Of a stretch of DNA of 64,000 bases, positions 1-64,000 are shown piece after piece. The notes under the pieces were generated by a model, which ran no database searches, was not told where the DNA came from, and worked only from the letters and a program-made list of their open reading frames with translations. The translations under genes were made by a program, and so were the position numbers. The number at the start of each line of letters is the position of its first letter. Positions within the stretch are counted from its first letter, which is position 1. This DNA comes from an uncultured Veillonellaceae bacterium. GTDB lineage: Bacteria; Bacillota; Negativicutes; Selenomonadales; Selenomonadaceae. Location of the stretch: the NCBI GenBank assembly GCA_900314825.1, contig OMWS01000011.1, positions 1 through 64,000 on the forward strand. The letters run 5' to 3'.

Positions 1-110
1 GCTTCGCGGTCCCCCTCTCCCAGGGGGAGAGGCTGCTGTATTCGTTACGTTCGGCAACGGATGTATATGGAATCGGTCTAGTAACTGCAACAGTCCCTTT
101 CGTTTGCCAG
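1..110. repeat. Right end of modular palindromic intergenic repeat, type B (partial, cut by window edge)
   Basis: The right arm of a type B element. It ends in a GGGAGAGGCTGCTG-type arm, then CGTTACGTTCGGCAAC, which is the reverse complement of the left ends seen at 40871 and 50336. Similarity to the copies at 34881 and 50336 continues past the arm, through a block resembling GTTCCAGTAAATGCAACAG, to about position 110. The left half lies outside the window. Confidence 0.7.
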
Positions 111-122
111 TTTTCAGAGCCG

Positions 123-947
123 TCAATGGCCGTTTGCTCTATGCCTTTTGCGCACGGCGAGCGGCCTTTCGCCGTAGAGTTTCAAAAACATTTCGCGTGC
201 CGTCCGCTGATTTTTCAGTCCGTTCTGCTCCATGAGCTGCCCGATGTCCGTCTCCGTCCGTACGAGGCCTTCGTAAAAATGCGTGAGGCGCACTTCATAA
301 ATGTAGGAGATGAGCGTCTTGCCCGTCGTCTCATGGAAGAGGCGAGAGAGATAATTTCCATTGTAGCCCGCGACACCTGCGAGCTCGTCAACCGTGAGCT
401 TTTCAGCGTAATGTTCGCCGACGTAGCTCAGCACGTTCTTGATCGTCTCGTTCGCGCTCGGAGCGAGCGGAGTTTCTTCGCAGAAACAGACCGTGAGGAT
501 TTTGAGGATCGTGAGATACGAACTGCCCACATCATAAAGATAGCCAGGCAGCTGTTTTTCGATGAGGCGTGCCATGCGTTTCGCTTGTTCGAGCACGGCC
601 TTGTACGCTGCGCGCGGCGCCGGTTTCTCTGCATTGAATTGCAGCCGCTCAGGATGCGGTTCGAAGAATTGCATGGATTTCATCGGCACTTGCAAGACGA
701 TTGCGCGGTTCGGCGTATTCGCGACATCGTGCAAGAGGCCGGACGAGACGACGATGAACTGCCCAGGCCCGACATGATGTTCGCGGCTGTCGATGTGCAG
801 CGTGAGCTCGCCTTCATACACGCAAAGGAGTTCTAAGCTGCTGTGCCAGTGGAGCGGCACGTACCCCGAGGTCTCAACTTCTGACGTATAAAAGCGCACA
901 CCGAACGGGAGATTCGTCAAAACCGTTTCATGATAGTTCCGTCGCAT
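123..947 (-). CDS. AraC-family transcriptional regulator (cupin sensor plus AraC HTH)
   Basis: Predicted cytoplasmic transcription factor of 274 residues. The N-terminal half has the cupin-like AraC sensor pattern (PLHWHSSLELLCVYEGE, then a GPGQFIVVSSGLLHDV segment). The C-terminal half has the paired AraC helix-turn-helix (DELAGVAGYNGNYLSRLFHETTGKTLISYI). An upstream in-frame ATG exists at 1049, but the ATG at 947 is preceded by an AGGAG at 10 nt, so 947 is used. It is divergent from the GH43 xylosidase/MFS pair and probably controls it in response to a xylan-derived sugar. The ligand is inference; the family assignment is firm. Confidence 0.9.
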   Translation of the reverse strand: MRRNYHETVLTNLPFGVRFYTSEVETSGYVPLHWHSSLELLCVYEGELTLHIDSREHHVGPGQFIVVSSGLLHDVANTPNRAIVLQVPMKSMQFFEPHPERLQFNAEKPAPRAAYKAVLEQAKRMARLIEKQLPGYLYDVGSSYLTILKILTVCFCEETPLAPSANETIKNVLSYVGEHYAEKLTVDELAGVAGYNGNYLSRLFHETTGKTLISYIYEVRLTHFYEGLVRTETDIGQLMEQNGLKNQRTAREMFLKLYGERPLAVRKRHRANGH

Positions 948-1121
948 ATCGATTGCTCTCCTGAAAAAATTACAATTCTGACATGGATTTTTCTGATACT
1001 GACGATACGAGTCAAATCTATTGCATTTGCTTTCTGCGAATTGTATCATTTACATCGTAATCAATCTGATACGTACACGAGCACGCACACATAATTGTAT
1101 CATAATCAGGAGGAAAATTCC
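948..1121. promoter_or_regulatory. Divergent control region with repeated TGATAC half-sites
   Basis: The 174-bp gap between the AraC gene and the GH43 gene holds TGATAC at 994 and 1067, CGATAC at 1003, and the inverse GTATCA at 1043 and 1097. The latter two sit within an exact 11-bp direct repeat AATTGTATCAT (1039..1049 and 1093..1103). Repeated half-sites of this sort fit AraC-family binding. The xylosidase ribosome binding site (AGGAGG) follows at 1109. Confidence 0.5.
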
Positions 1122-2786
1122 ATGGCAACGATTCTGAATCCAATCATCCCGGGCATGGCGCCGGATCCATCCATCCTGCGCGTTGGGGATGATTATTACA
1201 TTGCGACGTCCACGTTCCATTGGAACCCCGCCGTTCAAGTCTTCCATTCCACGGATTTCGTCAATTGGGAGCTCTTGACGTACATCTTGAAGGACGGCGA
1301 GGTGAACCTCCAGGGTACGAACACGCCGGCCGGCATCTGGGCGCCGCATCTTTCCTATGACAAAGATGCGAAAAAGTTCTGGCTCATCTACTCGCACATG
1401 CAGAACATGGCGGGCCGCGAGTTCAATGCCGAAGCATACGCGATGAGCGCCGATGATATCCAGGGACCGTGGTCGAAGCCTGTCTACATCACGTCCATCG
1501 GTTTCGACCCGTCGCTCTATCATGAGAATGGCCGCCATTACGTCGCCTGCCTCGAGTGGGAGACGCGCACGGGGTATCAGGCACCGGGTCATCTCGCTAT
1601 CGCGGAAGCGGATCTCGAGCATGGCGGCATCAAAGGCAGCTGGCATCGCATCACGACGAACTTCACGACACGCGGCTGCATCGAGGCGCCGCAAATTTAT
1701 CATCACGGTGACTACTATTATCTTGTCGCCGCAGCTGGCGGCACGGGCTATGGCCACGGCGTCGAGGTCGGACGCGCGAAGGCGATCTTCGGCCCGTACG
1801 AGCCCGATCCGACGGGCGAGCCGATCATCACGTCGTCGCCGCGCCATCTCTTCTCGCTTGGCGATCCCGATGCCGGCCATTTCGAGATGTACAATCCAAA
1901 ATCGCCGATGCAAAAAGCCGGCCATGGATCGCTCGTCGAGACGAAGAGCGGCGAGTGGTATCTCGCGCATCTCATGTCGCGTCCTTTGGAAGGCACGATG
2001 CTGAACCCGCTCGGCCGTGAGACGTCGATCCAGAAAGTCACGTGGACGGACGACGGCTGGCTGCGCCTCGCGGACGGCTCGAATCTCGCGAAGATGGAAG
2101 TCCCCGCGCCGCAGGGCACGACAGCCGTCCGCGACCGTGCGCGCTGCGAAGATGTGCATGAAGATTTCGCGGGGGACAAGCTGCCGTTGAAATTCATGAC
2201 GCCGTATCAGCTGCCGGGCGGCGACTGGGCACGCGTCAAGGACGGCAAGCTGGAAATCCATGGCCGCAATTCGCTGTTTTCGCAAGTCGCGCCGTCCATC
2301 CTCGCGACGCGCGCGACATCGATGAGCTACACGGTCACGACGCGCGTCACGTTTCACCCCGACCATTACTCCGAGACGGCGGGCGCGGGCCTTTATTACG
2401 ACGCGAACAACTGGATTTACGCGCACCTCGCGCTCGATCCGAAAGAACAGCACATTGAGCTTTCCATCCTGCAAGCGAAACTCGGTGCGCGCGTCGCCGA
2501 TGACAGCACTGTGGCCGAGATCCCGAGCGGCACGGTCGATCTCAAGCTCGATTACGAGCAGGGAATGCTCTCAATCTCGTATCGCGAGCCGCAGGCAGAT
2601 GCCGAAGGCGCATGGCACATCCTGCAGCAAAATGTCAACGCCGCGTACCTCTCGGACGAAGGTGTCAACGGTGAGCCGGGCGAGATTGGCGGTTTCACGG
2701 GACTGTTCAATTTCCTCGGCAGCGTCGACGCCCACCAGCACGACAGCGTCGCCGTGTTCGACCATTATGATGTCGTGAATCACTGA
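1122..2786 (+). CDS. Glycoside hydrolase family 43 beta-xylosidase
   Basis: Predicted exo-acting beta-xylosidase (554 aa) releasing xylose from xylo-oligosaccharides. There is no signal peptide, so it should act in the cytoplasm on imported oligosaccharides. The N-terminal five-bladed propeller shows the GH43 triad: Asp in MAPDPSI near residue 15 (base), Asp in IGFDPSLYH (pKa modulator) and Glu in GCIEAPQIY (acid). The last 200 residues form the beta-sandwich domain typical of XynB-like GH43 enzymes. An ATG at 1095 is in frame, but the AGGAGG site sits directly before 1122. The next gene (34 bp on) is a transporter, so the two probably form an uptake and hydrolysis operon. An alpha-arabinofuranosidase side activity is possible. 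Confidence 0.88.
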   Translation: MATILNPIIPGMAPDPSILRVGDDYYIATSTFHWNPAVQVFHSTDFVNWELLTYILKDGEVNLQGTNTPAGIWAPHLSYDKDAKKFWLIYSHMQNMAGREFNAEAYAMSADDIQGPWSKPVYITSIGFDPSLYHENGRHYVACLEWETRTGYQAPGHLAIAEADLEHGGIKGSWHRITTNFTTRGCIEAPQIYHHGDYYYLVAAAGGTGYGHGVEVGRAKAIFGPYEPDPTGEPIITSSPRHLFSLGDPDAGHFEMYNPKSPMQKAGHGSLVETKSGEWYLAHLMSRPLEGTMLNPLGRETSIQKVTWTDDGWLRLADGSNLAKMEVPAPQGTTAVRDRARCEDVHEDFAGDKLPLKFMTPYQLPGGDWARVKDGKLEIHGRNSLFSQVAPSILATRATSMSYTVTTRVTFHPDHYSETAGAGLYYDANNWIYAHLALDPKEQHIELSILQAKLGARVADDSTVAEIPSGTVDLKLDYEQGMLSISYREPQADAEGAWHILQQNVNAAYLSDEGVNGEPGEIGGFTGLFNFLGSVDAHQHDSVAVFDHYDVVNH

Positions 2787-2819
2787 TGTCGTCATTTCAT
2801 AGGTAGGAAGGATATCAAA

Positions 2820-4064
2820 ATGAGCAAAAAGATCACCATTCCCATCACCCGGCTCGTGCCCGGCCTCATCATCGGTCCTGCGAGCTGGCTCGGCCCGTAC
2901 ATCGTCATGAACAGCTTGTTCCTGCCGGCAATGCTGCAGGTGCTCGACCCCGAGAACAAGATCCAGCTCGTCGCGCTGTTCGCAAGCATGGGCATGATCG
3001 TCGCGGCCATCTCGAACATGGTCGCGGGCGCGCTCTCGGATCGTACGCATTCGCGCTTCGGCAGCCGTACGCCGTGGATCATGGTCGGCGCGCTCTGCTT
3101 CATGGGCTCGATGATCGGTGCCTCGTTTTCGACGGGCATCCCGATGCTGCTCGCTTGCTGGATGATCGGCCAGGCCGCGCTGAACTTCATCGTCGCGCCG
3201 ATGATCGCTTGGCTCGACTTCGCGCCGGAACAGTATAAAGGCACGGCCTCGTCGGCCTATGGCGGCCTCGGCATGGCGCTCGGCAACAACGGCTTCAACG
3301 TCGTCGGCGCGCTGTTCCTCAGCCAGTTCCGCCTCGGCTTCATCATTTTCGGCGTCGTCGCTTTCATCGGCACGCTCATCGCTGTGCTCATCGTCCGCGA
3401 GCCGTCGAACAAAGGGGAAGTGGCGGAAGCTGCTGCCGACGCCCCGAAAGAAAAAGTCTCGCTCTCCGCGCTCCGTCATGTGTTCCCCAGCTGGTCGGTC
3501 GGCCGCGACTACTACCTCGCATTCATCGGCAAAATGTTCCAGGGCATCGGCAACTTCGCTATCATGGGCTACCTGCTCTACATCATGACGGACTTCCTGA
3601 AGCTCGGCGATGCGACGGCCTCGTCCATCCAGCTGATCAATACGATCATGCTGATCTTCGGCATCCTCATGGGCTTCTTCGCCGGCCCGTTCTGCGACAA
3701 GTTCAAAGTCCTGAAATACCCGGTTGCCTTCTCGACGATCTTCCTCGCGCTCGGCGCCATCGCTCTCTTCCTCTGCCGAGACACGACGGGCATCGTGCTA
3801 TACGGCCTGCTCGCCGGGCTCGGCATGGGCCTCTGGAACTCGCTTGATAATCTGCTGAACCTGCGCGTCATCCCTGACCCTGACCGCGTCGCCTTCTTCC
3901 TCGGCGTCTACAACCTCGGCAACACGCTGACGCAGGCCATCGCCCCGGTCATCGCGGCTGCCGTCATTTCGCTCTTCGGCTTCTCGAGCATCTTCCTCGT
4001 CTCGTTCGCCTTCGCTGTCATCGGCGGCTGCTGCATGTTCGCCATCCGCAAAGTGCAACGCTGA
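2820..4064 (+). CDS. MFS transporter, probable xylo-oligosaccharide/sugar permease
   Basis: Integral membrane protein of 414 residues with about 12 hydrophobic segments. It carries the MFS loop motif between helices 2 and 3 (GALSDRTHSRFGSRTPW), whose RxGRRxP-like form is common in sugar-cation symporters of the GPH type and in related MFS permeases. AGGAAGG precedes the ATG. It is cotranscribed with the GH43 xylosidase (34-bp gap), so the likely substrate is a xyloside or short xylo-oligosaccharide. That specificity is inferred from context only. A strong hairpin with a T-run follows. Confidence 0.8.
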   Translation: MSKKITIPITRLVPGLIIGPASWLGPYIVMNSLFLPAMLQVLDPENKIQLVALFASMGMIVAAISNMVAGALSDRTHSRFGSRTPWIMVGALCFMGSMIGASFSTGIPMLLACWMIGQAALNFIVAPMIAWLDFAPEQYKGTASSAYGGLGMALGNNGFNVVGALFLSQFRLGFIIFGVVAFIGTLIAVLIVREPSNKGEVAEAAADAPKEKVSLSALRHVFPSWSVGRDYYLAFIGKMFQGIGNFAIMGYLLYIMTDFLKLGDATASSIQLINTIMLIFGILMGFFAGPFCDKFKVLKYPVAFSTIFLALGAIALFLCRDTTGIVLYGLLAGLGMGLWNSLDNLLNLRVIPDPDRVAFFLGVYNLGNTLTQAIAPVIAAAVISLFGFSSIFLVSFAFAVIGGCCMFAIRKVQR

Positions 4065-4093
4065 GAAAAAACGAATCCTTCTTTTTGTTACAA

Positions 4094-4143
4094 ACGCCCT
4101 CCCGATATGATAAAATCATGGTATCGGAAGGGCGTGATTTTTT
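4094..4143 (+). terminator. Stem-loop and T-run abutting the next start codon
   Basis: The arm ACGCCCTCCCGATA (4094..4107) pairs with TATCGGAAGGGCGT (4122..4135), followed by T6 at 4138..4143, which touches the ATG at 4144. It can terminate the upstream sugar operon. The only purine-rich Shine-Dalgarno candidate for the next gene (AAGGG) lies inside the right arm of the stem. Confidence 0.75.
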
Positions 4144-5349
4144 ATGCGGATGGAGGCTTGGAAACGGAATCTCTGGATCTGCTGCATCGCATCGTTCATC
4201 GTTTCCGTCGGCATGAGCCAGATGGCGCCGATCTTGCCGCTCTACATTCATGAGCTCGGCGTCGAAGGCGCGGACGACATTGCGCGGTGGTCCGGCATCG
4301 TGTTCGGATGCAATTTCATTTCCCTCGCGATCTTTTCCCCCATCTGGGGGCGGTTGTCAGATAAATATGGCAAAAAGCCGATGATCCTGCGTGCGACGGG
4401 ATGGCTCGGGTGTATCATGATCGCGCTCGGCTTCGCGCAGAGCGTCTGGCAGCTCGCGGGGCTGCGATTGTTGCAAGGCGCGATGAGCGGCTTCCAGGCC
4501 GCCGTCGTGCCGCTCATCGCAGCGGAGACGCCGAAGGACAAATCCGGCTGGGCCATGAGCATGTTTTTCGCCGCGCAGGTGACGGGCGGGCTGTTCGGCC
4601 CCGTGTTCGGCGGCGGGCTGTCGGAGCTCATCGGCTACCGCCACTCGTTTTTCCTCATCGGCTCGCTGTGCCTGCTCGGATGCGCCGCGCTGACATTTTT
4701 GCATGAGACGAAACGCCCGACGCCGACGGCGGCCGCAGAGAAGAACACGCGGGAAACATTTGCAGCACTCCCGTACCGGACGGCGACGCTCGCCGTGTTC
4801 CTCACGACATTCCTCATGCATTTTTCCATCTCGTGCATCCAGCCGATGCTGACGGTCTACATCGCGGAGGTCGCGCCGGACACGGAGCACCTCGCCGTCG
4901 TCTCGGGCTTCGTGTTCTCGTGCTCGGGGCTTGCGAGCATGATGTTTGCCTCGCGCCTCGGCCATCTTTCGGACACGGTCGGCGCGCATCGCGTGCTGCT
5001 CGGCTCGCTGACGCTCGCAGGTCTCGTGTCGTTCCCGCAGGGACTTGTCGGGACGCCTTGGGAGCTCGGCATATTGCGCTTCATCCACGGCATTGCCATG
5101 GCCGGCCTCATTCCTGCGACGAACGACACGATCCGCCAGATGACGCCGTCCACGTGCCTTGGCCGCATCTACGGCTTCAACCAGTCCGCACAATTCATCG
5201 GCATGTTCACGGGCGCTTTCTTCGGCGGCGAGCTCATCGCACAGCTCGGCTTCGCGCACACATTCTTCGTCGTCGGCGCGTTGCTGCTCGCCTGCGCCGC
5301 GTGGTGCAAGACGCGCGTCGTCGATGCGCTGCCGACGGCAGAAAAATAG
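4144..5349 (+). CDS. MFS efflux transporter (drug:proton antiporter type)
   Basis: Inner-membrane protein of 401 residues with 12 predicted helices. It contains MFS motif A (FSPIWGRLSDKYGKKPMIL, near residues 65-83), an exporter-like helix-5 region (AAQVTGGLFGPVFGGGL) and a second motif-A copy (FASRLGHLSDTVGAHRVLL) opening the C-terminal half. This resembles DHA1-type multidrug exporters more than sugar importers, so it is probably unrelated to the xyloside operon upstream. Its start codon directly follows the T-run of a terminator-like hairpin that also contains the likely ribosome binding site, so translation may be restricted. A small gene follows 14 bp downstream. The exported substrate is unknown. 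Confidence 0.82.
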   Translation: MRMEAWKRNLWICCIASFIVSVGMSQMAPILPLYIHELGVEGADDIARWSGIVFGCNFISLAIFSPIWGRLSDKYGKKPMILRATGWLGCIMIALGFAQSVWQLAGLRLLQGAMSGFQAAVVPLIAAETPKDKSGWAMSMFFAAQVTGGLFGPVFGGGLSELIGYRHSFFLIGSLCLLGCAALTFLHETKRPTPTAAAEKNTRETFAALPYRTATLAVFLTTFLMHFSISCIQPMLTVYIAEVAPDTEHLAVVSGFVFSCSGLASMMFASRLGHLSDTVGAHRVLLGSLTLAGLVSFPQGLVGTPWELGILRFIHGIAMAGLIPATNDTIRQMTPSTCLGRIYGFNQSAQFIGMFTGAFFGGELIAQLGFAHTFFVVGALLLACAAWCKTRVVDALPTAEK

Positions 5350-5363
5350 GAAGGAGCGATCTC

Positions 5364-5630
5364 ATGCTAAATCCGTTCAAGCAAAAAGCAATCTTTGAGA
5401 CGAAAGACGATGAAGTGTTCGCCGAGGCGCAGCAGCGGCTCGCGGCGGCCGGCATCACGGCGTACACCTGGTCACACGACGAGCTTCCGATGATGAGCTG
5501 CTGCGGCGGCGCGGACGCACGGAAATTCGGCCGCAAAGACGGCCGCCTGCTCACCGTGCACCGCATCGCCGTCCGGCGGGAGGATGCAGAGCGCGCAGAA
5601 ACCCTGCTAAAAACGCTCCGCACGCCATAA
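5364..5630 (+). CDS. Small protein resembling DUF2007-type putative signal-transducing proteins
   Basis: Soluble protein of 88 residues with a good AAGGAG site 7 nt before the ATG. The central part (EVFAEAQQRLAAAGITAYTWSH) and the closing stretch (HRIAVRREDAERAETLLKTL) have the alpha-beta pattern of DUF2007-like small domains, in which a helix precedes a strand that corrects for an atypical residue register. It is 14 bp behind the MFS exporter and may be cotranscribed with it. It contains a CC pair (MMSCCGGAD). No enzymatic motif is visible. Function unknown; the family assignment is tentative. Confidence 0.65.
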   Translation: MLNPFKQKAIFETKDDEVFAEAQQRLAAAGITAYTWSHDELPMMSCCGGADARKFGRKDGRLLTVHRIAVRREDAERAETLLKTLRTP

Positions 5631-5640
5631 TACGATAGCA

Positions 5641-6230
5641 TCACTTGTTGATGCTGCGCAGCACGCGGCAGGGCGAGCCGACGGCTACGACGTTTGCAGG
5701 GATGTCGCGCGTCACGACGCTGCCGCGCCGATGACCGTGCCGTCGCCGATCGTGACGCCCGGAAGGACGATGACGCCGCCGCCGAGCCAGCAGCCGCTGC
5801 CAATATGGATGGGCTTCGCGTACGTGCGCCAACGGTATACGCCGCTCTCAGGATCCCAGTCGGGCGTCAGGCGGTCGGCGAGCTCGACGGGATGCGCCGA
5901 CGTGTAGAGCTGGACGTTCGACGCGATGAGCGTGTCGCTGCCGATCGTGATGGTATTGCAGTCCACGAACGTGCAGTTCATGTTGACGGACACGTTGTCG
6001 CCGATGTGGATGTTGCGCCCGTAATCGCAGAGGAACGGCTGGCCGACGGACACGTTCGTGCCGACATCGCCGAACAGCTGTTGCAGGATCTCGCACTTTT
6101 TCTGCTTTTCCTCGTAGCTGCACGTATGGTACGCGTGCAAGAGCTCCCGCGTCCGCCGCTTGAATTCCAGAAAAATCGGATCGTGGCAGTCATACCACTC
6201 GCCCGCCATGCATTTTTCCATTTCATTCAT
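5641..6230 (-). pseudogene. Maltose/galactoside O-acetyltransferase-like hexapeptide protein, frameshifted near the 3' end
   Basis: The gene encodes a left-handed beta-helix acetyltransferase of the Maa/LacA(thiogalactoside) type. It has an N-terminal maltose acetyltransferase cap (EKCMAGEWYDCHDP) and hexapeptide repeats (CDYGRNIHIGDNVSVNMNC, VIVLPGVTIGDGTVIGA). At about 5722..5733 the frame shifts. The first frame ends as GDGTVIGAAAS and stops at 5712, while the expected continuation GSVVTRDIPANVVAVGSPCR runs on in the next frame to a stop at 5641. Adding one G to the GCGGCAGC run would restore the usual IGAGSVVT sequence, so a single-base deletion (real or a sequencing error) explains it. 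The start at 6230 has an AAAGGA upstream. Confidence 0.8.
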
Positions 6231-6496
6231 CGTGCATCGTCCTTTCTGCCTGCTTCTGTCCATCGAACTGCTGGTTTCATGATAGCAAACCGGCGGACGG
6301 CGTACAAGATTTTCGTTTCATAATGTATGGCGTGTTTTGATAACAGCATGGCACGAGCCGATGTTCTATCGAAGCGCCCGACGGATTTCTCCGACGCCTC
6401 CCGTTTGCATTCGACAAGGCCATTGCCGAGCGTCCCTGTACATTCGCGGAGCTGGCTATCCATACTGCTGGATTTTGAGAAAGGGAACTCCAGACC

Positions 6497-7198
6497 ATGA
6501 TCAAAGTCGTTTTCCTCGATATCGATGACACGCTCTTGAGCTTTTCCGCGTATGTCCGCGAGGCGATAAAGAGTGGATTTGCGAAGTACCATCTGCATCC
6601 CGTGACGGACGACATCGACGAGCTCATGGCCATCTATGGGAAAGTCAATGGCGCGCTCTGGCGGCAGCTGGAGCGCGGGGAGCTCGGTTTCGACGAGCTC
6701 ATCGCCATCCGCTGGAACCGCGTGTTCGAGGCCATGGGCATCGCGTTCGACGGGCCGGCGTTCGAGCGGTATTTCCGCGGCGCTCTGCACGAGAGCGCCA
6801 TCCCCGAGCCCGGAGCAAAGGAACTTCTGGAGTACCTCCAAGGAAAATACACGCTCTGCGCCGCGAGCAACGGGCCGTACGAACAGCAGGTGCACCGGCT
6901 GGACGTCGGTGGCATGCGCGATGCATTCCTGCATTGCTTCATTTCCGAGCAGGTCGGCGTGCAGAAGCCGGATCCGCGTTTCTTCGAACACTGCTTCGAG
7001 ACGCTTCGCATGGATGGCCTCGACGTGCGGCCGGACGAGACCATCCTCATCGGCGATTCGCTGACATCCGATGTCGCGGGCGGCAAACACTACGGCATGA
7101 AGACGTGCTGGTACCGCAAGAAAACTGCGCCCGTCCCCAAGGGCGGCGCGCCGGACTACATCGTCGACCGCTTGGCACAGGTGCAAGAACTTCTATAA
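6497..7198 (+). CDS. HAD-superfamily phosphatase, YjjG-like
   Basis: Soluble hydrolase of 233 residues. It carries HAD motif I DIDDT at residues 8-12 (Asp nucleophile and acid), motif II Ser/Asn (LCAASNGP), motif III Lys (VGVQKPDPRFF) and motif IV (ILIGDSLTSDVAGGKHYG). The helical cap between motifs I and II and the overall pattern fit the YjjG/pyrimidine 5'-nucleotidase-like subgroup, which removes phosphate from (often noncanonical) nucleotides. The precise substrate is not readable from sequence. GAAAGGGAAC precedes the ATG. It is a single-gene unit closed by a hairpin terminator at 7237. Confidence 0.85.
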   Translation: MIKVVFLDIDDTLLSFSAYVREAIKSGFAKYHLHPVTDDIDELMAIYGKVNGALWRQLERGELGFDELIAIRWNRVFEAMGIAFDGPAFERYFRGALHESAIPEPGAKELLEYLQGKYTLCAASNGPYEQQVHRLDVGGMRDAFLHCFISEQVGVQKPDPRFFEHCFETLRMDGLDVRPDETILIGDSLTSDVAGGKHYGMKTCWYRKKTAPVPKGGAPDYIVDRLAQVQELL

Positions 7199-7236
7199 GA
7201 ATAACGGCCTTGAGAATACACTGTCTATGCAAGCGG

Positions 7237-7267
7237 GGCTGTTGCAGTTATTTGCAGCAGCCTCTTT
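7237..7267 (+). terminator. Rho-independent terminator after the HAD gene
   Basis: GGCTGTTGC (7237..7245) pairs with GCAGCAGCC (7254..7262), with one G-U-type wobble, and is followed by TCTTTT. It lies just inside the 3' extension of the opposing broken toxin frame. Confidence 0.7.
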
Positions 7268-7280
7268 TGTATGCACAGAA

Positions 7281-7308
7281 AATCCCGGACTGTAAAAAGC
7301 CCGGGATT
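7281..7308. terminator. Hairpin inside the decayed toxin 3' end
   Basis: AATCCCGG (7281..7288) pairs with CCGGGATT (7301..7308). Read on the minus strand it is followed by TTTTC and would terminate the antitoxin-toxin transcript. A separate 31-bp inverted repeat, TAGAATTGA ... TCAATTCTA (7314..7344), lies immediately beside it. Confidence 0.55.
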
Positions 7309-7509
7309 CGGTGTAGAATTGAGATATGGAAACAATCAATTCTATGCGGAATTTATTGTATTTTTCAGAAAGCTGATGGTCGTGATATTTTGCGTCGAGC
7401 GGTTCTTCGCGCTGCAATGTGTCGAGGACGGTTTCGAGCAGTTGCATATCAAGACCACGTCGTTTGCATCGCTTGTAGTCGCGCCGGAATTTTGCCGTGG
7501 GGAAGAGCT

Positions 7510-7812
7510 TCAGCATTCCTCGTCCTCCATCTCTTGATCGAGTTCTTGGAAGAGCTCAGCAGCGGACGTGTACGATTTTGCTTTCACTTTATCTGATGCG
7601 ATGTCCAGCGATTCCTGCATGGCTGCTTCCGTTTCACGATTGAAGTGCGGAAGCCTTGATGTGAACGGCATTCCGCCGACGAGCAAAGACTGCGAGATGA
7701 ACATATTGACCGCTTGCGGCAGCGTCATGCCGAGCGCGCCAAACAATTGTTCCGCATCCGCTTTCTTTTGCGATTCCATCCGCATATTGAAGTTTGCTGT
7801 TTTGAGTGCCAT
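7510..7812 (-). CDS. RelB/DinJ-family antitoxin
   Basis: Antitoxin of 100 residues. Its N-terminal ribbon-helix-helix region (NFNMRMESQKKADAEQLFGALGMTLPQAVNMFI) binds DNA in this family, and its C-terminal acidic tail (FQELDQEMEDEEC) would wrap the toxin. The ATG at 7812 has AAAGGAG 10 nt upstream; the alternative at 7821 does not. It is followed, with a 7-bp overlap, by a toxin gene that has lost its catalytic end. The antitoxin is therefore an orphan here, possibly retained as an autorepressor or simply decaying. Confidence 0.85.
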   Translation of the reverse strand: MALKTANFNMRMESQKKADAEQLFGALGMTLPQAVNMFISQSLLVGGMPFTSRLPHFNRETEAAMQESLDIASDKVKAKSYTSAAELFQELDQEMEDEEC

Positions 7813-7938
7813 GAAAATCACGCTCCTTTGATTTCATGATACGGCGAAAATCAAACGATTGCAAGCAAATGTTTTACATGATTGCGCCCATAGATTCTAA
7901 ATCTGGAGGCAGATGAGTTGTGTCAGCTCCATGGATTG

Positions 7939-8265
7939 TCAATGCCCAGTGCCAAAAATGTTGCACAGGATGACGCCGATGATGATCAGCACAATCCCGA
8001 GCAAGCCGAGCGGCGTGATGTTTTCGTGGAAATAGAAATACGAGACGGTCGTGGCGAGGATGATGCCGAGACCGCCCCAGGTCGCATAGGCGATATTGAG
8101 ATCGATGGTCTTCAAAGACAAGGACAGCGAGCAGAAGCATAGGCCATAGCAGACCAGCGTGACAATGGCATAGGCGGCGTGGCTGAAACCATCCGAGAGC
8201 TTCATCGCAGTCGTCCCCAGAAATTCCAAAAGGATCGCGCCACCGAGATACACATAACCAAGCAT
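7939..8265 (-). CDS. Small multidrug resistance (SMR) family exporter
   Basis: Four-helix inner-membrane proton antiporter of 108 residues. It has the essential Glu14 (GGAILLEFLGTTAMKLSDGF), a Y-A-T-W-G-G-L-G helix-3 motif (IAYATWGGLGIIL) and helix 4 (GIVLIIIGVILCNIFG). These features match EmrE/SugE-type SMR proteins, which export cationic compounds or guanidinium. AGGAGG lies 7 nt before the ATG at 8265. Further upstream in-frame codons belong to the leader hairpin and are not favoured as starts. It diverges from arsR, with both promoters sharing the same -35 region. The substrate is not determined. Confidence 0.88.
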   Translation of the reverse strand: MLGYVYLGGAILLEFLGTTAMKLSDGFSHAAYAIVTLVCYGLCFCSLSLSLKTIDLNIAYATWGGLGIILATTVSYFYFHENITPLGLLGIVLIIIGVILCNIFGTGH

Positions 8266-8278
8266 GAAAAAACCTCCT

Positions 8279-8335
8279 GAAAAATAAAAAGTGCCAGACA
8301 AGCCATCCTGCACAGCCATTGTCTTATCCGGCACT
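8279..8335 (-). promoter_or_regulatory. Leader hairpin with U-tract before the SMR gene (possible attenuator)
   Basis: In the SMR leader, AGTGCC pairs with GGCACT (8330..8335 with 8290..8295) and AGACA pairs with TGTCT inside it. The stem is followed by a U-rich run and then the AGGAGG of the SMR gene. It looks like a transcription terminator placed between promoter and gene, as in attenuators or riboswitch expression platforms. It does not match the guanidine riboswitch motifs I could recall. Confidence 0.5.
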
Positions 8336-8370
8336 ACAAATTACGATTTATAGGCCTTTGAATCAATTAT

Positions 8371-8421
8371 GCTATATCATATAGATAATATATTGACAAA
8401 TATAAATATGTGTGCTACGCT
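8371..8421. promoter_or_regulatory. Overlapping divergent promoters of SMR gene and arsR with ArsR-like palindrome
   Basis: Rightward: TTGACA (8393..8398), 17 bp, TACGCT (8416..8421). Leftward: TTGTCA (8399..8394), 17 bp, TATAGC (8376..8371). The two -35 boxes overlap almost completely. The palindrome CTATAT-C-ATATAG (8372..8384) overlaps the leftward -10 and is a candidate ArsR operator, as ArsR sites are typically AT-rich inverted repeats. Confidence 0.5.
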
Positions 8422-8464
8422 ACAGTCATCGGATGAAACAAATTGAAGGAAAGGTGGCTTCGCG

Positions 8465-8794
8465 ATGGATGGGCGGCAGGTTTTTGACAGCTTGGCAGGG
8501 GATGCGCGACGTTTTCATGCGCTTGCGGATCCGAACCGCCTTGCGATTCTCTGCGCGCTGCAGCAGGGCGAAAAATGCGCGTGCGAGCTACTGGAGGACC
8601 TCCAGATCTCGCAACCGACGCTCTCGCATCACATGAAGCTGCTCGTCGGCAGCGGCCTCGTCGCGGTGCGGAAGGAAGGTCGCTGGATGCATTACTCCAT
8701 TGTCCCCGAGGCCGCGCAATCGTTTCGCGTGATGATGGAGCAGTACGCTCGTTGTGCCTGCGAGGAGGATGCTTCCATTTCCTGTTTTTCCTGA
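8465..8794 (+). CDS. arsR: ArsR/SmtB-family arsenite-responsive repressor
   Basis: Winged-helix repressor of 109 residues. Metalloid binding is suggested by Cys38-x-Cys40 (GEKCACELLEDL) at the start of the alpha-3 recognition region, the classical ArsR As(III)/Sb(III) site. The DNA recognition helix follows (QPTLSHHMKLLVGSGLV). More Cys residues occur at the C-terminus (RCACEEDASISC), possible extra metal ligands. AGGAAAGG precedes the ATG. First gene of arsR-arsD-arsA; a small terminator hairpin overlaps its stop codon. Confidence 0.92.
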   Translation: MDGRQVFDSLAGDARRFHALADPNRLAILCALQQGEKCACELLEDLQISQPTLSHHMKLLVGSGLVAVRKEGRWMHYSIVPEAAQSFRVMMEQYARCACEEDASISCFS

Positions 8795-8815
8795 CGCCGG
8801 AGGATCGGCGTTTTT
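8794..8815 (+). terminator. Hairpin between arsR and arsD
   Basis: ACGCCG (8794..8799) pairs with CGGCGT (8806..8811) and runs into TTTTT (8811..8815). It would reduce read-through from arsR into arsDA. A 10-bp palindrome CGATATATCG (8823..8832) follows and could be a second ArsR-type site. Confidence 0.55.
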
Positions 8816-8865
8816 CTTCATCCGATATATCGACGATTATCTATATTTTTGAAAGGATGATTTTT

Positions 8866-9330
8866 ATGACAACGCAATCTGCGCCTGTGATGAACATTTA
8901 TGAACCGGCCATGTGCTGCGATACGGGCTGCTGCGGGCCGAGCATCGATCCGGAGCTCCTGCGCATCACGGCGACGCTGGCCGCACTGAAGCGCAAGGGG
9001 ATCACGGTCGGCCGCTACAATCTCACGAATGCACCGATGGCTTTCATCGAGAACGCGACGGTCGCAGCGCACCTGCGGGAAAAAGGAATGGAATTGCTGC
9101 CGTGCGCGACGATTGATGGCAAGATTGTCATCGAAGGGCGCTACCCGACGGAAACGGAGTTCTGCGACCTGCTCGGCGTGCATGCGGAAGACCTCCGCGA
9201 GGAAGCACCCGCAGGATCGACGAGCTGCTGTGACGCGACGGCGGAGGAATCGTGTTGCTGCTGTAGTCCAACAGAAGAACCGGCAGAGGCGAAACCCTCG
9301 GATTGCGGTTGCAACGGGGGCTGTTGCTGA
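8866..9330 (+). CDS. arsD: ArsD arsenic metallochaperone
   Basis: Predicted As(III) metallochaperone (154 aa) delivering arsenite to the ArsA ATPase. The N-terminus has the Cys-Cys plus nearby Cys cluster (MCCDTGCCGP, Cys17-18 and Cys22-23), matching the Cys12/13/18 site of R773 ArsD. The thioredoxin-like body follows. The tail is longer than in classical ArsD (about 120 aa) and very Cys-rich: ten Cys after the core, in CC, CCCC, CGC and CC groups. GAAAGGA precedes the ATG. arsA starts 14 bp downstream. Confidence 0.9.
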   Translation: MTTQSAPVMNIYEPAMCCDTGCCGPSIDPELLRITATLAALKRKGITVGRYNLTNAPMAFIENATVAAHLREKGMELLPCATIDGKIVIEGRYPTETEFCDLLGVHAEDLREEAPAGSTSCCDATAEESCCCCSPTEEPAEAKPSDCGCNGGCC

Positions 9331-9344
9331 AAGGAGCATTTTAA

Positions 9345-11132
9345 ATGGAAACTATTTCTTATCCGCAGTTCCGCGTCGATGACCTGCCACCCGTGAAATA
9401 TCTGTTCTTCACAGGCAAGGGCGGCGTCGGCAAGACGAGCTTGGCGTGCAGCGTTGCGGTGACGCTCGCCGACGCCGGGCAGCGTGTCCTCCTCATCAGC
9501 ACGGATCCGGCATCGAATCTTCAAGATGTCTTTTCGATGAAGCTGTCGTCGCAGCCGACGCCTGTTGCCGGCCTCACGGGGCTCGATGCCGCGAATATCG
9601 ACCCTGTCGCGGCAGCTGCCGCATATCGCGAGCGTACGGTCGCGCCGTATCGCGGCCTGCTGCCCGACGCGGCGATCCGCGACATGGAGGAACAGCTCAG
9701 CGGCTCTTGCACGGTCGAGATCGCGGCATTCGATGAATTTGCCAGCTTCCTGACGGACGCGGCGCGCGCTGCCGCGTATGACCGCATCCTCTTCGACACG
9801 GCGCCGACGGGGCACACGCTCCGTCTCCTACAGCTGCCGAGTGCTTGGAAAGGCTTCCTCGAGACAAACAAGGACGGCGCGTCATGCCTCGGCCAGCTCA
9901 GCGGCCTTGGCGAAAAGAAAGCGCAATATCAAGCGGCCGTTGAACATCTCCAAGGGCCGTCGACGGCCATGATCCTCGTCGCACGTCCGGACGACACGCC
10001 GCTCAAGGAGGCGGCGCGCGCTTCGCACGAGCTCATGGCGCTCGGCGTCTCTCGGCAGATGCTCGTGCTCAATGCCGTCCTGCCGGAGACAGCAGCCGTC
10101 GATGCGGTCACGAAAGCGATCTTTGCGAAGCAGCAGGCCGCGTTGCGGACGTTTCCGCAGGAGCTCGCCGACCTGCCGACGTACGCTGTCCCCTTCCGCA
10201 GCTACAACATCACCAGCATTGATGCCATGCGTTCGATGTTGCAAAATTCTCCCACATCTACGTTTGCAACGAACGAACAGCAGACCATCTTTGCGGGCGG
10301 GATGCTTCACCAAACAAATCTTCGCGACCTCGCACGCACGCTTCGCACGCAAGGCAAACGCATCCTTTTCACCATGGGCAAGGGCGGCGTCGGCAAGACG
10401 ACGGTCGCGGCAGCCGTGGCGCAGGCGCTCGCGGAGACGGGATCCCGCGTCCTTTTGGCGACAACGGACCCTGCGGCGCATCTCCGCTATGTCATCGAGG
10501 AAAACGATCGCCTTGTCATCCGTTCCATCGACCCCGTAGCGGAGCTCGCGCGCTATCGCGCCGAAGTCCTCGCGAAAGCGCGTGCCACCGGGGCGGCACA
10601 GGCCGACATCGACTACATTGAAGAAGACCTCCGTTCCCCCTGCACGCAGGAGATTGCTGTGTTCCGCGCTTTTGCGGACATCGTCGCCGAAGCGGATGAT
10701 GCCATCGTCGTCATCGATACGGCGCCGACGGGGCATGCGTTGCTGCTCCTCGATTCTGCGCAGAGCTATCACCGTGAAGTCGAGCGCAGCGAGCATGGCG
10801 ACATCCCAGATTCCGTGCGCGCGCTACTGCCGCGCCTACGGAGCGATGAGACGGCCGTCCTCATCCTCACGCTTGCCGAGACAACGCCCGTGGCAGAGTC
10901 CCTGCGCCTCGAGCAAGACCTTTCCCGCGCTGGCGTCCCGGTCGCCGCGTGGATCATCAACCGCTCGTTCGCGCGCATCGGTACGGAGAGCCCGCTGATC
11001 GCCGCAAAAGCCAAGACGGAGCTCCCGTGGATCCATCAGGTCGCAGAGCGCCACCCGGAACTCCCCATCGTCCTCCTGCCGTGGCTGCCCGAACAGCTTG
11101 CAGGTACGGCACTCGTGGAATTGCTGGCGTGA
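9345..11132 (+). CDS. arsA: ArsA arsenite-transporting ATPase (two-domain)
   Basis: Soluble ATPase of 595 residues that normally energises the arsenite channel ArsB or works with Acr3. The two homologous halves each carry a deviant Walker A (GKGGVGKTS at about residues 24-32, GKGGVGKTT at about 344-352) and the ArsA signature DTAPTGHTLRLL / DTAPTGHALLLL after each. Metal-site Cys residues are seen in GSCTVEI and SPCTQEI. AAAGGAG precedes the ATG. No arsB or acr3 follows; the next 176 bp hold no recognisable gene before the opposing HxlR gene. ArsA must therefore partner with a pump encoded elsewhere, or the operon has lost it. Confidence 0.93.
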   Translation: METISYPQFRVDDLPPVKYLFFTGKGGVGKTSLACSVAVTLADAGQRVLLISTDPASNLQDVFSMKLSSQPTPVAGLTGLDAANIDPVAAAAAYRERTVAPYRGLLPDAAIRDMEEQLSGSCTVEIAAFDEFASFLTDAARAAAYDRILFDTAPTGHTLRLLQLPSAWKGFLETNKDGASCLGQLSGLGEKKAQYQAAVEHLQGPSTAMILVARPDDTPLKEAARASHELMALGVSRQMLVLNAVLPETAAVDAVTKAIFAKQQAALRTFPQELADLPTYAVPFRSYNITSIDAMRSMLQNSPTSTFATNEQQTIFAGGMLHQTNLRDLARTLRTQGKRILFTMGKGGVGKTTVAAAVAQALAETGSRVLLATTDPAAHLRYVIEENDRLVIRSIDPVAELARYRAEVLAKARATGAAQADIDYIEEDLRSPCTQEIAVFRAFADIVAEADDAIVVIDTAPTGHALLLLDSAQSYHREVERSEHGDIPDSVRALLPRLRSDETAVLILTLAETTPVAESLRLEQDLSRAGVPVAAWIINRSFARIGTESPLIAAKAKTELPWIHQVAERHPELPIVLLPWLPEQLAGTALVELLA

Positions 11133-11308
11133 TGCTTTGTTATGTGGGTACGCTTGTTTGACAATTATGACAGATTACAAGACCGTTGATGTGGTAGATG
11201 CGGGGTTATGGATCGAGCTCTTGGAAAAGCTGGCGAAAGAAATCTGAGCGGCGCTGCTGACATTGCGATAAAATAAGGTCATGATACAAAAAGTCTCGCC
11301 CCAAAAAT

Positions 11309-11665
11309 TCAACGCTGCATTTGCTCTTGCCCCCATTTGTAGAGCTCCTTCAGCGTCGGGATGAGCGCTTCGCCCCGATCGGTGAGGGAATACTCCACCC
11401 GCGGCGGAATCTCGTTATACTGGACGCGGCTTACGAGGCCCGCGCCCTCCAATTCCCGCAACGATTTCGTCAGCATGACATTCGTGATGCCGGCGAGCTT
11501 GCGCTTCAGTTCGTTGTAGCGGATCGGCTGTTCCTCATACATATACCAGAGGATGGGCAGTTTCCATTTCTGCCCGATGATGTCCAGTGCGTACAGCACC
11601 GGACATTTTGCTTTTTCAAGGTTTCCGGCATCCAGCTGGATCGGGTATCCTGCGCTCTTTTTCAT
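11309..11665 (-). CDS. HxlR-family winged-helix regulator
   Basis: DNA-binding protein of 118 residues. The HxlR signature (KCPVLYALDIIGQKWKLPIL ... IRYNELKRKLAGITNVML) and winged-helix end (PPRVEYSLTDRGEALIPTL) are clear. A Cys lies just before the first helix, the position of the redox-active N-terminal Cys in relatives such as YodB and HypR, which respond to electrophiles. GGGAGG precedes the ATG at 5 nt. It is divergent from a hydrolase/old-yellow-enzyme operon that it probably controls. Confidence 0.9.
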   Translation of the reverse strand: MKKSAGYPIQLDAGNLEKAKCPVLYALDIIGQKWKLPILWYMYEEQPIRYNELKRKLAGITNVMLTKSLRELEGAGLVSRVQYNEIPPRVEYSLTDRGEALIPTLKELYKWGQEQMQR

Positions 11666-11686
11666 GATGTCCTCCCAATAGGTAGT

Positions 11687-11747
11687 TTTTTCATACCAGA
11701 AATGAAAAATCTGCGTACTTGTATCTATGTTTCCTGCTACCTATAAT
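11687..11747 (+). promoter_or_regulatory. Promoter and inverted repeat of the hydrolase-OYE operon
   Basis: TTGTAT (11719..11724), 17-bp spacer, TATAAT (11742..11747). Just upstream, TTTTTCAT (11687..11694) and ATGAAAAA (11702..11709) form an 8+8 inverted repeat with a 7-nt spacer. This is a candidate HxlR-family operator that also lies in front of the HxlR gene. Confidence 0.6.
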
Positions 11748-11790
11748 ATATCCAATAACGAAGGCGAAAGCAAGAATGGAGTTGACGGAC

Positions 11791-12654
11791 ATGAAGAAAC
11801 TCAGAATCCCGACGGCGCGCGGCACGGTGCTCGACGGCGTATTATTCTCCCAGGGCGCATCAGATACCGTGCTCATCGCAATCACGGGAATCCACGGGAA
11901 TTTTTATTCCAATCCGTTTTATTACAACATCGGCCATACGCTGGCGGCGCATGGCATGGATTTCATCTACGCGCAGACGACGGATGCCTTTGGCGAAATC
12001 GAAACGGAAAACCGGCGGACGGGCAAAAAAGAAATCGTTGGCTCGTGGAACGAGGACTTCCACAACACGGATGAGGACATCGAAGGCTATCTCGCGTACG
12101 CGCAGCAGCACGGCTACCAGCATATCATCCTCGCCGGCCATTCCCTCGGCGCGAACAAGGTGATCTATTATCTTTCCCGCCACCCGGAGGCTCCCATCGA
12201 CCATTTCCTGCTGCTGAGCCCTGCGAATCTCGAGCATCTGACGAGCGTGGTCACAGACCGGCAGAAAGCGCTCATCCGCATGGCGAAGGCAACGGGGCAG
12301 GGCGGGAAGCTCCTGCCGTTTGAGCTCCTCGGCTGGATCACCTGCACGGTGGACACGGCATATCAATGGGCCATCGACAACATCCTTGACAACGTCCATG
12401 TGGAACCGGAAAAGGATTTCTCACAGGTCGAACGCATCCAGCAGAGCGGCGCGATGATCATCGGCACGTGGGACAACTTCACGTATGGCGACCCGGCCGG
12501 CTACCTGCGGACGATCAATGCGCATATGCAGACAGCGAAAGAAAACAAATTGGTTTTCATCGAAAAGACCGGACACCAGTACCACCGGAAGGAACAGGAG
12601 CTCGCAGACCGCATCTTGGAACTCATGGAAGGTTGGAAGGAGGAAGCCGCATGA
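11791..12654 (+). CDS. Alpha/beta-hydrolase family protein (DUF1749-like esterase/lipase fold)
   Basis: Soluble protein of 287 residues with the alpha/beta-hydrolase nucleophile elbow GHSLG (ILAGHSLGANKVIYYLSRHPE). There is an early G-x-H-G oxyanion segment (ITGIHGNFYSN) and a late His (EKTGHQYHRKEQE) as the likely catalytic base. ATGs at 11719 and 11776 are in frame, but GGAG at 9 nt supports 11791. It overlaps the downstream OYE gene (ATGA junction), so the two are translationally coupled. The substrate is unknown; context suggests modification of a reactive or xenobiotic compound. Confidence 0.82.
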   Translation: MKKLRIPTARGTVLDGVLFSQGASDTVLIAITGIHGNFYSNPFYYNIGHTLAAHGMDFIYAQTTDAFGEIETENRRTGKKEIVGSWNEDFHNTDEDIEGYLAYAQQHGYQHIILAGHSLGANKVIYYLSRHPEAPIDHFLLLSPANLEHLTSVVTDRQKALIRMAKATGQGGKLLPFELLGWITCTVDTAYQWAIDNILDNVHVEPEKDFSQVERIQQSGAMIIGTWDNFTYGDPAGYLRTINAHMQTAKENKLVFIEKTGHQYHRKEQELADRILELMEGWKEEAA

Positions 12655-13673
12655 TGAAACAGATATTTGATTCCGTAAAACTCGGCGAGCTCCCCGTGAA
12701 GAACCGACTCGTCCGCTCCGCTACGTGGGAGGGCATGGCAGAAGAAGACGGCAGCATCCCCGAAGCGTTGTACCAGACCTATGAAGAACTGGCGCGCGGC
12801 GGAACGGGGACGATCATCACCGGCTTCACGAGCGTGTCGCAGGACGACCGGTATTTCGAGGGCATGATGCGGCTCGGCAAGGACGAACTCATCCCGCAGT
12901 ACCGGCGCCTGACGCAGATCCTCCACGAAAACGGCGCTGTCGCCATCGCGCAGCTCGCACTCGGCGGATATTATGAGCACGGCAGGGAATATGAGCCGGA
13001 CGCGCTCTCTCTTGGACAGATTCAGACAATCGCCGGCTGGTTCGGCGATGCGGCGCGCCGCGCGAAGGAGGCGCGGTTTGATGGCGTGCAGATTCATGCG
13101 GCGCATTTCTTCTTCCTGAGCCGCTTCATCAGCCCGGCCGTAAATCATCGCACGGATGATTATGGCGGCAGCACGGAACGCCGGATGCGCATTCTGCGGG
13201 AAATATTGCAAGATATCCGCGAGAAGGCGCCGGGCTTGCATGTGACGATGAAGCTGAATGCCAGCGATTTCACGCATGGCGGCCTTGAAATGGAAGAAAG
13301 CCTGCAGATCGCCGAGACGATGGCGGCGGCAGGGCTGGACTCCATCGAGGTCAGCGGCAACGGCACGTCGGTTGCAGGCATCCGTGCCGGCGTGAACGAG
13401 GGATATTTTGCTGGCTACGCGAAGGCGCTCGCAGAGCGCATCAGCATCCCTGTCATCCTCGTCGGCGGCCACAGGAGCATCGCCTGCATGAACGCGCTGG
13501 TCAATGATAGCGGCATCGAGTTCCTGTCCCTGTCGCGCCCACTCATCCGCGAACCAGACCTCCCGAACCGCTGGAAGCGCGGAGATGCCACGCCTGCAAG
13601 ATGCGTGTCATGCAACGCCTGCTACCGGACGCCGGGACACAAATGCATCTTCGTGCTGCACGGCAAAAAATGA
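12651..13673 (+). CDS. Old yellow enzyme family NADH:flavin oxidoreductase
   Basis: FMN-dependent TIM-barrel oxidoreductase of 340 residues that reduces activated alkenes or similar electrophiles with NAD(P)H. The N-terminus (LPVKNRLVRSATWEGMAEEDG) and the substrate/FMN region (DGVQIHAAHFFFLSRFISPAVNHRTDDYGGS) are diagnostic of the OYE family. The C-terminal phosphate-binding region (PVILVGGHRSIACMNAL, FLSLSRPLIREP) is intact. A Cys-rich tail (ARCVSCNACYRTPGHKC) recalls the 4Fe-4S motif of larger OYE-like reductases, but the long C-terminal domain is absent. The start overlaps the hydrolase stop and has an AAGGAGG site. Confidence 0.88.
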   Translation: MMKQIFDSVKLGELPVKNRLVRSATWEGMAEEDGSIPEALYQTYEELARGGTGTIITGFTSVSQDDRYFEGMMRLGKDELIPQYRRLTQILHENGAVAIAQLALGGYYEHGREYEPDALSLGQIQTIAGWFGDAARRAKEARFDGVQIHAAHFFFLSRFISPAVNHRTDDYGGSTERRMRILREILQDIREKAPGLHVTMKLNASDFTHGGLEMEESLQIAETMAAAGLDSIEVSGNGTSVAGIRAGVNEGYFAGYAKALAERISIPVILVGGHRSIACMNALVNDSGIEFLSLSRPLIREPDLPNRWKRGDATPARCVSCNACYRTPGHKCIFVLHGKK

Positions 13674-13745
13674 ACATATTCAACGCTCTGCACCGAAGAC
13701 GTTGCACAGGGGAATCGGGCATGAAACATCACTCATGGGAAATCG

Positions 13746-13777
13746 AACGGCCTCGCTGGACTGCCAGCGAGGCCGTT
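13746..13777. terminator. Bidirectional terminator between the OYE gene and narI
   Basis: A perfect 14-bp stem AACGGCCTCGCTGG / CCAGCGAGGCCGTT with a 4-nt loop. It serves the rightward hydrolase-OYE operon and the leftward nar operon, which converge here. Confidence 0.8.
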
Positions 13778-13795
13778 TGCTGTGGGGGAAACAAG

Positions 13796-14461
13796 TCAGA
13801 ATCTTCTCCGATACACGAGCCGGCTCCTCCAGAGCCAGACGAATGGGAAGCTCAGGCAGTGGACGAGGCGGGTGAAGGGGAAGAGGATGGCCGTGAGCAT
13901 CCAGCCGCACATGTGGAGCTCAAAAGGCAGCGGGATCGCCTTCATGAGAGAGGGATCCGGAGAGAGCATGAGCAGGCTGCGGAACCACGGCGCGATGCTT
14001 TCGCGGTAGTCGAAGCCGCCGGCGATGTTCGAGAGCGTGCCCCAGCAGCCCGTGAGGATCGTGAACGCGAGCACGGCGTAGAGGATCTTGTCCATCGACG
14101 ACGTATTCACCGCGAGGCGGTCGCTCGAGAAGCGGCGCACGATGCAGAGCAGCAGGCCGAGCACGAAGAGCGCGCCTGCTGGGATGCCGCCCGAGAGGGC
14201 GATCATGTGGTACATCTCTTCATTGACACCGGCCGTCTCCGTGACGAACTTCGGCACGAGGATACCGATGAGGTGGCCGCCGAGCGCCATGACGAGGCCG
14301 AGGTGGAAGATCGGCACGGCGAAGCGGACTTGCTTTTTCTCCAAGAACTCGCTTGATTTCGTCGTCCAGCCGCGCTCGAAGAACGCGAAGCGTGCGATCG
14401 TGCCGATGATGAAGATCGTGAACGCGATGTAGGGGAGCGCCCCGTAGAAAAACGTATTCAT
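13796..14461 (-). CDS. narI: Respiratory nitrate reductase gamma subunit NarI
   Basis: Membrane cytochrome b subunit (221 aa, 5 helices) that oxidises quinol and passes electrons through two b-type hemes to NarH. His pairs suited to heme ligation are visible in helix 2 (FHLGLVMALGGHLIG) and in the last helix (ELHMCGWM ... LVHCLSFP), as in NarI His56/66/187/205. Its start overlaps the narJ stop by 4 bp (ATGA), the last gene of the narGHJI run. Confidence 0.93.
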   Translation of the reverse strand: MNTFFYGALPYIAFTIFIIGTIARFAFFERGWTTKSSEFLEKKQVRFAVPIFHLGLVMALGGHLIGILVPKFVTETAGVNEEMYHMIALSGGIPAGALFVLGLLLCIVRRFSSDRLAVNTSSMDKILYAVLAFTILTGCWGTLSNIAGGFDYRESIAPWFRSLLMLSPDPSLMKAIPLPFELHMCGWMLTAILFPFTRLVHCLSFPFVWLWRSRLVYRRRF

Positions 14462-15006
14462 GCGGATGCCTCCAATCTTTCAGCGGCAGCGAGGACGAGG
14501 TCGAGGAGGAACGCGTAGGAAAGATTCGCTTCGATCAGGCGCTCGCGCAAGCGCGAGAGCTTCGGCTGCGCGAAGCGGCAGACCTCGGCGGCGCGATCTT
14601 CCGGCAGCGCCGCGATGAGCTCGAGGAGCGCGGGCAGGTAGTCCGGCAGATCCTTCGGCGTGGTGAAACCGTTGTCGAGATAGAAGCGGCGGTACGTGAG
14701 CATTTCCTTCGACTGCTTGCCGAAGTCCGTGCGGTCATGCGCCGTGAGGTAGAGCGTCGTGTTCGGGCTGAAGTCGAACGAGCGCACATACTGGTCTTCG
14801 TATGCTTCGGGCGTGAGCTCGCGCACGTAGTCGTAGAAATCCGAGAGCACGGCGCGGACGTGCGGGTTCTCGATGTCTTTCGCGGATGCCTCGCCCTCGG
14901 GCAGTGCTTCGCGCCATTCGGCCGTCGGGTAGGACAGGAGGTACGAGCACTCGGCGAGTGTCTTCTGCTCGTCGTTCCAGGTGGTTGCCATGTTTTCTTC
15001 TGCCAT
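14458..15006 (-). CDS. narJ: Nitrate reductase assembly chaperone NarJ
   Basis: Cytoplasmic TorD/NarJ-family chaperone (182 aa), needed for molybdenum cofactor insertion into NarG and attachment of NarGH to NarI. It is all-helical in appearance and includes the family pattern ECSYLLSYPTAEWREALPE near the N-terminus and the conserved YEDQYVRSFDFSPNTTLYLTAHD stretch. A GTG at 15012 is in frame, but GGAGG is better spaced for the ATG at 15006. It lies 2 bp after narH and overlaps narI by 4 bp. Confidence 0.9.
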   Translation of the reverse strand: MAEENMATTWNDEQKTLAECSYLLSYPTAEWREALPEGEASAKDIENPHVRAVLSDFYDYVRELTPEAYEDQYVRSFDFSPNTTLYLTAHDRTDFGKQSKEMLTYRRFYLDNGFTTPKDLPDYLPALLELIAALPEDRAAEVCRFAQPKLSRLRERLIEANLSYAFLLDLVLAAAERLEASA

Positions 15007-15008
15007 GA

Positions 15009-16433
15009 TCACACACCTCCCATTTCCGAGAATCCGGCGCAGTGCTGGCAGTCATGCTTTTCGCCCTGCGGCTGGTTCGTGCTCGCGGGGATGTTGAAGC
15101 GCTCGCGGTATTTCGCGACAGCGAGCAGGCGGTACATGGCGCGGTACTGATCGGCGTCTTCGGCCTTCGTCGCGCGCGTCGCCGGCAGCGCCGTCTCTTC
15201 CGATTGCTCGCGCATGAAGCGACGCATGCCGAGGAGCTTGCGGAACACGCGCTCGATGACGCTCGTGTCGCCGGCTGCGAACAGGGAAGCGAGGTACGTC
15301 AGCGGGATGCGCATTTCGTCGGGCGACGGGAACTCGACGTTTTCCGCCGTGTGCGCGAGGATCGGGCTCATGGGCGGGATGTACCAAACCATGGGCATCG
15401 TGCGGTACTCGGCGTGGAGCGGCAGGGCGAGCTGCCATTCCTTGATGAGGCGGTAGACGGGCGAATTCTGCGCGGCTGTGATCCACGATTCGGGGATATT
15501 GGCTTCGCGCGCGGCTTTCACGATCTCGGGATTGTTCGGGTCGAGCAGGACGTCGAGCGTCGCGTCGTAGATGCCCGCAGGTTCCTGCGTCGCGGCGGCT
15601 GCGCCGACGCGGTCGGCATCGTAGAGCAGCACGCCGGCGTAGCGCATGCGGCCGACGCACGTGTCCGCGCAGAGCATGGGCAGGCCGTTTTCGAGGCGCG
15701 GGAAGCAGAAGATGCATTTCTCGGCCTTGTTCGTCTTCCAGTTGTAATAGACTTTCTTGTACGGGCACGACGGCACGCAATGGCGCCAGCCACGACACGT
15801 CTCCTGTGAGATGACGACGACGCCGTCTTCCTCGCGCTTGTAGATGGCGCCCGAGGGGCAGGCGGCCGCGCAGGCGGGATTCAGGCAGTGGTTGCACGTG
15901 CGCGGGACGTACTTCATGAAGATGTGCTCGTAGTCGACAGCGATGCGCTCGCCGAGTTTTTTGAAATTCGGATCTTCGGCGGCTGCTGCGCCGTCGGCGA
16001 GATCATCCTCCCAGTTCGGCCCCCACTTGATGTCCATGCGCTTCTGCGTGATGAGCGAGCGCGGGCGGGCGACGGGCTGGTGGTTTTTGCGGCCGCTGTG
16101 GATCAGCGTCTCGTAGTCGTACGTCCACGGCTCATAGTAGTCGTCGAGCGTCGGCTGCTCCGGATGATAAAAGATCTTCAGCATACGCGTCGGCATGGAA
16201 CCGGTCGCGAGCTGCAGCTTGTCGCCCTTGAGCTTCCAGCCGCCTTTCCATTTTTCCTGGTCTTCCCAGCGCTTCGGGTAGCCGATGCCGGGTTTCGTCT
16301 CGACGTTGTTGAAGTACATGTACTCCGCGCCGGGGCGGTTCGTCCACGTATTTTTGCAGGTGATGGAGCACGTATGACAACCAATGCATTTGTCGAGGTT
16401 CATCACCATGGAGATTTGCGCTTTAATCTTCAA
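15009..16433 (-). CDS. narH: Respiratory nitrate reductase beta subunit NarH
   Basis: Iron-sulfur electron-transfer subunit (474 aa) with four clusters. The visible Cys motifs are CIGCHTCSITCKNTW near residue 15, CNHCLNPACAAACPSGAIY, and CRGWRHCVPSCPYKK, where Trp replaces a Cys as in the NarH 3Fe-4S site. These are followed by CIFCFPRLENGLPMLCADTC. The start is TTG at 16433: AAGGAGG lies 9 nt upstream, and the resulting MKIKAQISMVMNLDKC matches the usual NarH N-terminus. It overlaps the narG 3' end by 11 bp. Confidence 0.95.
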   Translation of the reverse strand: MKIKAQISMVMNLDKCIGCHTCSITCKNTWTNRPGAEYMYFNNVETKPGIGYPKRWEDQEKWKGGWKLKGDKLQLATGSMPTRMLKIFYHPEQPTLDDYYEPWTYDYETLIHSGRKNHQPVARPRSLITQKRMDIKWGPNWEDDLADGAAAAEDPNFKKLGERIAVDYEHIFMKYVPRTCNHCLNPACAAACPSGAIYKREEDGVVVISQETCRGWRHCVPSCPYKKVYYNWKTNKAEKCIFCFPRLENGLPMLCADTCVGRMRYAGVLLYDADRVGAAAATQEPAGIYDATLDVLLDPNNPEIVKAAREANIPESWITAAQNSPVYRLIKEWQLALPLHAEYRTMPMVWYIPPMSPILAHTAENVEFPSPDEMRIPLTYLASLFAAGDTSVIERVFRKLLGMRRFMREQSEETALPATRATKAEDADQYRAMYRLLAVAKYRERFNIPASTNQPQGEKHDCQHCAGFSEMGGV

Positions 16434-19400
16434 GCCAATCGACCTCCTTCATCTTGCGGACGACGACGAGCTGGTCGCGTTGGTTGCCGGTCGGTCCGTA
16501 GTAATTGAACCCGTAGGAAAGCTGTCCGTAGCCGCCGATCATGTGCGTCGGCTTCATGTGGATGCGGGTCGGCGTATTGTGCGTGCCACCGCGCGTCTTC
16601 GAGAGCGGCGAGCCCGGCACGTTGATGTGGCGATCCTGCGCGTGGTGCATGTAGACGATGCCACGCGGCAGGCGCGGGCTCACGACGGCGCGCGACGTGA
16701 CGACGCCGTTCTTGTTGTAGAGCTCGACCCAGTCGTTATCTTTCACGCCGATGGCTTCCGCGTCTTTCTCGCTGAGCCAGACGGTCTGGCCGCCGCGGAA
16801 CAGCGTGAGCATCTGCTGGCTGTCGAAATACATGCTGTGCGTGCTCCACTTGTTGTGCGGCGTGAGGTACTTCAGCGTGATCTCGGGCTGGCCGCCGACG
16901 AGCTTCTTGAGCGGGGCATAGGAAAGGATGGGTTTGAATGTCGCCATCTGCTCGCCCCACTCGGCCATCATCTCGTGGTCGAGGTAGTACTGCTGGCGGC
17001 CCGTATTCGTGCGGAACGGGATGAGCTGCTCGATGCTCGTCGTGAACGGGCTGAAGCGGCGGCCGCCCTGGCTCGAGCCGGTGAAGCTCGGCGACGTGAT
17101 CGTCGGCTGCGGCTGCGCGACGATCTTGTCGAACGTGATGAGGTCGCCTTCACGCTCTTTTGCGAGTTCCGTGAGATTCGAGAGGCCGGTTGCGCCTTCC
17201 ATTTTTTCCCATGCGCGGACGGCGACGGCGCCATTCGTCGTCGTCGAGAGCGCGAGCACAGCTTCGCAGGCGTTCCGTGCCGTGAGGAGCGACGGCATGC
17301 CTTTTGCGATACTCGTGTCGTCTTCGACGACGCCGAGTTTTTCCTGGAGGTACGCGTATTCCTTCGCGAGCGGCCATGCGCAGCCTTTCGTGCCCGCGCC
17401 ATGGTCGCGGACATTCGGGCCGAGCGCGCGCTGGCGCTCTGCAAGCGTCTGATAGTCGCGCGTGACGGGGACGAGCTGCGGCATCGTCTTGCCGGGGATC
17501 GGCTCGCACTCGCCGCGGCTCCAGTCGCGGATTTTGCCCTGCGGCTGTGCGAGCTCGCCCTCCGTGTCATGCTGGATCGGCATGGCGACGAGGTCTTCAT
17601 ACGGCTGCATGTCGATTTCTTTCGCGAGTTTCGACACGGCTTCGCCGAGCGTCATGAAGATATCCCAGTCGCTCTTGACGTCCCACGCGCAATCGACGGC
17701 CGCCTGGAACGGATGGACGAATGGATGCATATCCGTCGACGAGAGGTCGTCTTTCTCATACCATGTCGCCGTCGGCAGCACGATGTCGGAGTAGAGCGCC
17801 GTGCCTGCCATGCGGAAATCGAGGTCGATGAGGAGGTCGAGCTTGCCGATGCCAGGCTGGTCGCGCCACTGGATCTCCTGCGGCTTCTCCTCGCATTCTT
17901 CTTCTTCGAACAGGCCGTTCTTCGTGCCGAGCAGGTATTTCAGGAAATATTCGTGGCCTTTCGACGACGATGTGATGAGGTTTGCGCGCCAGACGAAGAG
18001 GTTGCGCGGGAAGTTCTCGGGCGCATCCGGGTCTTCGACAGCAAAGTGCAACTTCTTGTCCTTGAGCTGTTGCGCGACGAATTTTTTCATCGAGTCAACA
18101 TCCGTGCAGCCCGCAGCTTTCGCGGCGTCGCGGATGGCCTGGCCGCCCTGGTTGAACGTCGGGTAGCTCGGCAGCCAGCCGAGGCGCGCGGCGAGTACGT
18201 TGTAGTCGCCGGGGTGGCGGTAGCGCGCGTGCTTCATGAGCGGCGAGACGAGCTCGTCGTCATCGATCTCCTCCGAGCGCCACTGATCCGTCGCGAAGTA
18301 GAAGAACGACGTGGAGTTCTGCAGGCGGGGCGGCTTCTGCCAGTCACCCCCCGTCATGATGGCCTGCCAGCCTTCGACGGGGCGGAGTTTTTCCTGACCG
18401 ACGTAGTGCGCCCAGCCGCCGCCGTTCTTGCCTTCGCAGCCCGTGAACATGAGGAGGTTCAGCACCGTGCGATAGATGATATCGGCGTGGTACCAATGAT
18501 TGATGCCGCCGCCCATGATGATCATGGAACGGCCGTGCGTCTTGATGGCGTTGTCGGCGAACTCGCGCGCCGTGCGGATGACGAGCTCCGGCGTGAGACC
18601 CGTGTAGCGCTCCTGCCAAGCTGGCGTGTACGGCGTGTCGTCTTCGTACGACGTCGCTGCTTCGCCGCCAAGGCCGCGGTCGATGCCGTAGTTCGCCATG
18701 ATGAGGTCAAAGACCGTCGTGCATTTCACGGGGCCGTCCTTCGTCTCGATGACTTTGACGGGGACGGCACGCGCGATCGTGCGATTCTCGCGTTCGTCGC
18801 CGAAGTACGGGAACGAGAGCACGGCCGTGTCGTCATTGTCATCAATAAGCGACAGGCGCGGGTCGATGGCAGCGCCCGTGTCGCGGTCTTCCTCGCGCAG
18901 GTTCCATTTCGATTTGTCGCCCCAGCGGTCGCCGAGCGTGCCGTTCGGCACGACGAGCTTGTTTGTTTTTTCATCGAGCACATAATATTGGAAGGCCGCG
19001 TGCTTGTCCGTGCGTCCGAGATCCGTGCCGTCGAGCAGGCGGCCGGGCACGAGCTTGCCGTCTTCCTCCTCGATGCGCACGAGGAACGGCATATCCGTGT
19101 ATTTCTTCGCGTAGTCGATGAATTCGGCGGCCGGCGTGCCGAAGTAATATTCGCGCAAGATGACGTGGCCCATGGCCATGGCGAGCGCGCCGTCGCTTCC
19201 GGCTTTGAGGTTCAGCCACGTGTCGGCAGCCGTCGTCGACTCAGCGTAGTCCGGCGAGACGGAGACGACCTTCGTGCCCTTGTAGCGCACTTCCGTGAGG
19301 AAATGCGCGTCCGGCGTGCGCGTCAGCGGCACGTTCGAGCCCCACGTGATGATGTAGCCGGCGTTGTACCAGTCGCTCGACTCTGGCGAATCCGTCTGGT

Positions 19401-20097
19401 CGCCCCAGACCTGCGGGCTTGCGGGCGGCAGATCGGCGTACCAATCATAGAAGCTCAGCGCTGCGCCGCCCATCATGTTGATGAAGCGCGCGCCAGCCGC
19501 GTAGCTCAGCATCGACATCGCCGGGATGACGGAGAAGCCGAAGTTGCGGTCCGGGCCGTATTTCTGCACGGTGTAGAGGAGCGAGGCCGCGATGAGCTCG
19601 CTGACCTCGTCCCACGACGAGCGCACGAAGCCGCCCATGCCGCGCGCCTGCTTGTACGAGCGCGACTTTTCTGGATTTTCCGCGATCGTCTTCCACGCTT
19701 CGAGCGCGTTCTTCGCCTTCGGGCGCGCTTCGCGCCAGAGGCGGATGAGTTCGCCGCGCACGTACGGATACTTCACGCGCAGCGGGCTGTAGAGATACCA
19801 CGAGAACGACGCGCCGCGCGGGCAGCCGCGCGGTTCGAAGTCCGGCATGTCAGGGTCCGTCTCCGGGTAGTCGTGGTTCTGGTTTTCCCACGCGACGAGG
19901 CCGTCTTTGACGAAGACGTTCCAGCTGCACGAGCCCGTGCAGTTCACGCCGTGCGTCGTGCGCACAGCCTTGTCATACGACCAGCGGCCGCGGTAGAAAT
20001 CTTCCCAGCCGCGTCCGCCTTCCTTCGTTTCCGCACGTCCGTCCGCCGTCTTCTCGACGGGGCTCACGTAGCGGAACTTTTCCCACAGATGATGCAT
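16423..20097 (-). CDS. narG: Respiratory nitrate reductase alpha subunit NarG
   Basis: Catalytic Mo-bisMGD subunit (1224 aa) reducing nitrate to nitrite at the cytoplasmic face of the membrane. The N-terminal FS0 cluster ligands are His and three Cys in STHGVNCTGSCSW ... EPRGCPRGASFSWY, the membrane-bound NarG pattern. Downstream molybdopterin-binding segments such as YNAGYIITWGSNVPLTRTPDAH and MGGGINHWYHAD are present. Length matches typical NarG (about 1220-1250). AGGAGGG precedes the ATG. The gene is 49 bp behind fnr and probably shares its transcript. Cofactor biosynthesis genes are not in the window. Confidence 0.96.
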   Translation of the reverse strand: MHHLWEKFRYVSPVEKTADGRAETKEGGRGWEDFYRGRWSYDKAVRTTHGVNCTGSCSWNVFVKDGLVAWENQNHDYPETDPDMPDFEPRGCPRGASFSWYLYSPLRVKYPYVRGELIRLWREARPKAKNALEAWKTIAENPEKSRSYKQARGMGGFVRSSWDEVSELIAASLLYTVQKYGPDRNFGFSVIPAMSMLSYAAGARFINMMGGAALSFYDWYADLPPASPQVWGDQTDSPESSDWYNAGYIITWGSNVPLTRTPDAHFLTEVRYKGTKVVSVSPDYAESTTAADTWLNLKAGSDGALAMAMGHVILREYYFGTPAAEFIDYAKKYTDMPFLVRIEEEDGKLVPGRLLDGTDLGRTDKHAAFQYYVLDEKTNKLVVPNGTLGDRWGDKSKWNLREEDRDTGAAIDPRLSLIDDNDDTAVLSFPYFGDERENRTIARAVPVKVIETKDGPVKCTTVFDLIMANYGIDRGLGGEAATSYEDDTPYTPAWQERYTGLTPELVIRTAREFADNAIKTHGRSMIIMGGGINHWYHADIIYRTVLNLLMFTGCEGKNGGGWAHYVGQEKLRPVEGWQAIMTGGDWQKPPRLQNSTSFFYFATDQWRSEEIDDDELVSPLMKHARYRHPGDYNVLAARLGWLPSYPTFNQGGQAIRDAAKAAGCTDVDSMKKFVAQQLKDKKLHFAVEDPDAPENFPRNLFVWRANLITSSSKGHEYFLKYLLGTKNGLFEEEECEEKPQEIQWRDQPGIGKLDLLIDLDFRMAGTALYSDIVLPTATWYEKDDLSSTDMHPFVHPFQAAVDCAWDVKSDWDIFMTLGEAVSKLAKEIDMQPYEDLVAMPIQHDTEGELAQPQGKIRDWSRGECEPIPGKTMPQLVPVTRDYQTLAERQRALGPNVRDHGAGTKGCAWPLAKEYAYLQEKLGVVEDDTSIAKGMPSLLTARNACEAVLALSTTTNGAVAVRAWEKMEGATGLSNLTELAKEREGDLITFDKIVAQPQPTITSPSFTGSSQGGRRFSPFTTSIEQLIPFRTNTGRQQYYLDHEMMAEWGEQMATFKPILSYAPLKKLVGGQPEITLKYLTPHNKWSTHSMYFDSQQMLTLFRGGQTVWLSEKDAEAIGVKDNDWVELYNKNGVVTSRAVVSPRLPRGIVYMHHAQDRHINVPGSPLSKTRGGTHNTPTRIHMKPTHMIGGYGQLSYGFNYYGPTGNQRDQLVVVRKMKEVDWLED

Positions 20098-20146
20098 GGT
20101 CAGCCCTCCTATGAAGATTGGATGGTTTCCAAAATGGCTTCTAAGC

Positions 20147-20821
20147 TTACTCGATATTGCAGCAGTCCGCGTCGCAGCCCTCGCACTCGATCGCTGCTTC
20201 GAGCGCGGCGCGGTCGAGAATGAGGAGATGCTTGCCGCGGCTCTCGACGACGCCTTCGCGCTTGAGTTCCGACAGCATGCGATTCAGGCTTTCGCGCGTC
20301 GTCGCCGAAAAATTCGCGAGCTCCTGGTTCGTGAACGGCACGGAGATGAAGATGCCCTCGGCCGTCTGCTGTCCGTAGCTTTTCGCCATGCGCAGGAGCG
20401 TCGAGCACAGCGCGCCTTTCTTTCCATAAAGGATGAGGTCGCGGAACTTCGTGTGCTGCTTGCGCATATGCTGGCTGATGATCGTCAGCATGTCGTACGC
20501 GAGTTGCGGCTTGCGCCGGAGATAATCATCGAGCACGTCGAGGCGGATCTCATAGACTTCGGCGCGCGTCTTCGCGACGGCGTTGAAGAGATACGTGTCG
20601 CCGACGTGGCACAGCACTTGCTCGCCGAGGATGCTGCCGCAGCGCGCGAGCCGCAGCGACAGCGTGCGGCCGGAGCAGACGCTCTTCGAGACGCAAATTT
20701 GCCCACTGCGCACGATATAAAAAAATTGAGCTTCATCGCCTTCGGCGAACAGCGTTTCATTTTTGTCCACCTTGCGAATGCGGCCGGGAATCTCGTAGAG
20801 CTTCCGGACCATCGATTCCAT
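20147..20821 (-). CDS. fnr: FNR/CRP-family regulator with C-terminal cysteine cluster (Bacillus-type FNR)
   Basis: Oxygen-sensing transcription factor candidate (224 aa). It has the cyclic-nucleotide-binding beta-roll (residues about 10-110), a long dimer helix, and a C-terminal HTH with recognition helix FSATTRESLNRMLSELKREG. No N-terminal Cys cluster of the E. coli type exists. Instead the last 12 residues carry Cys213, Cys216, Cys220 and Cys221. The spacing C-x2-C-x4-C equals that of Bacillus subtilis Fnr (Cys227/230/235), which holds a 4Fe-4S cluster there. The start at 20821 has AGGGGG 7 nt upstream. It heads the narGHJI run and diverges from narK. Confidence 0.9.
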   Translation of the reverse strand: MESMVRKLYEIPGRIRKVDKNETLFAEGDEAQFFYIVRSGQICVSKSVCSGRTLSLRLARCGSILGEQVLCHVGDTYLFNAVAKTRAEVYEIRLDVLDDYLRRKPQLAYDMLTIISQHMRKQHTKFRDLILYGKKGALCSTLLRMAKSYGQQTAEGIFISVPFTNQELANFSATTRESLNRMLSELKREGVVESRGKHLLILDRAALEAAIECEGCDADCCNIE

Positions 20822-20876
20822 GCAAACGCCCCCTTGCACGAATGTTCTCGTTTTGTCGGCTTTCTTTTAAAAACTC

Positions 20877-20957
20877 ACTATAACAATAGAATATCGGAAT
20901 CTTTTCAGAAATACTGTGATAAATCACACATACAATGAGAAATTGTTTGCATATAAT
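20877..20957 (+). promoter_or_regulatory. fnr/narK intergenic control region with FNR-like palindrome at about -41.5 of narK
   Basis: The perfect palindrome TGTGATAAATCACA (20915..20928) is centred at 20921.5. A TATAAT -10 box for narK lies at 20952..20957, giving a likely start of transcription near 20963 and a site at about -41.5, the class II FNR activation position. No good -35 box is present. On the other strand, candidate -10 boxes for fnr (TATAGT, TATTGT) lie at 20877..20888. Confidence 0.65.
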
Positions 20958-21019
20958 TTTTTTCAGAAAGCACCGCATTCATTCGCATCTCGGAAAGAAT
21001 CAAGAAGGAGAGAACCAAG

Positions 21020-22366
21020 ATGACAAAAAGCACACCTGCGGGCCTGCCGGAGGACGGCGCGTCGCGCAAGGAAATCCTCGCAAAGTGGCAGCCGGAGAAC
21101 CAGGAATTCTGGGAGCGCTTCGGCAAAAAGATCGCGAAGGAAAATCTCTACGTCTCGACAGGCGCGCTGACGCTCGCATTCTGCGTCTGGACGCTCTGGG
21201 CGACCGTCGCCTCGCGTCTCAATAGCGTCGGCTTCGCGTTTGCTGACAGCGAGCTTTTCACGCTCGCGGCGCTCCCAGGCCTCATCGGCGCGACAGGGCG
21301 TCTCTTTTACACGTATATGCCGGCAATCGTCGGCGGCAAGAACTGGACGTTTCTCACGACGGCCATCCTCATCGTGCCGCTCATCGGCCTCGGCCGCGCA
21401 GTAGAGGACCCGACGACATCGTACGGCACGTTCTGCCTGCTCGTCTCGCTCCTCGGCATCGCGGGCGCGAACTTCTCGTCGTCCATGTCGAACATCGGCT
21501 TCTTCTTCCCGAAATCCCAGAAGGGCACGGCGCTCGGCATCAACGCCGGCGTCGGCAACCTCGGCGTCTCGATCGTCTACCTCGTCGCGCCGCTCGCCAT
21601 CGGCACCGGCCTCCTCGCGCCGCTGTTCGGTGATCCGCAGAAGACGGCGATGGGCAGTGTGATTTATCTCCAGAATGCATGCTACGTCTGGATCATCCCG
21701 ATCATCATCGCGCTCTTTGCCATCTGGAAGTGGATGGACAACCTGCCAATCCCGCGCCAGAGCCCGCAGGTCATGTTCTCGATCTTCGGCAAAAAGCACA
21801 CGTGGCTCATGACGTGGATCTACACGTGCGGCTTCGGTGCGTTCATCGGTTACTCCGTCGCGTTCGGCCTGCTCGCTTCGAAAGAATTCCCAGAAGTGCA
21901 GTTCACGTACGCCGCGTTCCTCGGCCCGTTCCTCGGCGCCGGCGTGCGCCCGTTCGGCGGTTGGCTGTCGGATAAGATCGACAGCGGCTCGATCGTCACG
22001 TTCTTCGCGCTCATCGGCATGTTCGTCGCGTCGATCCTCGTGCTCATCGGCGTGCAGAACCACAGCTTCCTCATGTTCTTCGTGATGTTCCTCGTGCTGT
22101 TCTTCATGACGGGCTTCGTCACGGGCTCGTCGTTCCGCATGATCCCGTACATCTTCAATGACCAGTTCCAGGCTTCGCTCGTCACGGGCTTCACGGCGGC
22201 CATCGGTGCTTACGGCGCGTTCCTCGTGCCGAAAATCTTCGGCTGGTCGTACGCGAGCTTCGGCGCTGTCGCGCCCGCGTTCTACATCCTCTCGGGCTTC
22301 ACGTTCCTCACGATCATCATCACGTGGTATTTCTACGTCCGCAAGGGCGCAGGGATGCACTGCTAA
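21020..22366 (+). CDS. narK: NarK-type nitrate/nitrite transporter (MFS, NNP family)
   Basis: Inner-membrane transporter (448 aa, 12 helices) for nitrate uptake and/or nitrite exchange. The NNP signature is clear twice: GIAGANFSSSMSNIGFFFPKSQKGTALGINAGVGNLG in the first half and a comparable FMTGFVTGSSFRMIPYIF in the second. Conserved Arg residues for the anion sit in GATGRLFYTY and FVTGSSFRM. The 45-residue soluble N-terminus (ILAKWQPENQEFWERFGKKIA) is typical of this group. AAGGAG precedes the ATG. It is divergent from fnr-narGHJI and probably FNR-activated. Confidence 0.93.
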   Translation: MTKSTPAGLPEDGASRKEILAKWQPENQEFWERFGKKIAKENLYVSTGALTLAFCVWTLWATVASRLNSVGFAFADSELFTLAALPGLIGATGRLFYTYMPAIVGGKNWTFLTTAILIVPLIGLGRAVEDPTTSYGTFCLLVSLLGIAGANFSSSMSNIGFFFPKSQKGTALGINAGVGNLGVSIVYLVAPLAIGTGLLAPLFGDPQKTAMGSVIYLQNACYVWIIPIIIALFAIWKWMDNLPIPRQSPQVMFSIFGKKHTWLMTWIYTCGFGAFIGYSVAFGLLASKEFPEVQFTYAAFLGPFLGAGVRPFGGWLSDKIDSGSIVTFFALIGMFVASILVLIGVQNHSFLMFFVMFLVLFFMTGFVTGSSFRMIPYIFNDQFQASLVTGFTAAIGAYGAFLVPKIFGWSYASFGAVAPAFYILSGFTFLTIIITWYFYVRKGAGMHC

Positions 22367-22402
22367 ATCTTGCATAAATAGAGCTGTTGCAGTTCATTCG
22401 TT

Positions 22403-22557
22403 CTACGCCTCCCCCTTTGGGGGAGGTGCCCCGAAGGGGCGGAGAGGGTAACGACGTAACGCGATTCTCAATCCTTTCAAAAGGACTGAGAATTTCAAAC
22501 GGCGTTACCCTCTCAGTCGCCCTACGGGCGCCAGCTCCCCCAGAGGGGGAGCCGTAG
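22403..22557. repeat. Modular palindromic intergenic repeat, type A
   Basis: Outer arms CTACGCCTCCCCCTTT and CCCCCAGAGGGGGAGCCGTAG. Left inner hairpin GCCCCGAAGGGGC, right inner hairpin CGCCCTACGGGCG. The GGAGAGGGTAACG / CGTTACCCTCTC arms flank a central hairpin, ATTCTCAATCCTTT / AAAGGACTGAGAAT. It lies between narK and the methyltransferase gene. Confidence 0.8.
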
Positions 22558-22657
22558 ATAGAGAACTGCGACGGCTCTTTTTGAATGCTTATCCAAATTC
22601 GCAAGAAGGAAAATCGCATCGCGGGACGAATTAAAAGAAGAGAAGGAGGCGGACTCT

Positions 22658-23359
22658 ATGAAGGGCAACGCGGCGGCGCGCGCAGCAAATGTTCACGAGG
22701 CTTACGAATTCGTCGGCGGCCGGATGTCGCATCCATACGACGACATGATGGCGGGCGCGACGTGGCTCGGGCGTCTGGCGCTCAGAGTGTTCTGGCAGCT
22801 GCCGCCCGAGTCGTACCTCGCCTTCCGCGCGCAGATGTTCGATGGCCTGCCAAAAGCATTTTGCGGCCGCCTGCTCGAAGTCCCCGTCGGCACGGGCGTG
22901 CTGTCGCTGCCGCATTATCGCGCATTTCCATCTGCGGACATCACGTGCCTCGATTACTCGGCGAATATGCTCGGCGTCGCGGAGCAGCGAGCAGAGGCGC
23001 TCGGCCTCAAAAACATCCGCTTCCATCAAGGCGATATCGCTCATCTGCCGTATGAGGACCAGACATTTGATCTCGTGCTCTCCATCGACGGCCTGCACGC
23101 CGTGCCGGACAAGGAAGCGGCGCTCCGGGAAATTCGCCGTGCGCTGAAACCCGGCGGCACGTTCACGGGCTGCGTCTACATCCGCGGCGAGAACGCGTTT
23201 ACCGACCTGTTCGTCCAGACGTTTTGCACATGGCGCGGCTACTTCACGCCGCCGTTCGATGACTTTGCGTCGCTTCATTCGCATCTCGGTCGATATTTTA
23301 CCGGCGTCAAGCTCACGCACGTCGGCGCGTTTGCGGGCTTCACGTGCAAGAAAGCATAA
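22658..23359 (+). CDS. Class I SAM-dependent methyltransferase
   Basis: Soluble Rossmann-fold methyltransferase of 233 residues. It has the glycine-rich SAM motif I in a variant form (LLEVPVGTGVLSLPHY), motif II acidic residue (ITCLDYSANMLGVAEQRA), a G-D-I motif (FHQGDIAHLPYEDQTFDLVLSIDGLH) and post-II KPGGTF. This resembles UbiE/Methyltransf_11 proteins. AGGAGG precedes the ATG. It stands alone between the repeat element and a terminator, so the substrate cannot be inferred; quinone or small-molecule methylation is only one option. Confidence 0.85.
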   Translation: MKGNAAARAANVHEAYEFVGGRMSHPYDDMMAGATWLGRLALRVFWQLPPESYLAFRAQMFDGLPKAFCGRLLEVPVGTGVLSLPHYRAFPSADITCLDYSANMLGVAEQRAEALGLKNIRFHQGDIAHLPYEDQTFDLVLSIDGLHAVPDKEAALREIRRALKPGGTFTGCVYIRGENAFTDLFVQTFCTWRGYFTPPFDDFASLHSHLGRYFTGVKLTHVGAFAGFTCKKA

Positions 23360-23380
23360 CTGCATACAGAAACAAGAAAG

Positions 23381-23419
23381 CGCGGCTTCCGTACTTCGTG
23401 TTCGGGAATCGCGTTTTTT
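23381..23419 (+). terminator. Terminator after the methyltransferase gene
   Basis: CGCGGCTTCC (23381..23390) pairs imperfectly with GGGAATCGCG (23404..23413) and is followed by T6. Confidence 0.65.
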
Positions 23420-23467
23420 GTCGTGTTTGGAATAGATATTTTCTATGACATCATGAAAACAAATAAT

Positions 23468-23496
23468 TTGAATTTATAGGACACCCGTGCTACAAT
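23468..23496 (+). promoter_or_regulatory. Sigma-A-type promoter of the first ndh gene
   Basis: TTGAAT (23468..23473), exactly 17 bp, TACAAT (23491..23496). The ndh start codon is 78 bp downstream of the -10 box. No obvious operator palindrome is seen here, in contrast to the second ndh gene. Confidence 0.65.
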
Positions 23497-23573
23497 AACC
23501 ATGTGAAGAAAAGAACGTAACGCAATCGAGGAGATTGCGCGGAAATCATACGACATGGCAGGAGGACGTCATC

Positions 23574-24824
23574 ATGGAAAAAGCAGCAGAAATCGTCATC
23601 GTTGGTGCTGGCATCGGCGGCGTGCGCGCCGCGCAGGAATTCGCAGGGAAGCCCGGCGTGCATGTCACGCTGATCGACCGCAACAACTACCAGCTGTTCC
23701 CGCCGCTCCTCTACCAGGTCTCGACGGCGACGCTCGCGACGGGCGAGATCGCGTTCCCCGTGCGCGAATTCTTCCGCGACTGCGACAACGTCGACTTTTG
23801 TCTCGGCGACGTCACGGGGTTTGACACGAAGGGCAAGGCCGTCCTGACGAAAGACCGTTGCATCCCGTATGACGCGCTCATCATCGCGACGGGCTCGACG
23901 ACGAACTTCTTCGGCAATGAAAATGTCGCGAAGCACGCGTTCCCGATGAAGACGATGCAGGAAGCGCTCGACATCCGCAACCAGCTCATCCGCTGCCTCG
24001 AGCTCGCCGATCAGGAAAGCGACCCCGTACGCCGCAAAGAACTCTTGACGTTCGTCTGCGTCGGCGGCGGCCCGACGGGCGTCGAGGAGGCCGGGGCCAT
24101 CTCGGAGCTCATCTACAAATCCATGCGTCGTGATTACCATCACCTCGATTTCTCCGAAGTCGACATCAAGATCCTCGAAGGCTCGCCGCGCCTGCTCGCG
24201 ATGATGCCGGAAAAACTCAGCGAGGACACGGCAAACCTGCTGCGCAAGAAAAAAGTCGACGTGCGCCTGCAGACGATCGTCACGGACTATGATGGCCACA
24301 CGCTGACGCTGAAGAGCGGCGAAAAGATCCAGGCGGCGACGGTCATCTGGGCGGCTGGCGTCAAGGCACAACCCGTCGTCGCGGCACTCGATGCAGACTA
24401 CGACCGCGGCGGCCGCATCATCGTGAACAAAGACCTCTCGGTCAAGGGTCTGCCGCATGTCTACGCGATCGGTGACAGCGCAAGCTTCGTGCCGGAGCCA
24501 GGTGCGCGCCCGCTCGCGACCGTTGCACCAGTTGCAATGAAACAGGGCATTCGTTGCGCGCAGAACATCCTCGCAAAGCTCGAGGGTTGCGAACCCGAGA
24601 CGTTCGTCTACAAAGACATGGGCGCCATGGCGACGATCGGCCGCAGCTCGGCCGTGCTCGCGACGGGCAAGCTCCAGATGAAGGGCTTCCTCGCTTGGTC
24701 GGCTTGGCTCTGGGTGCATCTCATCCGCCTCGCCGGCACGTACGCGAACGTCTCCGTCGCGCTCAAATGGGTGTTGAATTATTTCAACAACGCCCGCCTC
24801 GGCCGCATCATCGTCGAACGGTAA
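23574..24824 (+). CDS. ndh: Type II NADH:quinone dehydrogenase (NDH-2), copy 1
   Basis: Peripheral membrane flavoprotein (416 aa) passing electrons from NADH to quinone without proton pumping. FAD-binding GAGIGG near residue 11, NADH-binding VGGGPTGVE in the middle, and the second FAD motif YAIGDSASF all appear in order. The quinone-site region PLLYQVSTATLATGEIAFPVR is typical of NDH-2. A hydrophobic C-terminal stretch (GFLAWSAWLWVHLIRLAG) suits membrane attachment. AGGAGG supports the ATG at 23574 over the in-frame ATG at 23535. It could supply electrons to the nearby quinol-oxidising nitrate reductase. A paralogue starts at 63038. Confidence 0.93.
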   Translation: MEKAAEIVIVGAGIGGVRAAQEFAGKPGVHVTLIDRNNYQLFPPLLYQVSTATLATGEIAFPVREFFRDCDNVDFCLGDVTGFDTKGKAVLTKDRCIPYDALIIATGSTTNFFGNENVAKHAFPMKTMQEALDIRNQLIRCLELADQESDPVRRKELLTFVCVGGGPTGVEEAGAISELIYKSMRRDYHHLDFSEVDIKILEGSPRLLAMMPEKLSEDTANLLRKKKVDVRLQTIVTDYDGHTLTLKSGEKIQAATVIWAAGVKAQPVVAALDADYDRGGRIIVNKDLSVKGLPHVYAIGDSASFVPEPGARPLATVAPVAMKQGIRCAQNILAKLEGCEPETFVYKDMGAMATIGRSSAVLATGKLQMKGFLAWSAWLWVHLIRLAGTYANVSVALKWVLNYFNNARLGRIIVER

Positions 24825-24844
24825 AAGTTCCTCAAGGCAAAGCA

Positions 24845-24884
24845 AAGCGTCCGCCAGTACGAATTTGTGCTGGCGGACGCTTTT
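24845..24884. terminator. Bidirectional terminator between ndh and lysA
   Basis: A perfect 13-bp stem AAGCGTCCGCCAG / CTGGCGGACGCTT (24845..24857 with 24870..24882) with T-runs on both strands, between convergent genes. Confidence 0.85.
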
Positions 24885-24909
24885 GCGTTCGTGCATTCAA
24901 TGAAAAATA

Positions 24910-26169
24910 TTACATCATTGCGCCGTCGAATCCGGTCAGCGTCGCGAAGTGGTCGTCAAGCGTTTGGGCACGGCGGATGAGCTCGATCGTGCCATCTTCG
25001 CGCAGCAGCAGCTCGGCGCACCAGAGTTTGCCGTTGTAATTGAAGCCCATGGCGCTGCCGTGCGCACCCGTGTCGTGGATGATGACGTAGTCGCCGATGT
25101 CGATCTTCGGCAGCTTGCGGTCGATGGCAAATTTATCATTATTTTCGCAGAGAGAGCCCGTCACATCGTACGTGTGATCGCAGGGGGCGTTTTCCTTGCC
25201 TGCGATCGTGATGTGATGATACGCGCCATACATGGCCGGGCGCATGAGGTTCGCCATGCACGAGTCGAGGCCGATGTAGTCCTTGTATGTCTGTTTCTCG
25301 TGGATGGCCGTCGAGACGAGCCAGCCGCTCGGCCCCGTGATGAGGCGGCCGCACTCCGTGAAGATCGCGACGTCGCCGAGGCCGGCGGGCGCCATCATTT
25401 CCTCATACAGCTGGTGGATGCCCTCGCCAATCGCCTCGAGGTCGAGTGGCGCTTCCTCCGGGCGGTAGGGGATGCCAAAGCCGCCGCCGAGGTCGAGGAA
25501 TTCCACATGGATATTCAGGCGCTCTTGCAGTTCCTTCGCGAGGCCGAACATGAGCTTCGCCGTGAAGAGGAAGGCTTCCGTGCGGCGCTCGTTCGACGCG
25601 ACCATCGTGTGCAGGCCGAAGCGCTTGACACCTTTTTTCTGCGCAGTGGCGTACGCTTCGAACAGCTGGTCACGCGTCAAGCCGTATTTCGCCTCTGTCG
25701 GTTTGCCGATGATGTCATTGCCTTCCATGAGGTCGCCGGGGTTGTAGCGGAAGCAGAGGCAGGCGGGGAGGCCGGCGTGTTCTTCGAGATAATCGAGGTG
25801 GCTGATGTCGTCGAGGTTGATGATCGCGCCGAGCTCGATGGCTTTCTGGAATTCGTCCGCCGGCGTGTCGTTCGACGTGAGCAGGATTTCCTCGCCCTTG
25901 ACGCCCGCGACATCGGACAGCACGAGCTCGGCAAGGCTCGAACAATCCGTACCCGCGCCTTCCTCGTGGAGGATCTGCACGATGCGCGGATTCGGCAACG
26001 CCTTGACGGCGAACTGGTTGCGGAACTTCGGCGCCCAGCGGAATGCATGATTCAGCGCACGCAGCGTCTCGCGGATTTTTTTCTCATCATAAATATGGAA
26101 CGGCGTCGGGAATTTTTTGACGACGTCCTTCAATTGTTCGTAGGTAAGCGGGAACGTCTTTTCGGACAT
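24910..26169 (-). CDS. lysA: Diaminopimelate decarboxylase-type PLP enzyme (fold type III)
   Basis: PLP-dependent decarboxylase (419 aa), probably converting meso-diaminopimelate to lysine. The PLP lysine is Lys56 in FAVKALPNP. The glycine-rich phosphate loop is FLDLGGGFGIPY, with ECGRLITGPSG after it. The active-site Cys-Glu from the partner subunit is in TGSLCENNDKF. AGGAGG precedes the ATG at 26169. Related ornithine/lysine decarboxylases of Selenomonas share this fold, so specificity should be tested, but the CEN-type motif and N-terminal region fit LysA. It is divergent from lacA. Confidence 0.82.
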   Translation of the reverse strand: MSEKTFPLTYEQLKDVVKKFPTPFHIYDEKKIRETLRALNHAFRWAPKFRNQFAVKALPNPRIVQILHEEGAGTDCSSLAELVLSDVAGVKGEEILLTSNDTPADEFQKAIELGAIINLDDISHLDYLEEHAGLPACLCFRYNPGDLMEGNDIIGKPTEAKYGLTRDQLFEAYATAQKKGVKRFGLHTMVASNERRTEAFLFTAKLMFGLAKELQERLNIHVEFLDLGGGFGIPYRPEEAPLDLEAIGEGIHQLYEEMMAPAGLGDVAIFTECGRLITGPSGWLVSTAIHEKQTYKDYIGLDSCMANLMRPAMYGAYHHITIAGKENAPCDHTYDVTGSLCENNDKFAIDRKLPKIDIGDYVIIHDTGAHGSAMGFNYNGKLWCAELLLREDGTIELIRRAQTLDDHFATLTGFDGAMM

Positions 26170-26264
26170 ATTTAGTTCCTCCTGTGACACGTTTCGATAA
26201 AAGTATCTGTAAAAATGTAAATTCATTATAACAAAATCGGTATAGGAGGTCAATCAGTGAAAGT

Positions 26265-26309
26265 GTTTTCAAATCATGAAAACATTCTGCGTGCGCGTTG
26301 CGGTATCAT
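26265..26309 (+). promoter_or_regulatory. lacA promoter with 19-bp operator-like palindrome (site 1)
   Basis: GTTTTCA-AATCA-TGAAAAC (26265..26283) is a perfect 7+7 inverted repeat. The -10-like TATCAT (26304..26309) begins 21 bp after its last base. No -35 consensus is present. The same arrangement occurs at 29495 and 35238. Confidence 0.7.
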
Positions 26310-26357
26310 AAAACCATCAAAACAAACTTCATTCGACGGAAGCAAAGGAGAATCCTT

Positions 26358-26777
26358 ATGAAAGTAGCAATCGCAGCAAACGCGGTCGGTAGTGAGCTCA
26401 AGGACTGCGTGAAATCGTATCTTGCCAAGAAGGGCTATGAGATGGTCGATCTCTCGGACGACGACATCTTCACGGCGACGATGAACGTCGTCAAAGCCAT
26501 CCAGGGCGGCGAGATCACACGCGGCATCGTCGTGGATGATTATGCCGTCGCGCCGTTCATGATCGCTTCGAAGAACCACGGCATCGTCTGCGCACCGACG
26601 TACGAAGACTACACGTCGTCGATGACGCGCCACCACAACAGCACGCAGATCATCGCGCTCGCGGCAAACATCACGGCGCCCGTGCTCTCGTGCCAGCTCG
26701 CCGAAAACTTCTGCAAGACGGAGTACGACGGCGGCCGCCACCAGGTCCGCATCGACATGATGAACAGGATCCTCTGA
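26358..26777 (+). CDS. lacA: Galactose-6-phosphate isomerase subunit LacA
   Basis: Subunit of the heteromeric isomerase (139 aa) converting galactose 6-phosphate to tagatose 6-phosphate, RpiB/LacA/LacB fold. Family features are an N-terminal VAIAANAVGSELK, the substrate region VVDDYAVAPFMIASK, HHNSTQIIALAAN and the closing YDGGRHQVRIDMMNRIL, which is the LacA-type C-terminus. AAAGGAG precedes the ATG at 26358; an upstream in-frame start lacks a site. The partner lacB follows after a half copy of the intergenic repeat. Confidence 0.92.
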   Translation: MKVAIAANAVGSELKDCVKSYLAKKGYEMVDLSDDDIFTATMNVVKAIQGGEITRGIVVDDYAVAPFMIASKNHGIVCAPTYEDYTSSMTRHHNSTQIIALAANITAPVLSCQLAENFCKTEYDGGRHQVRIDMMNRIL

Positions 26778-26786
26778 TCAGGGATT

Positions 26787-26880
26787 GCCTCTCCCTTGCG
26801 GGAGAGGCGATGCCCGCATTCCTCAATTTACACCTCCCCCTCTGGGGGAGGTGCCCCGAAGGGGCGGAGAGGGTAACGTA
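26787..26880. repeat. Partial repeat element between lacA and lacB
   Basis: A simple hairpin GCCTCTCCC-TTGC-GGGAGAGGC (26787..26808) is followed by the left half of a type A element (26831..26880: CACCTCCCCCTCTGGGGGAGGTG, GCCCCGAAGGGGC, GGAGAGGGTAACG). The right half is missing. Confidence 0.7.
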
Positions 26881-26917
26881 AAACCGAAGCGCAACAATAA
26901 AACGGAGGCAGTAACTC

Positions 26918-27433
26918 ATGAAAATCGCCATCGGCTGTGACCACATCGTCACGGATATCAAGATCAAAGCAGCAGAATTTTTGAAGAAGCAGGGCCACGA
27001 GGTCATCGACGTCGGCACGCACGACTTCATCCGCACGCATTATCCTATTTACGGCCGCAAGGTCGGCAAGCTCGTCGCGACGGGCGCGGTCGATCTCGGC
27101 GTCTGCATCTGCGGCACAGGCATCGGCATCAACAACAGCGCACAGAAGATCAAAGGCGTGCGCGCGGCCTGCGTGACGGACGTGCAAACGGCCGTCGCTG
27201 CGAAGGAGCAGCTCAACGCGAACGTCATCGGCTGCGGCGGCCGCGTCGTCGGCATCGGCACGATCGAATACATCCTCGAAGCCTTCCTCAAGGCCGAGTA
27301 CCAGCCGACGCCGGAGCGCGACGCGCTCATCGCGAAGATTGACAACATGATCCCGGACAACGACGCGATCGAGAACGACCACCTCTTCGACGAATACAAC
27401 AAAAAATGGGCCGAGGGCTATTACCACGACTGA
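26918..27433 (+). CDS. lacB: Galactose-6-phosphate isomerase subunit LacB
   Basis: Second subunit (171 aa) of galactose-6-phosphate isomerase. It has the RpiB-like N-terminus (IAIGCDHIVTDIK), the active-site region GVCICGTGIGINNSAQKIKGVRAACV with the catalytic Cys, and the NANVIGCGGRVVG motif. The length and C-terminal tail (DHLFDEYNKKWAEGYYHD) match LacB. A GGAGG-type site precedes the ATG. It lies downstream of lacA and upstream of lacF, with a TATAAT at 27442 that might add an internal promoter. Confidence 0.93.
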   Translation: MKIAIGCDHIVTDIKIKAAEFLKKQGHEVIDVGTHDFIRTHYPIYGRKVGKLVATGAVDLGVCICGTGIGINNSAQKIKGVRAACVTDVQTAVAAKEQLNANVIGCGGRVVGIGTIEYILEAFLKAEYQPTPERDALIAKIDNMIPDNDAIENDHLFDEYNKKWAEGYYHD

Positions 27434-27484
27434 AACCATAGTATAATGAAATAAAACTTTTGAACGTAAGGAGCCGTGAACAAC

Positions 27485-27805
27485 ATGACAAAAGACGATA
27501 TGGCCATGGTCGCGATGGAGATCGTCGCCTACTCCGGCGACGCGCGCACGAAATACCTCGACGCGATGGAAGCGATGATGGGCGACGAGTTCGACAAGGC
27601 CGAGGCGCTCATTAAGGAGGGTGACGACCTCATCCTCGACGCGCACAACCAGCAGACGGAGCTCATCACGAAAGAAGCGTCGGGCGAGTCGCTCGAGATC
27701 GGATTCCTGACCGTCCACGCACAGGATCATCTCATGACGGCGATGCTGCTGTCCGACATGGACAAGCGCATGCTGAAAGCGCTGAAGAAGAAAGCAGGGA
27801 AATAA
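27485..27805 (+). CDS. lacF: PTS lactose-family EIIA component LacF
   Basis: Cytoplasmic phosphocarrier (106 aa, helical trimer in the family) taking phosphate from HPr and passing it to the EIIB domain of LacE. The active His is His78 in TVHAQDHLM, the position known for LacF. The N-terminal helix (MTKDDMAMVAMEIVAYSGDARTKYLDAM) and acidic metal-binding stretch match. A GTG at 27476 is in frame but lies only 2 nt from AAGGAG, so the ATG at 27485 is preferred. lacG starts 1 nt after the stop. Confidence 0.92.
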   Translation: MTKDDMAMVAMEIVAYSGDARTKYLDAMEAMMGDEFDKAEALIKEGDDLILDAHNQQTELITKEASGESLEIGFLTVHAQDHLMTAMLLSDMDKRMLKALKKKAGK

Positions 27806-27806
27806 G

Positions 27807-29249
27807 ATGGCGGCAAACGTTCCAAATACGTTCCCGAAAGATTTCGTCTTCGGCGGCGCGACGGCCGCGTACCAGGTCGAGGGCGCGACGACGGAAGACG
27901 GCCGCGGCCCGTGCACATGGGATGAGGACATGCATCGCCCAGGCAGCCGCTTCACGGCCGACCCCGCGAGCGATTTCTACCATAAATATCCGGAAGACCT
28001 CGCGCTCTGCGAGAAATTCGGCGTGAATGGCATCCGCATCTCGATCTCGTGGACGCGCATCTTGCCCGAGGGCAAGGGCGCGGTGAACCAGAAGGGCATC
28101 GACTACTACAATAAATTGATTGACACGTGCCTTGCGCACGGCGTCGAGCCGTTCGTCACGCTGCATCATTTCGATACGCCGCTGCCGTTCTTCCATGCGG
28201 GCGGCTGGCTGAGCCGCGCGATCATCCCGGAATTCGTGAATTTCGCGAAGATCTGCTTTGACGCTTTCGGCGACCGCGTGAAGCGTTGGGCGACGTTCAA
28301 CGAGCCGTGGTCCATCGCGCAGAACGGCTACATCGCCGGCAATTTCCCGCCGCACGAGACGTTCCAGATGGCGAAGGCCATCCAGATCGAGCACAACCTC
28401 ATGGTCGCGCATGCAAAGGCGCTGCACCTCTACAAGACAATGGGCCTGTCGGGCAAGATCGGCATCGTCCACACGCTCGAGGGCAAAGTCCCCATCACGG
28501 ACACGCCGGAGAACCGCCATGCGCGCGACCTCGACGACGCGATGAGCAACCGCTTCATGCTCGACGCCTGCTTCCTCGGCAAATACAGCGACGAAACGAT
28601 GTCTCTCATCAACGAAATCCTGCGCGAGAACAACGGAACGCTCGTCACGGAGCCGTCGGACTTCGACGACTTCGCCGTTGCGGCGAAGGAGATCGACTTC
28701 CTCGGAATGAACTACTATTCCTCGCACTTCCTGCAGACGTGGGACGGCGAGAGCAAGGTTTTCAACAACTCGACGGGCGAAAAGGGCACGAGCGTCTTTG
28801 CGCTGCACGGCGTCGGCGCGCGCGTCTCGAACCCCGCCGTGCCGACGACGGATTGGGACTGGCCGATCTACCCGCAGGGCATGCACGACCAGCTCGTCCG
28901 CATCGCGCACGACTATCCGAACTACAAGGAAATTTTCATCAGCGAAAACGGCATGGGCTACAAGGATGATCTCGTAGACGGCAAGATCGACGACACGCCG
29001 CGCATCGACTACGTGTCGAAACATCTGCGCGCCATCCAAGAGGCCATCGCCGAAGGCGTCAACGTCAAAGGCTACTACATCTGGAGCCTCCAGGACATGC
29101 TGTCGTGGTCGAATGGCTACAACAAGCGCTACGGCCTGTTCTACGTCGATTACAAGACCCAGCAGCGCATCCCGAAGAAGAGCGCGTACTGGTACAAGCT
29201 CTGCAGTGAGCAGAAAAAGATCGTTCCGATCGAAGAAGTAAAATATTGA
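27807..29249 (+). CDS. lacG: 6-phospho-beta-galactosidase LacG (GH1)
   Basis: Cytoplasmic GH1 enzyme (480 aa) cleaving phosphorylated beta-galactosides produced by the PTS. The acid/base Glu is in TFNEPW (about residue 166) and the nucleophile Glu in ISENGMG (about 377). The phosphate-binding Ser, Lys and Tyr, and the Trp that marks galacto specificity, are all present in LSWSNGYNKRYG, with the spacing known for LacG of Lactococcus (Ser428, Trp429, Lys435, Tyr437). With LacFE this would release galactose 6-phosphate from lactose or galactobiose. It is followed by a repeat element. Confidence 0.94.
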   Translation: MAANVPNTFPKDFVFGGATAAYQVEGATTEDGRGPCTWDEDMHRPGSRFTADPASDFYHKYPEDLALCEKFGVNGIRISISWTRILPEGKGAVNQKGIDYYNKLIDTCLAHGVEPFVTLHHFDTPLPFFHAGGWLSRAIIPEFVNFAKICFDAFGDRVKRWATFNEPWSIAQNGYIAGNFPPHETFQMAKAIQIEHNLMVAHAKALHLYKTMGLSGKIGIVHTLEGKVPITDTPENRHARDLDDAMSNRFMLDACFLGKYSDETMSLINEILRENNGTLVTEPSDFDDFAVAAKEIDFLGMNYYSSHFLQTWDGESKVFNNSTGEKGTSVFALHGVGARVSNPAVPTTDWDWPIYPQGMHDQLVRIAHDYPNYKEIFISENGMGYKDDLVDGKIDDTPRIDYVSKHLRAIQEAIAEGVNVKGYYIWSLQDMLSWSNGYNKRYGLFYVDYKTQQRIPKKSAYWYKLCSEQKKIVPIEEVKY

Positions 29250-29262
29250 GTTCCCACATACT

Positions 29263-29467
29263 AGGCCTCCCCCTTTGGGGGAGGTGCCCCGAAGGGGCGG
29301 AGAGGGTAACGCCGTAACGAGATTCACATTCCTTTTGATAAGGATACAGAATCCGTTTATGCGTTACCCTCCGCAGCAAGCTGCATAAGCGACCGCATCG
29401 GCGCTAAAGCGCCGTGCGTCTGCTTATCCGCCTCGCATGCGCTCGGCACCTCCCCCAGAGGAGGTTT
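29263..29467. repeat. Modular palindromic intergenic repeat with nested hairpin, between lacG and lacE
   Basis: The left half is type A (GGCCTCCCCCTTTGGGGGAGG, GCCCCGAAGGGGC, GGAGAGGGTAACG). The right half has CGTTACCCTCC, then a nested hairpin module at 29385..29427 (ATAAGCGACCGCAT ... GTGCGTCTGCTTAT). It then carries CGCCTCGCATGCGCTCGGC and the closing CACCTCCCCCAGAGGAGG arm. Confidence 0.78.
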
Positions 29468-29494
29468 GAAAATGCTGGTACATTTCATGAAAAG

Positions 29495-29539
29495 ATTTTC
29501 AAACTATGAAAACAATATGGAATGGCGATAAAGTATAAT
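29495..29539 (+). promoter_or_regulatory. lacE promoter with operator-like palindrome (site 2)
   Basis: ATTTTCA-AACTA-TGAAAAC (29495..29513) has one arm mismatch against site 1. TATAAT (29534..29539) begins 21 bp after its last base. The -35 region has no TTGACA-like sequence. Confidence 0.72.
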
Positions 29540-29668
29540 GAAACCATCAAAGGGAAAGCACGGAAAGCGAACACCCGGCGAATGCAATCATGATTGACCT
29601 CCACATCAATCCAAAGTACTCATTCAAAACGTTCCAAGTCCACCACACCTCAAAGGAAGGGAAACAGA

Positions 29669-31405
29669 ATGGAAAAGCTTATCAAGCTCGTGGAAACCAT
29701 GAAGCCATTCTTCGAAAAGGTTTCCAACAACCCGTACCTGAGGGCGATCCGCGACGGCTTCGTCAGCTGCATCCCGGTCATCCTCTTCTCCTCACTCTTC
29801 ATCCTCGTCGCCTGCGTGCCGGAGATCTTCGGCTACAAATGGCCGGATGATATCAGTAGCGTCCTCTGGCTCGCCTACAACGGCTCCATGGGCATCCTCT
29901 CGCTCCTCATGGTCGCGACCATCGCGAAGAGCCTGACGGGCAGCATCAACCACAAGCTGCCGAAGCTCCGCCAGATCAATGACACGTCCGTCATGATCGT
30001 CTCGATCATCTGCCTGCTCCTGCTGGCCGTCGAGCCGATCAAAGGCGGCTGGTCTGCAGACTTCATGGGCTCGAAAGGCCTGCTCTCCGCGTTCGTCGTC
30101 GCGTTCCTCGTCCCGAACATCTACAAGTTCTTCGTCAGCCGCGACATCACGATCAAGCTGCCGGACGAAGTCCCGCACTTCATCGCGCAAACGTTTGCTG
30201 ACCTCATCCCGCTTTCCGCTGCGGTCTTCATCTTCTGGCTCGGCTCGATCGTCTTCAAGAACGCGACGGGCATGCTGTTCTCCGCTTGGATCCTCGAGTT
30301 CTTCAAGCCGCTCTTCGTCGCGGCGGACGGCTACATCGGCATCGCCATCATCTACGGCGCCATGGCCATGTTCTGGTTCGTCGGCATCCACGGCCCGTCC
30401 ATCGTCGAGCCAGCGGTCACGGCCATCTACATCGCAAACATCGAAGCGAACCTCCAGATCGTCACGGCCGGCGGCCATGCGACGAACATCCTCACGCATC
30501 CGACCTCTTACTTCGTCGCCACGATCGGCGGCACGGGCGCAACGCTCATGTTCTGTGCGATGTGCGCGTTCCTCGCAAAGTCGGCACAGCTCAAAGCGGT
30601 CGGCCGCGCCTCCATCATCCCGGTCTGCTTCGCCGTCAACGAGCCGATCCTCTTCGGCGCGCCGATCGTCCTCAATCCAGTCCTGTTCTTCCCGTTCATC
30701 GCGGCACCGATCGCGAACGTCTGGATTTTCAAATTCTTCGTCGACAACCTCGGCATGAACGCCTTCATCTACATCCTGCCGTGGACGACGCCAGCTCCGA
30801 TCGGCCTCGTCATCGCTACGGGCTTCGCGAAGCTCGCCTTCATCCTCGCGCCGTTGCTCCTCATCGTCGATGCCGTCCTCTACTATCCGTTCTTCCGCGT
30901 CTATGACACGCAGCTCGTCGCTCGCGAGACGGCCATCGCCAATGGCGAAATCTCCGCCGACGATGAAGAAGCCGAGACGCCGGCCGACGCCTACGCCGCT
31001 GCGGAAAAAGCAGAAGCGGGCGAGCCGGAGGAAAAGAAGGAAGCTGCTCCGGCCGTCGCTGCTGACACCGCTGCTGCTGGCGACGGCGAAGAGAAGCGCG
31101 TCCTCGTCCTCTGCGCCTCGGGCGCGACGAGCTCCATGCTCGCGAAAGCCATCACGAAAGGCGCCCAGAAGCGCCACGTGAACGTCGAATCCATCGCCAT
31201 GGCCTATGGCCAGCACAAAGACGTCATCACGGACTACGACCTCATCGTCCTCGCGCCGCAGATGGCCTCGATGTACGACGAGCTCAAGCACGACTGCGAC
31301 GAGAAGGGCGTCAAGAGCGCCACGACGAGCGGCCGCGAGTATGTCGGCCTGACGCGCGACCCGGACAAAGCCCTCGACTTCGCCCTCGCGCTCATGGCGA
31401 ATTGA
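29669..31405 (+). CDS. lacE: PTS lactose-family EIICB component LacE
   Basis: Fused membrane permease and phosphotransferase (578 aa). Residues 1 to about 430 form the EIIC lactose/cellobiose channel (helices such as IRDGFVSCIPVILFSSLFIL, signature GIHGPSIVEPAVTA). An Ala/Glu-rich linker (about 430-475) leads to the EIIB domain, with the phosphorylated Cys482 in VLVLCASGATSSMLAKA. A GGAAGGG site supports the ATG at 29669. LacF supplies phosphate. Given the adjacent galactanase, beta-1,4-galactobiose is a plausible substrate besides lactose. Confidence 0.93.
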   Translation: MEKLIKLVETMKPFFEKVSNNPYLRAIRDGFVSCIPVILFSSLFILVACVPEIFGYKWPDDISSVLWLAYNGSMGILSLLMVATIAKSLTGSINHKLPKLRQINDTSVMIVSIICLLLLAVEPIKGGWSADFMGSKGLLSAFVVAFLVPNIYKFFVSRDITIKLPDEVPHFIAQTFADLIPLSAAVFIFWLGSIVFKNATGMLFSAWILEFFKPLFVAADGYIGIAIIYGAMAMFWFVGIHGPSIVEPAVTAIYIANIEANLQIVTAGGHATNILTHPTSYFVATIGGTGATLMFCAMCAFLAKSAQLKAVGRASIIPVCFAVNEPILFGAPIVLNPVLFFPFIAAPIANVWIFKFFVDNLGMNAFIYILPWTTPAPIGLVIATGFAKLAFILAPLLLIVDAVLYYPFFRVYDTQLVARETAIANGEISADDEEAETPADAYAAAEKAEAGEPEEKKEAAPAVAADTAAAGDGEEKRVLVLCASGATSSMLAKAITKGAQKRHVNVESIAMAYGQHKDVITDYDLIVLAPQMASMYDELKHDCDEKGVKSATTSGREYVGLTRDPDKALDFALALMAN

Positions 31406-31440
31406 GTCGCTGAAACACGATAAATCCATACAATAGAACA

Positions 31441-31486
31441 AGCAAGCACCAGCTGGAAACATGGCGACACGCGATGCTTGCTTTTT
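31441..31486 (+). terminator. Terminator after lacE
   Basis: AGCAAGCA (31441..31448) pairs with TGCTTGCT (31475..31482), with a large loop that can fold further, followed by a T-run. Confidence 0.65.
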
Positions 31487-31542
31487 CTATATTTTTTCCA
31501 ATAGTCACATGATTTTCAGGGGAACACTAGGAGGAAACACGA

Positions 31543-32937
31543 ATGAAAAAGAAAGCACTTGTCGCAGCGGTACTCGCTGCCACGACCTTCTCTGCGACGA
31601 CGGCGTTTGCGGCATCGAACCCGTTCAACGACGTCCCGGCCGATCACTGGTCGTATGACGCGATCGAGATGCTCGCCCGCGACGGCGTCATCGAAGGCTA
31701 CGGCGACGGCACGTTCCAGGGCGATAAGCTCATGAACCGCTACGAGATGGCGGAGATTGTCGCGAAAGCCGCTGAAAAATACGGCACGGCCGACCTCAAG
31801 GACAAGGGCGTCATCAACAAGCTCGAGCGCGAATACGCGCAGGAACTCAAAGACATGGAGGTCCGTCTCACCGCTGTAGAGAGCGATGTGAAGGATCTCA
31901 AGGCCAAGCAGTCGAGCTTCAAGATGTACGGCGATGCGCGTCTCCGTTATTTCGCGAACAAAGACATGAGCGGCCATGACAACAGTGGCAGCTCGGGCGT
32001 CCATCACTTTGAAAAGCGCGTGCGCCTCGGCATCTATGGCGAGCCCGCGAAAAATCTCACGGTCGATGGCCGCCTCAAATACGATGACAAAAGCGGCAAG
32101 CACAATGGCTGGGGCAGCGAGAACCGCAACCTCAACAATTGGAACAACAGCTATAACAACCAGGATTCGTTCCATCTCGACAAGATGAGCCTGAACTGGC
32201 ACAATGCCGGCACGACGACGTCCGTCGGCCGCACGCAGATCAGCCTCGGTCAGGGTCTCTTGTATTGGGAGAATCCGGTCGACGGCTTCTATGTCGAGCA
32301 TCAGTTCGGCCCGAAGACGAACCTCATGCTCGGCTATGGCGATATTTCCGCCGAGGGCTGGCAGAACAGCAACATCTGGACGGCGTTCGGCAACTTGAAA
32401 GTCCAGACGAGCAAGGCGACGCAGCTCACGGCAGCGTTCCTGCACACGAACACGGACAACACGGGCAACACGACGGTGAATGTCTATGACGAGCCGGTCG
32501 TGGATGATTACCATTTCAATCAGTACGCGCTCGGTTTCAACACGCAGTTCGCGCCGCGCTGGAATCTCATCGCCGAGTACGTGCGCAACAACGCCGGCTG
32601 CATGCGCGACAAGAGTGGCTTCTGGACGCGCGTGACGTACGGCAGCCCAGAAGGGTATTGGGTGAAGAACGGCACATTCCAGATTTACGGCGAGTACTTC
32701 GCGCTCGGTGGCGGCTCGATCGAATCCGTGGCATGGCCGCATCGCCTGAACATCGCCGGCAGCGATGGCATCAATGGCAACGGTTCGCGCGGCTTTGGCA
32801 TCGGCATGGGCCGCATGCTCGCGGACAACGTGAACCTCGAAGCGACGTGCTACTGGCTGAAACCGTATGACAAGAACCATGCAGGCTTCTCGAAGTACGA
32901 TCCGACGGGCTATGTGGCGCTGTCGTACTGCTTCTGA
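31543..32937 (+). CDS. SLH-domain outer-membrane porin (OmpM-like)
   Basis: Outer-membrane protein (464 aa) typical of Negativicutes. There is a signal peptide (MKKKALVAAVLAATTFSATTAFAA), then one S-layer homology domain (NPFNDVPADHWSYDAIEMLARDGVIEGYGDGTFQGDKLMNRYEMA) that tethers to polyamine-modified peptidoglycan in this group. A coiled-coil stalk (ELKDMEVRLTAVESDVKDLKAK) follows, then a beta-barrel of alternating strands ending in Phe (GYVALSYCF). AGGAGG precedes the ATG. It lies between the PTS genes and a secreted galactanase (17 bp downstream), so it is probably an oligosaccharide-entry porin specific to this locus. Confidence 0.9.
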   Translation: MKKKALVAAVLAATTFSATTAFAASNPFNDVPADHWSYDAIEMLARDGVIEGYGDGTFQGDKLMNRYEMAEIVAKAAEKYGTADLKDKGVINKLEREYAQELKDMEVRLTAVESDVKDLKAKQSSFKMYGDARLRYFANKDMSGHDNSGSSGVHHFEKRVRLGIYGEPAKNLTVDGRLKYDDKSGKHNGWGSENRNLNNWNNSYNNQDSFHLDKMSLNWHNAGTTTSVGRTQISLGQGLLYWENPVDGFYVEHQFGPKTNLMLGYGDISAEGWQNSNIWTAFGNLKVQTSKATQLTAAFLHTNTDNTGNTTVNVYDEPVVDDYHFNQYALGFNTQFAPRWNLIAEYVRNNAGCMRDKSGFWTRVTYGSPEGYWVKNGTFQIYGEYFALGGGSIESVAWPHRLNIAGSDGINGNGSRGFGIGMGRMLADNVNLEATCYWLKPYDKNHAGFSKYDPTGYVALSYCF

Positions 32938-32954
32938 GCAGAGGGGAACGTTTC

Positions 32955-34811
32955 ATGAAAAAGAAAACGCTGACATCTTTGATCCTCACGGCGCTCGCCG
33001 CTGGCGCGATGGCGCTTTCACCGACGGCGGACGCTGCCGTGCAGGTCAATCCGATCCCGAATCTTTCCGAAAACTTCATCAAAGGCGCGGACGTCTCGAT
33101 GCTGCCGGAGATGGAATCGCTCGGCGCGAAGTTCTATGATGTCGACGGCACGGAGATGGACGAGCTCCAGATCATGAAGAACCACGGCATCAATTGGATT
33201 CGTGTCCGCATCTGGAACGATCCGAAAGCCGGCCCAGGCGGCGGCGGCAATACGGACGAGGCGCGCGCGCTCGAACTGACGAAGCGCGCCCATGCGCTCG
33301 GCATGAAAGTCCTCGTCGATTTCCACTACAGCGACTGGTGGGCCGACCCCGGCAAGCAGATCACGCCGAAGGCGTGGGCGAACCACGACAAGAAGCAGCT
33401 CGTGAAAGACGTCTATGACTACACGACGAAGGTCGTGAAGGATTTCCAGGCCGCAGGCGCGGAGCCGGAGATGATCCAGATCGGCAACGAAGTGAAATCC
33501 GGCATGCTCTGGCCGATCGGCAAGCTGCCGTCGAATGACGGCGACAAGGTGTTCTCCGAGCTCCTGAACGCCGGACTCAAGGCCGTGCGTGACAACGACC
33601 CCGACCACAGCATCAAGCTCATGGTGCATCTGCCGGACGGCGGCGACAATGCGCTGTACCGCAGCTTCTTCGATTCCATCGAAAAGAATGGCGTCAAGGA
33701 TTTTGACATCATCGGCCTCAGCTACTATCCGTTCTGGCATGGGACGCTCGACCAGCTCCAGCAGAATCTCGATGACATTTCCGCGCGCTACGACAAAGAC
33801 GTCATCGTCGTCGAGACGGCGTTCGGCTACACGAACGAGAACTTCGACGACATGAAGAACCCGTACGATGAAAAAGCGGAGCGCATCGGCGGCTTCCGCT
33901 CGACGGTGCAGGGGCAGGCGACGGGCCTGCGCGCCGTCATGGAGCGCCTCGCAAACGTCCCGGACGGCCGCGGCACGGGAATGTTCTACTGGGAGCCGGA
34001 CTGGTACGCCGTCGACGGTGCAGGCTGGAAGACCGGCGAAGGCAACGAGTGGGACAACCTCTGCATGTTCGACAAGGGAGGCCGCGCGCTCGAGTCGTGG
34101 GACGTCTACAAGGATGTCAGCGACCAGAGCCTCCCGACGATTACGCCGACGTTCAAAGAAGTTGACGACGTCGAGGCGACGGGCGGCGTCGGCGCGCCGA
34201 TCGCGCTGCCCGAGAAGGTGCGCGTGACGTTCTCCGACGACCATGCGGAAAATCTGCCGATTGCGTGGAACGACGCTGCGCCGGTCTTTGACGCGACGGG
34301 TACGTACCCGGTACAGGGCTCGGTCACGGTCGACGGCGAAGCGCACATTGTGAAAGGCGCGGTCACGGTCATCAAGAAGACGAACCTCGTCAAGAATCCG
34401 GACTTCGAGAACGTGAACCTCGACGGCTGGACGATCACGGGCGACGCGAGTGCCGTGAACGCCGTCTCAAAAGCTGGCGACGCGCTCGGCCAGGGTGCGA
34501 TGCACTACTGGGCCGACAAGGCGTTCGGCTTCACGGCGAGCCAGTCGTTCGACGGCCTCGAGGACGGCCTCTACACCGTCTCCGTCCAGACGCAGGGCGG
34601 CGGCGGCGAGCAGAGCTACGACCTCTTCATCGAGACGAATGGCGAGCGCAAGACGACGCCCATCACGGACACGAAATGGAACGAGTGGCATACGTTCACG
34701 ATTTCCGATGTCGAAGTGAAAGATGGCAAAGCCACGATCGGCGTCACGATGAAAGCCGCCCCCGGCTGCTGGGGCTCGGTCGACAACTTCGAGTTCTATA
34801 AGCAAGACTGA
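32955..34811 (+). CDS. Secreted arabinogalactan endo-beta-1,4-galactanase (GH53) with Ig-like and CBM-like domains
   Basis: Exported enzyme (618 aa) cutting beta-1,4-galactan side chains of pectin into galacto-oligosaccharides. Signal peptide about 1-27 (ending SPTADAA). GH53 catalytic domain about 35-390, with the acid/base Glu in QIGNEV (about 178) and the nucleophile Glu in VVETAFGY (about 286). Next comes a Big_4/Ig-like module (about 395-475, TFKEVDDVEATGGVGAPIAL). The C-terminal jelly-roll (NLVKNPDFENVNLDGWTI to the end) resembles carbohydrate-binding modules attached to GH53 enzymes. It is cotranscribed with the porin. Confidence 0.92.
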   Translation: MKKKTLTSLILTALAAGAMALSPTADAAVQVNPIPNLSENFIKGADVSMLPEMESLGAKFYDVDGTEMDELQIMKNHGINWIRVRIWNDPKAGPGGGGNTDEARALELTKRAHALGMKVLVDFHYSDWWADPGKQITPKAWANHDKKQLVKDVYDYTTKVVKDFQAAGAEPEMIQIGNEVKSGMLWPIGKLPSNDGDKVFSELLNAGLKAVRDNDPDHSIKLMVHLPDGGDNALYRSFFDSIEKNGVKDFDIIGLSYYPFWHGTLDQLQQNLDDISARYDKDVIVVETAFGYTNENFDDMKNPYDEKAERIGGFRSTVQGQATGLRAVMERLANVPDGRGTGMFYWEPDWYAVDGAGWKTGEGNEWDNLCMFDKGGRALESWDVYKDVSDQSLPTITPTFKEVDDVEATGGVGAPIALPEKVRVTFSDDHAENLPIAWNDAAPVFDATGTYPVQGSVTVDGEAHIVKGAVTVIKKTNLVKNPDFENVNLDGWTITGDASAVNAVSKAGDALGQGAMHYWADKAFGFTASQSFDGLEDGLYTVSVQTQGGGGEQSYDLFIETNGERKTTPITDTKWNEWHTFTISDVEVKDGKATIGVTMKAAPGCWGSVDNFEFYKQD

Positions 34812-34880
34812 CGAGCTGTTGCCGAACGTAACTCCTCCGGCAGGAGATTGCCACACGTGCGAAACGGATGTTGTATGCGT

Positions 34881-35190
34881 CTGTTGCTGAACGTAGCAAT
34901 ACAGCAGCCTCTCCCTCTGGGAGAGGGGGACCGCGTTAGCGGTGGAGAGGGTACTTTGGTGCGATAGCCAAACAAATAGAGAGCACTTTCATAGCATTAA
35001 GTTGTATGAGTTCATACACGATGCTATGAAGGTGCTTTTGTATTTGTCCAAAATCGCACCCTCGTACCCTCTCAGTCGCGCTACGCGCGCCAGCTCTACC
35101 TAAAGGATAAAGCGACCGCATAGGCGCTAAAGCGCCTTGCGTCTGCTTTTCCCAGGGGGAGAGCCTGCTGTAAGCATTACGATCGGCATT
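34881..35190. repeat. Modular palindromic intergenic repeat, type B, largest copy
   Basis: The left end CTGTTGCTGAACGTAGCAATACAGCAGCC is followed by a CTCTCCCTCTGGGAGAG hairpin, ACCGCGTTAGCGGT, GGAGAGGGTAC and GGTGCGATAGCCAAACAA. A central hairpin (AGCACTTTCATAGCAT / ATGCTATGAAGGTGCT) comes next. It then returns through AAATCGCACCC, GTACCCTCTC, CGCGCTACGCGCG, the nested module at 35107..35149 and GGGGGAGAGCCTGCTG. An extra fragment of a left end (GCTGTTGCCGAACGTAAC, 34815..34832) lies just upstream, and similarity to copies 1 and 50336 extends right to about 35233. Confidence 0.82.
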
Positions 35191-35237
35191 CTTATGAAAC
35201 CGTTCCAGTAAATGCAACAGCTCCTTTGTTTGAAAAT

Positions 35238-35282
35238 CCTTTCCAAACATGAAAACAAACCGTCCGTCATGTTCTCTATAAT
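35238..35282 (+). promoter_or_regulatory. Aldolase-gene promoter with operator-like palindrome (site 3)
   Basis: CCTTTCC-AAACA-TGAAAAC (35238..35256) has a right arm identical to sites 1 and 2 and a degenerate left arm. TATAAT (35277..35282) begins 21 bp after its last base, the same geometry as the lacA and lacE promoters. Confidence 0.65.
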
Positions 35283-35331
35283 GAACACAGAAAGAACAAA
35301 GAACCCATTCACATAGAAAGGACGATCCCTC

Positions 35332-36186
35332 ATGAAACTCCACAACACGAAAGACATGCTGCTCGATGCGCAGAAGCGCCACTACGCCGTCCCTGCGTTC
35401 AACATCCACAACCTCGAGACGCTCTCGACGGTCGTCGAGACGGCCGCAGAACTGCATTCGCCGGTCATCATCGCGGCGACGCCGTCGACGGTCGCGTACG
35501 CAGGCAAGGATTACCTCATCGCGCTCGTCGGCACGGCCATGGAAAAATATGACATCCCGATGAGCTTCCACCTCGATCATCACGAAGATGTCGCGGATAT
35601 CGAGGACACGATCGCGGCCGGCTGCCGCAGCGTCATGATCGACGCGTCGAAGCTGCCGTACACGGACAACGTCAAGAAAGTGCAGCAGGTCGTGGCGTTC
35701 GCGCATACGTGCCACGCGACGGTCGAGGCGGAGCTCGGCCGCCTCGTCGGGCAGGAAGACAACGTCGTGACGACGGACGCGGAAAAAGCGTACACGAACC
35801 CCGAAGACGCCGTCTGCTACGCAGCGGAGACGGGCATCGACAGCCTTGCCGTCGCCATCGGCACGGCGCACGGCCTCTACAAGGGCACGCCCCATCTTGA
35901 TTTCGACCGCCTGAAGGAAATCCGCGCGCGCGTCGACATCCCGCTCGTGCTCCACGGCGCGTCCGATGTGCCGGATGAAATGGTGCAGCACGCCATCGAT
36001 CTCGGCATCACGAAGGTCAACATCGCGACGGATCTCAAGATTCCGTTCGCCAATGCCGTGAAGGCGTTCTTCAAAGAGCATCCGGAAGCGAACGATCCGC
36101 GCAAGTACATGACGCCGGGCAAAGAAGCCATGGCCGCCGTCGTGCGCCACAAGATCGAAGTCTGCAAGAGCGCGAACCGCGCATGA
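35332..36186 (+). CDS. Class II tagatose/fructose-bisphosphate aldolase (GatY/KbaY-like)
   Basis: Zinc-dependent aldolase (284 aa), probably splitting tagatose 1,6-bisphosphate into glyceraldehyde 3-phosphate and dihydroxyacetone phosphate. The zinc-binding His pair is in SFHLDHHEDV, further metal ligands in AIGTAHGLYKG and LVLHGASDVPDEM, and the phosphate loop in NIATDLK. It is a class II enzyme, not the class I LacD usual in lac operons. Fructose bisphosphate is an alternative substrate, but the lacA/B/C context favours tagatose. AAAGGACG precedes the ATG. It has its own promoter carrying operator site 3. Confidence 0.87.
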   Translation: MKLHNTKDMLLDAQKRHYAVPAFNIHNLETLSTVVETAAELHSPVIIAATPSTVAYAGKDYLIALVGTAMEKYDIPMSFHLDHHEDVADIEDTIAAGCRSVMIDASKLPYTDNVKKVQQVVAFAHTCHATVEAELGRLVGQEDNVVTTDAEKAYTNPEDAVCYAAETGIDSLAVAIGTAHGLYKGTPHLDFDRLKEIRARVDIPLVLHGASDVPDEMVQHAIDLGITKVNIATDLKIPFANAVKAFFKEHPEANDPRKYMTPGKEAMAAVVRHKIEVCKSANRA

Positions 36187-36195
36187 CCCACCATT

Positions 36196-36397
36196 TACGC
36201 CTCCCCCTCTGGGGGAGGTGCCGAGCGGATGCGAGGCGGAGAGGGTAATCGGGTGCGAGTATGATCAATCGATTGATTTGCTTCGCAGCCCATTGTAGTA
36301 TGAACTGCTGCAAAACTGAGTGAATGTTGTTTTGCTATCACATCCAAGTACCCTCTCCGACCCCTTCGGGGCCACCTCCCCCAGAGGGGGAGGCGTA
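36196..36397. repeat. Hybrid palindromic repeat (A arms, B-like interior) between aldolase gene and lacC
   Basis: Type A outer arms (TACGCCTCCCCCTCTGGGGG / CCCCCAGAGGGGGAGGCGTA). Left inner hairpin GCCGAGCGGATGCGAGGC, right inner hairpin GACCCCTTCGGGGC. The interior has the type B pair GGGTGCGA ... TTTGCTATCACATCC. It combines parts of both types. Confidence 0.78.
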
Positions 36398-36415
36398 TTT
36401 TGAGGAGTGATCCGA

Positions 36416-37342
36416 TTGATTCTCGTATTAAACTTAAACGCGTCCGTCGACAAGCGCTACGCGCTCAAAGATTTCGCGAAGGGCAAGGTCGTGCGCGCAA
36501 CGTCCGTGCAGAACACGGCGGGCGGCAAGGGGCTGCATGTCGCGAATGTCGCACACGCGCTCGGCGCGGACGTCGTGACGTCGGGCTTCGTCGGCGGCAA
36601 GGCCGGCGAGTTCATCGAGGAACGCATGGCGGCGAAAGGCCTCAAAGGCGACTTCACGCATGTCGCGGGCGAGACGCGCTCCTGCCTCGCCATCCTCACG
36701 GACGACGGCGCGCAGACGGAGATCCTCGAGCCGGGCCCGACAGTCACGGCGGAGGAGCTCGCGGATTTCCGTGCGCGCTACACGGCGCTCCTCGCGGACG
36801 CCGATGTCGTCGTGGCCTCCGGCAGCGTCCCGCGCGGCGTGCCGAAGGCCATCTACCGCGAGCTGATCGAGGAGGCCCATGCGCATGGGATTCCTTTCCT
36901 CCTCGACACGAGCGGCGAAGCGCTCGCAGAGGCGCTGCCTGCCAAACCGGATTTCATCAAGCCGAACAAGGACGAGATCGAGGCCTTGACCGGCCGCACG
37001 GTCACGAGCGAGAGCGATGCGGTGCGCGAGACGCGCGCGTTCGCCGACGCGGGCATTCCCTTTGCCTGCGTCTCGCTCGGTGCCGACGGCTCGCTCGCCG
37101 TGGCCGACGGGAAATCTTATCGCGTGCATGTCCCCCGCATCGCGTGCAAGAATCCCGTCGGCTCGGGCGACAGCTTCGTCGGCGGCTACGCGACGGCGCT
37201 CGCGCAGGGCAAGTCCCCCCAAGAAGCCCTGCGCCTCGCCGCTGCTTGCGGCACGGCGAACGCGATGGAAGAGGAAAGCGGGTTCGTGCGGCGGGAAGTC
37301 GTCGAAGAACTGCTGCCGCAGATTGAAATCTCAGAAGTGTGA
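36416..37342 (+). CDS. lacC: Tagatose-6-phosphate kinase / 1-phosphofructokinase family LacC
   Basis: PfkB-family sugar kinase (308 aa) making tagatose 1,6-bisphosphate from tagatose 6-phosphate. The N-terminal substrate region (LNLNASVDKRYAL) and GGKGLHVANVAHALG, and the C-terminal ATP/anion-hole motif NPVGSGDSFVGGYATAL with the catalytic Asp, are intact. The start is taken as TTG at 36416 because GAGGAG is 8 nt upstream and the resulting MILVLNLNASVD matches the family N-terminus. The in-frame GTG at 36407 overlaps the ribosome binding site. 1-Phosphofructokinase activity is the main alternative. Confidence 0.88.
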   Translation: MILVLNLNASVDKRYALKDFAKGKVVRATSVQNTAGGKGLHVANVAHALGADVVTSGFVGGKAGEFIEERMAAKGLKGDFTHVAGETRSCLAILTDDGAQTEILEPGPTVTAEELADFRARYTALLADADVVVASGSVPRGVPKAIYRELIEEAHAHGIPFLLDTSGEALAEALPAKPDFIKPNKDEIEALTGRTVTSESDAVRETRAFADAGIPFACVSLGADGSLAVADGKSYRVHVPRIACKNPVGSGDSFVGGYATALAQGKSPQEALRLAAACGTANAMEEESGFVRREVVEELLPQIEISEV

Positions 37343-37345
37343 ACA

Positions 37346-37397
37346 CGAAAACAGCGCGTCATCCGCAATCCCCCATGCGGATGACGCGCTGTTTTCG
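37346..37397. terminator. Bidirectional terminator between lacC and the RpiR regulator
   Basis: A perfect 22-bp stem, CGAAAACAGCGCGTCATCCGCA paired with its complement, with an 8-nt loop. A and T runs at both ends let it act on both convergent transcripts. Confidence 0.9.
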
Positions 37398-37409
37398 CGT
37401 GCAAAAAAA

Positions 37410-38216
37410 TCAGAAGTACCGCGCTTTCCGTTTCGCTTCTTTCGTGCGTTCCGCCTTTTCTTCCTCCTCGCTCATCTGCTTCGTGATGTAGTCGATGAGG
37501 ATGCGGCTGATGACGTAGAGCGGGAAGCGGCTCGTGGCGTCGACGCTCTTGATGGAGACGTGGCTGTGCTTGTAGCCGTAGACGGCGAGGTGCGCGATGC
37601 GCGCGAGCGGCGCGTTCGGCCCGCCGCACGTAATCGTGATGATGCGCGCGCCGAGCGATGCGGCATTCTCAGCAGCATGCAAGAGCTCCGGCGTCTTTCC
37701 CGACAGGGAAAAGATGATGACGAGCTCTTTTTTCTTTACATGGCTCGTGATCTCCTGCATGATGAGCGGATCGCTGTCCTCGAAGATGTTGAAGCCGAGG
37801 ATCTGCAGCTTCAGCGCGAATTCTTGCGCGACGAGCTGCGACAGGCCGCGCGACAAGAGATAGACGCGGTCGGCGCTGCGGATTTCCTTCACAGCCGCGA
37901 GCACCGTGTCGATGGAAAGATGGTCGATCGTGTTCGTGACTTCGAGCATGGATTTGTTGAAGATTTCGTTGACGCTGACGTCCTCACGTTCCTCTTTGCT
38001 CTCTTTTGCGATGAGATACCGCAGCTCGGCAAAGCCGGAGATGCCGCACTTCTTGATCGTGCGCGACACCGTCGCCGGCGACGAGAACGTCTGCTCGGCG
38101 ACGTCGCTGATTGACATCGTCGAAATTTTATCGACGTTGCTGTTGAGAAAGCTGATGACGGTCTTTTCCGTGTCCGTCAGGTGCTCGTGAAAATCCTGAT
38201 CGATGCGGATGAGCAT
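37410..38216 (-). CDS. RpiR-family transcriptional regulator (HTH plus SIS domain)
   Basis: Sugar-phosphate-sensing regulator (268 aa). The N-terminal HTH_6 domain (TVISFLNSNVDKISTMSISDVAEQTFSSPATVSRTIKKCG) binds DNA. The SIS domain (about 110-250; VYLLSRGLSQLVAQEFALKLQ, VIIFSLSGKTPELLHAA) would bind a phosphosugar such as galactose 6-phosphate or tagatose 6-phosphate. It converges on lacC at the end of the galactan locus. It is the only regulator in the locus, so it is the best candidate to bind the shared palindromes at 26265, 29495 and 35238. Confidence 0.9.
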   Translation of the reverse strand: MLIRIDQDFHEHLTDTEKTVISFLNSNVDKISTMSISDVAEQTFSSPATVSRTIKKCGISGFAELRYLIAKESKEEREDVSVNEIFNKSMLEVTNTIDHLSIDTVLAAVKEIRSADRVYLLSRGLSQLVAQEFALKLQILGFNIFEDSDPLIMQEITSHVKKKELVIIFSLSGKTPELLHAAENAASLGARIITITCGGPNAPLARIAHLAVYGYKHSHVSIKSVDATSRFPLYVISRILIDYITKQMSEEEEKAERTKEAKRKARYF

Positions 38217-38244
38217 AGAGAACCCCCGTTTCGTTTTTCAGCAT

Positions 38245-38263
38245 ATTTCCCTGTGGAAATTAT
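38245..38263 (-). promoter_or_regulatory. Promoter region of the RpiR gene with palindrome overlapping the -10 box
   Basis: ATTTCC-CTGT-GGAAAT (38245..38260) is a perfect 6+6 palindrome overlapping a leftward TATAAT (38263..38258). The position suits autorepression. The half-site GGAAAT differs from TGAAAAC of the lac sites, so binding by the same regulator is uncertain. Confidence 0.45.
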
Positions 38264-38334
38264 AGCATGGATTTGCTCCGTATGATAGAATGAAAGGAAG
38301 TTTTCTGAGATCACGTGACAGAGGTGGATGTTTT

Positions 38335-40848
38335 TTGCGTTTGTATATCGCCGAGAAGCCGAGCATGGGGCGTGAGATTGCGAAGTGTCTGAAGGGACCG
38401 GTGCAGCGGCATGACGGGTATCTCGTGACGCAGGACGGTGTCGTGACGTGGCTGTTCGGCCATATTCTGCGGCAGGCGGAGCCGGATGAATACGATGCGC
38501 GCTACAAGAGGTGGCGCGCCGAAGACCTCCCCATCATCCCGCAGGAGTGGCGGCTCTATGTCGCAAAGGACAGCGCGAAACAGTTCGGCATTGTGAAAGG
38601 GCTCATCGAAAAGGCCACGGACATCGTGCACGCAGGCGACCCGGATCGCGAGGGACAATTGCTCGTCGACGAGGTGCTCGATTACCTCGGCAACCAGAAG
38701 CCTGTGCAGCGCATTCTCCTGAACGCGCTTGACGAGAAGAGCATCAAAGCGGCGAATGCGCACCTGCGGCCGAACAGCGATTTTTGGAATCTCAAGCAGT
38801 CAGCGCTCGCGCGCGCCCGCGCGGATTGGCTCATCGGCATGAACCTCTCGCGCGCCTATACGCTCGCGGCACGGCGGGCAGGGCATGACCGCCTCGTGCT
38901 GCCGATCGGCCGCGTGAAGACGCCGACGCTCGCGCTCGTCGTGCGGCGGGAACGCGAAATCGAAAACTTCAAACCCGTCGATTACTATCATCTGCGGGCG
39001 ACGTTCGAGCACGCGAACGGTTCGTTTGTGGCCGAATGGAAACCGAAGGAAACGATGGCCGGCCTCGACAGCGAGAATCGCCTCGTCGATAAAAACGTGG
39101 CCGAGGCGAAACTGCGCGAGCTTTCCGAAGCGCCGCGCACCGGCAAGATCACGGGCTATCAGAAGCAGAAGAAGCAAGAGCCCGCGCCATTGCCGTTTTC
39201 GCTGTCGAGCCTGCAGGTGCTCGCGGGCAAGCGCTTTGGCTATGAGCCGCAGCTCGTGCTCGACACGGCGCAGAAGCTCTACGAGAAAAAGCTCACGACA
39301 TATCCGCGCTCGGATTGCGAATATCTGCCGACGAACCAGTTCGGTGACGCGAAGACCATCCTCGCGAATCTCAGTGCTGCAACCGACACGTCAATCGCTG
39401 CCTGGGCGTCTGGCGCGGATCTGAAAATCAAGAGCCGTGCTTGGAACGACAAGAAGATTTCCGCGCATCACGCGATCATCCCGACGACCGTGCGCGTGAA
39501 TCCCGAGACGCTGCCCGCCACGGAGCGCAACCTCTACGAGCTCATCGCGCGCGGCTACATCGCGCAATTTTACCCGCCGCACGTCTACGACCAGACAAAG
39601 GTCGAAGTCACGTACAAAGAGGAACTTTTCACCGCCAGCGGTCGCACGGAGCGCGACCCAGGTTGGAAGATTATGTACCAGGCGAAGCGAAAAGTTGTTA
39701 CGGATGAAAACAACGACGAAGGCAATGGCGACGAAAGCGACAGTGACAAGCGTGGCGAGGACGAGAACGAAACGCTTCCCGTCATGAAAAAGAATGATTC
39801 CGTCGAATATACGCAAGGCGAATTGAAGAAGTCCGTGACGAAGCCACCGACGCGCTTCACGCCGGCGACGCTCCTCGCGGGCATGAAGGAAATCCACAAG
39901 TACGTCAAGAATCCCGACGCGAAAAAGCAGCTCAAAGACGTCTACGGCATCGGCACGGAAGCGACGCGCGCGACAATCATTGACGACCTCATCAAGCGAA
40001 AATTTTTGCATCCGCAGGGCAAGAAGAAATACCTGATCCCGACACCGTCCGCGTATCTCCTCGTCGATGCGCTGCCTGATGAGATGACGTATCCCGACTC
40101 GACGGCAATCTGGGAAGACCGCCTGCACTCCATGTCCGAAGGCGACGGCACGCTTGACGAGTTCTTGCAAGGGCAGATCGCGTTCACGAAAAAGCTCTGC
40201 GAAAAAGCTTGGGACGTGAAGATGGAAGTCCACGGCGACTATATCTGCCCAAGATGCAAGCAAGGCGTGCTCGTGCAGCGCAAGGGCAAGAACGGCGTGT
40301 TCTGGGGATGCAGCAACTATCCGAAATGCCGGCTCACGACGAATGACAAAGACGGCAAGCCCGACATGGACGAAGCGAAAAATCGCGTGGCGGGCGGAGG
40401 ATTCAGCACTGCGCCAAACGCATCCTCACGTTCCGCGGGCGGCAACAGTCGCCGTTGGAGTGCACCGCGTTCACAAGAAGCAGGAAGCGGCACCACGGAA
40501 TTTGCACCGACGCGCGTTGCTTATGCGGACAACAGCTCAAGCAACCAGCCGAGCGCAGCGGATTGGGACGAGCTCAATACGCTGTTCGGCCCGCCAGAGC
40601 CCTATGCGCCGAAGCCGTGGAAGAACTGGGGCGACAAGCCAAAATACTCCGCCAGCCCGCTGGAAAAGATGGGCGCAGAACAGGAGAACGCAGAGGGTAA
40701 CGGCGGAAAGTGGATCATTTGCCCGCGTTGCGGGAAGGGGCATCTGCGCAAAGTGCGCGGAAAGAACGGGGAATTCTGGGGGTGCAGCAACTATCCGAAC
40801 TGCACAGCGACATTTGATGATGCAGATGGGAAACCGGTGCTAGAGTAA
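38335..40848 (+). CDS. topB: DNA topoisomerase III (TopB)
   Basis: Type IA topoisomerase (837 aa) that decatenates and relaxes DNA through a transient 5'-phosphotyrosine. The TOPRIM domain is N-terminal (LYIAEKPSMGREIAK ... DPDREGQLLVDEVL). The catalytic Tyr is in TTYPRSDCEYLP near residue 323. Two zinc ribbons end the protein (CPRCKQGVLVQRKGKNGVFWGCSNYPKC at about 636-666, and a second at about 793-825), separated by a low-complexity linker. The start is TTG at 38335, with GAGGTGG 7 nt upstream and the standard MRLYIAEKPS-like N-terminus. No mobile-element genes surround it. Confidence 0.92.
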   Translation: MRLYIAEKPSMGREIAKCLKGPVQRHDGYLVTQDGVVTWLFGHILRQAEPDEYDARYKRWRAEDLPIIPQEWRLYVAKDSAKQFGIVKGLIEKATDIVHAGDPDREGQLLVDEVLDYLGNQKPVQRILLNALDEKSIKAANAHLRPNSDFWNLKQSALARARADWLIGMNLSRAYTLAARRAGHDRLVLPIGRVKTPTLALVVRREREIENFKPVDYYHLRATFEHANGSFVAEWKPKETMAGLDSENRLVDKNVAEAKLRELSEAPRTGKITGYQKQKKQEPAPLPFSLSSLQVLAGKRFGYEPQLVLDTAQKLYEKKLTTYPRSDCEYLPTNQFGDAKTILANLSAATDTSIAAWASGADLKIKSRAWNDKKISAHHAIIPTTVRVNPETLPATERNLYELIARGYIAQFYPPHVYDQTKVEVTYKEELFTASGRTERDPGWKIMYQAKRKVVTDENNDEGNGDESDSDKRGEDENETLPVMKKNDSVEYTQGELKKSVTKPPTRFTPATLLAGMKEIHKYVKNPDAKKQLKDVYGIGTEATRATIIDDLIKRKFLHPQGKKKYLIPTPSAYLLVDALPDEMTYPDSTAIWEDRLHSMSEGDGTLDEFLQGQIAFTKKLCEKAWDVKMEVHGDYICPRCKQGVLVQRKGKNGVFWGCSNYPKCRLTTNDKDGKPDMDEAKNRVAGGGFSTAPNASSRSAGGNSRRWSAPRSQEAGSGTTEFAPTRVAYADNSSSNQPSAADWDELNTLFGPPEPYAPKPWKNWGDKPKYSASPLEKMGAEQENAEGNGGKWIICPRCGKGHLRKVRGKNGEFWGCSNYPNCTATFDDADGKPVLE

Positions 40849-40870
40849 GTGTAACGCACAAATCGAAGAA

Positions 40871-41147
40871 CTGTTGCGAACGTAACATACACAGCAGCCT
40901 TCCCCTCAGGGGAAGGGGGACCGCGAAGCGGTGGAAAGGGTACTAGGATGCGATAGCAAAGCAATATCCTCGTAGCTTCGCAGCAGTCCATACTACGAGG
41001 TGCTTCGAAACGTCCTGATGTGTTGCTTGGCTTTCGCACCCTTGTACCCTCCGCCGCAAGCGGCATAAGCGACCGCATAGGCGTTGAAGCGCCTTGCGTC
41101 TGCTTATCCCGGAGGGAGAGGCTTCTGAAAGCGTTACTTTCGGTAAT
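40871..41147. repeat. Modular palindromic intergenic repeat, type B, with nested hairpin
   Basis: The left end CTGTTGCGAACGTAAC...ACAGCAGCC is followed by CTTCCCCTCAGGGGAAG, CCGCGAAGCGG and GGAAAGGGTACTAGGATGCGATAGCAAAGCAA. The central hairpin pairs CCTCGTAG with CTACGAGG. Then GGCTTTCGCACCC, GTACCCTCC, CCGCAAGCGG and the nested module (41065..41107) lead to GGAGGGAGAGGCTTCTG and the closing CGTTACTTTCGGTAA. Confidence 0.82.
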
Positions 41148-41163
41148 AGCAAGGAGATACTTT

Positions 41164-42312
41164 ATGATAAGTTTTAACGATATGAATTTTGGCGAACGTT
41201 CAAAGGCGCTTACCAACGCCCTCGCCGCGCAAGGCGTGACGGAGCCGTTGCCGATCCAAGAGCAGGCGATCCCGAAGCTTCTCGCGGGCGCGAATCTCAT
41301 CGGGCAGGCGCCGACGGGGACGGGGAAGACGCTGGCGTATCTGTTGCCGGCGCTTGCGCGTGTGGATGTGGATAAGCCGCAGGCACAGGCCGTCGTGCTC
41401 GCGCCGACGTATGAGCTCGCGATGCAGATTGCGCGGACGGCGCAGGAGCTTGCGGAGGCCGCTGGCATTCCCGTGCGCATCCTCGGCCTTATCGGCGGCG
41501 CGAATATCCAGCGGCAGATCGACAAGCTCAAGAAGAAGCCGCAAATCCTCGCAGGCTCCCCAGGCCGTCTGATCGAGCTCGCGCACAAGGGCAAGCTGAA
41601 GCTCCAGGACGTGAGTTTCCTCGTGCTCGACGAATTTGACCGCCTGCTTGACGATCAGAACATGAAGAACACGGCGGATTTTGTGAACCTCGTGCGCCGG
41701 GCGCGCGGCGAGCAGCCGATCCAATACGCGATGTTTTCTGCGACAGCGCCGAAAAAAGCGTTGGAGCGTGCCTCGTTCCTCGACCAGCCCGAGGTCGTCC
41801 GCATCAAAGAGAATCCAGCGGCCGAGCAGGCGGTCGAGCACATCTACGTCATGACGCCGTTCCGCGAGAAGATCGCCGAGATCCGCAAGCTCACGCGGCG
41901 CCTCGGCGTCGAGCGCGGCATCGTCTTCATCAACAAGACATTTGATGCCGTCCGCACGCTCGAAAAACTCAGCTACGAAGGCATCCGCGTCGCGGCACTG
42001 CTCGGAAGCTCCAGCAAGCAGGCGCGCGCGAAAGCGCTCCAAGATTTCCGCACGGGCAAGACGACGCTCCTGCTTTCGACCGACCTCGCGGCGCGCGGCC
42101 TCGACATCGCAGATGTCGATACCGTCTTCAACCTCGACCTGCCGGAAGATGCCAAAACATATCTGCATCGCGCCGGTCGCACGGGACGCGCAGGAAAGAC
42201 AGGGCGCGTCATCACGCTCACGGACACGAAAGAATCTTTGAAGCTTGATAAATTATCGAAAGCGCTCGGCATCGAGTTCAGCCGGCTGGCCATGCCGCGC
42301 AGAAAGAAATAA
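41164..42312 (+). CDS. DEAD-box-type RNA helicase with variant motifs
   Basis: SF2 helicase core (382 aa) without long extensions. Q-motif GVTEPLPIQEQAIPKLL, motif I APTGTGKT, Ia-like PTYELA (usually PTRELA), GSPGRL, motif II DEFD instead of DEAD, motif III SAT, motif V RGLDI, motif VI HRAGRTGRAG. The fold and order are complete, so it is probably an active ATP-dependent RNA unwinder, though several motifs deviate. CAAGGAG precedes the ATG at 41164. It is followed 17 bp later by a CBS membrane protein. Confidence 0.87.
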   Translation: MISFNDMNFGERSKALTNALAAQGVTEPLPIQEQAIPKLLAGANLIGQAPTGTGKTLAYLLPALARVDVDKPQAQAVVLAPTYELAMQIARTAQELAEAAGIPVRILGLIGGANIQRQIDKLKKKPQILAGSPGRLIELAHKGKLKLQDVSFLVLDEFDRLLDDQNMKNTADFVNLVRRARGEQPIQYAMFSATAPKKALERASFLDQPEVVRIKENPAAEQAVEHIYVMTPFREKIAEIRKLTRRLGVERGIVFINKTFDAVRTLEKLSYEGIRVAALLGSSSKQARAKALQDFRTGKTTLLLSTDLAARGLDIADVDTVFNLDLPEDAKTYLHRAGRTGRAGKTGRVITLTDTKESLKLDKLSKALGIEFSRLAMPRRKK

Positions 42313-42329
42313 AGGAGCACGTTTCATTT

Positions 42330-43679
42330 ATGGACATCGTCCCGATCCTCTTGCAACTTTTCCTCGTTTTCTTCCTCATCTTCATGAATGGCTTCTTCGT
42401 CGCGGCGGAATTTTCCGTCGTGAAGATCCGTCCGTCACGCCTCGAGACGCTCATCGAGGCGGGCAACAAGCGCGCGGCGTACGCAAAGAAGCTCACGGAT
42501 CATCTCGACACGTCGCTCTCCGTCACGCAGCTCGGCATCACGCTCGCGTCGCTCGGCCTCGGCTGGGTCGGCGAGCCGTTCGTCGCGACGCTCATCCTGC
42601 CGCTGACGCGTCTCGCAGGCCTCGATGACACGGTCGGCCACACGATTTCCTTGGCGCTTGCTTTCGCCATCATCACGGGCGGCCACATCGTGCTCGGCGA
42701 GCTCACGCCGAAGACGATGGCGATCCAGAACGTCGAGAAGATCGTGCTGGCTGTCGCGCTGCCCATGCTCATTTTCGAGCGCGTCATGTATCCGTTCGTC
42801 TGGCTGCTCAATCACGTCGCGAACTGGGTCGCGGAGCGCATGGGCTTCGAGGCCGCCGGCGAGGGCGAGGAAGCGCACACGGAAGAAGAAATCCGCCTGC
42901 TCATGGAAGAAAGCTACAAGCAGGGCCTCATCGACGATACGGAAGCTGACTTCGTCGACAACGTCTTTGATTTCACCGACCTCAACGTCCGCGAAATCAT
43001 GACGCCGCGCACGGACATGGTTTGCCTGTATCTCGAAGATGACCTCGACACGAATCTCCACGTCGTATTCGAGGAGCAGCTCACGCGCTATCCGCTCTGC
43101 AAAGAGGATAAGGATCACATCGTCGGCTTCATCCACGTCAAAGACCTCATGAAGACGCTGTACACGACGCCGGGCCGCCGCATCAATCTGCGCCGCCTCG
43201 TGCGCAAGGCGCTCGTCGTGCCGGACAGCATGGATGTCTCCGTGCTTCTCAAAACGATGCAGAAAAAGCGCGCGCAAATGGCCATCGTTGTCGATGAATA
43301 CGGCGGCACGGCCGGCATGGTGACGCTCGAGGACATCGTCGAGGAAATCGTCGGCGACATCCAGGACGAGTTCGACGAAGAGCGCCCGACAGCAGAGCAG
43401 CGTGGCGAGCGTATCTTTTCCGTCGACGCGAAAATGCTGCTCGAAGAACTCGAAGATATTTTGGAAATCGACATCGACGATGTCGACGTGGACAGCGTCG
43501 GCGGCTGGCTGTACGACGAGCTCGGCACGGAGCCGCGCATCGGCCAGATGGCGGCGTATGGCGGCCACACGTTCTACGTCGAAGAAGTCGACGGCGTCCG
43601 CATCACGCGCGTGCTGATCCACCGGGCGGGCGATTTGCAAGAAGAACATGATGAGATTGTGGATATGAGAGAAGACTGA
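42330..43679 (+). CDS. HlyC/CorC-family membrane protein (CNNM plus CBS pair plus CorC_HlyC)
   Basis: Integral membrane protein of 449 residues. The N-terminal DUF21/CNNM domain has four hydrophobic segments (ILLQLFLVFFLIFMNGFFVAAEFSVVK, SLALAFAIITGGHIVLGELTPKT). A cytosolic pair of CBS domains follows (about 220-340; REIMTPRTDMVCL, MQKKRAQMAIVVDEYGGTAGMVTLEDIVEEIVGDI), then the C-terminal CorC_HlyC domain. Members are linked to magnesium or cobalt efflux or homeostasis; hemolysis is a historical label. Probably cotranscribed with the helicase upstream. Confidence 0.9.
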   Translation: MDIVPILLQLFLVFFLIFMNGFFVAAEFSVVKIRPSRLETLIEAGNKRAAYAKKLTDHLDTSLSVTQLGITLASLGLGWVGEPFVATLILPLTRLAGLDDTVGHTISLALAFAIITGGHIVLGELTPKTMAIQNVEKIVLAVALPMLIFERVMYPFVWLLNHVANWVAERMGFEAAGEGEEAHTEEEIRLLMEESYKQGLIDDTEADFVDNVFDFTDLNVREIMTPRTDMVCLYLEDDLDTNLHVVFEEQLTRYPLCKEDKDHIVGFIHVKDLMKTLYTTPGRRINLRRLVRKALVVPDSMDVSVLLKTMQKKRAQMAIVVDEYGGTAGMVTLEDIVEEIVGDIQDEFDEERPTAEQRGERIFSVDAKMLLEELEDILEIDIDDVDVDSVGGWLYDELGTEPRIGQMAAYGGHTFYVEEVDGVRITRVLIHRAGDLQEEHDEIVDMRED

Positions 43680-43792
43680 ACAAAAGACGGTTTTTGTAAT
43701 ATCGTCCCAAAACGGAAATTTTTATGAAACTCTATCCTTTTCCGTTGAAACAAGTTATAATGAGAGAAAGAAAAGTACTCTGGCACGGTTTT

Positions 43793-43948
43793 TACGCCTC
43801 CCCCTTTGGGGGAGGTGCCGAGCGAATGCGAGGCGGAGAGGGTAGCGGCTGTTGATTTTTCGCGATTTTAACAAAAGTCGTGCGATTTTGTTACGCCGTT
43901 ACCCTCTCAGTCGCGCTACGCGCGCCAGCTCCCCCAGAGGGGGAGCCT
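43793..43948. repeat. Modular palindromic intergenic repeat, type A
   Basis: Outer arms TACGCCTCCCCCTTTGGGGG / CCCCCAGAGGGGGAGCC. Left inner hairpin GCCGAGCGAATGCGAGGC, right inner hairpin GTCGCGCTACGCGCGCC. Inner arms GGAGAGGGTAGCGGC / GCCGTTACCCTCTC surround a short central hairpin (GCGATTTTAACAAAAGTCGTGC). Confidence 0.78.
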
Positions 43949-43975
43949 TTTCTGATTTTGAAAGGCGAACGATTT

Positions 43976-45892
43976 ATGATCCTGACGCTCGAACACTACA
44001 CGAAAAGCTATGGCGAGAAGACGCTGTTTGACGGCGTGGACCTCGCGATTGACGCGGGCGACCGCATCGGCATCGTCGGCGTGAATGGCACGGGCAAGAG
44101 CACGTTTCTGAATGCCGTGGCTGGCCGCACGCCTGTCGATGACGGCACGCGCGTCGAGATGCGTGGGCTTCGCATCGAGGTGCTGGCGCAGGATAAATCG
44201 TTTGCGCCGGAAAACACCGTGCTCATGGAAGTCTTCCGCGGTACGTCGCCCTTGATGCGCGCGCTCCGCGACTACGAGCTTGCGCTGCGCGCCGCAGAGG
44301 ATGCGCCGGACGATGCGAAGGTGCAACAGACACTTGCGCACTCTTCGGAGGCCATCGATGCGGCGGGCGGCTGGCAGCTTGAGAGCGAGGCGAAGACGGT
44401 GTTGACGCAGCTCGGCATCACGGATTTCGCCGCGCCCGTCGGCACGCTCTCGGGCGGCCAGCAGAAGCGCCTCGCGCTCGCGACGGCGCTCGTGCAGCCG
44501 TGCGACCTGCTGCTTCTCGACGAGCCGACGAACCATCTCGACAGCGAGACGATCGCCTGGCTCGAGACGTATCTCGCGGGTCGCAAGGGAGCACTGCTCC
44601 TCGTCACGCATGACCGCTATTTCCTCGACCACGTCGCGACGAAGATCCTCGAGCTCGACAAGGGCAAGTCGTACACGTACACGGGCAACTACTCCGCGTT
44701 CCTTGAGCAAAAGGCCGCGCGCATCGAGCGCGAGCAGGCGAGCGAGGCGAAGCGGCAGAACTTTCTCCGCAACGAGCTCAAGTGGCTGCGGCGCGGCGCG
44801 CAGGCGCGCTCGACGAAGCAGAAAGCGCGCATCGAGCGTTATGAGCAGGTGAAAGCGCAGACGCCCGACCTCGACCGCAGCACGGTGGAAATCGGCCTCG
44901 CGGGCAGCCGCCTCGGACGCACGGTCATCGAGCTCGACCACGTCCATTACGAGGCGGGCGGCGAGACGATCGTCAAGGACTTCACGTACACCGTCCTGCG
45001 CCACGACCGCGTCGCCATCCTCGGCCGCAACGGCACGGGAAAGACGACACTCCTCAATCTCATCGCCGGCCGCCTGAAGCCTTCGAGCGGCACGGTGACG
45101 ATCGGGCAGACCGTCAAGATCGGCTACTTCATGCAGAAGTCCGTGGACATGGACGAACGCCTGCGCGCCATCGAGTACATCCAGGAGGCCGCGCGCACGA
45201 TCACGCTGGCCGATGGCACGACGATTTCCGCGTCGCAGCTCATGGAACGGTTTCTTTTCCCCGGCAACCTCCAATGGACGCCGATCGCGCGACTGTCGGG
45301 CGGCGAGAAGCGGCGGCTGTATCTCCTGCGCATTCTCATGGAGTCGCCGAACGTGCTGCTCTTGGACGAGCCGACGAATGATCTCGACCTCGAGACGATG
45401 GCGGTATTGGAATCGTTCATTGATGATTTCACGGGCGCGATCATCTTCGTCTCGCACGACCGCTTCTTCGTCGATCGCCTCGCGGACAAGTGCTTCGTCT
45501 ACGAACCGGGCGGCGAGTTGCGGATGTATCCGGGTGGGTACACGTATTACAAGCAAAAGGAAGCAGAAGAACAAGCGGCGTTCGTTCCAGCGGAATCGAA
45601 CGTTGTTCCAGCATCAAACATTGCCGCCGCCCCCGTAACGAAGCCCGATGAAGCGAAGGACCGCCCAAAGAAGCTGACATTCAAAGAGCAAAAAGAATAC
45701 GCCGAAATCGAAGACGTCATCGCGAGCAAGGAAGGCGAACTCCGCGCGACGGAACTCCTCATGCAGCAGAACGCCGCTGACTACGGCAAGCTTGCGGAAC
45801 TCAGCAAGGAACAACAACGCTTGCAAGCGGAATTAGATCACCTTATGGAACGTTGGGCATATCTCGAAGAAGTAGCAGAATCCTCAAATTAA
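43976..45892 (+). CDS. ABC-F family ATPase (Uup-like)
   Basis: Soluble protein of 638 residues with two ABC ATPase domains and no membrane segments. Walker A GVNGTGKST near residue 36 and GRNGTGKTT in the second half; signatures LSGGQQKRLALA and LSGGEKRRLYLL; Walker B LLLLDEPTNHLD and LLLDEPTNDLD. The linker is ABC-F-like (EREQASEAKRQNFLRNELKWLRRGAQARSTKQKARIERY), and a C-terminal coiled coil (LAELSKEQQRLQAELDHLMERWAYLEEVA) points to the Uup subgroup. ABC-F proteins act on the ribosome; Uup has also been tied to DNA metabolism. The start is set at 43976 by GAAAGG. Confidence 0.92.
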   Translation: MILTLEHYTKSYGEKTLFDGVDLAIDAGDRIGIVGVNGTGKSTFLNAVAGRTPVDDGTRVEMRGLRIEVLAQDKSFAPENTVLMEVFRGTSPLMRALRDYELALRAAEDAPDDAKVQQTLAHSSEAIDAAGGWQLESEAKTVLTQLGITDFAAPVGTLSGGQQKRLALATALVQPCDLLLLDEPTNHLDSETIAWLETYLAGRKGALLLVTHDRYFLDHVATKILELDKGKSYTYTGNYSAFLEQKAARIEREQASEAKRQNFLRNELKWLRRGAQARSTKQKARIERYEQVKAQTPDLDRSTVEIGLAGSRLGRTVIELDHVHYEAGGETIVKDFTYTVLRHDRVAILGRNGTGKTTLLNLIAGRLKPSSGTVTIGQTVKIGYFMQKSVDMDERLRAIEYIQEAARTITLADGTTISASQLMERFLFPGNLQWTPIARLSGGEKRRLYLLRILMESPNVLLLDEPTNDLDLETMAVLESFIDDFTGAIIFVSHDRFFVDRLADKCFVYEPGGELRMYPGGYTYYKQKEAEEQAAFVPAESNVVPASNIAAAPVTKPDEAKDRPKKLTFKEQKEYAEIEDVIASKEGELRATELLMQQNAADYGKLAELSKEQQRLQAELDHLMERWAYLEEVAESSN

Positions 45893-46045
45893 GCCTCCCC
45901 CTCTGGGGGAGGTGCCGAGCGAATGCGAGGCGGAGAGGGTAGCGCATGATGGGGGCTGTATTCTTATCGGAAGGAATGAGAAGGTAGATACCACGCTACC
46001 CTCTCCACCGCTTCGCGGGCCCCCTCCCCCAGAGGGGAAGGCTTA
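45893..46045. repeat. Modular palindromic intergenic repeat, type A/B hybrid
   Basis: It starts at the stop codon of the ABC-F gene. Outer arms AGCCTCCCCCTCTGGGGG / CCCCTCCCCCAGAGGGGAAGGCT. Left inner hairpin GCCGAGCGAATGCGAGGC, right inner hairpin ACCGCTTCGCGGG (type B form). Centre TTCTTATCGGAAGGAATGAGAA between GGAGAGGGTAGCG and CGCTACCCTCTCC. Confidence 0.75.
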
Positions 46046-46086
46046 GGTGCTAACATAATACATCACACACAAAGGAGAACCGAATC

Positions 46087-47385
46087 ATGTCTTTCGACCA
46101 GAACCAATTCGAATCCATCCTCGCCGACTTCACGATCGACAGCGACGAGCTCCGCGAGATCGCGGGCGCGTTCCGCTATGATCTGAAGCAGGGCCTCAAA
46201 GACCCGGATCTCAGCTCCATGCGCATGCTGAAATCGTACATCGGCCTGCCGACCCGCAAGGAGACGGGCGAATACCTCGCGCTCGACTTCGGCGGCACGA
46301 ACGTGCGCGTGCTGCGCATCCGCCTCGATGGCGACGGCAAGTTCGAGGTGCTGAAGAAAGTCGCGAAACCGCTCGTCGTGCCGGGCGAGTACAACTACAT
46401 CGCCGCGGACGCGACGGCCGACCAGATGTTCGGCTTCATCGCCGACCTCGTGGAAGAAGCCGTCGAAGGAGACCACACGAAAAAGTATTATCTCGGCCAT
46501 ACGTTCTCGTTCCCGTCGGAGCAGACGGATCTCTACAACGCAAAGCTCATCATCTGGACGAAGGAATTCGCGACGCCGGGCGTCGAGGGCAAGGTGGTCA
46601 ATGACCTCCTCAAGGACGCGCTGCACAAGAAAGGCCTCGGCAACGTCGAGCCGACGGCTGTCATCAATGACACGGTCGCCGTCCAGCTCGCAGCGGCCTA
46701 CAAGCACGACAACGTCAATATCGGCTGCATCTACGCGACGGGCCACAACACGTGCTACCTCGAGCCGTACGCGGACAGCGCACAAGAGCCGATGATCCTG
46801 AACCTCGAATCCGGCGGCTTCAACCGCCTGACGCCGGGCCGCTTTGATGTCGAGCTCGACAAAGCTTCCGAGAAGCCGGGCGAGCAGCGCCTGGAGAAGA
46901 TGGTCTCCGGCCGCTACATGGGCGAGCTGTTCGGCATGGCGCTGGCGGAGCTCTTCGATGAAAAAGGCAAGGCCTATGGCTTCACGAGCATCGATATGTC
47001 GGCCATCATGGACGACGAAGATGCCGCGCATCCGGCCATCATCAAGCTCGTCGCGGAAAAGACCGGCCACACGATCGATGCGGCGGATGCGGACAAGGTG
47101 CAAGACCTCGTACTGCGCATCGTAAACCGCTCGGCGCGCCTCGTCGCGGCGTCGTTCACGGGCATCCTCTGGCAGCTGCAGGGCGCAGAGAAGACGCTCG
47201 CGCCGCAGACGATCGCCGTCGATGGCTCCGTCTACGAGAAGATGCCGCACGCGAAAGAGAACCTCATGAAGGGCCTCTCAGAGCTCCTCGGCACGGACGC
47301 GGCAGCCGTCGAGACCGTCCTCGAAAACGGTGGCTCCGGCCTCGGTGCAGCGATTGCGGCGGCCGTGGCGGCGTCCAGGAAATAA
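46087..47385 (+). CDS. Eukaryotic-type hexokinase family protein
   Basis: Sugar kinase of 432 residues with the sequence pattern of the eukaryotic hexokinase family rather than bacterial glucokinase or ROK kinases. Visible are phosphate-1 LALDFGGTNVRVLRI, the sugar-binding hallmark GHTFSFPSEQ, the catalytic-Asp region VINDTVAVQLAAAY, phosphate-2 CIYATGHNTCYLE, the EKMVSGRYMGEL helix and adenosine motif NGGSGLGAAIAAAV. It should phosphorylate glucose or related hexoses in the cytoplasm. AAAGGAG precedes the ATG. Repeat elements isolate it on both sides. Confidence 0.9.
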   Translation: MSFDQNQFESILADFTIDSDELREIAGAFRYDLKQGLKDPDLSSMRMLKSYIGLPTRKETGEYLALDFGGTNVRVLRIRLDGDGKFEVLKKVAKPLVVPGEYNYIAADATADQMFGFIADLVEEAVEGDHTKKYYLGHTFSFPSEQTDLYNAKLIIWTKEFATPGVEGKVVNDLLKDALHKKGLGNVEPTAVINDTVAVQLAAAYKHDNVNIGCIYATGHNTCYLEPYADSAQEPMILNLESGGFNRLTPGRFDVELDKASEKPGEQRLEKMVSGRYMGELFGMALAELFDEKGKAYGFTSIDMSAIMDDEDAAHPAIIKLVAEKTGHTIDAADADKVQDLVLRIVNRSARLVAASFTGILWQLQGAEKTLAPQTIAVDGSVYEKMPHAKENLMKGLSELLGTDAAAVETVLENGGSGLGAAIAAAVAASRK

Positions 47386-47412
47386 GAAAGAGGAAATACG
47401 CAAGACGTTTCA

Positions 47413-47666
47413 TCTATTGCGGAGCGTTGCTGATACAGCAGCCTTCCCCTCAGGGGAAGGGGGACCGCGTTAGCGGTGGAAAGGGTACTTGGGTGCGATA
47501 GCCGGACAAGATTTTCGTGCTTACTAAGCATATCTCATGTTGCGAGATTCCTTTGATACAACTAGAATCGCTTCATTTTCTGCTCCTTATTACCCGCTCC
47601 GCCTCGCATTCGCTCGGCACCTCTCCCAGAGGGAGAGGCTGCTGGATGCGAGACCTTCGGCAACAG
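47413..47666. repeat. Modular palindromic intergenic repeat, type B
   Basis: The left end TATTGCGGAGCGTTGCTGATACAGCAGCC is followed by CTTCCCCTCAGGGGAAG, ACCGCGTTAGCGGT and GGAAAGGGTACTTGGGTGCGATAGCC. The interior is degenerate (the partner of GGTGCGATAGC is lost). The right side has TTACCCGCTCC, GCCTCGCATTCGCTCGGC, CTCTCCCAGAGGGAGAG, GCTGCTG and CTTCGGCAACAG. Confidence 0.78.
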
Positions 47667-47717
47667 TTCTAACGTTTTTGCGTTCACAAACGTTTCAAAG
47701 TTAGAAGGAACCGCCGT

Positions 47718-49142
47718 ATGGAACAGTCACAAGCGCTCTCGCAAACGCTTTCCCAGCATCTCGCGATGACGATGAAGATGCAGCAGGCCATCAAAATCCT
47801 TGCGCTGCCGGCACAGGAACTCCGTGGCCTTATCGAAAAGGAATACCTCGAAAACCCTGCGCTCGAAATCGACTACGATCCTGCGGCGCTTTCTTTTGAG
47901 GCGGACACGCGGACGCTTGATGAGCGCGGGCAAGAGGAACGCGCGCAAGCGTATCGTGCCGAAGATATTTCAGCGCTTGCAAGTTATCTTGGACATCCCG
48001 AACGTGGCGATGCGTGGACGGACGGCGAACGCGAGCCGCGTGCCTTTGAGCCAGCACGGCCCGCGAGCCGCACGCTCGAAGACGAGCTCATGGAGCAGGT
48101 TGCGTTTGCCTTCCCCGAAGGTCATGAGCAGGAAAAAGCCGTCGCGACGTTCCTCGTTGGCTCGCTTGACGGCAGCGGCTATCTGACCGTTTCGCTTGAT
48201 GAAGTTGCACGGGTGACCAAGGTAACAGAAGAAGAAGCGGAACACGTTCTCACGGTGATTCAGTCTTTCGAACCGGCCGGCGTCGGCGCACGCGATCTCG
48301 TGGAGTGCTTGCGGATCCAGGCCGAGCGGCGCGGCATCTATGAAGGGCTTGTCGCTTGCATGATTGACAAGCATTTGAAGGATATTGCGGACAACCGCAT
48401 CAAGGAGATCGCAAGTGCCGAAGGCGTGCGCCCTGCTGACGTGCAGATGGCTGTCGACATCGTGCGCACGCTGACGCCAAAGCCAGGCGCGTGCTACGGC
48501 TGCGAAGAGACGGGCTACATCACGCCTGACGTCATCGTGCGGCCCTATGGCGCGGGCTATCGCGTCGAGCTCACGAGCGGCGGCGTGCCGGGCCTGCACA
48601 TCTCGCGGCTGTACCAAGAGGCGGCAGGCTACGATGACGAGACGCAAAGCTATATCCGCGGCCGGCTGAACGCCGCGACGTGGCTCATCAAGAACATCGA
48701 GACGCGCCAGGGCACCATCCGCCGCGTCGCCGAGGAAATCGTGCGCCGCCAGCGTCCCGTGCTGACGCAAGGCCTCGCCGCGCTCACGCCGATGACGATG
48801 CAAGAGGTCGCGGATGCGATCGAGGTCCACGAGTCCACGGTCAGCCGTGCCGCGCAAGGGAAATACATCGAGCTCCCAAGCGGCATCTTTCCCATCAAAG
48901 CCTTTTTCACGGCGAACCTCGCGCAGGGCGCTGCAGGCCATCCGGACGAAGCCTATGGTGCGACGCAGGTCAAAGACGAACTCGCCGCGATCATCGCGGC
49001 GGAAGACCCGAAGAAGCCGCTCTCGGACGCGAAGCTTGCAAAGCTGCTTGCGGAAAAGGGATTAGAAATTTCCCGTCGCACCGTCGTGAAATATCGCGAA
49101 CAGCTCGGCATCGCGTCGTCGGTGAAGCGGAAACGGTACTGA
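47718..49142 (+). CDS. rpoN: RNA polymerase sigma-54 factor
   Basis: Alternative sigma factor (474 aa). Region I at the N-terminus is Gln/Leu-rich (QALSQTLSQHLAMTMKMQQAIKILALPAQELRGLIEKEYLENPALE). The core-binding region follows (VASFLVGSLDGSGYLTVSL-like), then the HTH (MQEVADAIEVHESTVSRAAQGKYIELPSGI). The RpoN box is SRRTVVKYREQLGIASS near the C-terminus. AAGGAACC precedes the ATG. No enhancer-binding activator and no convincing -24/-12 promoter was found in this window, so its targets lie elsewhere. Confidence 0.95.
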   Translation: MEQSQALSQTLSQHLAMTMKMQQAIKILALPAQELRGLIEKEYLENPALEIDYDPAALSFEADTRTLDERGQEERAQAYRAEDISALASYLGHPERGDAWTDGEREPRAFEPARPASRTLEDELMEQVAFAFPEGHEQEKAVATFLVGSLDGSGYLTVSLDEVARVTKVTEEEAEHVLTVIQSFEPAGVGARDLVECLRIQAERRGIYEGLVACMIDKHLKDIADNRIKEIASAEGVRPADVQMAVDIVRTLTPKPGACYGCEETGYITPDVIVRPYGAGYRVELTSGGVPGLHISRLYQEAAGYDDETQSYIRGRLNAATWLIKNIETRQGTIRRVAEEIVRRQRPVLTQGLAALTPMTMQEVADAIEVHESTVSRAAQGKYIELPSGIFPIKAFFTANLAQGAAGHPDEAYGATQVKDELAAIIAAEDPKKPLSDAKLAKLLAEKGLEISRRTVVKYREQLGIASSVKRKRY

Positions 49143-49147
49143 AAGAC

Positions 49148-49194
49148 AAACGGTGTGGTTGCAAGATTTTTTGTTGCAACCACACCGTTTTTTT
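49148..49194 (+). terminator. Strong terminator after rpoN
   Basis: A perfect 17-bp stem (AAACGGTGTGGTTGCAA paired with its complement, 49148..49164 with 49174..49190) followed by a T-run. Confidence 0.9.
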
Positions 49195-49236
49195 GATAAC
49201 GTGAACGTAGGAAAAGAACAAAAGGAGCGGAGACTT

Positions 49237-50295
49237 ATGCAAGATATGATCGGAGACAAGAAATTATCGGAGGGCAAGCAGGGGAACACGCCGCCGAAGC
49301 TCGACCTCACGCCGGAACAGGTGGCGGCGATGCGGCGGGCGGCATCGCTTGCGGCACCGGACATTGAGGCGTTGCCGTCCTGCCATCCCGCCACCGTGCT
49401 GCGCGCGGAAAACGAGGCGATGAATGCGCAGATTGCCACGCTGCTGCATGACGTGGCGCTGCCCGAGACGCCAGCGGATTTCGTTCCGCGCTTCCTCGCG
49501 CTGAACGCCGTCCGCACGCATTTCATGAAAAAAGAAGAGCTCATCATGCCGATGCTGTACCAGTATGGCGTGACGGGCCCTTCGGATGTGATGTGGCGCG
49601 ATGATGATGCGATGAAAAAAGAACTCGGCACGATTTCGCGCAGCTTGCAGGAAGACGCGGAAAACGTCGTGCTGTACCGCGGCCGCATCCAGGCGCTCCT
49701 CCAGCAGTTGACGGCGATGACGCGGAAAGAGGACGCAATCTTGTTCCCGCTCGCACTGCGCTATTTCACGGAAGAGGAATGGTACGCCATCTACGACGAT
49801 GCCATCGACATGGGCACGGCGTTCCTCGCGACGCAGCCCGCGCCATGGGAAGCGGCAGAAGCGTGGCGCAAAGCGCAGGCAGACGCGGCAGACAAGCGCA
49901 CGTTTGAAAATGGCAAAATCCAGTTGCCGACGGGCGAGCTCACTGTCCGGGAACTGCGTGCGATCCTGAAACTTGCAGGCATCGACATCACATTCATCGA
50001 CGCGGCGGATCATCTGCGCTTCTTCGAAAACGAGGGCAAAGTCTTCGCCCGCCCGAAGCTTGCGCTCGGCCGCCCCGTCTACGACTGCCACCCGACGCAA
50101 ATCGTCCCCGTCGTGAAGCACCTGCTCGCGGACTTCAAGGCGAAACGGCGCGACCACATGACCGTCTGGCGGCGCATCGCAAAGAGACCCATCGGCGTGC
50201 GCTACCATGCCGTGTACGATGACGACGGCACGTACCTCGGCGCCGTCGAGTTCGTTCAAGATTTTACGGAAGCGCTCGCGCATTTTGGAAAATGA
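49237..50295 (+). CDS. DUF438 protein: hemerythrin-like domain plus PAS domain
   Basis: Soluble protein of 352 residues. An N-terminal DUF438 segment (KLSEGKQGNTPPKLDLTPEQ) and a His/Glu-rich hemerythrin-like four-helix region (HPATVLRAENEAMNAQIATLLHD ... RTHFMKKEELIMPML ... MTRKEDAILFPLALRYF) could bind a di-iron centre. A C-terminal PAS_10-type domain follows (FIDAADHLRFFENEGKVFARPKLALGRPVYDCHPTQ). Relatives are thought to sense oxygen, nitric oxide or redox state. No output domain is present. AAAGGAG supports the ATG at 49237. Confidence 0.88.
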   Translation: MQDMIGDKKLSEGKQGNTPPKLDLTPEQVAAMRRAASLAAPDIEALPSCHPATVLRAENEAMNAQIATLLHDVALPETPADFVPRFLALNAVRTHFMKKEELIMPMLYQYGVTGPSDVMWRDDDAMKKELGTISRSLQEDAENVVLYRGRIQALLQQLTAMTRKEDAILFPLALRYFTEEEWYAIYDDAIDMGTAFLATQPAPWEAAEAWRKAQADAADKRTFENGKIQLPTGELTVRELRAILKLAGIDITFIDAADHLRFFENEGKVFARPKLALGRPVYDCHPTQIVPVVKHLLADFKAKRRDHMTVWRRIAKRPIGVRYHAVYDDDGTYLGAVEFVQDFTEALAHFGK

Positions 50296-50335
50296 ACATG
50301 AGTTGTGGCGTTTGCTAAACGAATATCATGTGCAT

Positions 50336-50592
50336 CTGTTGCCGAGCGTAGCGAATACAGCAGCCTCTCCCTGTGGGAGAGGGGGACCGCGAAGCGGTGG
50401 AGAGGGTACTTGGGTGCGATAGCAAAGCAAAAATAAAACACTTTCATAGCATTGAGTCGTTTGTGTTCAAACGTAAGGCTATGGAAGTGTTTTCGTTTGC
50501 GGGACAAATCGCACCCTTGTACCCTCGCCGCCTCGCTGGCGCTCGGCACCTCTCCCAAGGGGAGAGGCTGCTGCAAGAGTTACAGTCAGCAA
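50336..50592. repeat. Modular palindromic intergenic repeat, type B, well preserved
   Basis: The left end CTGTTGCCGAGCGTAGCGAATACAGCAGCC, CTCTCCCTGTGGGAGAG, CCGCGAAGCGG, GGAGAGGGTACTTGGGTGCGATAGC. Central hairpin CACTTTCATAGC / GCTATGGAAGTG, then AAATCGCACCCTTGTACCC, GCCTCGCTGGCGCTCGGC, CTCTCCCAAGGGGAGAG, GCTGCTG and GTTACAGTCAGCAA. Rightward similarity to other copies continues to about 50632. It lies between the convergent DUF438 gene and cysN. Confidence 0.85.
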
Positions 50593-50635
50593 TCTTATGA
50601 AACTGTTCCAGTTAATGAAACAATCTTTTTGTAGC

Positions 50636-52285
50636 TCAGATCACCCAGTTATTTGGCGTGACGGTCGCGTCGAGGAGCGTGGCGTGGAGGATCGTGTTCG
50701 CGATGGTGGCGGCGTCTGTTGCACCATTGGCGAGATCGCTCCAGGCTTTTGCGTGCGGGAGGTTTGCGAGTGCGGATGCTGCATCTTCGCTCTTCGCAGC
50801 AACGAGGACGATTAATCCAGCATTGAGGAGATGCTGCGTCGTTGAGGCAGCGTCATCGGTTGCCTCTGGCGTGTAAAGGTATGTATGACGGCCGCTGCGG
50901 ACGAGGGTGTACTCGGCTTCAGCGATAGCGGCGGAGGTGACGTTATCTTGCGGTGCGAAGACGACCGCGAGTGGCGTCTGCCAGTTCAGCGCGCTGCGCA
51001 TAGCGGGCGTGGCCTCAAAACGTGCCGCGTTGCTGCTTCCAATCGTGCGGACGACGCCGGCCGCGGCTGTGCTGTTCGTGATGCGGTCGATGAGGATGAG
51101 CTCGCCTTGCGTGCGGTGCGCGCTGAATGGCGCGAGCACGATGGGCTCGGTGACCGCGATGTCCACGAGCGCGATTTCATTTTTCTGGAGCGTGTCTGCT
51201 GGCTCATGCTCGCCCGTGTTGATGTCGATTCGATATTCAATCTTTGACAAGATGGCAGGAATCTGGCGCGTGCCGAGCTGGAGAAGGAAATTCTTGCCGA
51301 CGGTGAGCTCGGCATCATCCATCCAGAGGAGTTCTGCTTGGAAGGAATCAGCAAGTTCGAGGCCGCTGTCCTTTTCGAGCACGCTGCCGCGCGAGACATC
51401 GACTTCGCGGCTGAGCTGGATGGTCACGGGCTGGCCGGTGAACGCAGATTTTTCTTCATGGTCGGCGACAAGGATGCTTTTGACCTCGGCGGATTCGCCG
51501 CTCGGCAGCACGCGGATCGTGTCGCCGATGGAGACGCTGCCGCTTTCGATCTGGCCCTCAAAGCCGCGGAACGTATGGTCAGGGCGGCAGACACGCTGCA
51601 CGGGCAGATAAAAGCCTTGCTCGACGGCGGCATTCGTCGTGACATCGACTGTTTCCAGATACGGCAAGAGCGCTTTCCCTGTGTACCAAGGCATGGCATC
51701 GGATTTCTTTGTGACGTTGTCGCCCTCCGTCGCAGAGACGGGGATGATGACGACGTTTTCAAGGTTCAGTTCGCGTTCGAGTTCCTGGATTTGCTTGGCG
51801 ATTTCGTTGAACCGCACTTCGTCGTAATGGATCAAATCCATCTTGTTGACAGCAAACACAAAATACCGGATGCCCATGAGCGCGCAGATGCGGGCGTGGC
51901 GGCGCGTCTGCGTCAGCACGCCCTGTGTCGCATCGACGAGGATGATGGCAAGATCCGCGAACGACGCGCCGCAGGCCATGTTGCGCGTGTATTCCTCGTG
52001 GCCGGGCGTATCGGCGCAGATGAAGCTGCGGCTCTCCGTTGTGAAATAGCGATATGCGACGTCAATCGTGATGCCTTGCTCGCGCTCGGCGAGGAGGCCG
52101 TCGAGGAGCAGCGAGTAGTCGATGGCACCGCCGCGGCTGCCGACTTTCGAATCGAGCAGCAGCGCTTCCTTCTGGTCGGCGTAGAGGAGCTTCGCATCGT
52201 AGAGCAGGTGGCCGATCAGCGTGGATTTGCCGTCGTCGACGCTGCCGCACGTAATGAATTTCAACAGGTCGTTCTTTTCGTTCAT
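50636..52285 (-). CDS. cysN: Sulfate adenylyltransferase GTPase subunit CysN, with degenerate APS-kinase-like tail
   Basis: GTPase subunit (549 aa) coupling GTP hydrolysis to APS formation by CysD. G1 CGSVDDGKSTLIGHLLYD near residue 13, G3 DTPGHEEYTRNM, G4 NKMDL and EF-Tu-like beta-barrels up to about residue 435. It is longer than plain CysN (about 475) and shorter than CysNC (about 630). The last 110 residues (PLAVVFAPQDNVTSAAIAEA ... RSGRHTYLYTPEA ... LLNAGLIVLVAAKSED) follow the outline of CysC, but the P-loop GLSGSGKST is replaced by APQDNVTSA. It overlaps cysD by 1 bp. Confidence 0.92.
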   Translation of the reverse strand: MNEKNDLLKFITCGSVDDGKSTLIGHLLYDAKLLYADQKEALLLDSKVGSRGGAIDYSLLLDGLLAEREQGITIDVAYRYFTTESRSFICADTPGHEEYTRNMACGASFADLAIILVDATQGVLTQTRRHARICALMGIRYFVFAVNKMDLIHYDEVRFNEIAKQIQELERELNLENVVIIPVSATEGDNVTKKSDAMPWYTGKALLPYLETVDVTTNAAVEQGFYLPVQRVCRPDHTFRGFEGQIESGSVSIGDTIRVLPSGESAEVKSILVADHEEKSAFTGQPVTIQLSREVDVSRGSVLEKDSGLELADSFQAELLWMDDAELTVGKNFLLQLGTRQIPAILSKIEYRIDINTGEHEPADTLQKNEIALVDIAVTEPIVLAPFSAHRTQGELILIDRITNSTAAAGVVRTIGSSNAARFEATPAMRSALNWQTPLAVVFAPQDNVTSAAIAEAEYTLVRSGRHTYLYTPEATDDAASTTQHLLNAGLIVLVAAKSEDAASALANLPHAKAWSDLANGATDAATIANTILHATLLDATVTPNNWVI

Positions 52286-53196
52286 CAGAAATAGCCCTCC
52301 CGTTTGCGTTTCTCCATGGAGCCGGCGCCGCCGTCGTGGTCGATGACGCGGCTCGTGCGCTCGGATTCGACCGCGCCGAGCGTCTCCTGCACGATGGCTT
52401 CGAGGGAGCCTGCCGTCGATTCCACGCCGCCCGTCAGCGGATAGCAGCCGAGCGTGCGGAAGCGGATGACTTTGTGCTGAATGTCTTCGGGCTTCAGGTT
52501 CAGCTTTTTCACGATGCGGTCATCATCGACCATGATGATGTTGCCGTCGCGCTCGATGCACGGGCGTTCTTTCGCGAAATAAAGCGAGACGATCTCGAGC
52601 CGCTCGCGGAGGATGTACTGCCAGATGTCCGTTTCCGTCCAATTGGAAAGCGGGAACACGCGGATGCTTTCGCCGGGATGGAGCTGCGCGTTGTAGAGCC
52701 GCCAGAGCTCGGGGCGCTGGTTCTTCGGGTCCCAGGCCTGCGCCGCGTTGCGGAACGAAAAGACGCGTTCTTTTGCGCGTGATTTTTCCTCATCGCGCCG
52801 CCCACCGCCAAATGCCGCCATGAAGCCGTACTTCGTCAGCGCCTGCTTCAGCGCTTGCGTCTTCATGATGTCCGTGTACGACGCGCCGTGGTCGAAGGGA
52901 TTGATGCCGGCTTTGATGCCGTCTTCATTCTTGTACTCGATCATGTTGAGGCCGTATTTTTTCGCCTGCGCGTCGCGGAACGCGATCATCTCGTGGAATT
53001 TCCACGTCGTGTTGACGTGAAGGAACGGAAATGGCGGTTTCTCTGGATAAAAAGCCTTGAGCGCGAGGTGCATCATGACCGTGCTGTCCTTGCCAATGGA
53101 GTACAGCATGACCGGCTTCGCGCACTCGGCGGCGACTTCGCGGATGATGTAAATGGCCTCGGCTTCGAGCGCGTCGAGGTGCGACAGTTTTCCCAT
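52285..53196 (-). CDS. cysD: Sulfate adenylyltransferase catalytic subunit CysD
   Basis: ATP sulfurylase small subunit (303 aa) forming adenosine 5'-phosphosulfate from sulfate and ATP. The PP-loop-type nucleotide site is [21 protein letters not shown] near residues 28-48. The conserved [40 protein letters not shown] and [15 protein letters not shown] segments follow. AAGGAAG precedes the ATG at 53196; a TTG at 53214 is in frame but less likely. It is followed by cysN with a TGATG overlap and preceded 27 bp upstream by aprB. Confidence 0.95.
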
Positions 53197-53223
53197 GGAG
53201 CTCTTCCTTTCCAAAGGCGGACG

Positions 53224-53535
53224 TCAGTAGGCGTTCGCCTGTTTTTTGTTCACGGTAATGCGTTGTTCCGTACCGTCCGCGAGTTGCAATTCCCACGTGA
53301 GTTCGTCGGCACTGTCATGCGCAAACAGTTTGCCGCCAGCGCCGCCGAGCGTCGCTTCGAGCGTGAAGAAGATTGCATTGCGCGGGCATTCCTTCACGCA
53401 GGCCGTGCATCCCCAGCAGTCGCGTGCGTCGCGGATTGTGGCTTTGTGATCGCGAAGGAACAGCAGGTTGCCAGGACAGACGTCCGTGCAACGGCCGCAG
53501 CCGATGCAGTTGTTTGTTTCAATACGAATGCTCAA
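53224..53535 (-). CDS. aprB: APS reductase beta subunit-like two-cluster ferredoxin (AprB, short form)
   Basis: Iron-sulfur protein of 103 residues with two 4Fe-4S motifs, CIGCGRCTDVCPG near residue 10 and CWGCTACVKECPRNA near residue 47. A C-terminal beta-rich tail follows (LTWELQLADGTEQRITVNK). The tail resembles AprB but is shorter than in sulfate reducers (about 150-165 aa). It would relay electrons to the AprA flavoprotein. The start is TTG at 53535, with GAGGTG just upstream and the expected LSIRIETNNCIGC N-terminus. A repeat element separates it from aprA upstream. Confidence 0.82.
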   Translation of the reverse strand: MSIRIETNNCIGCGRCTDVCPGNLLFLRDHKATIRDARDCWGCTACVKECPRNAIFFTLEATLGGAGGKLFAHDSADELTWELQLADGTEQRITVNKKQANAY

Positions 53536-53565
53536 TGTATCACCTCGTTTGTTACGTTTATCGAT

Positions 53566-53797
53566 AGAGAGCAGCCTCTCCCTCAGGGAGAGGACAGGCG
53601 CGGAGCGAAGCGCAGCGCCAGGAGAGGGTCGCTGTACGGCTGATGAAATCGCAGGTTGTTTGATGTCGCCGGTGCGCGCAGGCACTTCAAGCGTTTCGCG
53701 TGCGCACCCGCGAGAAGTTACGGTGTACAAGTTCTTCTGTCCTGCAGGGGACCCTTTCCACCGCTTCGCGGTCCCCCTTCCCCTGGGGGGAAGGCTG
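53566..53797. repeat. Divergent copy of the palindromic intergenic repeat between aprA and aprB
   Basis: Left arm AGCAGCCTCTCCCTCAGGGAGAGG, a different inner hairpin GGCGCGGAGCGAAGCGCAGCGCC, then GGAGAGGGTCGC. A separate central section contains GGTGCGCGCAGGCAC...GTGCGCACC. The right side has ACCCTTTCCACC, CCGCTTCGCGG and CCCCTTCCCCTGGGGGGAAGG. The two halves come from different subtypes. Confidence 0.65.
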
Positions 53798-53811
53798 CAG
53801 TTTGAGAGGCT

Positions 53812-55500
53812 TTATTTCACGAGCTCTCTCAAAATAATCTCAACTTTACCATTCGCAAGCTTAGAGTTCACATATTTCTCGAATGCCGGATTTTTCTCGG
53901 GATAGTCGAGGTTTTCCGCGAAGCTGTGCCAACGGGTTTCTTTGCGCGCTTTGAGATGTTCAATCAGCACTTTGCAGACGAGCAGGCGCTCTTGGAGTTC
54001 GAAGATTTTCAAGAGGCCGTAGAAGTCGGTCGCTCTTAACGTTGCCGCAAGCTTTGCGATGCGTTCGATATGCTTGGCGGCGAGCGTCAGTTGGCGTTCG
54101 GTGTAACGGTAGCTCGTGGAAATGCCGCCAGCGTATTCGTCCATGGTTTGTTGCATCGCTTCTTCGAGCGCGTCGACGGTGAAGAGTAGTGGTTCGCTTG
54201 GAGTGGTAAGCAACGACTGGACCTTGGCCGCAACGTCGTTCACGGATTCCGTGGGAGACGGATCGCGGGATTGTTCGTTCTGCGTATGTTCTATCGACTG
54301 CGCGACGAACGCCACTGCGCCTTCGGCGGCGATCTTGCCTTCGACGAACGCGCCCGTCACGTATTTCTGCGGGCAGCCGCCCGCGACGTCGCCAGCGGCG
54401 AAGAGGCCGGGCACGGTCGTTTGTCGGTCTTTGTCCACCCAGTAGCCGCTGGCCGTATGGCCGCCGACGACATAGGGCTCCGTGCCCTCGACCGCGACAT
54501 TTGCCGTGCGCGGGCCGAGGCCGGTCTCGCGCCATTTCATCGTCTGCGCGGGTGCCATGTTGAGGTAGGCTTTTTCGAGCGACGTTTCTTGTTCCTCCGT
54601 AATGCCTTGTGTTTCGAGGTAGCAAGGGCCTCGCCCGGCCAAGTTTTCACTGACGACGGCGTAGAGGCGTTCAGATGTCGTATTCCCATACGCATCCTGA
54701 TACCGCTCGCCGCGCGCATTGACCTGTGGCGCGCCGACGCCCTGGGCGAGCGTGCCGGTCGGCGCGATCGTGTCCTTGCAACGGAGCGCGATGAAGCGCA
54801 TCTCAAAGCTCGTCATTTCCGCGCCTGCCCGGAGGCCCATCGCATAGCCTGAGCCGGTGTTGAATGGCGGATACCACATCGAGTGGCGGGCGGCGCCGGG
54901 ATGATTCGGGCGATAGAGACCGGCCGCGCCGCCCGTCGCGCAGATGACGGCATTTGAACGAACATACACGACGGCGTTTTCGCGTAACGCGATGCCCCAA
55001 GCGCCAGCGGCGTGACCGTTCGTGTCTTTGAGCAAATCCACAACATTCACGTGTTCGAGAACGTCCACATTCTTCGCTGCGCGCACAGCGTTGGCGAGAA
55101 TCGGCTTGATGTTTTCGCCGTTGATCTTGAGGTTGCGCCAGCCGCGCGAGACGTAGTTGCCATCCTTGTCCTTGAAGATGACGAGGCCGAGGTTTTCAAT
55201 TTCCTGCGTGACTTCGTTCAGCCCTTCGCTCATTTGAAGCAATAAATCTTCGCGCACGATGCCGTCCGCGTCGTTGCTCGCATAATCGACGTAATCCTGC
55301 GGCACATGGCCGGGCGTGATGTAGGCGTTCAGCGCGTTGACGCCAGCCGCGAGGCAGCCGCTGCGCTTGAGGCCGGCTTTTTCGAGCAGGACGACGGAAA
55401 GGTTCGGAGCTTCTTTTGCAAGCGTTAACGCCGCAAAGCAACCAGCAGCCCCACCGCCGATAATCAGGATGTCGGCGCGTTTTTCGATAACGTTCAACAT
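53812..55500 (-). CDS. aprA: Adenylylsulfate reductase alpha subunit-like flavoprotein (AprA)
   Basis: FAD enzyme (562 aa) of the succinate dehydrogenase/fumarate reductase/AprA superfamily, probably reducing APS to sulfite and AMP. FAD site IIGGGAAGCFAALTLA near residue 13; the AprA-like segments GVNALNAYITPGHVPQDYVDYASNDADGI, SMWYPPFNTGSGYAMGLRAGAEMTSFEMRFIALRCKDTIAPTG and GLFAAGDVAGGCPQKYVTGAFVEGKIAA follow in order. It is shorter than the 650-residue enzyme of sulfate reducers. GAGGTG supports the ATG at 55500. It is directly behind the sulfate importer ATPase gene and upstream of aprB and cysDN, so an assimilatory role is likely. Confidence 0.86.
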   Translation of the reverse strand: MLNVIEKRADILIIGGGAAGCFAALTLAKEAPNLSVVLLEKAGLKRSGCLAAGVNALNAYITPGHVPQDYVDYASNDADGIVREDLLLQMSEGLNEVTQEIENLGLVIFKDKDGNYVSRGWRNLKINGENIKPILANAVRAAKNVDVLEHVNVVDLLKDTNGHAAGAWGIALRENAVVYVRSNAVICATGGAAGLYRPNHPGAARHSMWYPPFNTGSGYAMGLRAGAEMTSFEMRFIALRCKDTIAPTGTLAQGVGAPQVNARGERYQDAYGNTTSERLYAVVSENLAGRGPCYLETQGITEEQETSLEKAYLNMAPAQTMKWRETGLGPRTANVAVEGTEPYVVGGHTASGYWVDKDRQTTVPGLFAAGDVAGGCPQKYVTGAFVEGKIAAEGAVAFVAQSIEHTQNEQSRDPSPTESVNDVAAKVQSLLTTPSEPLLFTVDALEEAMQQTMDEYAGGISTSYRYTERQLTLAAKHIERIAKLAATLRATDFYGLLKIFELQERLLVCKVLIEHLKARKETRWHSFAENLDYPEKNPAFEKYVNSKLANGKVEIILRELVK

Positions 55501-55507
55501 TTTCACC

Positions 55508-56584
55508 TCAGATCACGACAGAGTTCGTCTGCTTTGCGCGGTTCTCGAGGATCGCCGTCTTGCCGCCGGCGAAGCTGTAGACGCGATGGATGAAGACTTT
55601 GGCACGGTCGCCTTCGCGGAGCGGCGGCAGTTCGAGGCTGCGCGCGCCCTTCAAAAGCTGGCCTTTGACTTCGACATCGACTTCCGCATTATTGCCGCGG
55701 AAGTAAACGCCGCGCACGATGCCGTCTTCTGAGGCGAGCGGCATGAGCATTTCGCTGTCGCTCGCACCAATTTCGAGGAATTCGGGGCGAATGATGCCTT
55801 CGTGTTCGCCAGTAGTTGTTCCATTTTCAAAACCTTTGAAGACCGTGAAGTCCGGCACGTGCACGGCCTCGCCGATGAAATCGGCGACGAACGGTGTGCG
55901 CGGCTTTTGGTAGATCTCGATCGGCGTGCCCGTCTGCTCGATGCGGCCGCGATGCGTGATGATGATGTCGTCTGCGACTTCGACGGCTTCGTCTTGGTCG
56001 TGCGTGACGAAGATGCTCGTGATGCCGAGCTTGTGGATCGTCTGCCGCAGCCACTGGCGCAGTTCCTTGCGGACTTTCGCATCGATGGCGGCAAATGGCT
56101 CGTCGAGCAGCAGCAGTTCCGGCTCGGGGGCTAGCGCACGGGCAAACGCGACGCGCTGCCGCTGGCCGCCCGAGAGCTGCATGGGGTAGCGGTGGCCAAA
56201 GTCCTTCAGGCCGACCAGTTCCGTGAGCAAATCCACACGCTCGCGGATCTTCGCTTTCGCGGCCTTCTGGATTTTCAGGCCGAAGGCGATGTTTTCGCGC
56301 ACGGTCATGTAGCGGAACAGCGCGTAGTTCTGGAAGACGAAGCCGATGCCGCGCCTCCCTGGTGCGACGTCGTTGACGCGGCGGCCGCCGATGTAGATGT
56401 CGCCGCTGTCCGGGCGTTCGAGGCCTGCGATCATGCGCAGGATCGTCGTCTTGCCCGAGCCGGACGGCCCGAGGAGGCCGATGAGACGGCCTTTTTCGAT
56501 GGAAAAGGAGACGTCGCTCGACGCCTGGAACGAGCCGAACGATTTGTTGATATGGTTGAGCTTCACTTCGATATCACTTGGCAT
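55508..56584 (-). CDS. cysA: Sulfate/thiosulfate ABC importer ATPase CysA
   Basis: Cytoplasmic ATPase (358 aa) energising sulfate uptake. Walker A GPSGSGKTT near residue 39, signature LSGGQRQRVAFARALA, Walker B LLLLDEPFAAID, and His-loop TSIFVTHDQDEAVEVAD. The C-terminal regulatory TOBE-like domain (about 245-358) matches CysA. GAGGTG is 7 nt before the ATG at 56584. It overlaps cysW by 11 bp, and aprA starts 7 bp after its stop, so transport and APS reduction are coupled in one transcript. Confidence 0.93.
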   Translation of the reverse strand: MPSDIEVKLNHINKSFGSFQASSDVSFSIEKGRLIGLLGPSGSGKTTILRMIAGLERPDSGDIYIGGRRVNDVAPGRRGIGFVFQNYALFRYMTVRENIAFGLKIQKAAKAKIRERVDLLTELVGLKDFGHRYPMQLSGGQRQRVAFARALAPEPELLLLDEPFAAIDAKVRKELRQWLRQTIHKLGITSIFVTHDQDEAVEVADDIIITHRGRIEQTGTPIEIYQKPRTPFVADFIGEAVHVPDFTVFKGFENGTTTGEHEGIIRPEFLEIGASDSEMLMPLASEDGIVRGVYFRGNNAEVDVEVKGQLLKGARSLELPPLREGDRAKVFIHRVYSFAGGKTAILENRAKQTNSVVI

Positions 56585-57398
56585 GGGAAACACCTCTTTT
56601 CGCGTGCCACTCGATGACGTTGCGCAGGATGAGGATGAAGACGGCGAGCAGCACGAGGATGGACGCGACGGCAAATGCCGCCGTGAAATTGTATTCGTTG
56701 TAAAGAATCTCGATGTGGAGGGGCAGCGTATTCGTCTTGCCGCGCACATGGCCGGAGACGACGGATACCGCGCCAAATTCGCCCATGGCGCGCGCCGTGC
56801 AGAGGATCACGCCATACATGAGCGCCCACTTGATGTTTGGCAATGTGACGTAGCGGAACATCTGCCAGCCGCTCGCGCCGAGCGTCGCGGCCGCTTCCTC
56901 TTCATCACGCCCTTGCGCTTCCATGACGGGGATGAGCTCGCGCGTGATGAACGGGAATGTCACGAAGATCGTTGCGAGGATGATGCCCGGCACGGCGAAG
57001 ACGATGGCGATGTGCTCGGCGCGGAGGAACGGGTATAAAGGGCTCATGCGGCCGAACAGCATGATGAAAAACAGGCCGGCGACGACAGGCGAAATGGCGA
57101 ACGGCAGATCGATGAGCGAGCCGAGGAACGATTTGCCGCGAAATGTGTATTTCGTCAGCAGCCACGCGGACGCGAGGCCGAAGATCGTGTTGCAGATGAC
57201 GGCGAGAACCGTCGCTTCGAGCGTCAGATAGAGCGCTTTGACGGCGAATGGTTCTGTGATGGCCTGCTGATACGCCTGCCAGCCTTTGGCGAGCGCTTCG
57301 CTCGCGACGAGCACGAGCGGCAGCACGAGCATGACGAAAAGGAAGAGCGCTGCGAGGGCGATGAGCGCCCAGGCAAACGCGCCTTTTTTCTGGTTCAA
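56574..57398 (-). CDS. cysW: Sulfate/thiosulfate ABC importer permease CysW
   Basis: Membrane permease subunit (274 aa, about six helices). The BPD-type EAA loop with conserved Gly is seen in EEEAAATLGASGWQMFRYVTLPNIKWALMYG near residues 165-195. The N-terminal TLEATVLAVICNTIFGLASAWLLTKYTFRGK region is typical of CysW. It starts 3 bp after the cysT stop and overlaps cysA by 11 bp, consistent with tight coupling in the importer operon. Confidence 0.93.
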   Translation of the reverse strand: MNQKKGAFAWALIALAALFLFVMLVLPLVLVASEALAKGWQAYQQAITEPFAVKALYLTLEATVLAVICNTIFGLASAWLLTKYTFRGKSFLGSLIDLPFAISPVVAGLFFIMLFGRMSPLYPFLRAEHIAIVFAVPGIILATIFVTFPFITRELIPVMEAQGRDEEEAAATLGASGWQMFRYVTLPNIKWALMYGVILCTARAMGEFGAVSVVSGHVRGKTNTLPLHIEILYNEYNFTAAFAVASILVLLAVFILILRNVIEWHAKRGVSHAK

Positions 57399-57401
57399 TC
57401 G

Positions 57402-58226
57402 TCACACCCCCTGTTTGCGCACGATATAGCGCTGGTAGCCGTTCAACATGAGCAAAATCGCAAACGACAGCGCCATCATGACGATGGCGATCGCCGCTGC
57501 CGCTTGGTAATCAAATTGTTCAAGCTTCGCCATGATCAGGAGCGGCGCAATCTCGGTTTCGTATGGCAAGTTGCCGGCGATGAAGACGACGCTGCCGTAC
57601 TCGCCGATGCCGCGTGCGAATGCGAGCGCAAAACCCGTGAGGAGCGGCGACAGGAGCTCGGGGAAAATCACGCGGCGGAATGTCTCAAAGGGCGTCGCGC
57701 CGAACATCGTCGCTGCTTCTTCGAGGCTCGGGTCGAGGTCCCGCAGCACCGGCTGGACGCTGCGCGCGACGAACGGGATGCCGACGAAGATCAGCGCGAT
57801 CGTGATGCCGAGCACAGAGAAGGCCGACGGGATGCCAGCCGCGTAGAAAAACTTTCCGAGCCACCCGTTCTCCGCGTAGAGCGTCGTCAGCGCGATGCCC
57901 GCGACGGCCGTTGGCAACGCAAACGGCAGGTCGATGAGGCCGTCGAGCACGCGCTTGCCCGGGAACTCGTAGCGCACGAGCACCCAGGCGAGCACGAGGC
58001 CGAACACCGCATTGACAAGCGCCGCCGCGAGCGACGTGCCGAAGCTCACTTCGTACGCATGGAACACGCGCACATCCGTCACGACATCGAGGAATTTTTC
58101 CATACCCATGCCGCTGGAGTAAAGCAGGAATGCTGCGAGCGGCAGCAGGAGGATCAGCGAGAGGTAAAAGAACGTGATGCCGAACGTGAAGCGGAAGCCC
58201 GGAATCACATGGTTCGTTGCAATCAT
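57402..58226 (-). CDS. cysT: Sulfate/thiosulfate ABC importer permease CysT
   Basis: Membrane permease subunit (274 aa, about six helices), partner of CysW. The EAA loop is EEAATMFGATPFETFRRVIFPELLSPLLTGFALAFARGIGEYG. The LIDLPFALPTAVAGIALTTLY segment is characteristic of CysT/CysU. GAGGTG supports the ATG at 58226 against an in-frame upstream codon inside the repeat element. It is separated from the binding-protein gene sbp upstream by a type B repeat. Confidence 0.93.
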   Translation of the reverse strand: MIATNHVIPGFRFTFGITFFYLSLILLLPLAAFLLYSSGMGMEKFLDVVTDVRVFHAYEVSFGTSLAAALVNAVFGLVLAWVLVRYEFPGKRVLDGLIDLPFALPTAVAGIALTTLYAENGWLGKFFYAAGIPSAFSVLGITIALIFVGIPFVARSVQPVLRDLDPSLEEAATMFGATPFETFRRVIFPELLSPLLTGFALAFARGIGEYGSVVFIAGNLPYETEIAPLLIMAKLEQFDYQAAAAIAIVMMALSFAILLMLNGYQRYIVRKQGV

Positions 58227-58241
58227 GCAAACACCTCGGAA

Positions 58242-58500
58242 CGGTTGGGAAAGTGACGTATACAGCAGCCTCTCCCTCAGGGAGAGGGGGACCGCGTCAG
58301 CGGTGGAGAGGGTACTTGGGTGCGATAGCCAAACAGTTATAAAGATGTCACAAAGCATAAAGCCATTTATCTTAAAGCATGGTGCTTTGAAGATTTTCTC
58401 GTGATTGGAACAAATCGCACCCTAGTACCCGCTCCGCCTCGCATTCGCTCGGCACCTCTCCCAGAGGGAGAGGCTGCTGAAAAGTGATGTTCGGCAACAG
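58242..58500. repeat. Modular palindromic intergenic repeat, type B, between sbp and cysT
   Basis: Left end GTGACGTATACAGCAGCC, CTCTCCCTCAGGGAGAG, ACCGCGTCAGCGGT, GGAGAGGGTACTTGGGTGCGATAGCC. Central hairpin CAAAGCATAAAG / AAAGCATGGTGCTTTG, then AAATCGCACCCTAGTACCC, GCCTCGCATTCGCTCGGC, CTCTCCCAGAGGGAGAG, GCTGCTG and GTTCGGCAACAG. Confidence 0.82.
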
Positions 58501-58545
58501 AACAAAATGATTTGTCTAAGAGAACAACTCTGCGCATCTGTACTG

Positions 58546-59586
58546 TTACTTCTTCTCATAAATTTGATCGAACGTCCCGCCGTCGGCGAAGTGCTCTTTC
58601 TGCGCTTTCTGCCAGCCGCCGAACGCTTCGTCAATCGTCACGAGCGTCAGGGAAGGGAACGTGTCTTTGTACTTCGCAGCGATTTCTTCGTCGCGCGGGC
58701 GGTAGAAGTTCTTCGCGGCGATTTCCTGGCCTTCTTTGGAGTACAGGTAATTGATGTACGCCTCGGCGACTTTGCGCGTGCCTTTCTGGTCGACGACTTC
58801 GTCAACGACGGCGACGGACGGCTCGGCGAGGATGCTGAGCGATGGCACGACGATCTCGTACTTGTCCGGCTCTTCCTGCACGGAGAGCAGCGCCTCGTTC
58901 TCCCACGCGATCAACACGTCGCCCTGGCCGCGCTGGACGAACGAGGTCGTCGCGCCGCGCGCACCGGAGTCGAGAGCGACGACGTTTTGGAACAGCTTTT
59001 TGATGAAGCCTTTGACCTGTTCCGTGTCACCGTTGAACATCTTCTCTGCATAGGCCCACGCGCCAAGATAGTTCCAGCGCGCGCCGCCGGACGTCTTCGG
59101 GTTCGGCGTCACGACCTCGACGCCATCGCGGACGAGGTCATCCCAATCGTGGATGTTCTTCGGATTGCCCTTGCGCACGAGGAAGACAATCGTCGACGTG
59201 TAAGGCGCGGAGTTGTTCGGGAATTTTTTGATCCAGTCCTTGTCGATGAGCCCCGTCGCTGCGATTTCGTCCACGTCATACGCGAGCGCGAGCGTCACGA
59301 CATCGGCTTCGAGCCCTTCGCGCACGGAGCGCGCCTGCTTGCCCGAGCCGCCATGCGACTGCGTGAAGTTCACATGCTCGCCGGTCTCGGCTTCCCATTT
59401 CTTCGAAAAGCTCTCGTTGAACGCCTGGTAGAGTTCGCGCGTTGGATCGTACGAGACGTTGAGGAACGTCTGCCCGTCCGCGCTATCGGAAGAAGCCGCT
59501 TGCTGATCCCCGCCGCAGCCGGCCAGCACCCCCGTCATGAGGAAAAGACCTGTTGCCGCTGCTGCCAGCCATTTTTTCGCTTTCAT
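58546..59586 (-). CDS. sbp: Sulfate-binding lipoprotein of the ABC importer
   Basis: Periplasmic-side sulfate receptor (346 aa). The signal sequence ends in a lipobox (LMTGVLAGC), so Cys near residue 24 should be lipidated and anchor it to a membrane. The mature domain has the Sbp/CysP pattern: [53 protein letters not shown], and [25 protein letters not shown] at 9 nt supports the ATG at 59586 rather than 59592. A 35-bp hairpin lies in its leader (59613..59647). Confidence 0.93.
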
Positions 59587-59612
59587 GTTCATTCACTCCT
59601 TAAGCAGAGAAC

Positions 59613-59647
59613 CAAATCTGGAGGAGCGTTAGCGACGCTCAGATTTG
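59613..59647 (-). promoter_or_regulatory. Leader stem-loop upstream of sbp
   Basis: CAAATCTG pairs with CAGATTTG and the inner GAGCGT pairs with ACGCTC, with a 3-nt bulge and 5-nt loop, 27 nt before the sbp start. There is no U-run after it on the sbp strand, so it is not a standard terminator. It could be an mRNA stabiliser or protein-binding site. Confidence 0.4.
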
Positions 59648-59743
59648 TGTGAATCGCTTACGCAAAATCGCAAAGCAATTTTACGTTCAACATTAATTCA
59701 TATATGTTTACTAATTTGATAGGCGTAAAAAGCACACCAAACA

Positions 59744-59898
59744 ACGCCTCCCCCTTTGGGGGAGGTGCCGAGCGAATGCGAGGCGGAGAGGGTATCGCAG
59801 TTACGGAATTCACGATTCTATCGAAAGGATAGGGAATCGAGGTCAGTCGCTACCCTCTCCGACCCCTTCGGGGCCACCTCCCCCAGAGGGGGAGGCGT
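59744..59898. repeat. Modular palindromic intergenic repeat, type A, between tusA and sbp
   Basis: Outer arms ACGCCTCCCCCTTTGGGGG / CCCCCAGAGGGGGAGGCGT. Left inner hairpin GCCGAGCGAATGCGAGGC, right inner hairpin GACCCCTTCGGGGCC. Centre ACGATTCTATCGAAAGGATAGGGAATCG between GGAGAGGGTA and TACCCTCTCC. Confidence 0.82.
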
Positions 59899-59906
59899 AA
59901 TTCGCT

Positions 59907-60152
59907 TCACTCCAGTCCACCTTTTTCCACGACGAGGTTCCACGTGCCGTCATCGTTCTTGTCAACGGACAGCACCTTGTGTCCTTCGTCTTTGAGACTG
60001 CGCGGCACGTTCTGGATCGGCTCTCCATCGTTCAGATGTACGCCGAGCGTTTGGCCATCCTCGAGGTCTTCGAGGGCGACTTTGACTTTGACGAAGGTAA
60101 TCGGGCAGACGACATCGGTGATGTCGATGGTTTCGTTGACATTTGCACTCAT
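59907..60152 (-). CDS. tusA: TusA-like sulfur carrier protein
   Basis: Small protein (81 aa) of the TusA/SirA fold with the conserved Cys16-Pro17 motif (DVVCPITFVKVKVALEDL). In this family the Cys carries a persulfide for sulfur transfer. Its ATG overlaps the sulfite reductase stop (ATGA) and has GGAGG 7 nt upstream, so the two are translated together. The pairing suggests it handles sulfide or persulfide made by the reductase, possibly handing it to the HcyS thiocarboxylate system. That routing is inference. Confidence 0.88.
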   Translation of the reverse strand: MSANVNETIDITDVVCPITFVKVKVALEDLEDGQTLGVHLNDGEPIQNVPRSLKDEGHKVLSVDKNDDGTWNLVVEKGGLE

Positions 60153-61009
60153 AACACGGCCTCCACAACTTTCTGGAATTTGTCCCAACCGACGCGGTCG
60201 AGGCAATTGGCAAAGCGCTCGCTCGGCTTTGCGTGCTCCTCGAAAAATTTCAGCGTCACATCGACGATTTCATAGAGCTTTTCTTCTTCAAAGACGATCG
60301 GCAGGAAATGGCGGCCGATGGCGATGCGGTTGCCGTAGAGGCCGCCGAACGAGATGACGAAGCCGTGATCGCCTGTCCAGGCGTCCGTCGGGCAGCTCTT
60401 GATGCATTTGCCGCAGTAGACGCATTTCGATTTGTCAAACGCGACGGTCTTCGCATCCTTGTCGACCGTGATGGCTTTCTCGGGACAGACCGCGCCGCAG
60501 ACGCCGCAGTAGATACAAGCGTCCGCTGTCCATTTCGGCAGCACGCCGCCCTTGATGCCCATGTCGTTTTCTTCGGCTTTCAGGCAGTTGTTGTGGCAGC
60601 CCGTGAATCCGAATTTGAATTTGTGCGGGAGTTCCTTGCCACCATAGCGTTTGTCGAACTCGTTCGCGAGCTTCACCGTGTCGATGAGGCCGGACGGGCA
60701 CGTCGCCGCGCCTTGGCACGCCGTGATCGTGCGGACGCGCGGCCCGCAGACGCCGACATCGACACCGCCTTGCTTCAGCGCGGCCTTGACCTCGTCGATG
60801 TCCTGCAACTTGATGTACGGGATCTCGATGCCCTGACGGCTCGTCAGATGGACATAGCCTTTGCCGTATTTCTCTGCGACCTGCTGCACCGTGCCGAGCT
60901 GGGCCGCCGTGAAATGGCCGCCGACGGACTTCAAGCGCATCGCGAAACAGTCCTTCTGTTTCTGCCGCATGAAGCCGCCCTTCTTGAGTTCCTTATAATC
61001 GACTGCCAT
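60149..61009 (-). CDS. Small siroheme sulfite reductase with fused two-cluster ferredoxin domain
   Basis: Reductase of 286 residues, much smaller than CysI. The nitrite/sulfite reductase fold with siroheme-4Fe4S ligands appears as TACQGAATCPSG (C-x5-C) and GFTGCHNNCLKAEENDMG (C-x3-C). Inserted after this are two ferredoxin clusters, CIYCGVCGAVCPEKAI and CVYCGKCIKSCPTDAW. This layout is known from clostridial-type and related anaerobic sulfite reductases. AGGAGG precedes the ATG. Together with the importer, CysDN and AprBA it completes sulfate to sulfide. Nitrite reduction is a less likely alternative. Confidence 0.88.
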   Translation of the reverse strand: MAVDYKELKKGGFMRQKQKDCFAMRLKSVGGHFTAAQLGTVQQVAEKYGKGYVHLTSRQGIEIPYIKLQDIDEVKAALKQGGVDVGVCGPRVRTITACQGAATCPSGLIDTVKLANEFDKRYGGKELPHKFKFGFTGCHNNCLKAEENDMGIKGGVLPKWTADACIYCGVCGAVCPEKAITVDKDAKTVAFDKSKCVYCGKCIKSCPTDAWTGDHGFVISFGGLYGNRIAIGRHFLPIVFEEEKLYEIVDVTLKFFEEHAKPSERFANCLDRVGWDKFQKVVEAVL

Positions 61010-61028
61010 GATGCTCTCCTCCTATATT

Positions 61029-61145
61029 CTGCAGCCTTCCCCTCAGGGGAAGGGGGACCGCGTTAGCGGTGGAAAGGTAAGCAGCCTCTTAGCGCTTCAG
61101 CGCTTAGAGGTCGCTTATGCCGACGAAGTCGGCTGTCCCCTGTAT
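61029..61145. repeat. Short variant of the palindromic repeat between hcyD and the sulfite reductase gene
   Basis: Left arm TGCAGCCTTCCCCTCAGGGGAAGG, ACCGCGTTAGCGGT, GGAAAGGTA. It then carries a variant of the nested module (AGCCTCTTAGCGCTTCAGCGCTTAGAGGTCGCTTAT) and GCCGACGAAGTCGGC. The type B interior and right arm are missing. Confidence 0.68.
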
Positions 61146-61196
61146 GTCTGAAGATAACGCAGACCTGATGTTGCGCGGGTGCGCGCACGTCCTCAT

Positions 61197-61610
61197 TTAA
61201 TGAATGCGCAGATCTTCTTTTGTCACCGTCTTGTCTTTCGCGACATGAAAACTATTCAGTACCGGCTCGCCGCCCGCGAGCGAGAGGATGAAATAACTCG
61301 CTGTGCTGTCGAAGGCCAGGCGCTTGTCTTCTTCGCTTGGCCGCGAGGGCGTCGCCGGGTGGCTGTGCCAGTTGCCCAAGAGCTGCCAGCCTTTCGCGCG
61401 CAGTTCTTTGACGGCCGCGAATTGCTCCTGCGGGTCGAGCGAAAAGTGTTCGGTGCTGTGGTCGGTATTCGTGAGGAAAAACACGCGCTCAATGTGTTTT
61501 TCCTCGCCGCCCACAGTGCCGCCCAAGAGGCCGCAGTCTTCGATGGGCGCGACTTCGCGGGCATGACGGACAATTTCCAAATAATCTTCGAGCTTCAGAT
61601 GTACAATCAT
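61197..61610 (-). CDS. hcyD: JAMM/MPN+ metalloprotease of a thiocarboxylate carrier system (HcyD-like)
   Basis: Zinc peptidase of 137 residues. The JAMM motif is complete: Glu24 in APIEDCGLLGG, then HSHPATPSRPSEED, which is exactly H-x-H-x10-D with the Ser. Family members of this type (Mec, HcyD) trim residues after the Gly-Gly of a ThiS-like carrier. The neighbouring carrier ends in GGGAR and so needs such trimming. AAGGAG is 8 nt before the ATG at 61610; the ATG at 61616 is too close. It is 12 bp behind hcyF. Confidence 0.87.
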   Translation of the reverse strand: MIVHLKLEDYLEIVRHAREVAPIEDCGLLGGTVGGEEKHIERVFFLTNTDHSTEHFSLDPQEQFAAVKELRAKGWQLLGNWHSHPATPSRPSEEDKRLAFDSTASYFILSLAGGEPVLNSFHVAKDKTVTKEDLRIH

Positions 61611-61622
61611 GCGCATCGCTCC

Positions 61623-62435
61623 TTATTTCCGCAGGTCGCAGGCCGGCTGCTCGTAGTCGACGAGCTTCGTGATCGTCGGATGCTCGCCGCAGACGGCGCA
61701 GTGCGGGTTGCGCGGGATTTTGATCTTGCGGAACGTCATCTTCAGCGCGTCAAACGTCAAGAGATATCCATTCAGCAAATCGCCGATGCCCAAGAGATAT
61801 TTCAGCGCTTCTGTCGCTTGCAGCGTGCCGATGACGCCGCCCATGACACCGAGCACGCCGGCCTGGCGGCATGTCGGCACGGCATCTTTTGGCGGCATCG
61901 TGGGGAAGACGCAGCGGTAACACGGCCCCGCACCCGGTACGTACGTCATGAGCTGTCCCTGGAAGCGGATGATGCCGGCATGGACGAAGGGCTTTTTCTC
62001 AAATACGCACGCGTCGTTGATGAGGAACTTCGCGGGGAAGTTGTCCGTACCGTCGATGATGAAGTCGTAATCCTGATCGCGGATGATATCGCGGATGTTC
62101 GCCGAGGTCACGAGCTCGTTATACGTATGTACGGTGACGTCGGGATTCATTGCGGCAATCGTCTCTTGCCCTGATCGTACTTTTGCCTTGCCGACATCCA
62201 ACGTCTGGTGGATAATCTGGCGCTGGAGGTTCGAGAGGTCGACGACATCGAAATCGACGAGGCCAATCGTGCCGACGCCGGCCGCCGCGAGATACATCGC
62301 CGCCGGCGCGCCGAGGCCGCCCGTGCCGATGACGAGCACTTTGCCGTTCAAGAGTTTTTCCTGTCCTTTGCCGCCGACCTGCTTCAAGATGATGTGGCGC
62401 GAATAGCGCTCGAGCTGTTCATTCGAAAGCTTCAT
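61623..62435 (-). CDS. hcyF: ThiF/MoeB/HesA-family carrier-activating adenylyltransferase (HcyF-like)
   Basis: E1-like enzyme (270 aa) that adenylates the C-terminal glycine of a ubiquitin-like sulfur carrier. ATP-binding VIGTGGLGAPAAMYLAAAG near residue 35, Arg/Asn region LSNLQRQIIH, IDGTDNFPAKFLIND, zinc-binding Cys pairs CYRC and CAVC, and a conserved Cys in PTCRQAGVLG that may form a thioester or persulfide. No rhodanese domain is attached. It overlaps the carrier gene by 4 bp and precedes the JAMM protease. MoeB or ThiF function is possible, but the gene set fits HcyF. Confidence 0.88.
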   Translation of the reverse strand: MKLSNEQLERYSRHIILKQVGGKGQEKLLNGKVLVIGTGGLGAPAAMYLAAAGVGTIGLVDFDVVDLSNLQRQIIHQTLDVGKAKVRSGQETIAAMNPDVTVHTYNELVTSANIRDIIRDQDYDFIIDGTDNFPAKFLINDACVFEKKPFVHAGIIRFQGQLMTYVPGAGPCYRCVFPTMPPKDAVPTCRQAGVLGVMGGVIGTLQATEALKYLLGIGDLLNGYLLTFDALKMTFRKIKIPRNPHCAVCGEHPTITKLVDYEQPACDLRK

Positions 62436-62641
62436 CTTGCGCCGCCTCCCATGAAGTAGAGGAATTCGACGACGTCGCCGTCCTTCACGGTCGTTGTCTC
62501 GAAGCCCGAGTGATCGACGAAGGCGCCATTGAGCTGCACGGTCACATATTCCGGCTGCTCGGCCTTCGCGACGACAAGCAATTCTTTCACGGTGATCGGC
62601 TGCTCGATTTCGAGCGGCTCTCCATTGACTGTCAATTTCAT
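62432..62641 (-). CDS. hcyS: ThiS/MoaD-like sulfur carrier with C-terminal extension (HcyS-like)
   Basis: Ubiquitin-fold carrier of 69 residues (MKLTVNGEPLEIEQPITVKE start, as in ThiS). It does not end in a bare Gly-Gly: Gly65-Gly66-Gly67 are followed by Ala-Arg, so a protease must expose the glycine before adenylation and thiocarboxylation. The next genes encode an adenylyltransferase and a JAMM protease, then sulfite reductase. This is the arrangement described for homocysteine formation in Wolinella succinogenes (HcyS/HcyF/HcyD). GGGAGG at 7 nt supports the ATG at 62641 over 62668. Confidence 0.87.
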   Translation of the reverse strand: MKLTVNGEPLEIEQPITVKELLVVAKAEQPEYVTVQLNGAFVDHSGFETTTVKDGDVVEFLYFMGGGAR

Positions 62642-62701
62642 CGGTGTGCCTCCCTGTACTGTATCCATACTGTTTTGATATGTTTTGTAAATGTTGTCGC
62701 T

Positions 62702-62730
62702 ATCTTACAACAGAAGTGTGAAGTTGTCAA
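62702..62730 (-). promoter_or_regulatory. Promoter of the sulfur locus (hcyS)
   Basis: Read leftward: TTGACA (62730..62725), 17 bp, TAAGAT (62707..62702). It is about 54 bp upstream of the hcyS ribosome binding site. A short palindrome GTAT-CC-ATAC lies in the leader (around 62661..62670) and might bind a sulfur regulator. Confidence 0.7.
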
Positions 62731-62886
62731 CCTGAAATTTTTAAAAACATATATGATTGCATGGTTTATTTGTTTCTGCACGATTTTGCACGAGGCTGCT
62801 GTGGTTTGATGTTCGCGATTGTCCTTCTTTTCACGTAGTGTATGCCATATGGGTAGAAAACTCTTGAAGAAACAATTACTTTTCAA

Positions 62887-62964
62887 GAAAGTGGAATTTT
62901 TCACTTGCATTTCCGTCAAGATGTGCTAGTATATGACCCATCGAAAGAAAGTGACAACTTTCAC
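62887..62964 (+). promoter_or_regulatory. Promoter of second ndh with two Rex-like boxes
   Basis: TTGCAT (62905..62910), 16 bp, TAGTAT (62927..62932). Box 1 GTGGAATTTTTCAC (62891..62904) abuts the -35. Box 2 GTGACAACTTTCAC (62951..62964) lies just after the expected transcription start. Each differs by one base from GTGAA-N4-TTCAC, the core of the Rex operator. Both are preceded by GAAA, and their centres are 60 bp apart. Confidence 0.6.
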
Positions 62965-63037
62965 GTGAAGGATTGCACTAACACATTAAGTAAAAAATTA
63001 AAAGAGGAAGCAAGAACAGCCTAGGAGGATGTTACCA

Positions 63038-64000
63038 ATGCCAGAGCAGAAGAAACCCCACGTTGTCATCGTCGGTGCCGGATTCGGCGGCATCAAGCTC
63101 GCTAAGACGCTCGGAAAAGAAGATGTCGAGATCACGCTTGTTGACCGCCACAATTTCCAGCTGTTCGCACCGCTCCTGTATCAGGTGTCGACGGCCGTGC
63201 TGTCGGAAGACGAGATCGCGTATCCGGTGCGTTCGTTCTTCCGCGATTATCCGAACGTGGAGTTCTTCATGGCGAAGGCGCAGGGCGTCGACCAGGCGCG
63301 TCGCGTGCTCTTGACGAACCATGGCGAGATCCCGTACGATTACCTCGTGCTCGCGGCCGGCTCGACGACGAACTTCTTCGGCATGGAGTCCGTCGAGCGC
63401 AACAGCTATGGCATGAAGACGCTGCAGGAAGCACTGCACATCCGCAACCACGTCCTCCATATGTTCGAGCGTGCGAATAAGCGCGAGGACAGCGAAGAGG
63501 AACGCCGCCGCATGCTGACGTTCGTCGTCGTCGGCGGCGGCCCGACGGGCATCGAAGAGGCCGGCGCGCTTTCCGAGCTCGTGGCCGTGCAGAAAAAAGA
63601 GTATCATCACCTCGACTTCAATGAAGTCAGTGTCAAGCTCATCGAGGCGACGCCGCATGTGCTGCCGATGCTGACGCAGGATCTGCAGGACGAGGTCGTC
63701 CGCGTGCTGCGCGGCAAGGGCGTCGATGTCATGCTTGACACGCAGGTCATGGACAACGACGGGAATAATCTGAAGCTCAAGGATGGCCGCGTCATCCCGA
63801 CGAAGACCGTCATCTGGGCGGCCGGCGTCAAGGCTGTGCCGTTCATCGCGAAATGCGGCGCGGAAGTCGACCGCGGCGGCCGCATCATCACGGACGAAAA
63901 CCTCCGCGTGCAGGGCAGCGACCGCGTCTTCGCCATCGGCGACTGCGCACACTTCCAGCTGGAGGGCATGAAGCGTCCGCTCGCGACGATTGCGCCGGTC
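63038..64000 (+). CDS. ndh: Type II NADH dehydrogenase (NDH-2), copy 2, cut by the window edge
   Basis: The first 321 codons of a second NDH-2 flavoprotein. FAD motif GAGFGG near residue 13, quinone-site region PLLYQVSTAVLSEDEIAYPVR, NADH motif VGGGPTGIEEAGALSEL, and second FAD motif FAIGDCAHF are present. The membrane-binding C-terminus lies outside. It is clearly paralogous to the gene at 23574 and should also feed electrons from NADH to quinone. AGGAGG lies 8 nt before the ATG. Two Rex-like boxes flank its promoter, suggesting NADH-responsive control that copy 1 seems to lack. Confidence 0.92.
   Translation, partial: MPEQKKPHVVIVGAGFGGIKLAKTLGKEDVEITLVDRHNFQLFAPLLYQVSTAVLSEDEIAYPVRSFFRDYPNVEFFMAKAQGVDQARRVLLTNHGEIPYDYLVLAAGSTTNFFGMESVERNSYGMKTLQEALHIRNHVLHMFERANKREDSEEERRRMLTFVVVGGGPTGIEEAGALSELVAVQKKEYHHLDFNEVSVKLIEATPHVLPMLTQDLQDEVVRVLRGKGVDVMLDTQVMDNDGNNLKLKDGRVIPTKTVIWAAGVKAVPFIAKCGAEVDRGGRIITDENLRVQGSDRVFAIGDCAHFQLEGMKRPLATIAPV

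Follow-up and report, generated by a model that had tools for sequence, protein, structure and literature searches.

Predicted Rex operators at the promoter of a second ndh gene in a Selenomonadaceae genome

The region upstream of the second ndh gene

The window (the whole 64,000-nucleotide stretch of DNA that was analysed) carries two ndh genes. The second, on the + strand, specifies a type II NADH dehydrogenase (NDH-2) and runs from 63038 to 64000 and beyond the window end (425 amino acids in the genome). It is preceded by a ribosome-binding site, AGGAGG (63023-63028, + strand), and by a probable promoter on the same strand made up of a -35-like TTGCAT (62905-62910), whose CTTGC context is the same in sister species, and a -10-like TAGTAT (62927-62932), which follows a 16-bp spacer and is preceded by TGC. 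Transcription would start near 62939.

Three + strand boxes, each one mismatch from GTGAA-N4-TTCAC and none of them a zero-mismatch site, surround this putative promoter. Box 1 (GTGGAATTTTTCAC, 62891-62904) is the weakest of the array and adjoins TTGCAT without a gap. Box 2 (GTGACAACTTTCAC, 62951-62964) has an exact core GTKANNNNNTTCAC (see below) and is the main predicted Rex operator; box 3 (GTGAAGGATTGCAC, 62965-62978) adjoins it directly, with a 14-bp period. Relative to the predicted start, box 2 would occupy positions +13 to +26 and box 3 positions +27 to +40, approximately. A preliminary description of this DNA had placed two such boxes 60 bp apart (start to start), one touching the -35 element and the other just past the start; boxes 1 and 2 bear this out, and box 3 had been overlooked.

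The window has four matches to the consensus against 1.78 expected, and 10 of 100 shuffles reach four, so that a lone match carries little weight. Three of the four, however, are packed into 88 bp upstream of ndh. When the 350 bp upstream of ndh are subjected to 5,000 dinucleotide shuffles, at least one match is generated 128 times, at least two matches three times, and at least three never.

Farther upstream, a degenerate element (GTCCTTCTTTTCAC, 62821-62834, + strand) may, with low confidence, be the counterpart of TTGTTATTCTTTTCAC, which precedes ndh promoters in relatives (comparison with L067, L232, L189, L257 and L231); such a recurrent upstream element is seen, for example, as GTTATTCTTTTCAC, which lies at -270 in S. 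bovis and at -299 in G125. A weak GTGAAGTTGTCAAC at 62718-62731 overlaps a TTGACA that belongs to the probable promoter of an operon divergent from ndh and is probably a by-product of that -35 element. The divergent operon (58546-62668, minus strand) comprises sulfite reductase C-like, JAMM/Prok-JAB, MoeB/ThiF-like E1 and ThiS-like carrier genes, together with what we take to be sulfate-binding-protein-like and TusA-like genes, and has the appearance of a cluster for sulfur assimilation by way of a sulfur carrier.

The first ndh copy, at 23574, was described as free of such boxes, and it is: upstream of it there is no site with two or fewer mismatches, and the best candidate, GTGAAGAAAAGAAC at 23503-23516, has three mismatches, with one half intact. 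Copies related to this first ndh carry full boxes in S. bovis (L129) and in the genomes G008 (L086) and G139 (L174).

Rex and NDH-2 of the window genome

The Rex reading of the boxes that was put forward in the preliminary description depends on there being a rex gene, and a search of the genome (G000, 3.36 Mb) of this Selenomonas-like bacterium from the rumen finds one, and only one. Its product matches PF06971 with E 2.2e-19, scores above the cut-off for the NCBIfam family 'redox-sensing transcriptional repressor Rex', and is similar to the solved Thermotoga maritima Rex with E 4.9e-51. A winged-helix N-terminus is joined to an NAD-binding Rossmann domain (PF06971 and PF02629), and residues 15-216 align to 5zz5.

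The genome's Rex belongs to the same protein family as the T. maritima Rex that has been solved with NAD+ and DNA (7wb3), for which PMC8836258 names 12 DNA-contact residues. Nine of these are identical in an alignment read by eye (Arg12, Ser33, Glu34, Gln46, Arg48, Lys49, Gly58, Gly61 and Tyr64); the differences are K to T at position 43, S to A at 52 and R to K at 60. The Ala and Tyr that are said to hold NAD+ (PMC8063818) are likewise conserved in the alignment with T. maritima Rex. The ndh product resembles solved NDH-2 structures (9mqy, E 4.6e-73; 5na1, E 1.4e-51; 9pxk, YjlD, E 9.6e-49), S. aureus NDH-2 and B. subtilis YjlD among them, and on this similarity the enzyme is classed as NDH-2-like.

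Conservation of the box and its association with rex

The upstream regions of 57 ndh loci from named genomes, collected in one scan (Selenomonas, Mitsuokella, Anaerovibrio, Pectinatus, Megamonas and kin), share a recurrent element, AAGTTAATTTTTTCACTT and variants of it, with the core GTKANNNNNTTCAC. The box in relatives has the form AAGTKAnnnnnTTCACTT, usually lies just downstream of the -10 element and is often present in multiple copies. With a core that was fixed only after these 57 loci had been seen, rex-containing genomes have the exact core at 38 of 42 loci and the core with at most one mismatch at 41 of 42. Scored instead with the consensus of the preliminary description (one mismatch), the box is found at 31 of 42 loci in rex-containing genomes against 1 of 15 in rex-less ones. 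Among genomes without a good rex match, the box is present at one of 15 loci, L023 of a metagenome-assembled genome (MAG; G042), where rex is perhaps missing through incomplete assembly.

The sequence of box 2 is identical in L012-L014. Of seven sequences compared (the window, L012-L015, L040 and L067; hand count), those of the window and L015 alone have a box 1 that comes within one mismatch of GTKANNNNNTTCAC; in L012-L014, L040 and L067 it is degenerate (mismatches counted by hand).

A larger set (which overlaps the first, so that the two are not independent) consists of 107 genomes of the family with a completeness of 90% or more; rex is present at E <1e-15 in 80 of them, and 27 have no match or a weak one. 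A full-length Rex query finds no match in the 18 of these 27 rex-less genomes that were searched. Upstream regions were read for 108 ndh copies from 92 genomes, 67 with rex and 25 without. (Outside the 92 are G111, G114, G116, G131, G132, G135 and G138, which give no ndh match, and G068, G069, G070, G075, G077, G080, G097 and G109, whose ndh was not retrieved.) Direct reading was used in preference to a per-genome count of raw pattern matches, which is noisier.

The exact core is present at ndh in 59 of the 67 genomes with rex and in none of the 25 without (Fisher 6e-16); if one mismatch is allowed, the count becomes 63 of 67 against 0 of 25. The exceptions at this threshold, G104, G107, G108 and G110, belong to one genus and have a diverged Rex (50-59% identity). 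At the level of individual genes, the box is missing at the ndh copy read in one rex-containing genome (L031, G047), and some ndh paralogues in rex-containing genomes are without it.

Placed on the ndh tree, the comparison reduces to nine independent pairs differing in rex, of which on average 6.7 are concordant with one mismatch allowed and 4.9 with the exact core; none is discordant. The median p is 0.0156 and 0.0625, respectively, a modest significance because there are only nine pairs. Rex loss and box loss coincide on separate branches, and in two instances what may be the remains of an operator can be seen. G073 lacks rex, whereas its 13 congeners have it, and carries GTGATGTTTCCGC at the position occupied by GTGATTTTTTTCAC in the seven congeners read (GTGATTTGTTTCAC in G076). 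G095, also without rex, has ATTTCAGCTTTTCAC at the position of GTTAAAACTTTCAC in its sister G096. Both look like former operators that degenerated once rex had gone, if the direction of change is read correctly.

Rex control of ndh and the alternatives

Control of the second ndh by Rex, as proposed in the preliminary description, is well supported by this comparative evidence, because a true rex gene is present and the box is conserved at ndh promoters of the family, tracks rex (all 25 rex-less genomes read in the family set lack it) and has left two apparent decayed operators. The boxes are very probably Rex operators. Rex represses at low NADH and comes off DNA when NADH rises, according to PMC5355995 and PMC8063818. 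At a low NADH/NAD+ ratio, Rex dimers bound to boxes 2 and 3, a short way past the start, would block ndh by occluding early transcription; box 1, at the -35 element, might also be occupied, though weakly. A rise in NADH would release Rex and allow NDH-2 to be made; the enzyme would then re-oxidise NADH, completing a feedback loop.

Repression by looping of the DNA from box 1 to box 2 (60 bp), also suggested in the preliminary description, is a variant of the Rex reading and not an alternative to it. The promoter is indeed flanked by two sites, and some relatives keep a distant upstream element with which a loop is physically easier (for example, -224/-71 in G136 and -234/-64 in G139). However, 60 bp is short and corresponds to 5.7 turns of 10.5 bp, not to an integral number; L012-L014 and S. 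bovis do not conserve box 1, and many relatives have downstream sites only. Looping is not supported because of this short distance, the poor conservation of box 1 in sister species and the placement of boxes 2 and 3 where they could block the start. It is improbable, and direct blocking of the promoter would fit better.

The Rex and CRP cores overlap, and box 2 contains an exact GTGA-N6-TCAC, so that a CRP/FNR-family regulator might bind the boxes instead of Rex; the window genome has nine HTH_Crp_2 matches. The box does not go with the distribution of these proteins: 106 of the 107 genomes have HTH_Crp_2, among them 26 of the 27 that lack rex. G073 has seven matches (best E 2.0e-18) yet neither rex nor the ndh box, whereas G093, G096, G098, G099, G101, G102 and G105 carry the box with weak Crp matches only (E 7e-7 to 8e-5). 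The conserved TT/AA beside the GTGA halves also suits Rex better, and a CRP/FNR protein is an unlikely occupant of the boxes.

Co-occurrence cannot tell Rex from another regulator with an identical history. The bases flanking the core also leave room for such a protein, as they are unlike the published Rex consensus: the outer bases in Selenomonas are mostly AAGT...CACTT or CACGA, not TTGT...ACAA, which counts against Rex, and those of the ndh sites are AA/TT or AA/GT. The full 18-bp TTGTGAANNNNTTCACAA, at two or fewer mismatches, occurs at 10 places in the window genome, mostly inside genes (ORF tables), and the ndh promoter is not among them. S. avermitilis Rex, on the other hand, has bound sites with three mismatches to the full consensus (PMC5355995). 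A co-lost regulator would have had to disappear jointly with rex on several separate branches, and to share with Rex both its core and a known target, ndh; this is very unlikely.

It is scarcely credible that the boxes arose by chance or work as RNA hairpins of the leader. Boxes 2 and 3 can pair in the transcript (-13.9 kcal/mol), but the fold is not significant against shuffles (z-score -1.26, 21 of 200 equally good), and the leader hairpin is rejected on that ground. The Pectinatus site lies inside the promoter and not in the leader, and chance is excluded by the shuffles and by conservation.

Operator arrays and the extent of the regulon

Among 61 ndh promoters with the exact core in rex-containing genomes, 40 have at least two sites (at most one mismatch), against 0.8 expected from shuffles, and 13 have at least three. 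Start-to-start distances form two clusters, one at 14 bp with 9 cases and one at 22-24 bp with 15. In the genus of the window the units abut at 14 bp, with two units in the window and three in L012-L014 and L015.

A wider Rex regulon in the window genome finds no favour in pattern searches, and this candidate was rejected. Besides the mostly intragenic matches to the full consensus, the symmetric GTKAANNNNTTMAC occurs at one place, against four for its reversed control, and AAGTKANNNNNTTCAC at six, of which only that at ndh is in promoter position. Across the 80 rex-containing genomes of the family, AAGTKANNNNWTTCAC has 120 matches: 53 at most 450 bp upstream of ndh, 15 in genus g5 and 52 others, which do not exceed the 72 matches of the reversed control. 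A narrow, ndh-centred regulon is therefore possible; weaker sites would escape the pattern. Surroundings were read for 40 of the matching regions, and they yield, as leads to further targets, genes resembling pyruvate carboxylase subunit B (three, in g5), etfB (one) and mqnE (one).

In g5, AAGTTATAAAATTCAC (AAGTTATAAGATTCAC in two) is found once in each of 14 genomes. In the three contexts read (L134, L138 and L139, from G067, G073 and G076) it lies upstream of a gene resembling pyruvate carboxylase subunit B or oxaloacetate decarboxylase alpha. G073, which has no rex, keeps an exact AAGTTATAAAATTCAC upstream of its pyruvate-carboxylase-like gene; that site is therefore not explained by Rex alone.

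Autoregulation of rex was rejected as a general feature (an exact box is found upstream at one of 41 rex loci). One MAG has a second Rex fragment, 52% identical, with GTTAAAATTTTCAC 56 bp upstream (L117, G045:C182), on what may be a contaminant contig. In the window genome, TTGTAACGAGATTCACAA is located between two genes (L006, site at 1501), presumably TetR-like and radical SAM-like, and could be a TetR or a Rex site.

We offer one further suggestion, tentatively: Rex of the Selenomonadaceae may have been narrowed to about one strong target, NDH-2, read through operator arrays (14-bp abutting units in this genus, 22-24 bp in others) that might provide a steep, cooperative NADH switch. The abutting 14-bp arrays pose a testable question, namely the number of Rex dimers they can hold and the cooperativity, if any, between them.

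Comparison with known Rex systems

Negativicutes are diderm anaerobes of rumen, mouth and gut, and it is to these bacteria that the NADH-Rex-ndh feedback loop would be extended if the proposed control is correct. The family also presents a natural experiment on the dissolution of a regulon, given the repeated losses of rex and the apparent decay of operators in place. Among the papers listed in a literature search, none links Selenomonas or Negativicutes with Rex; a comparative study of Rex from 2012 (10.1128/JB.06412-11) lies outside that search, so an earlier prediction is possible.

The circuit itself is known from B. subtilis, where Rex represses yjlC-ndh (PMC5355995); here it would operate in a new lineage, with an unusual operator array. 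The proposed loop shares with the Rex/YdiH-yjlC-ndh loop a Rex repressor, an NDH-2 target and half sites of the GTGAA type. It differs in its host, a member of the Negativicutes (Selenomonadaceae), in the outer bases AAGT/CACTT, in the arrangement seen in the window's genus, where two or three 14-bp units abut one another downstream of the -10 element, and, in the window's lineage, in a rex gene that has no Rex box of its own.

The operator consensus of S. aureus and Streptomyces Rex, TTGTGAA-W4-TTCACAA (PMC2883068), has the same core, GTGAAnnnnTTCAC, and the same spacing as the sites described here. The left half is usually GTKA followed by any base and, in Selenomonas, the flanks are A and not T, unlike the consensus; the Pectinatus ndh sites, TTGTTATTTTATTCACAA, match its outer bases as well.
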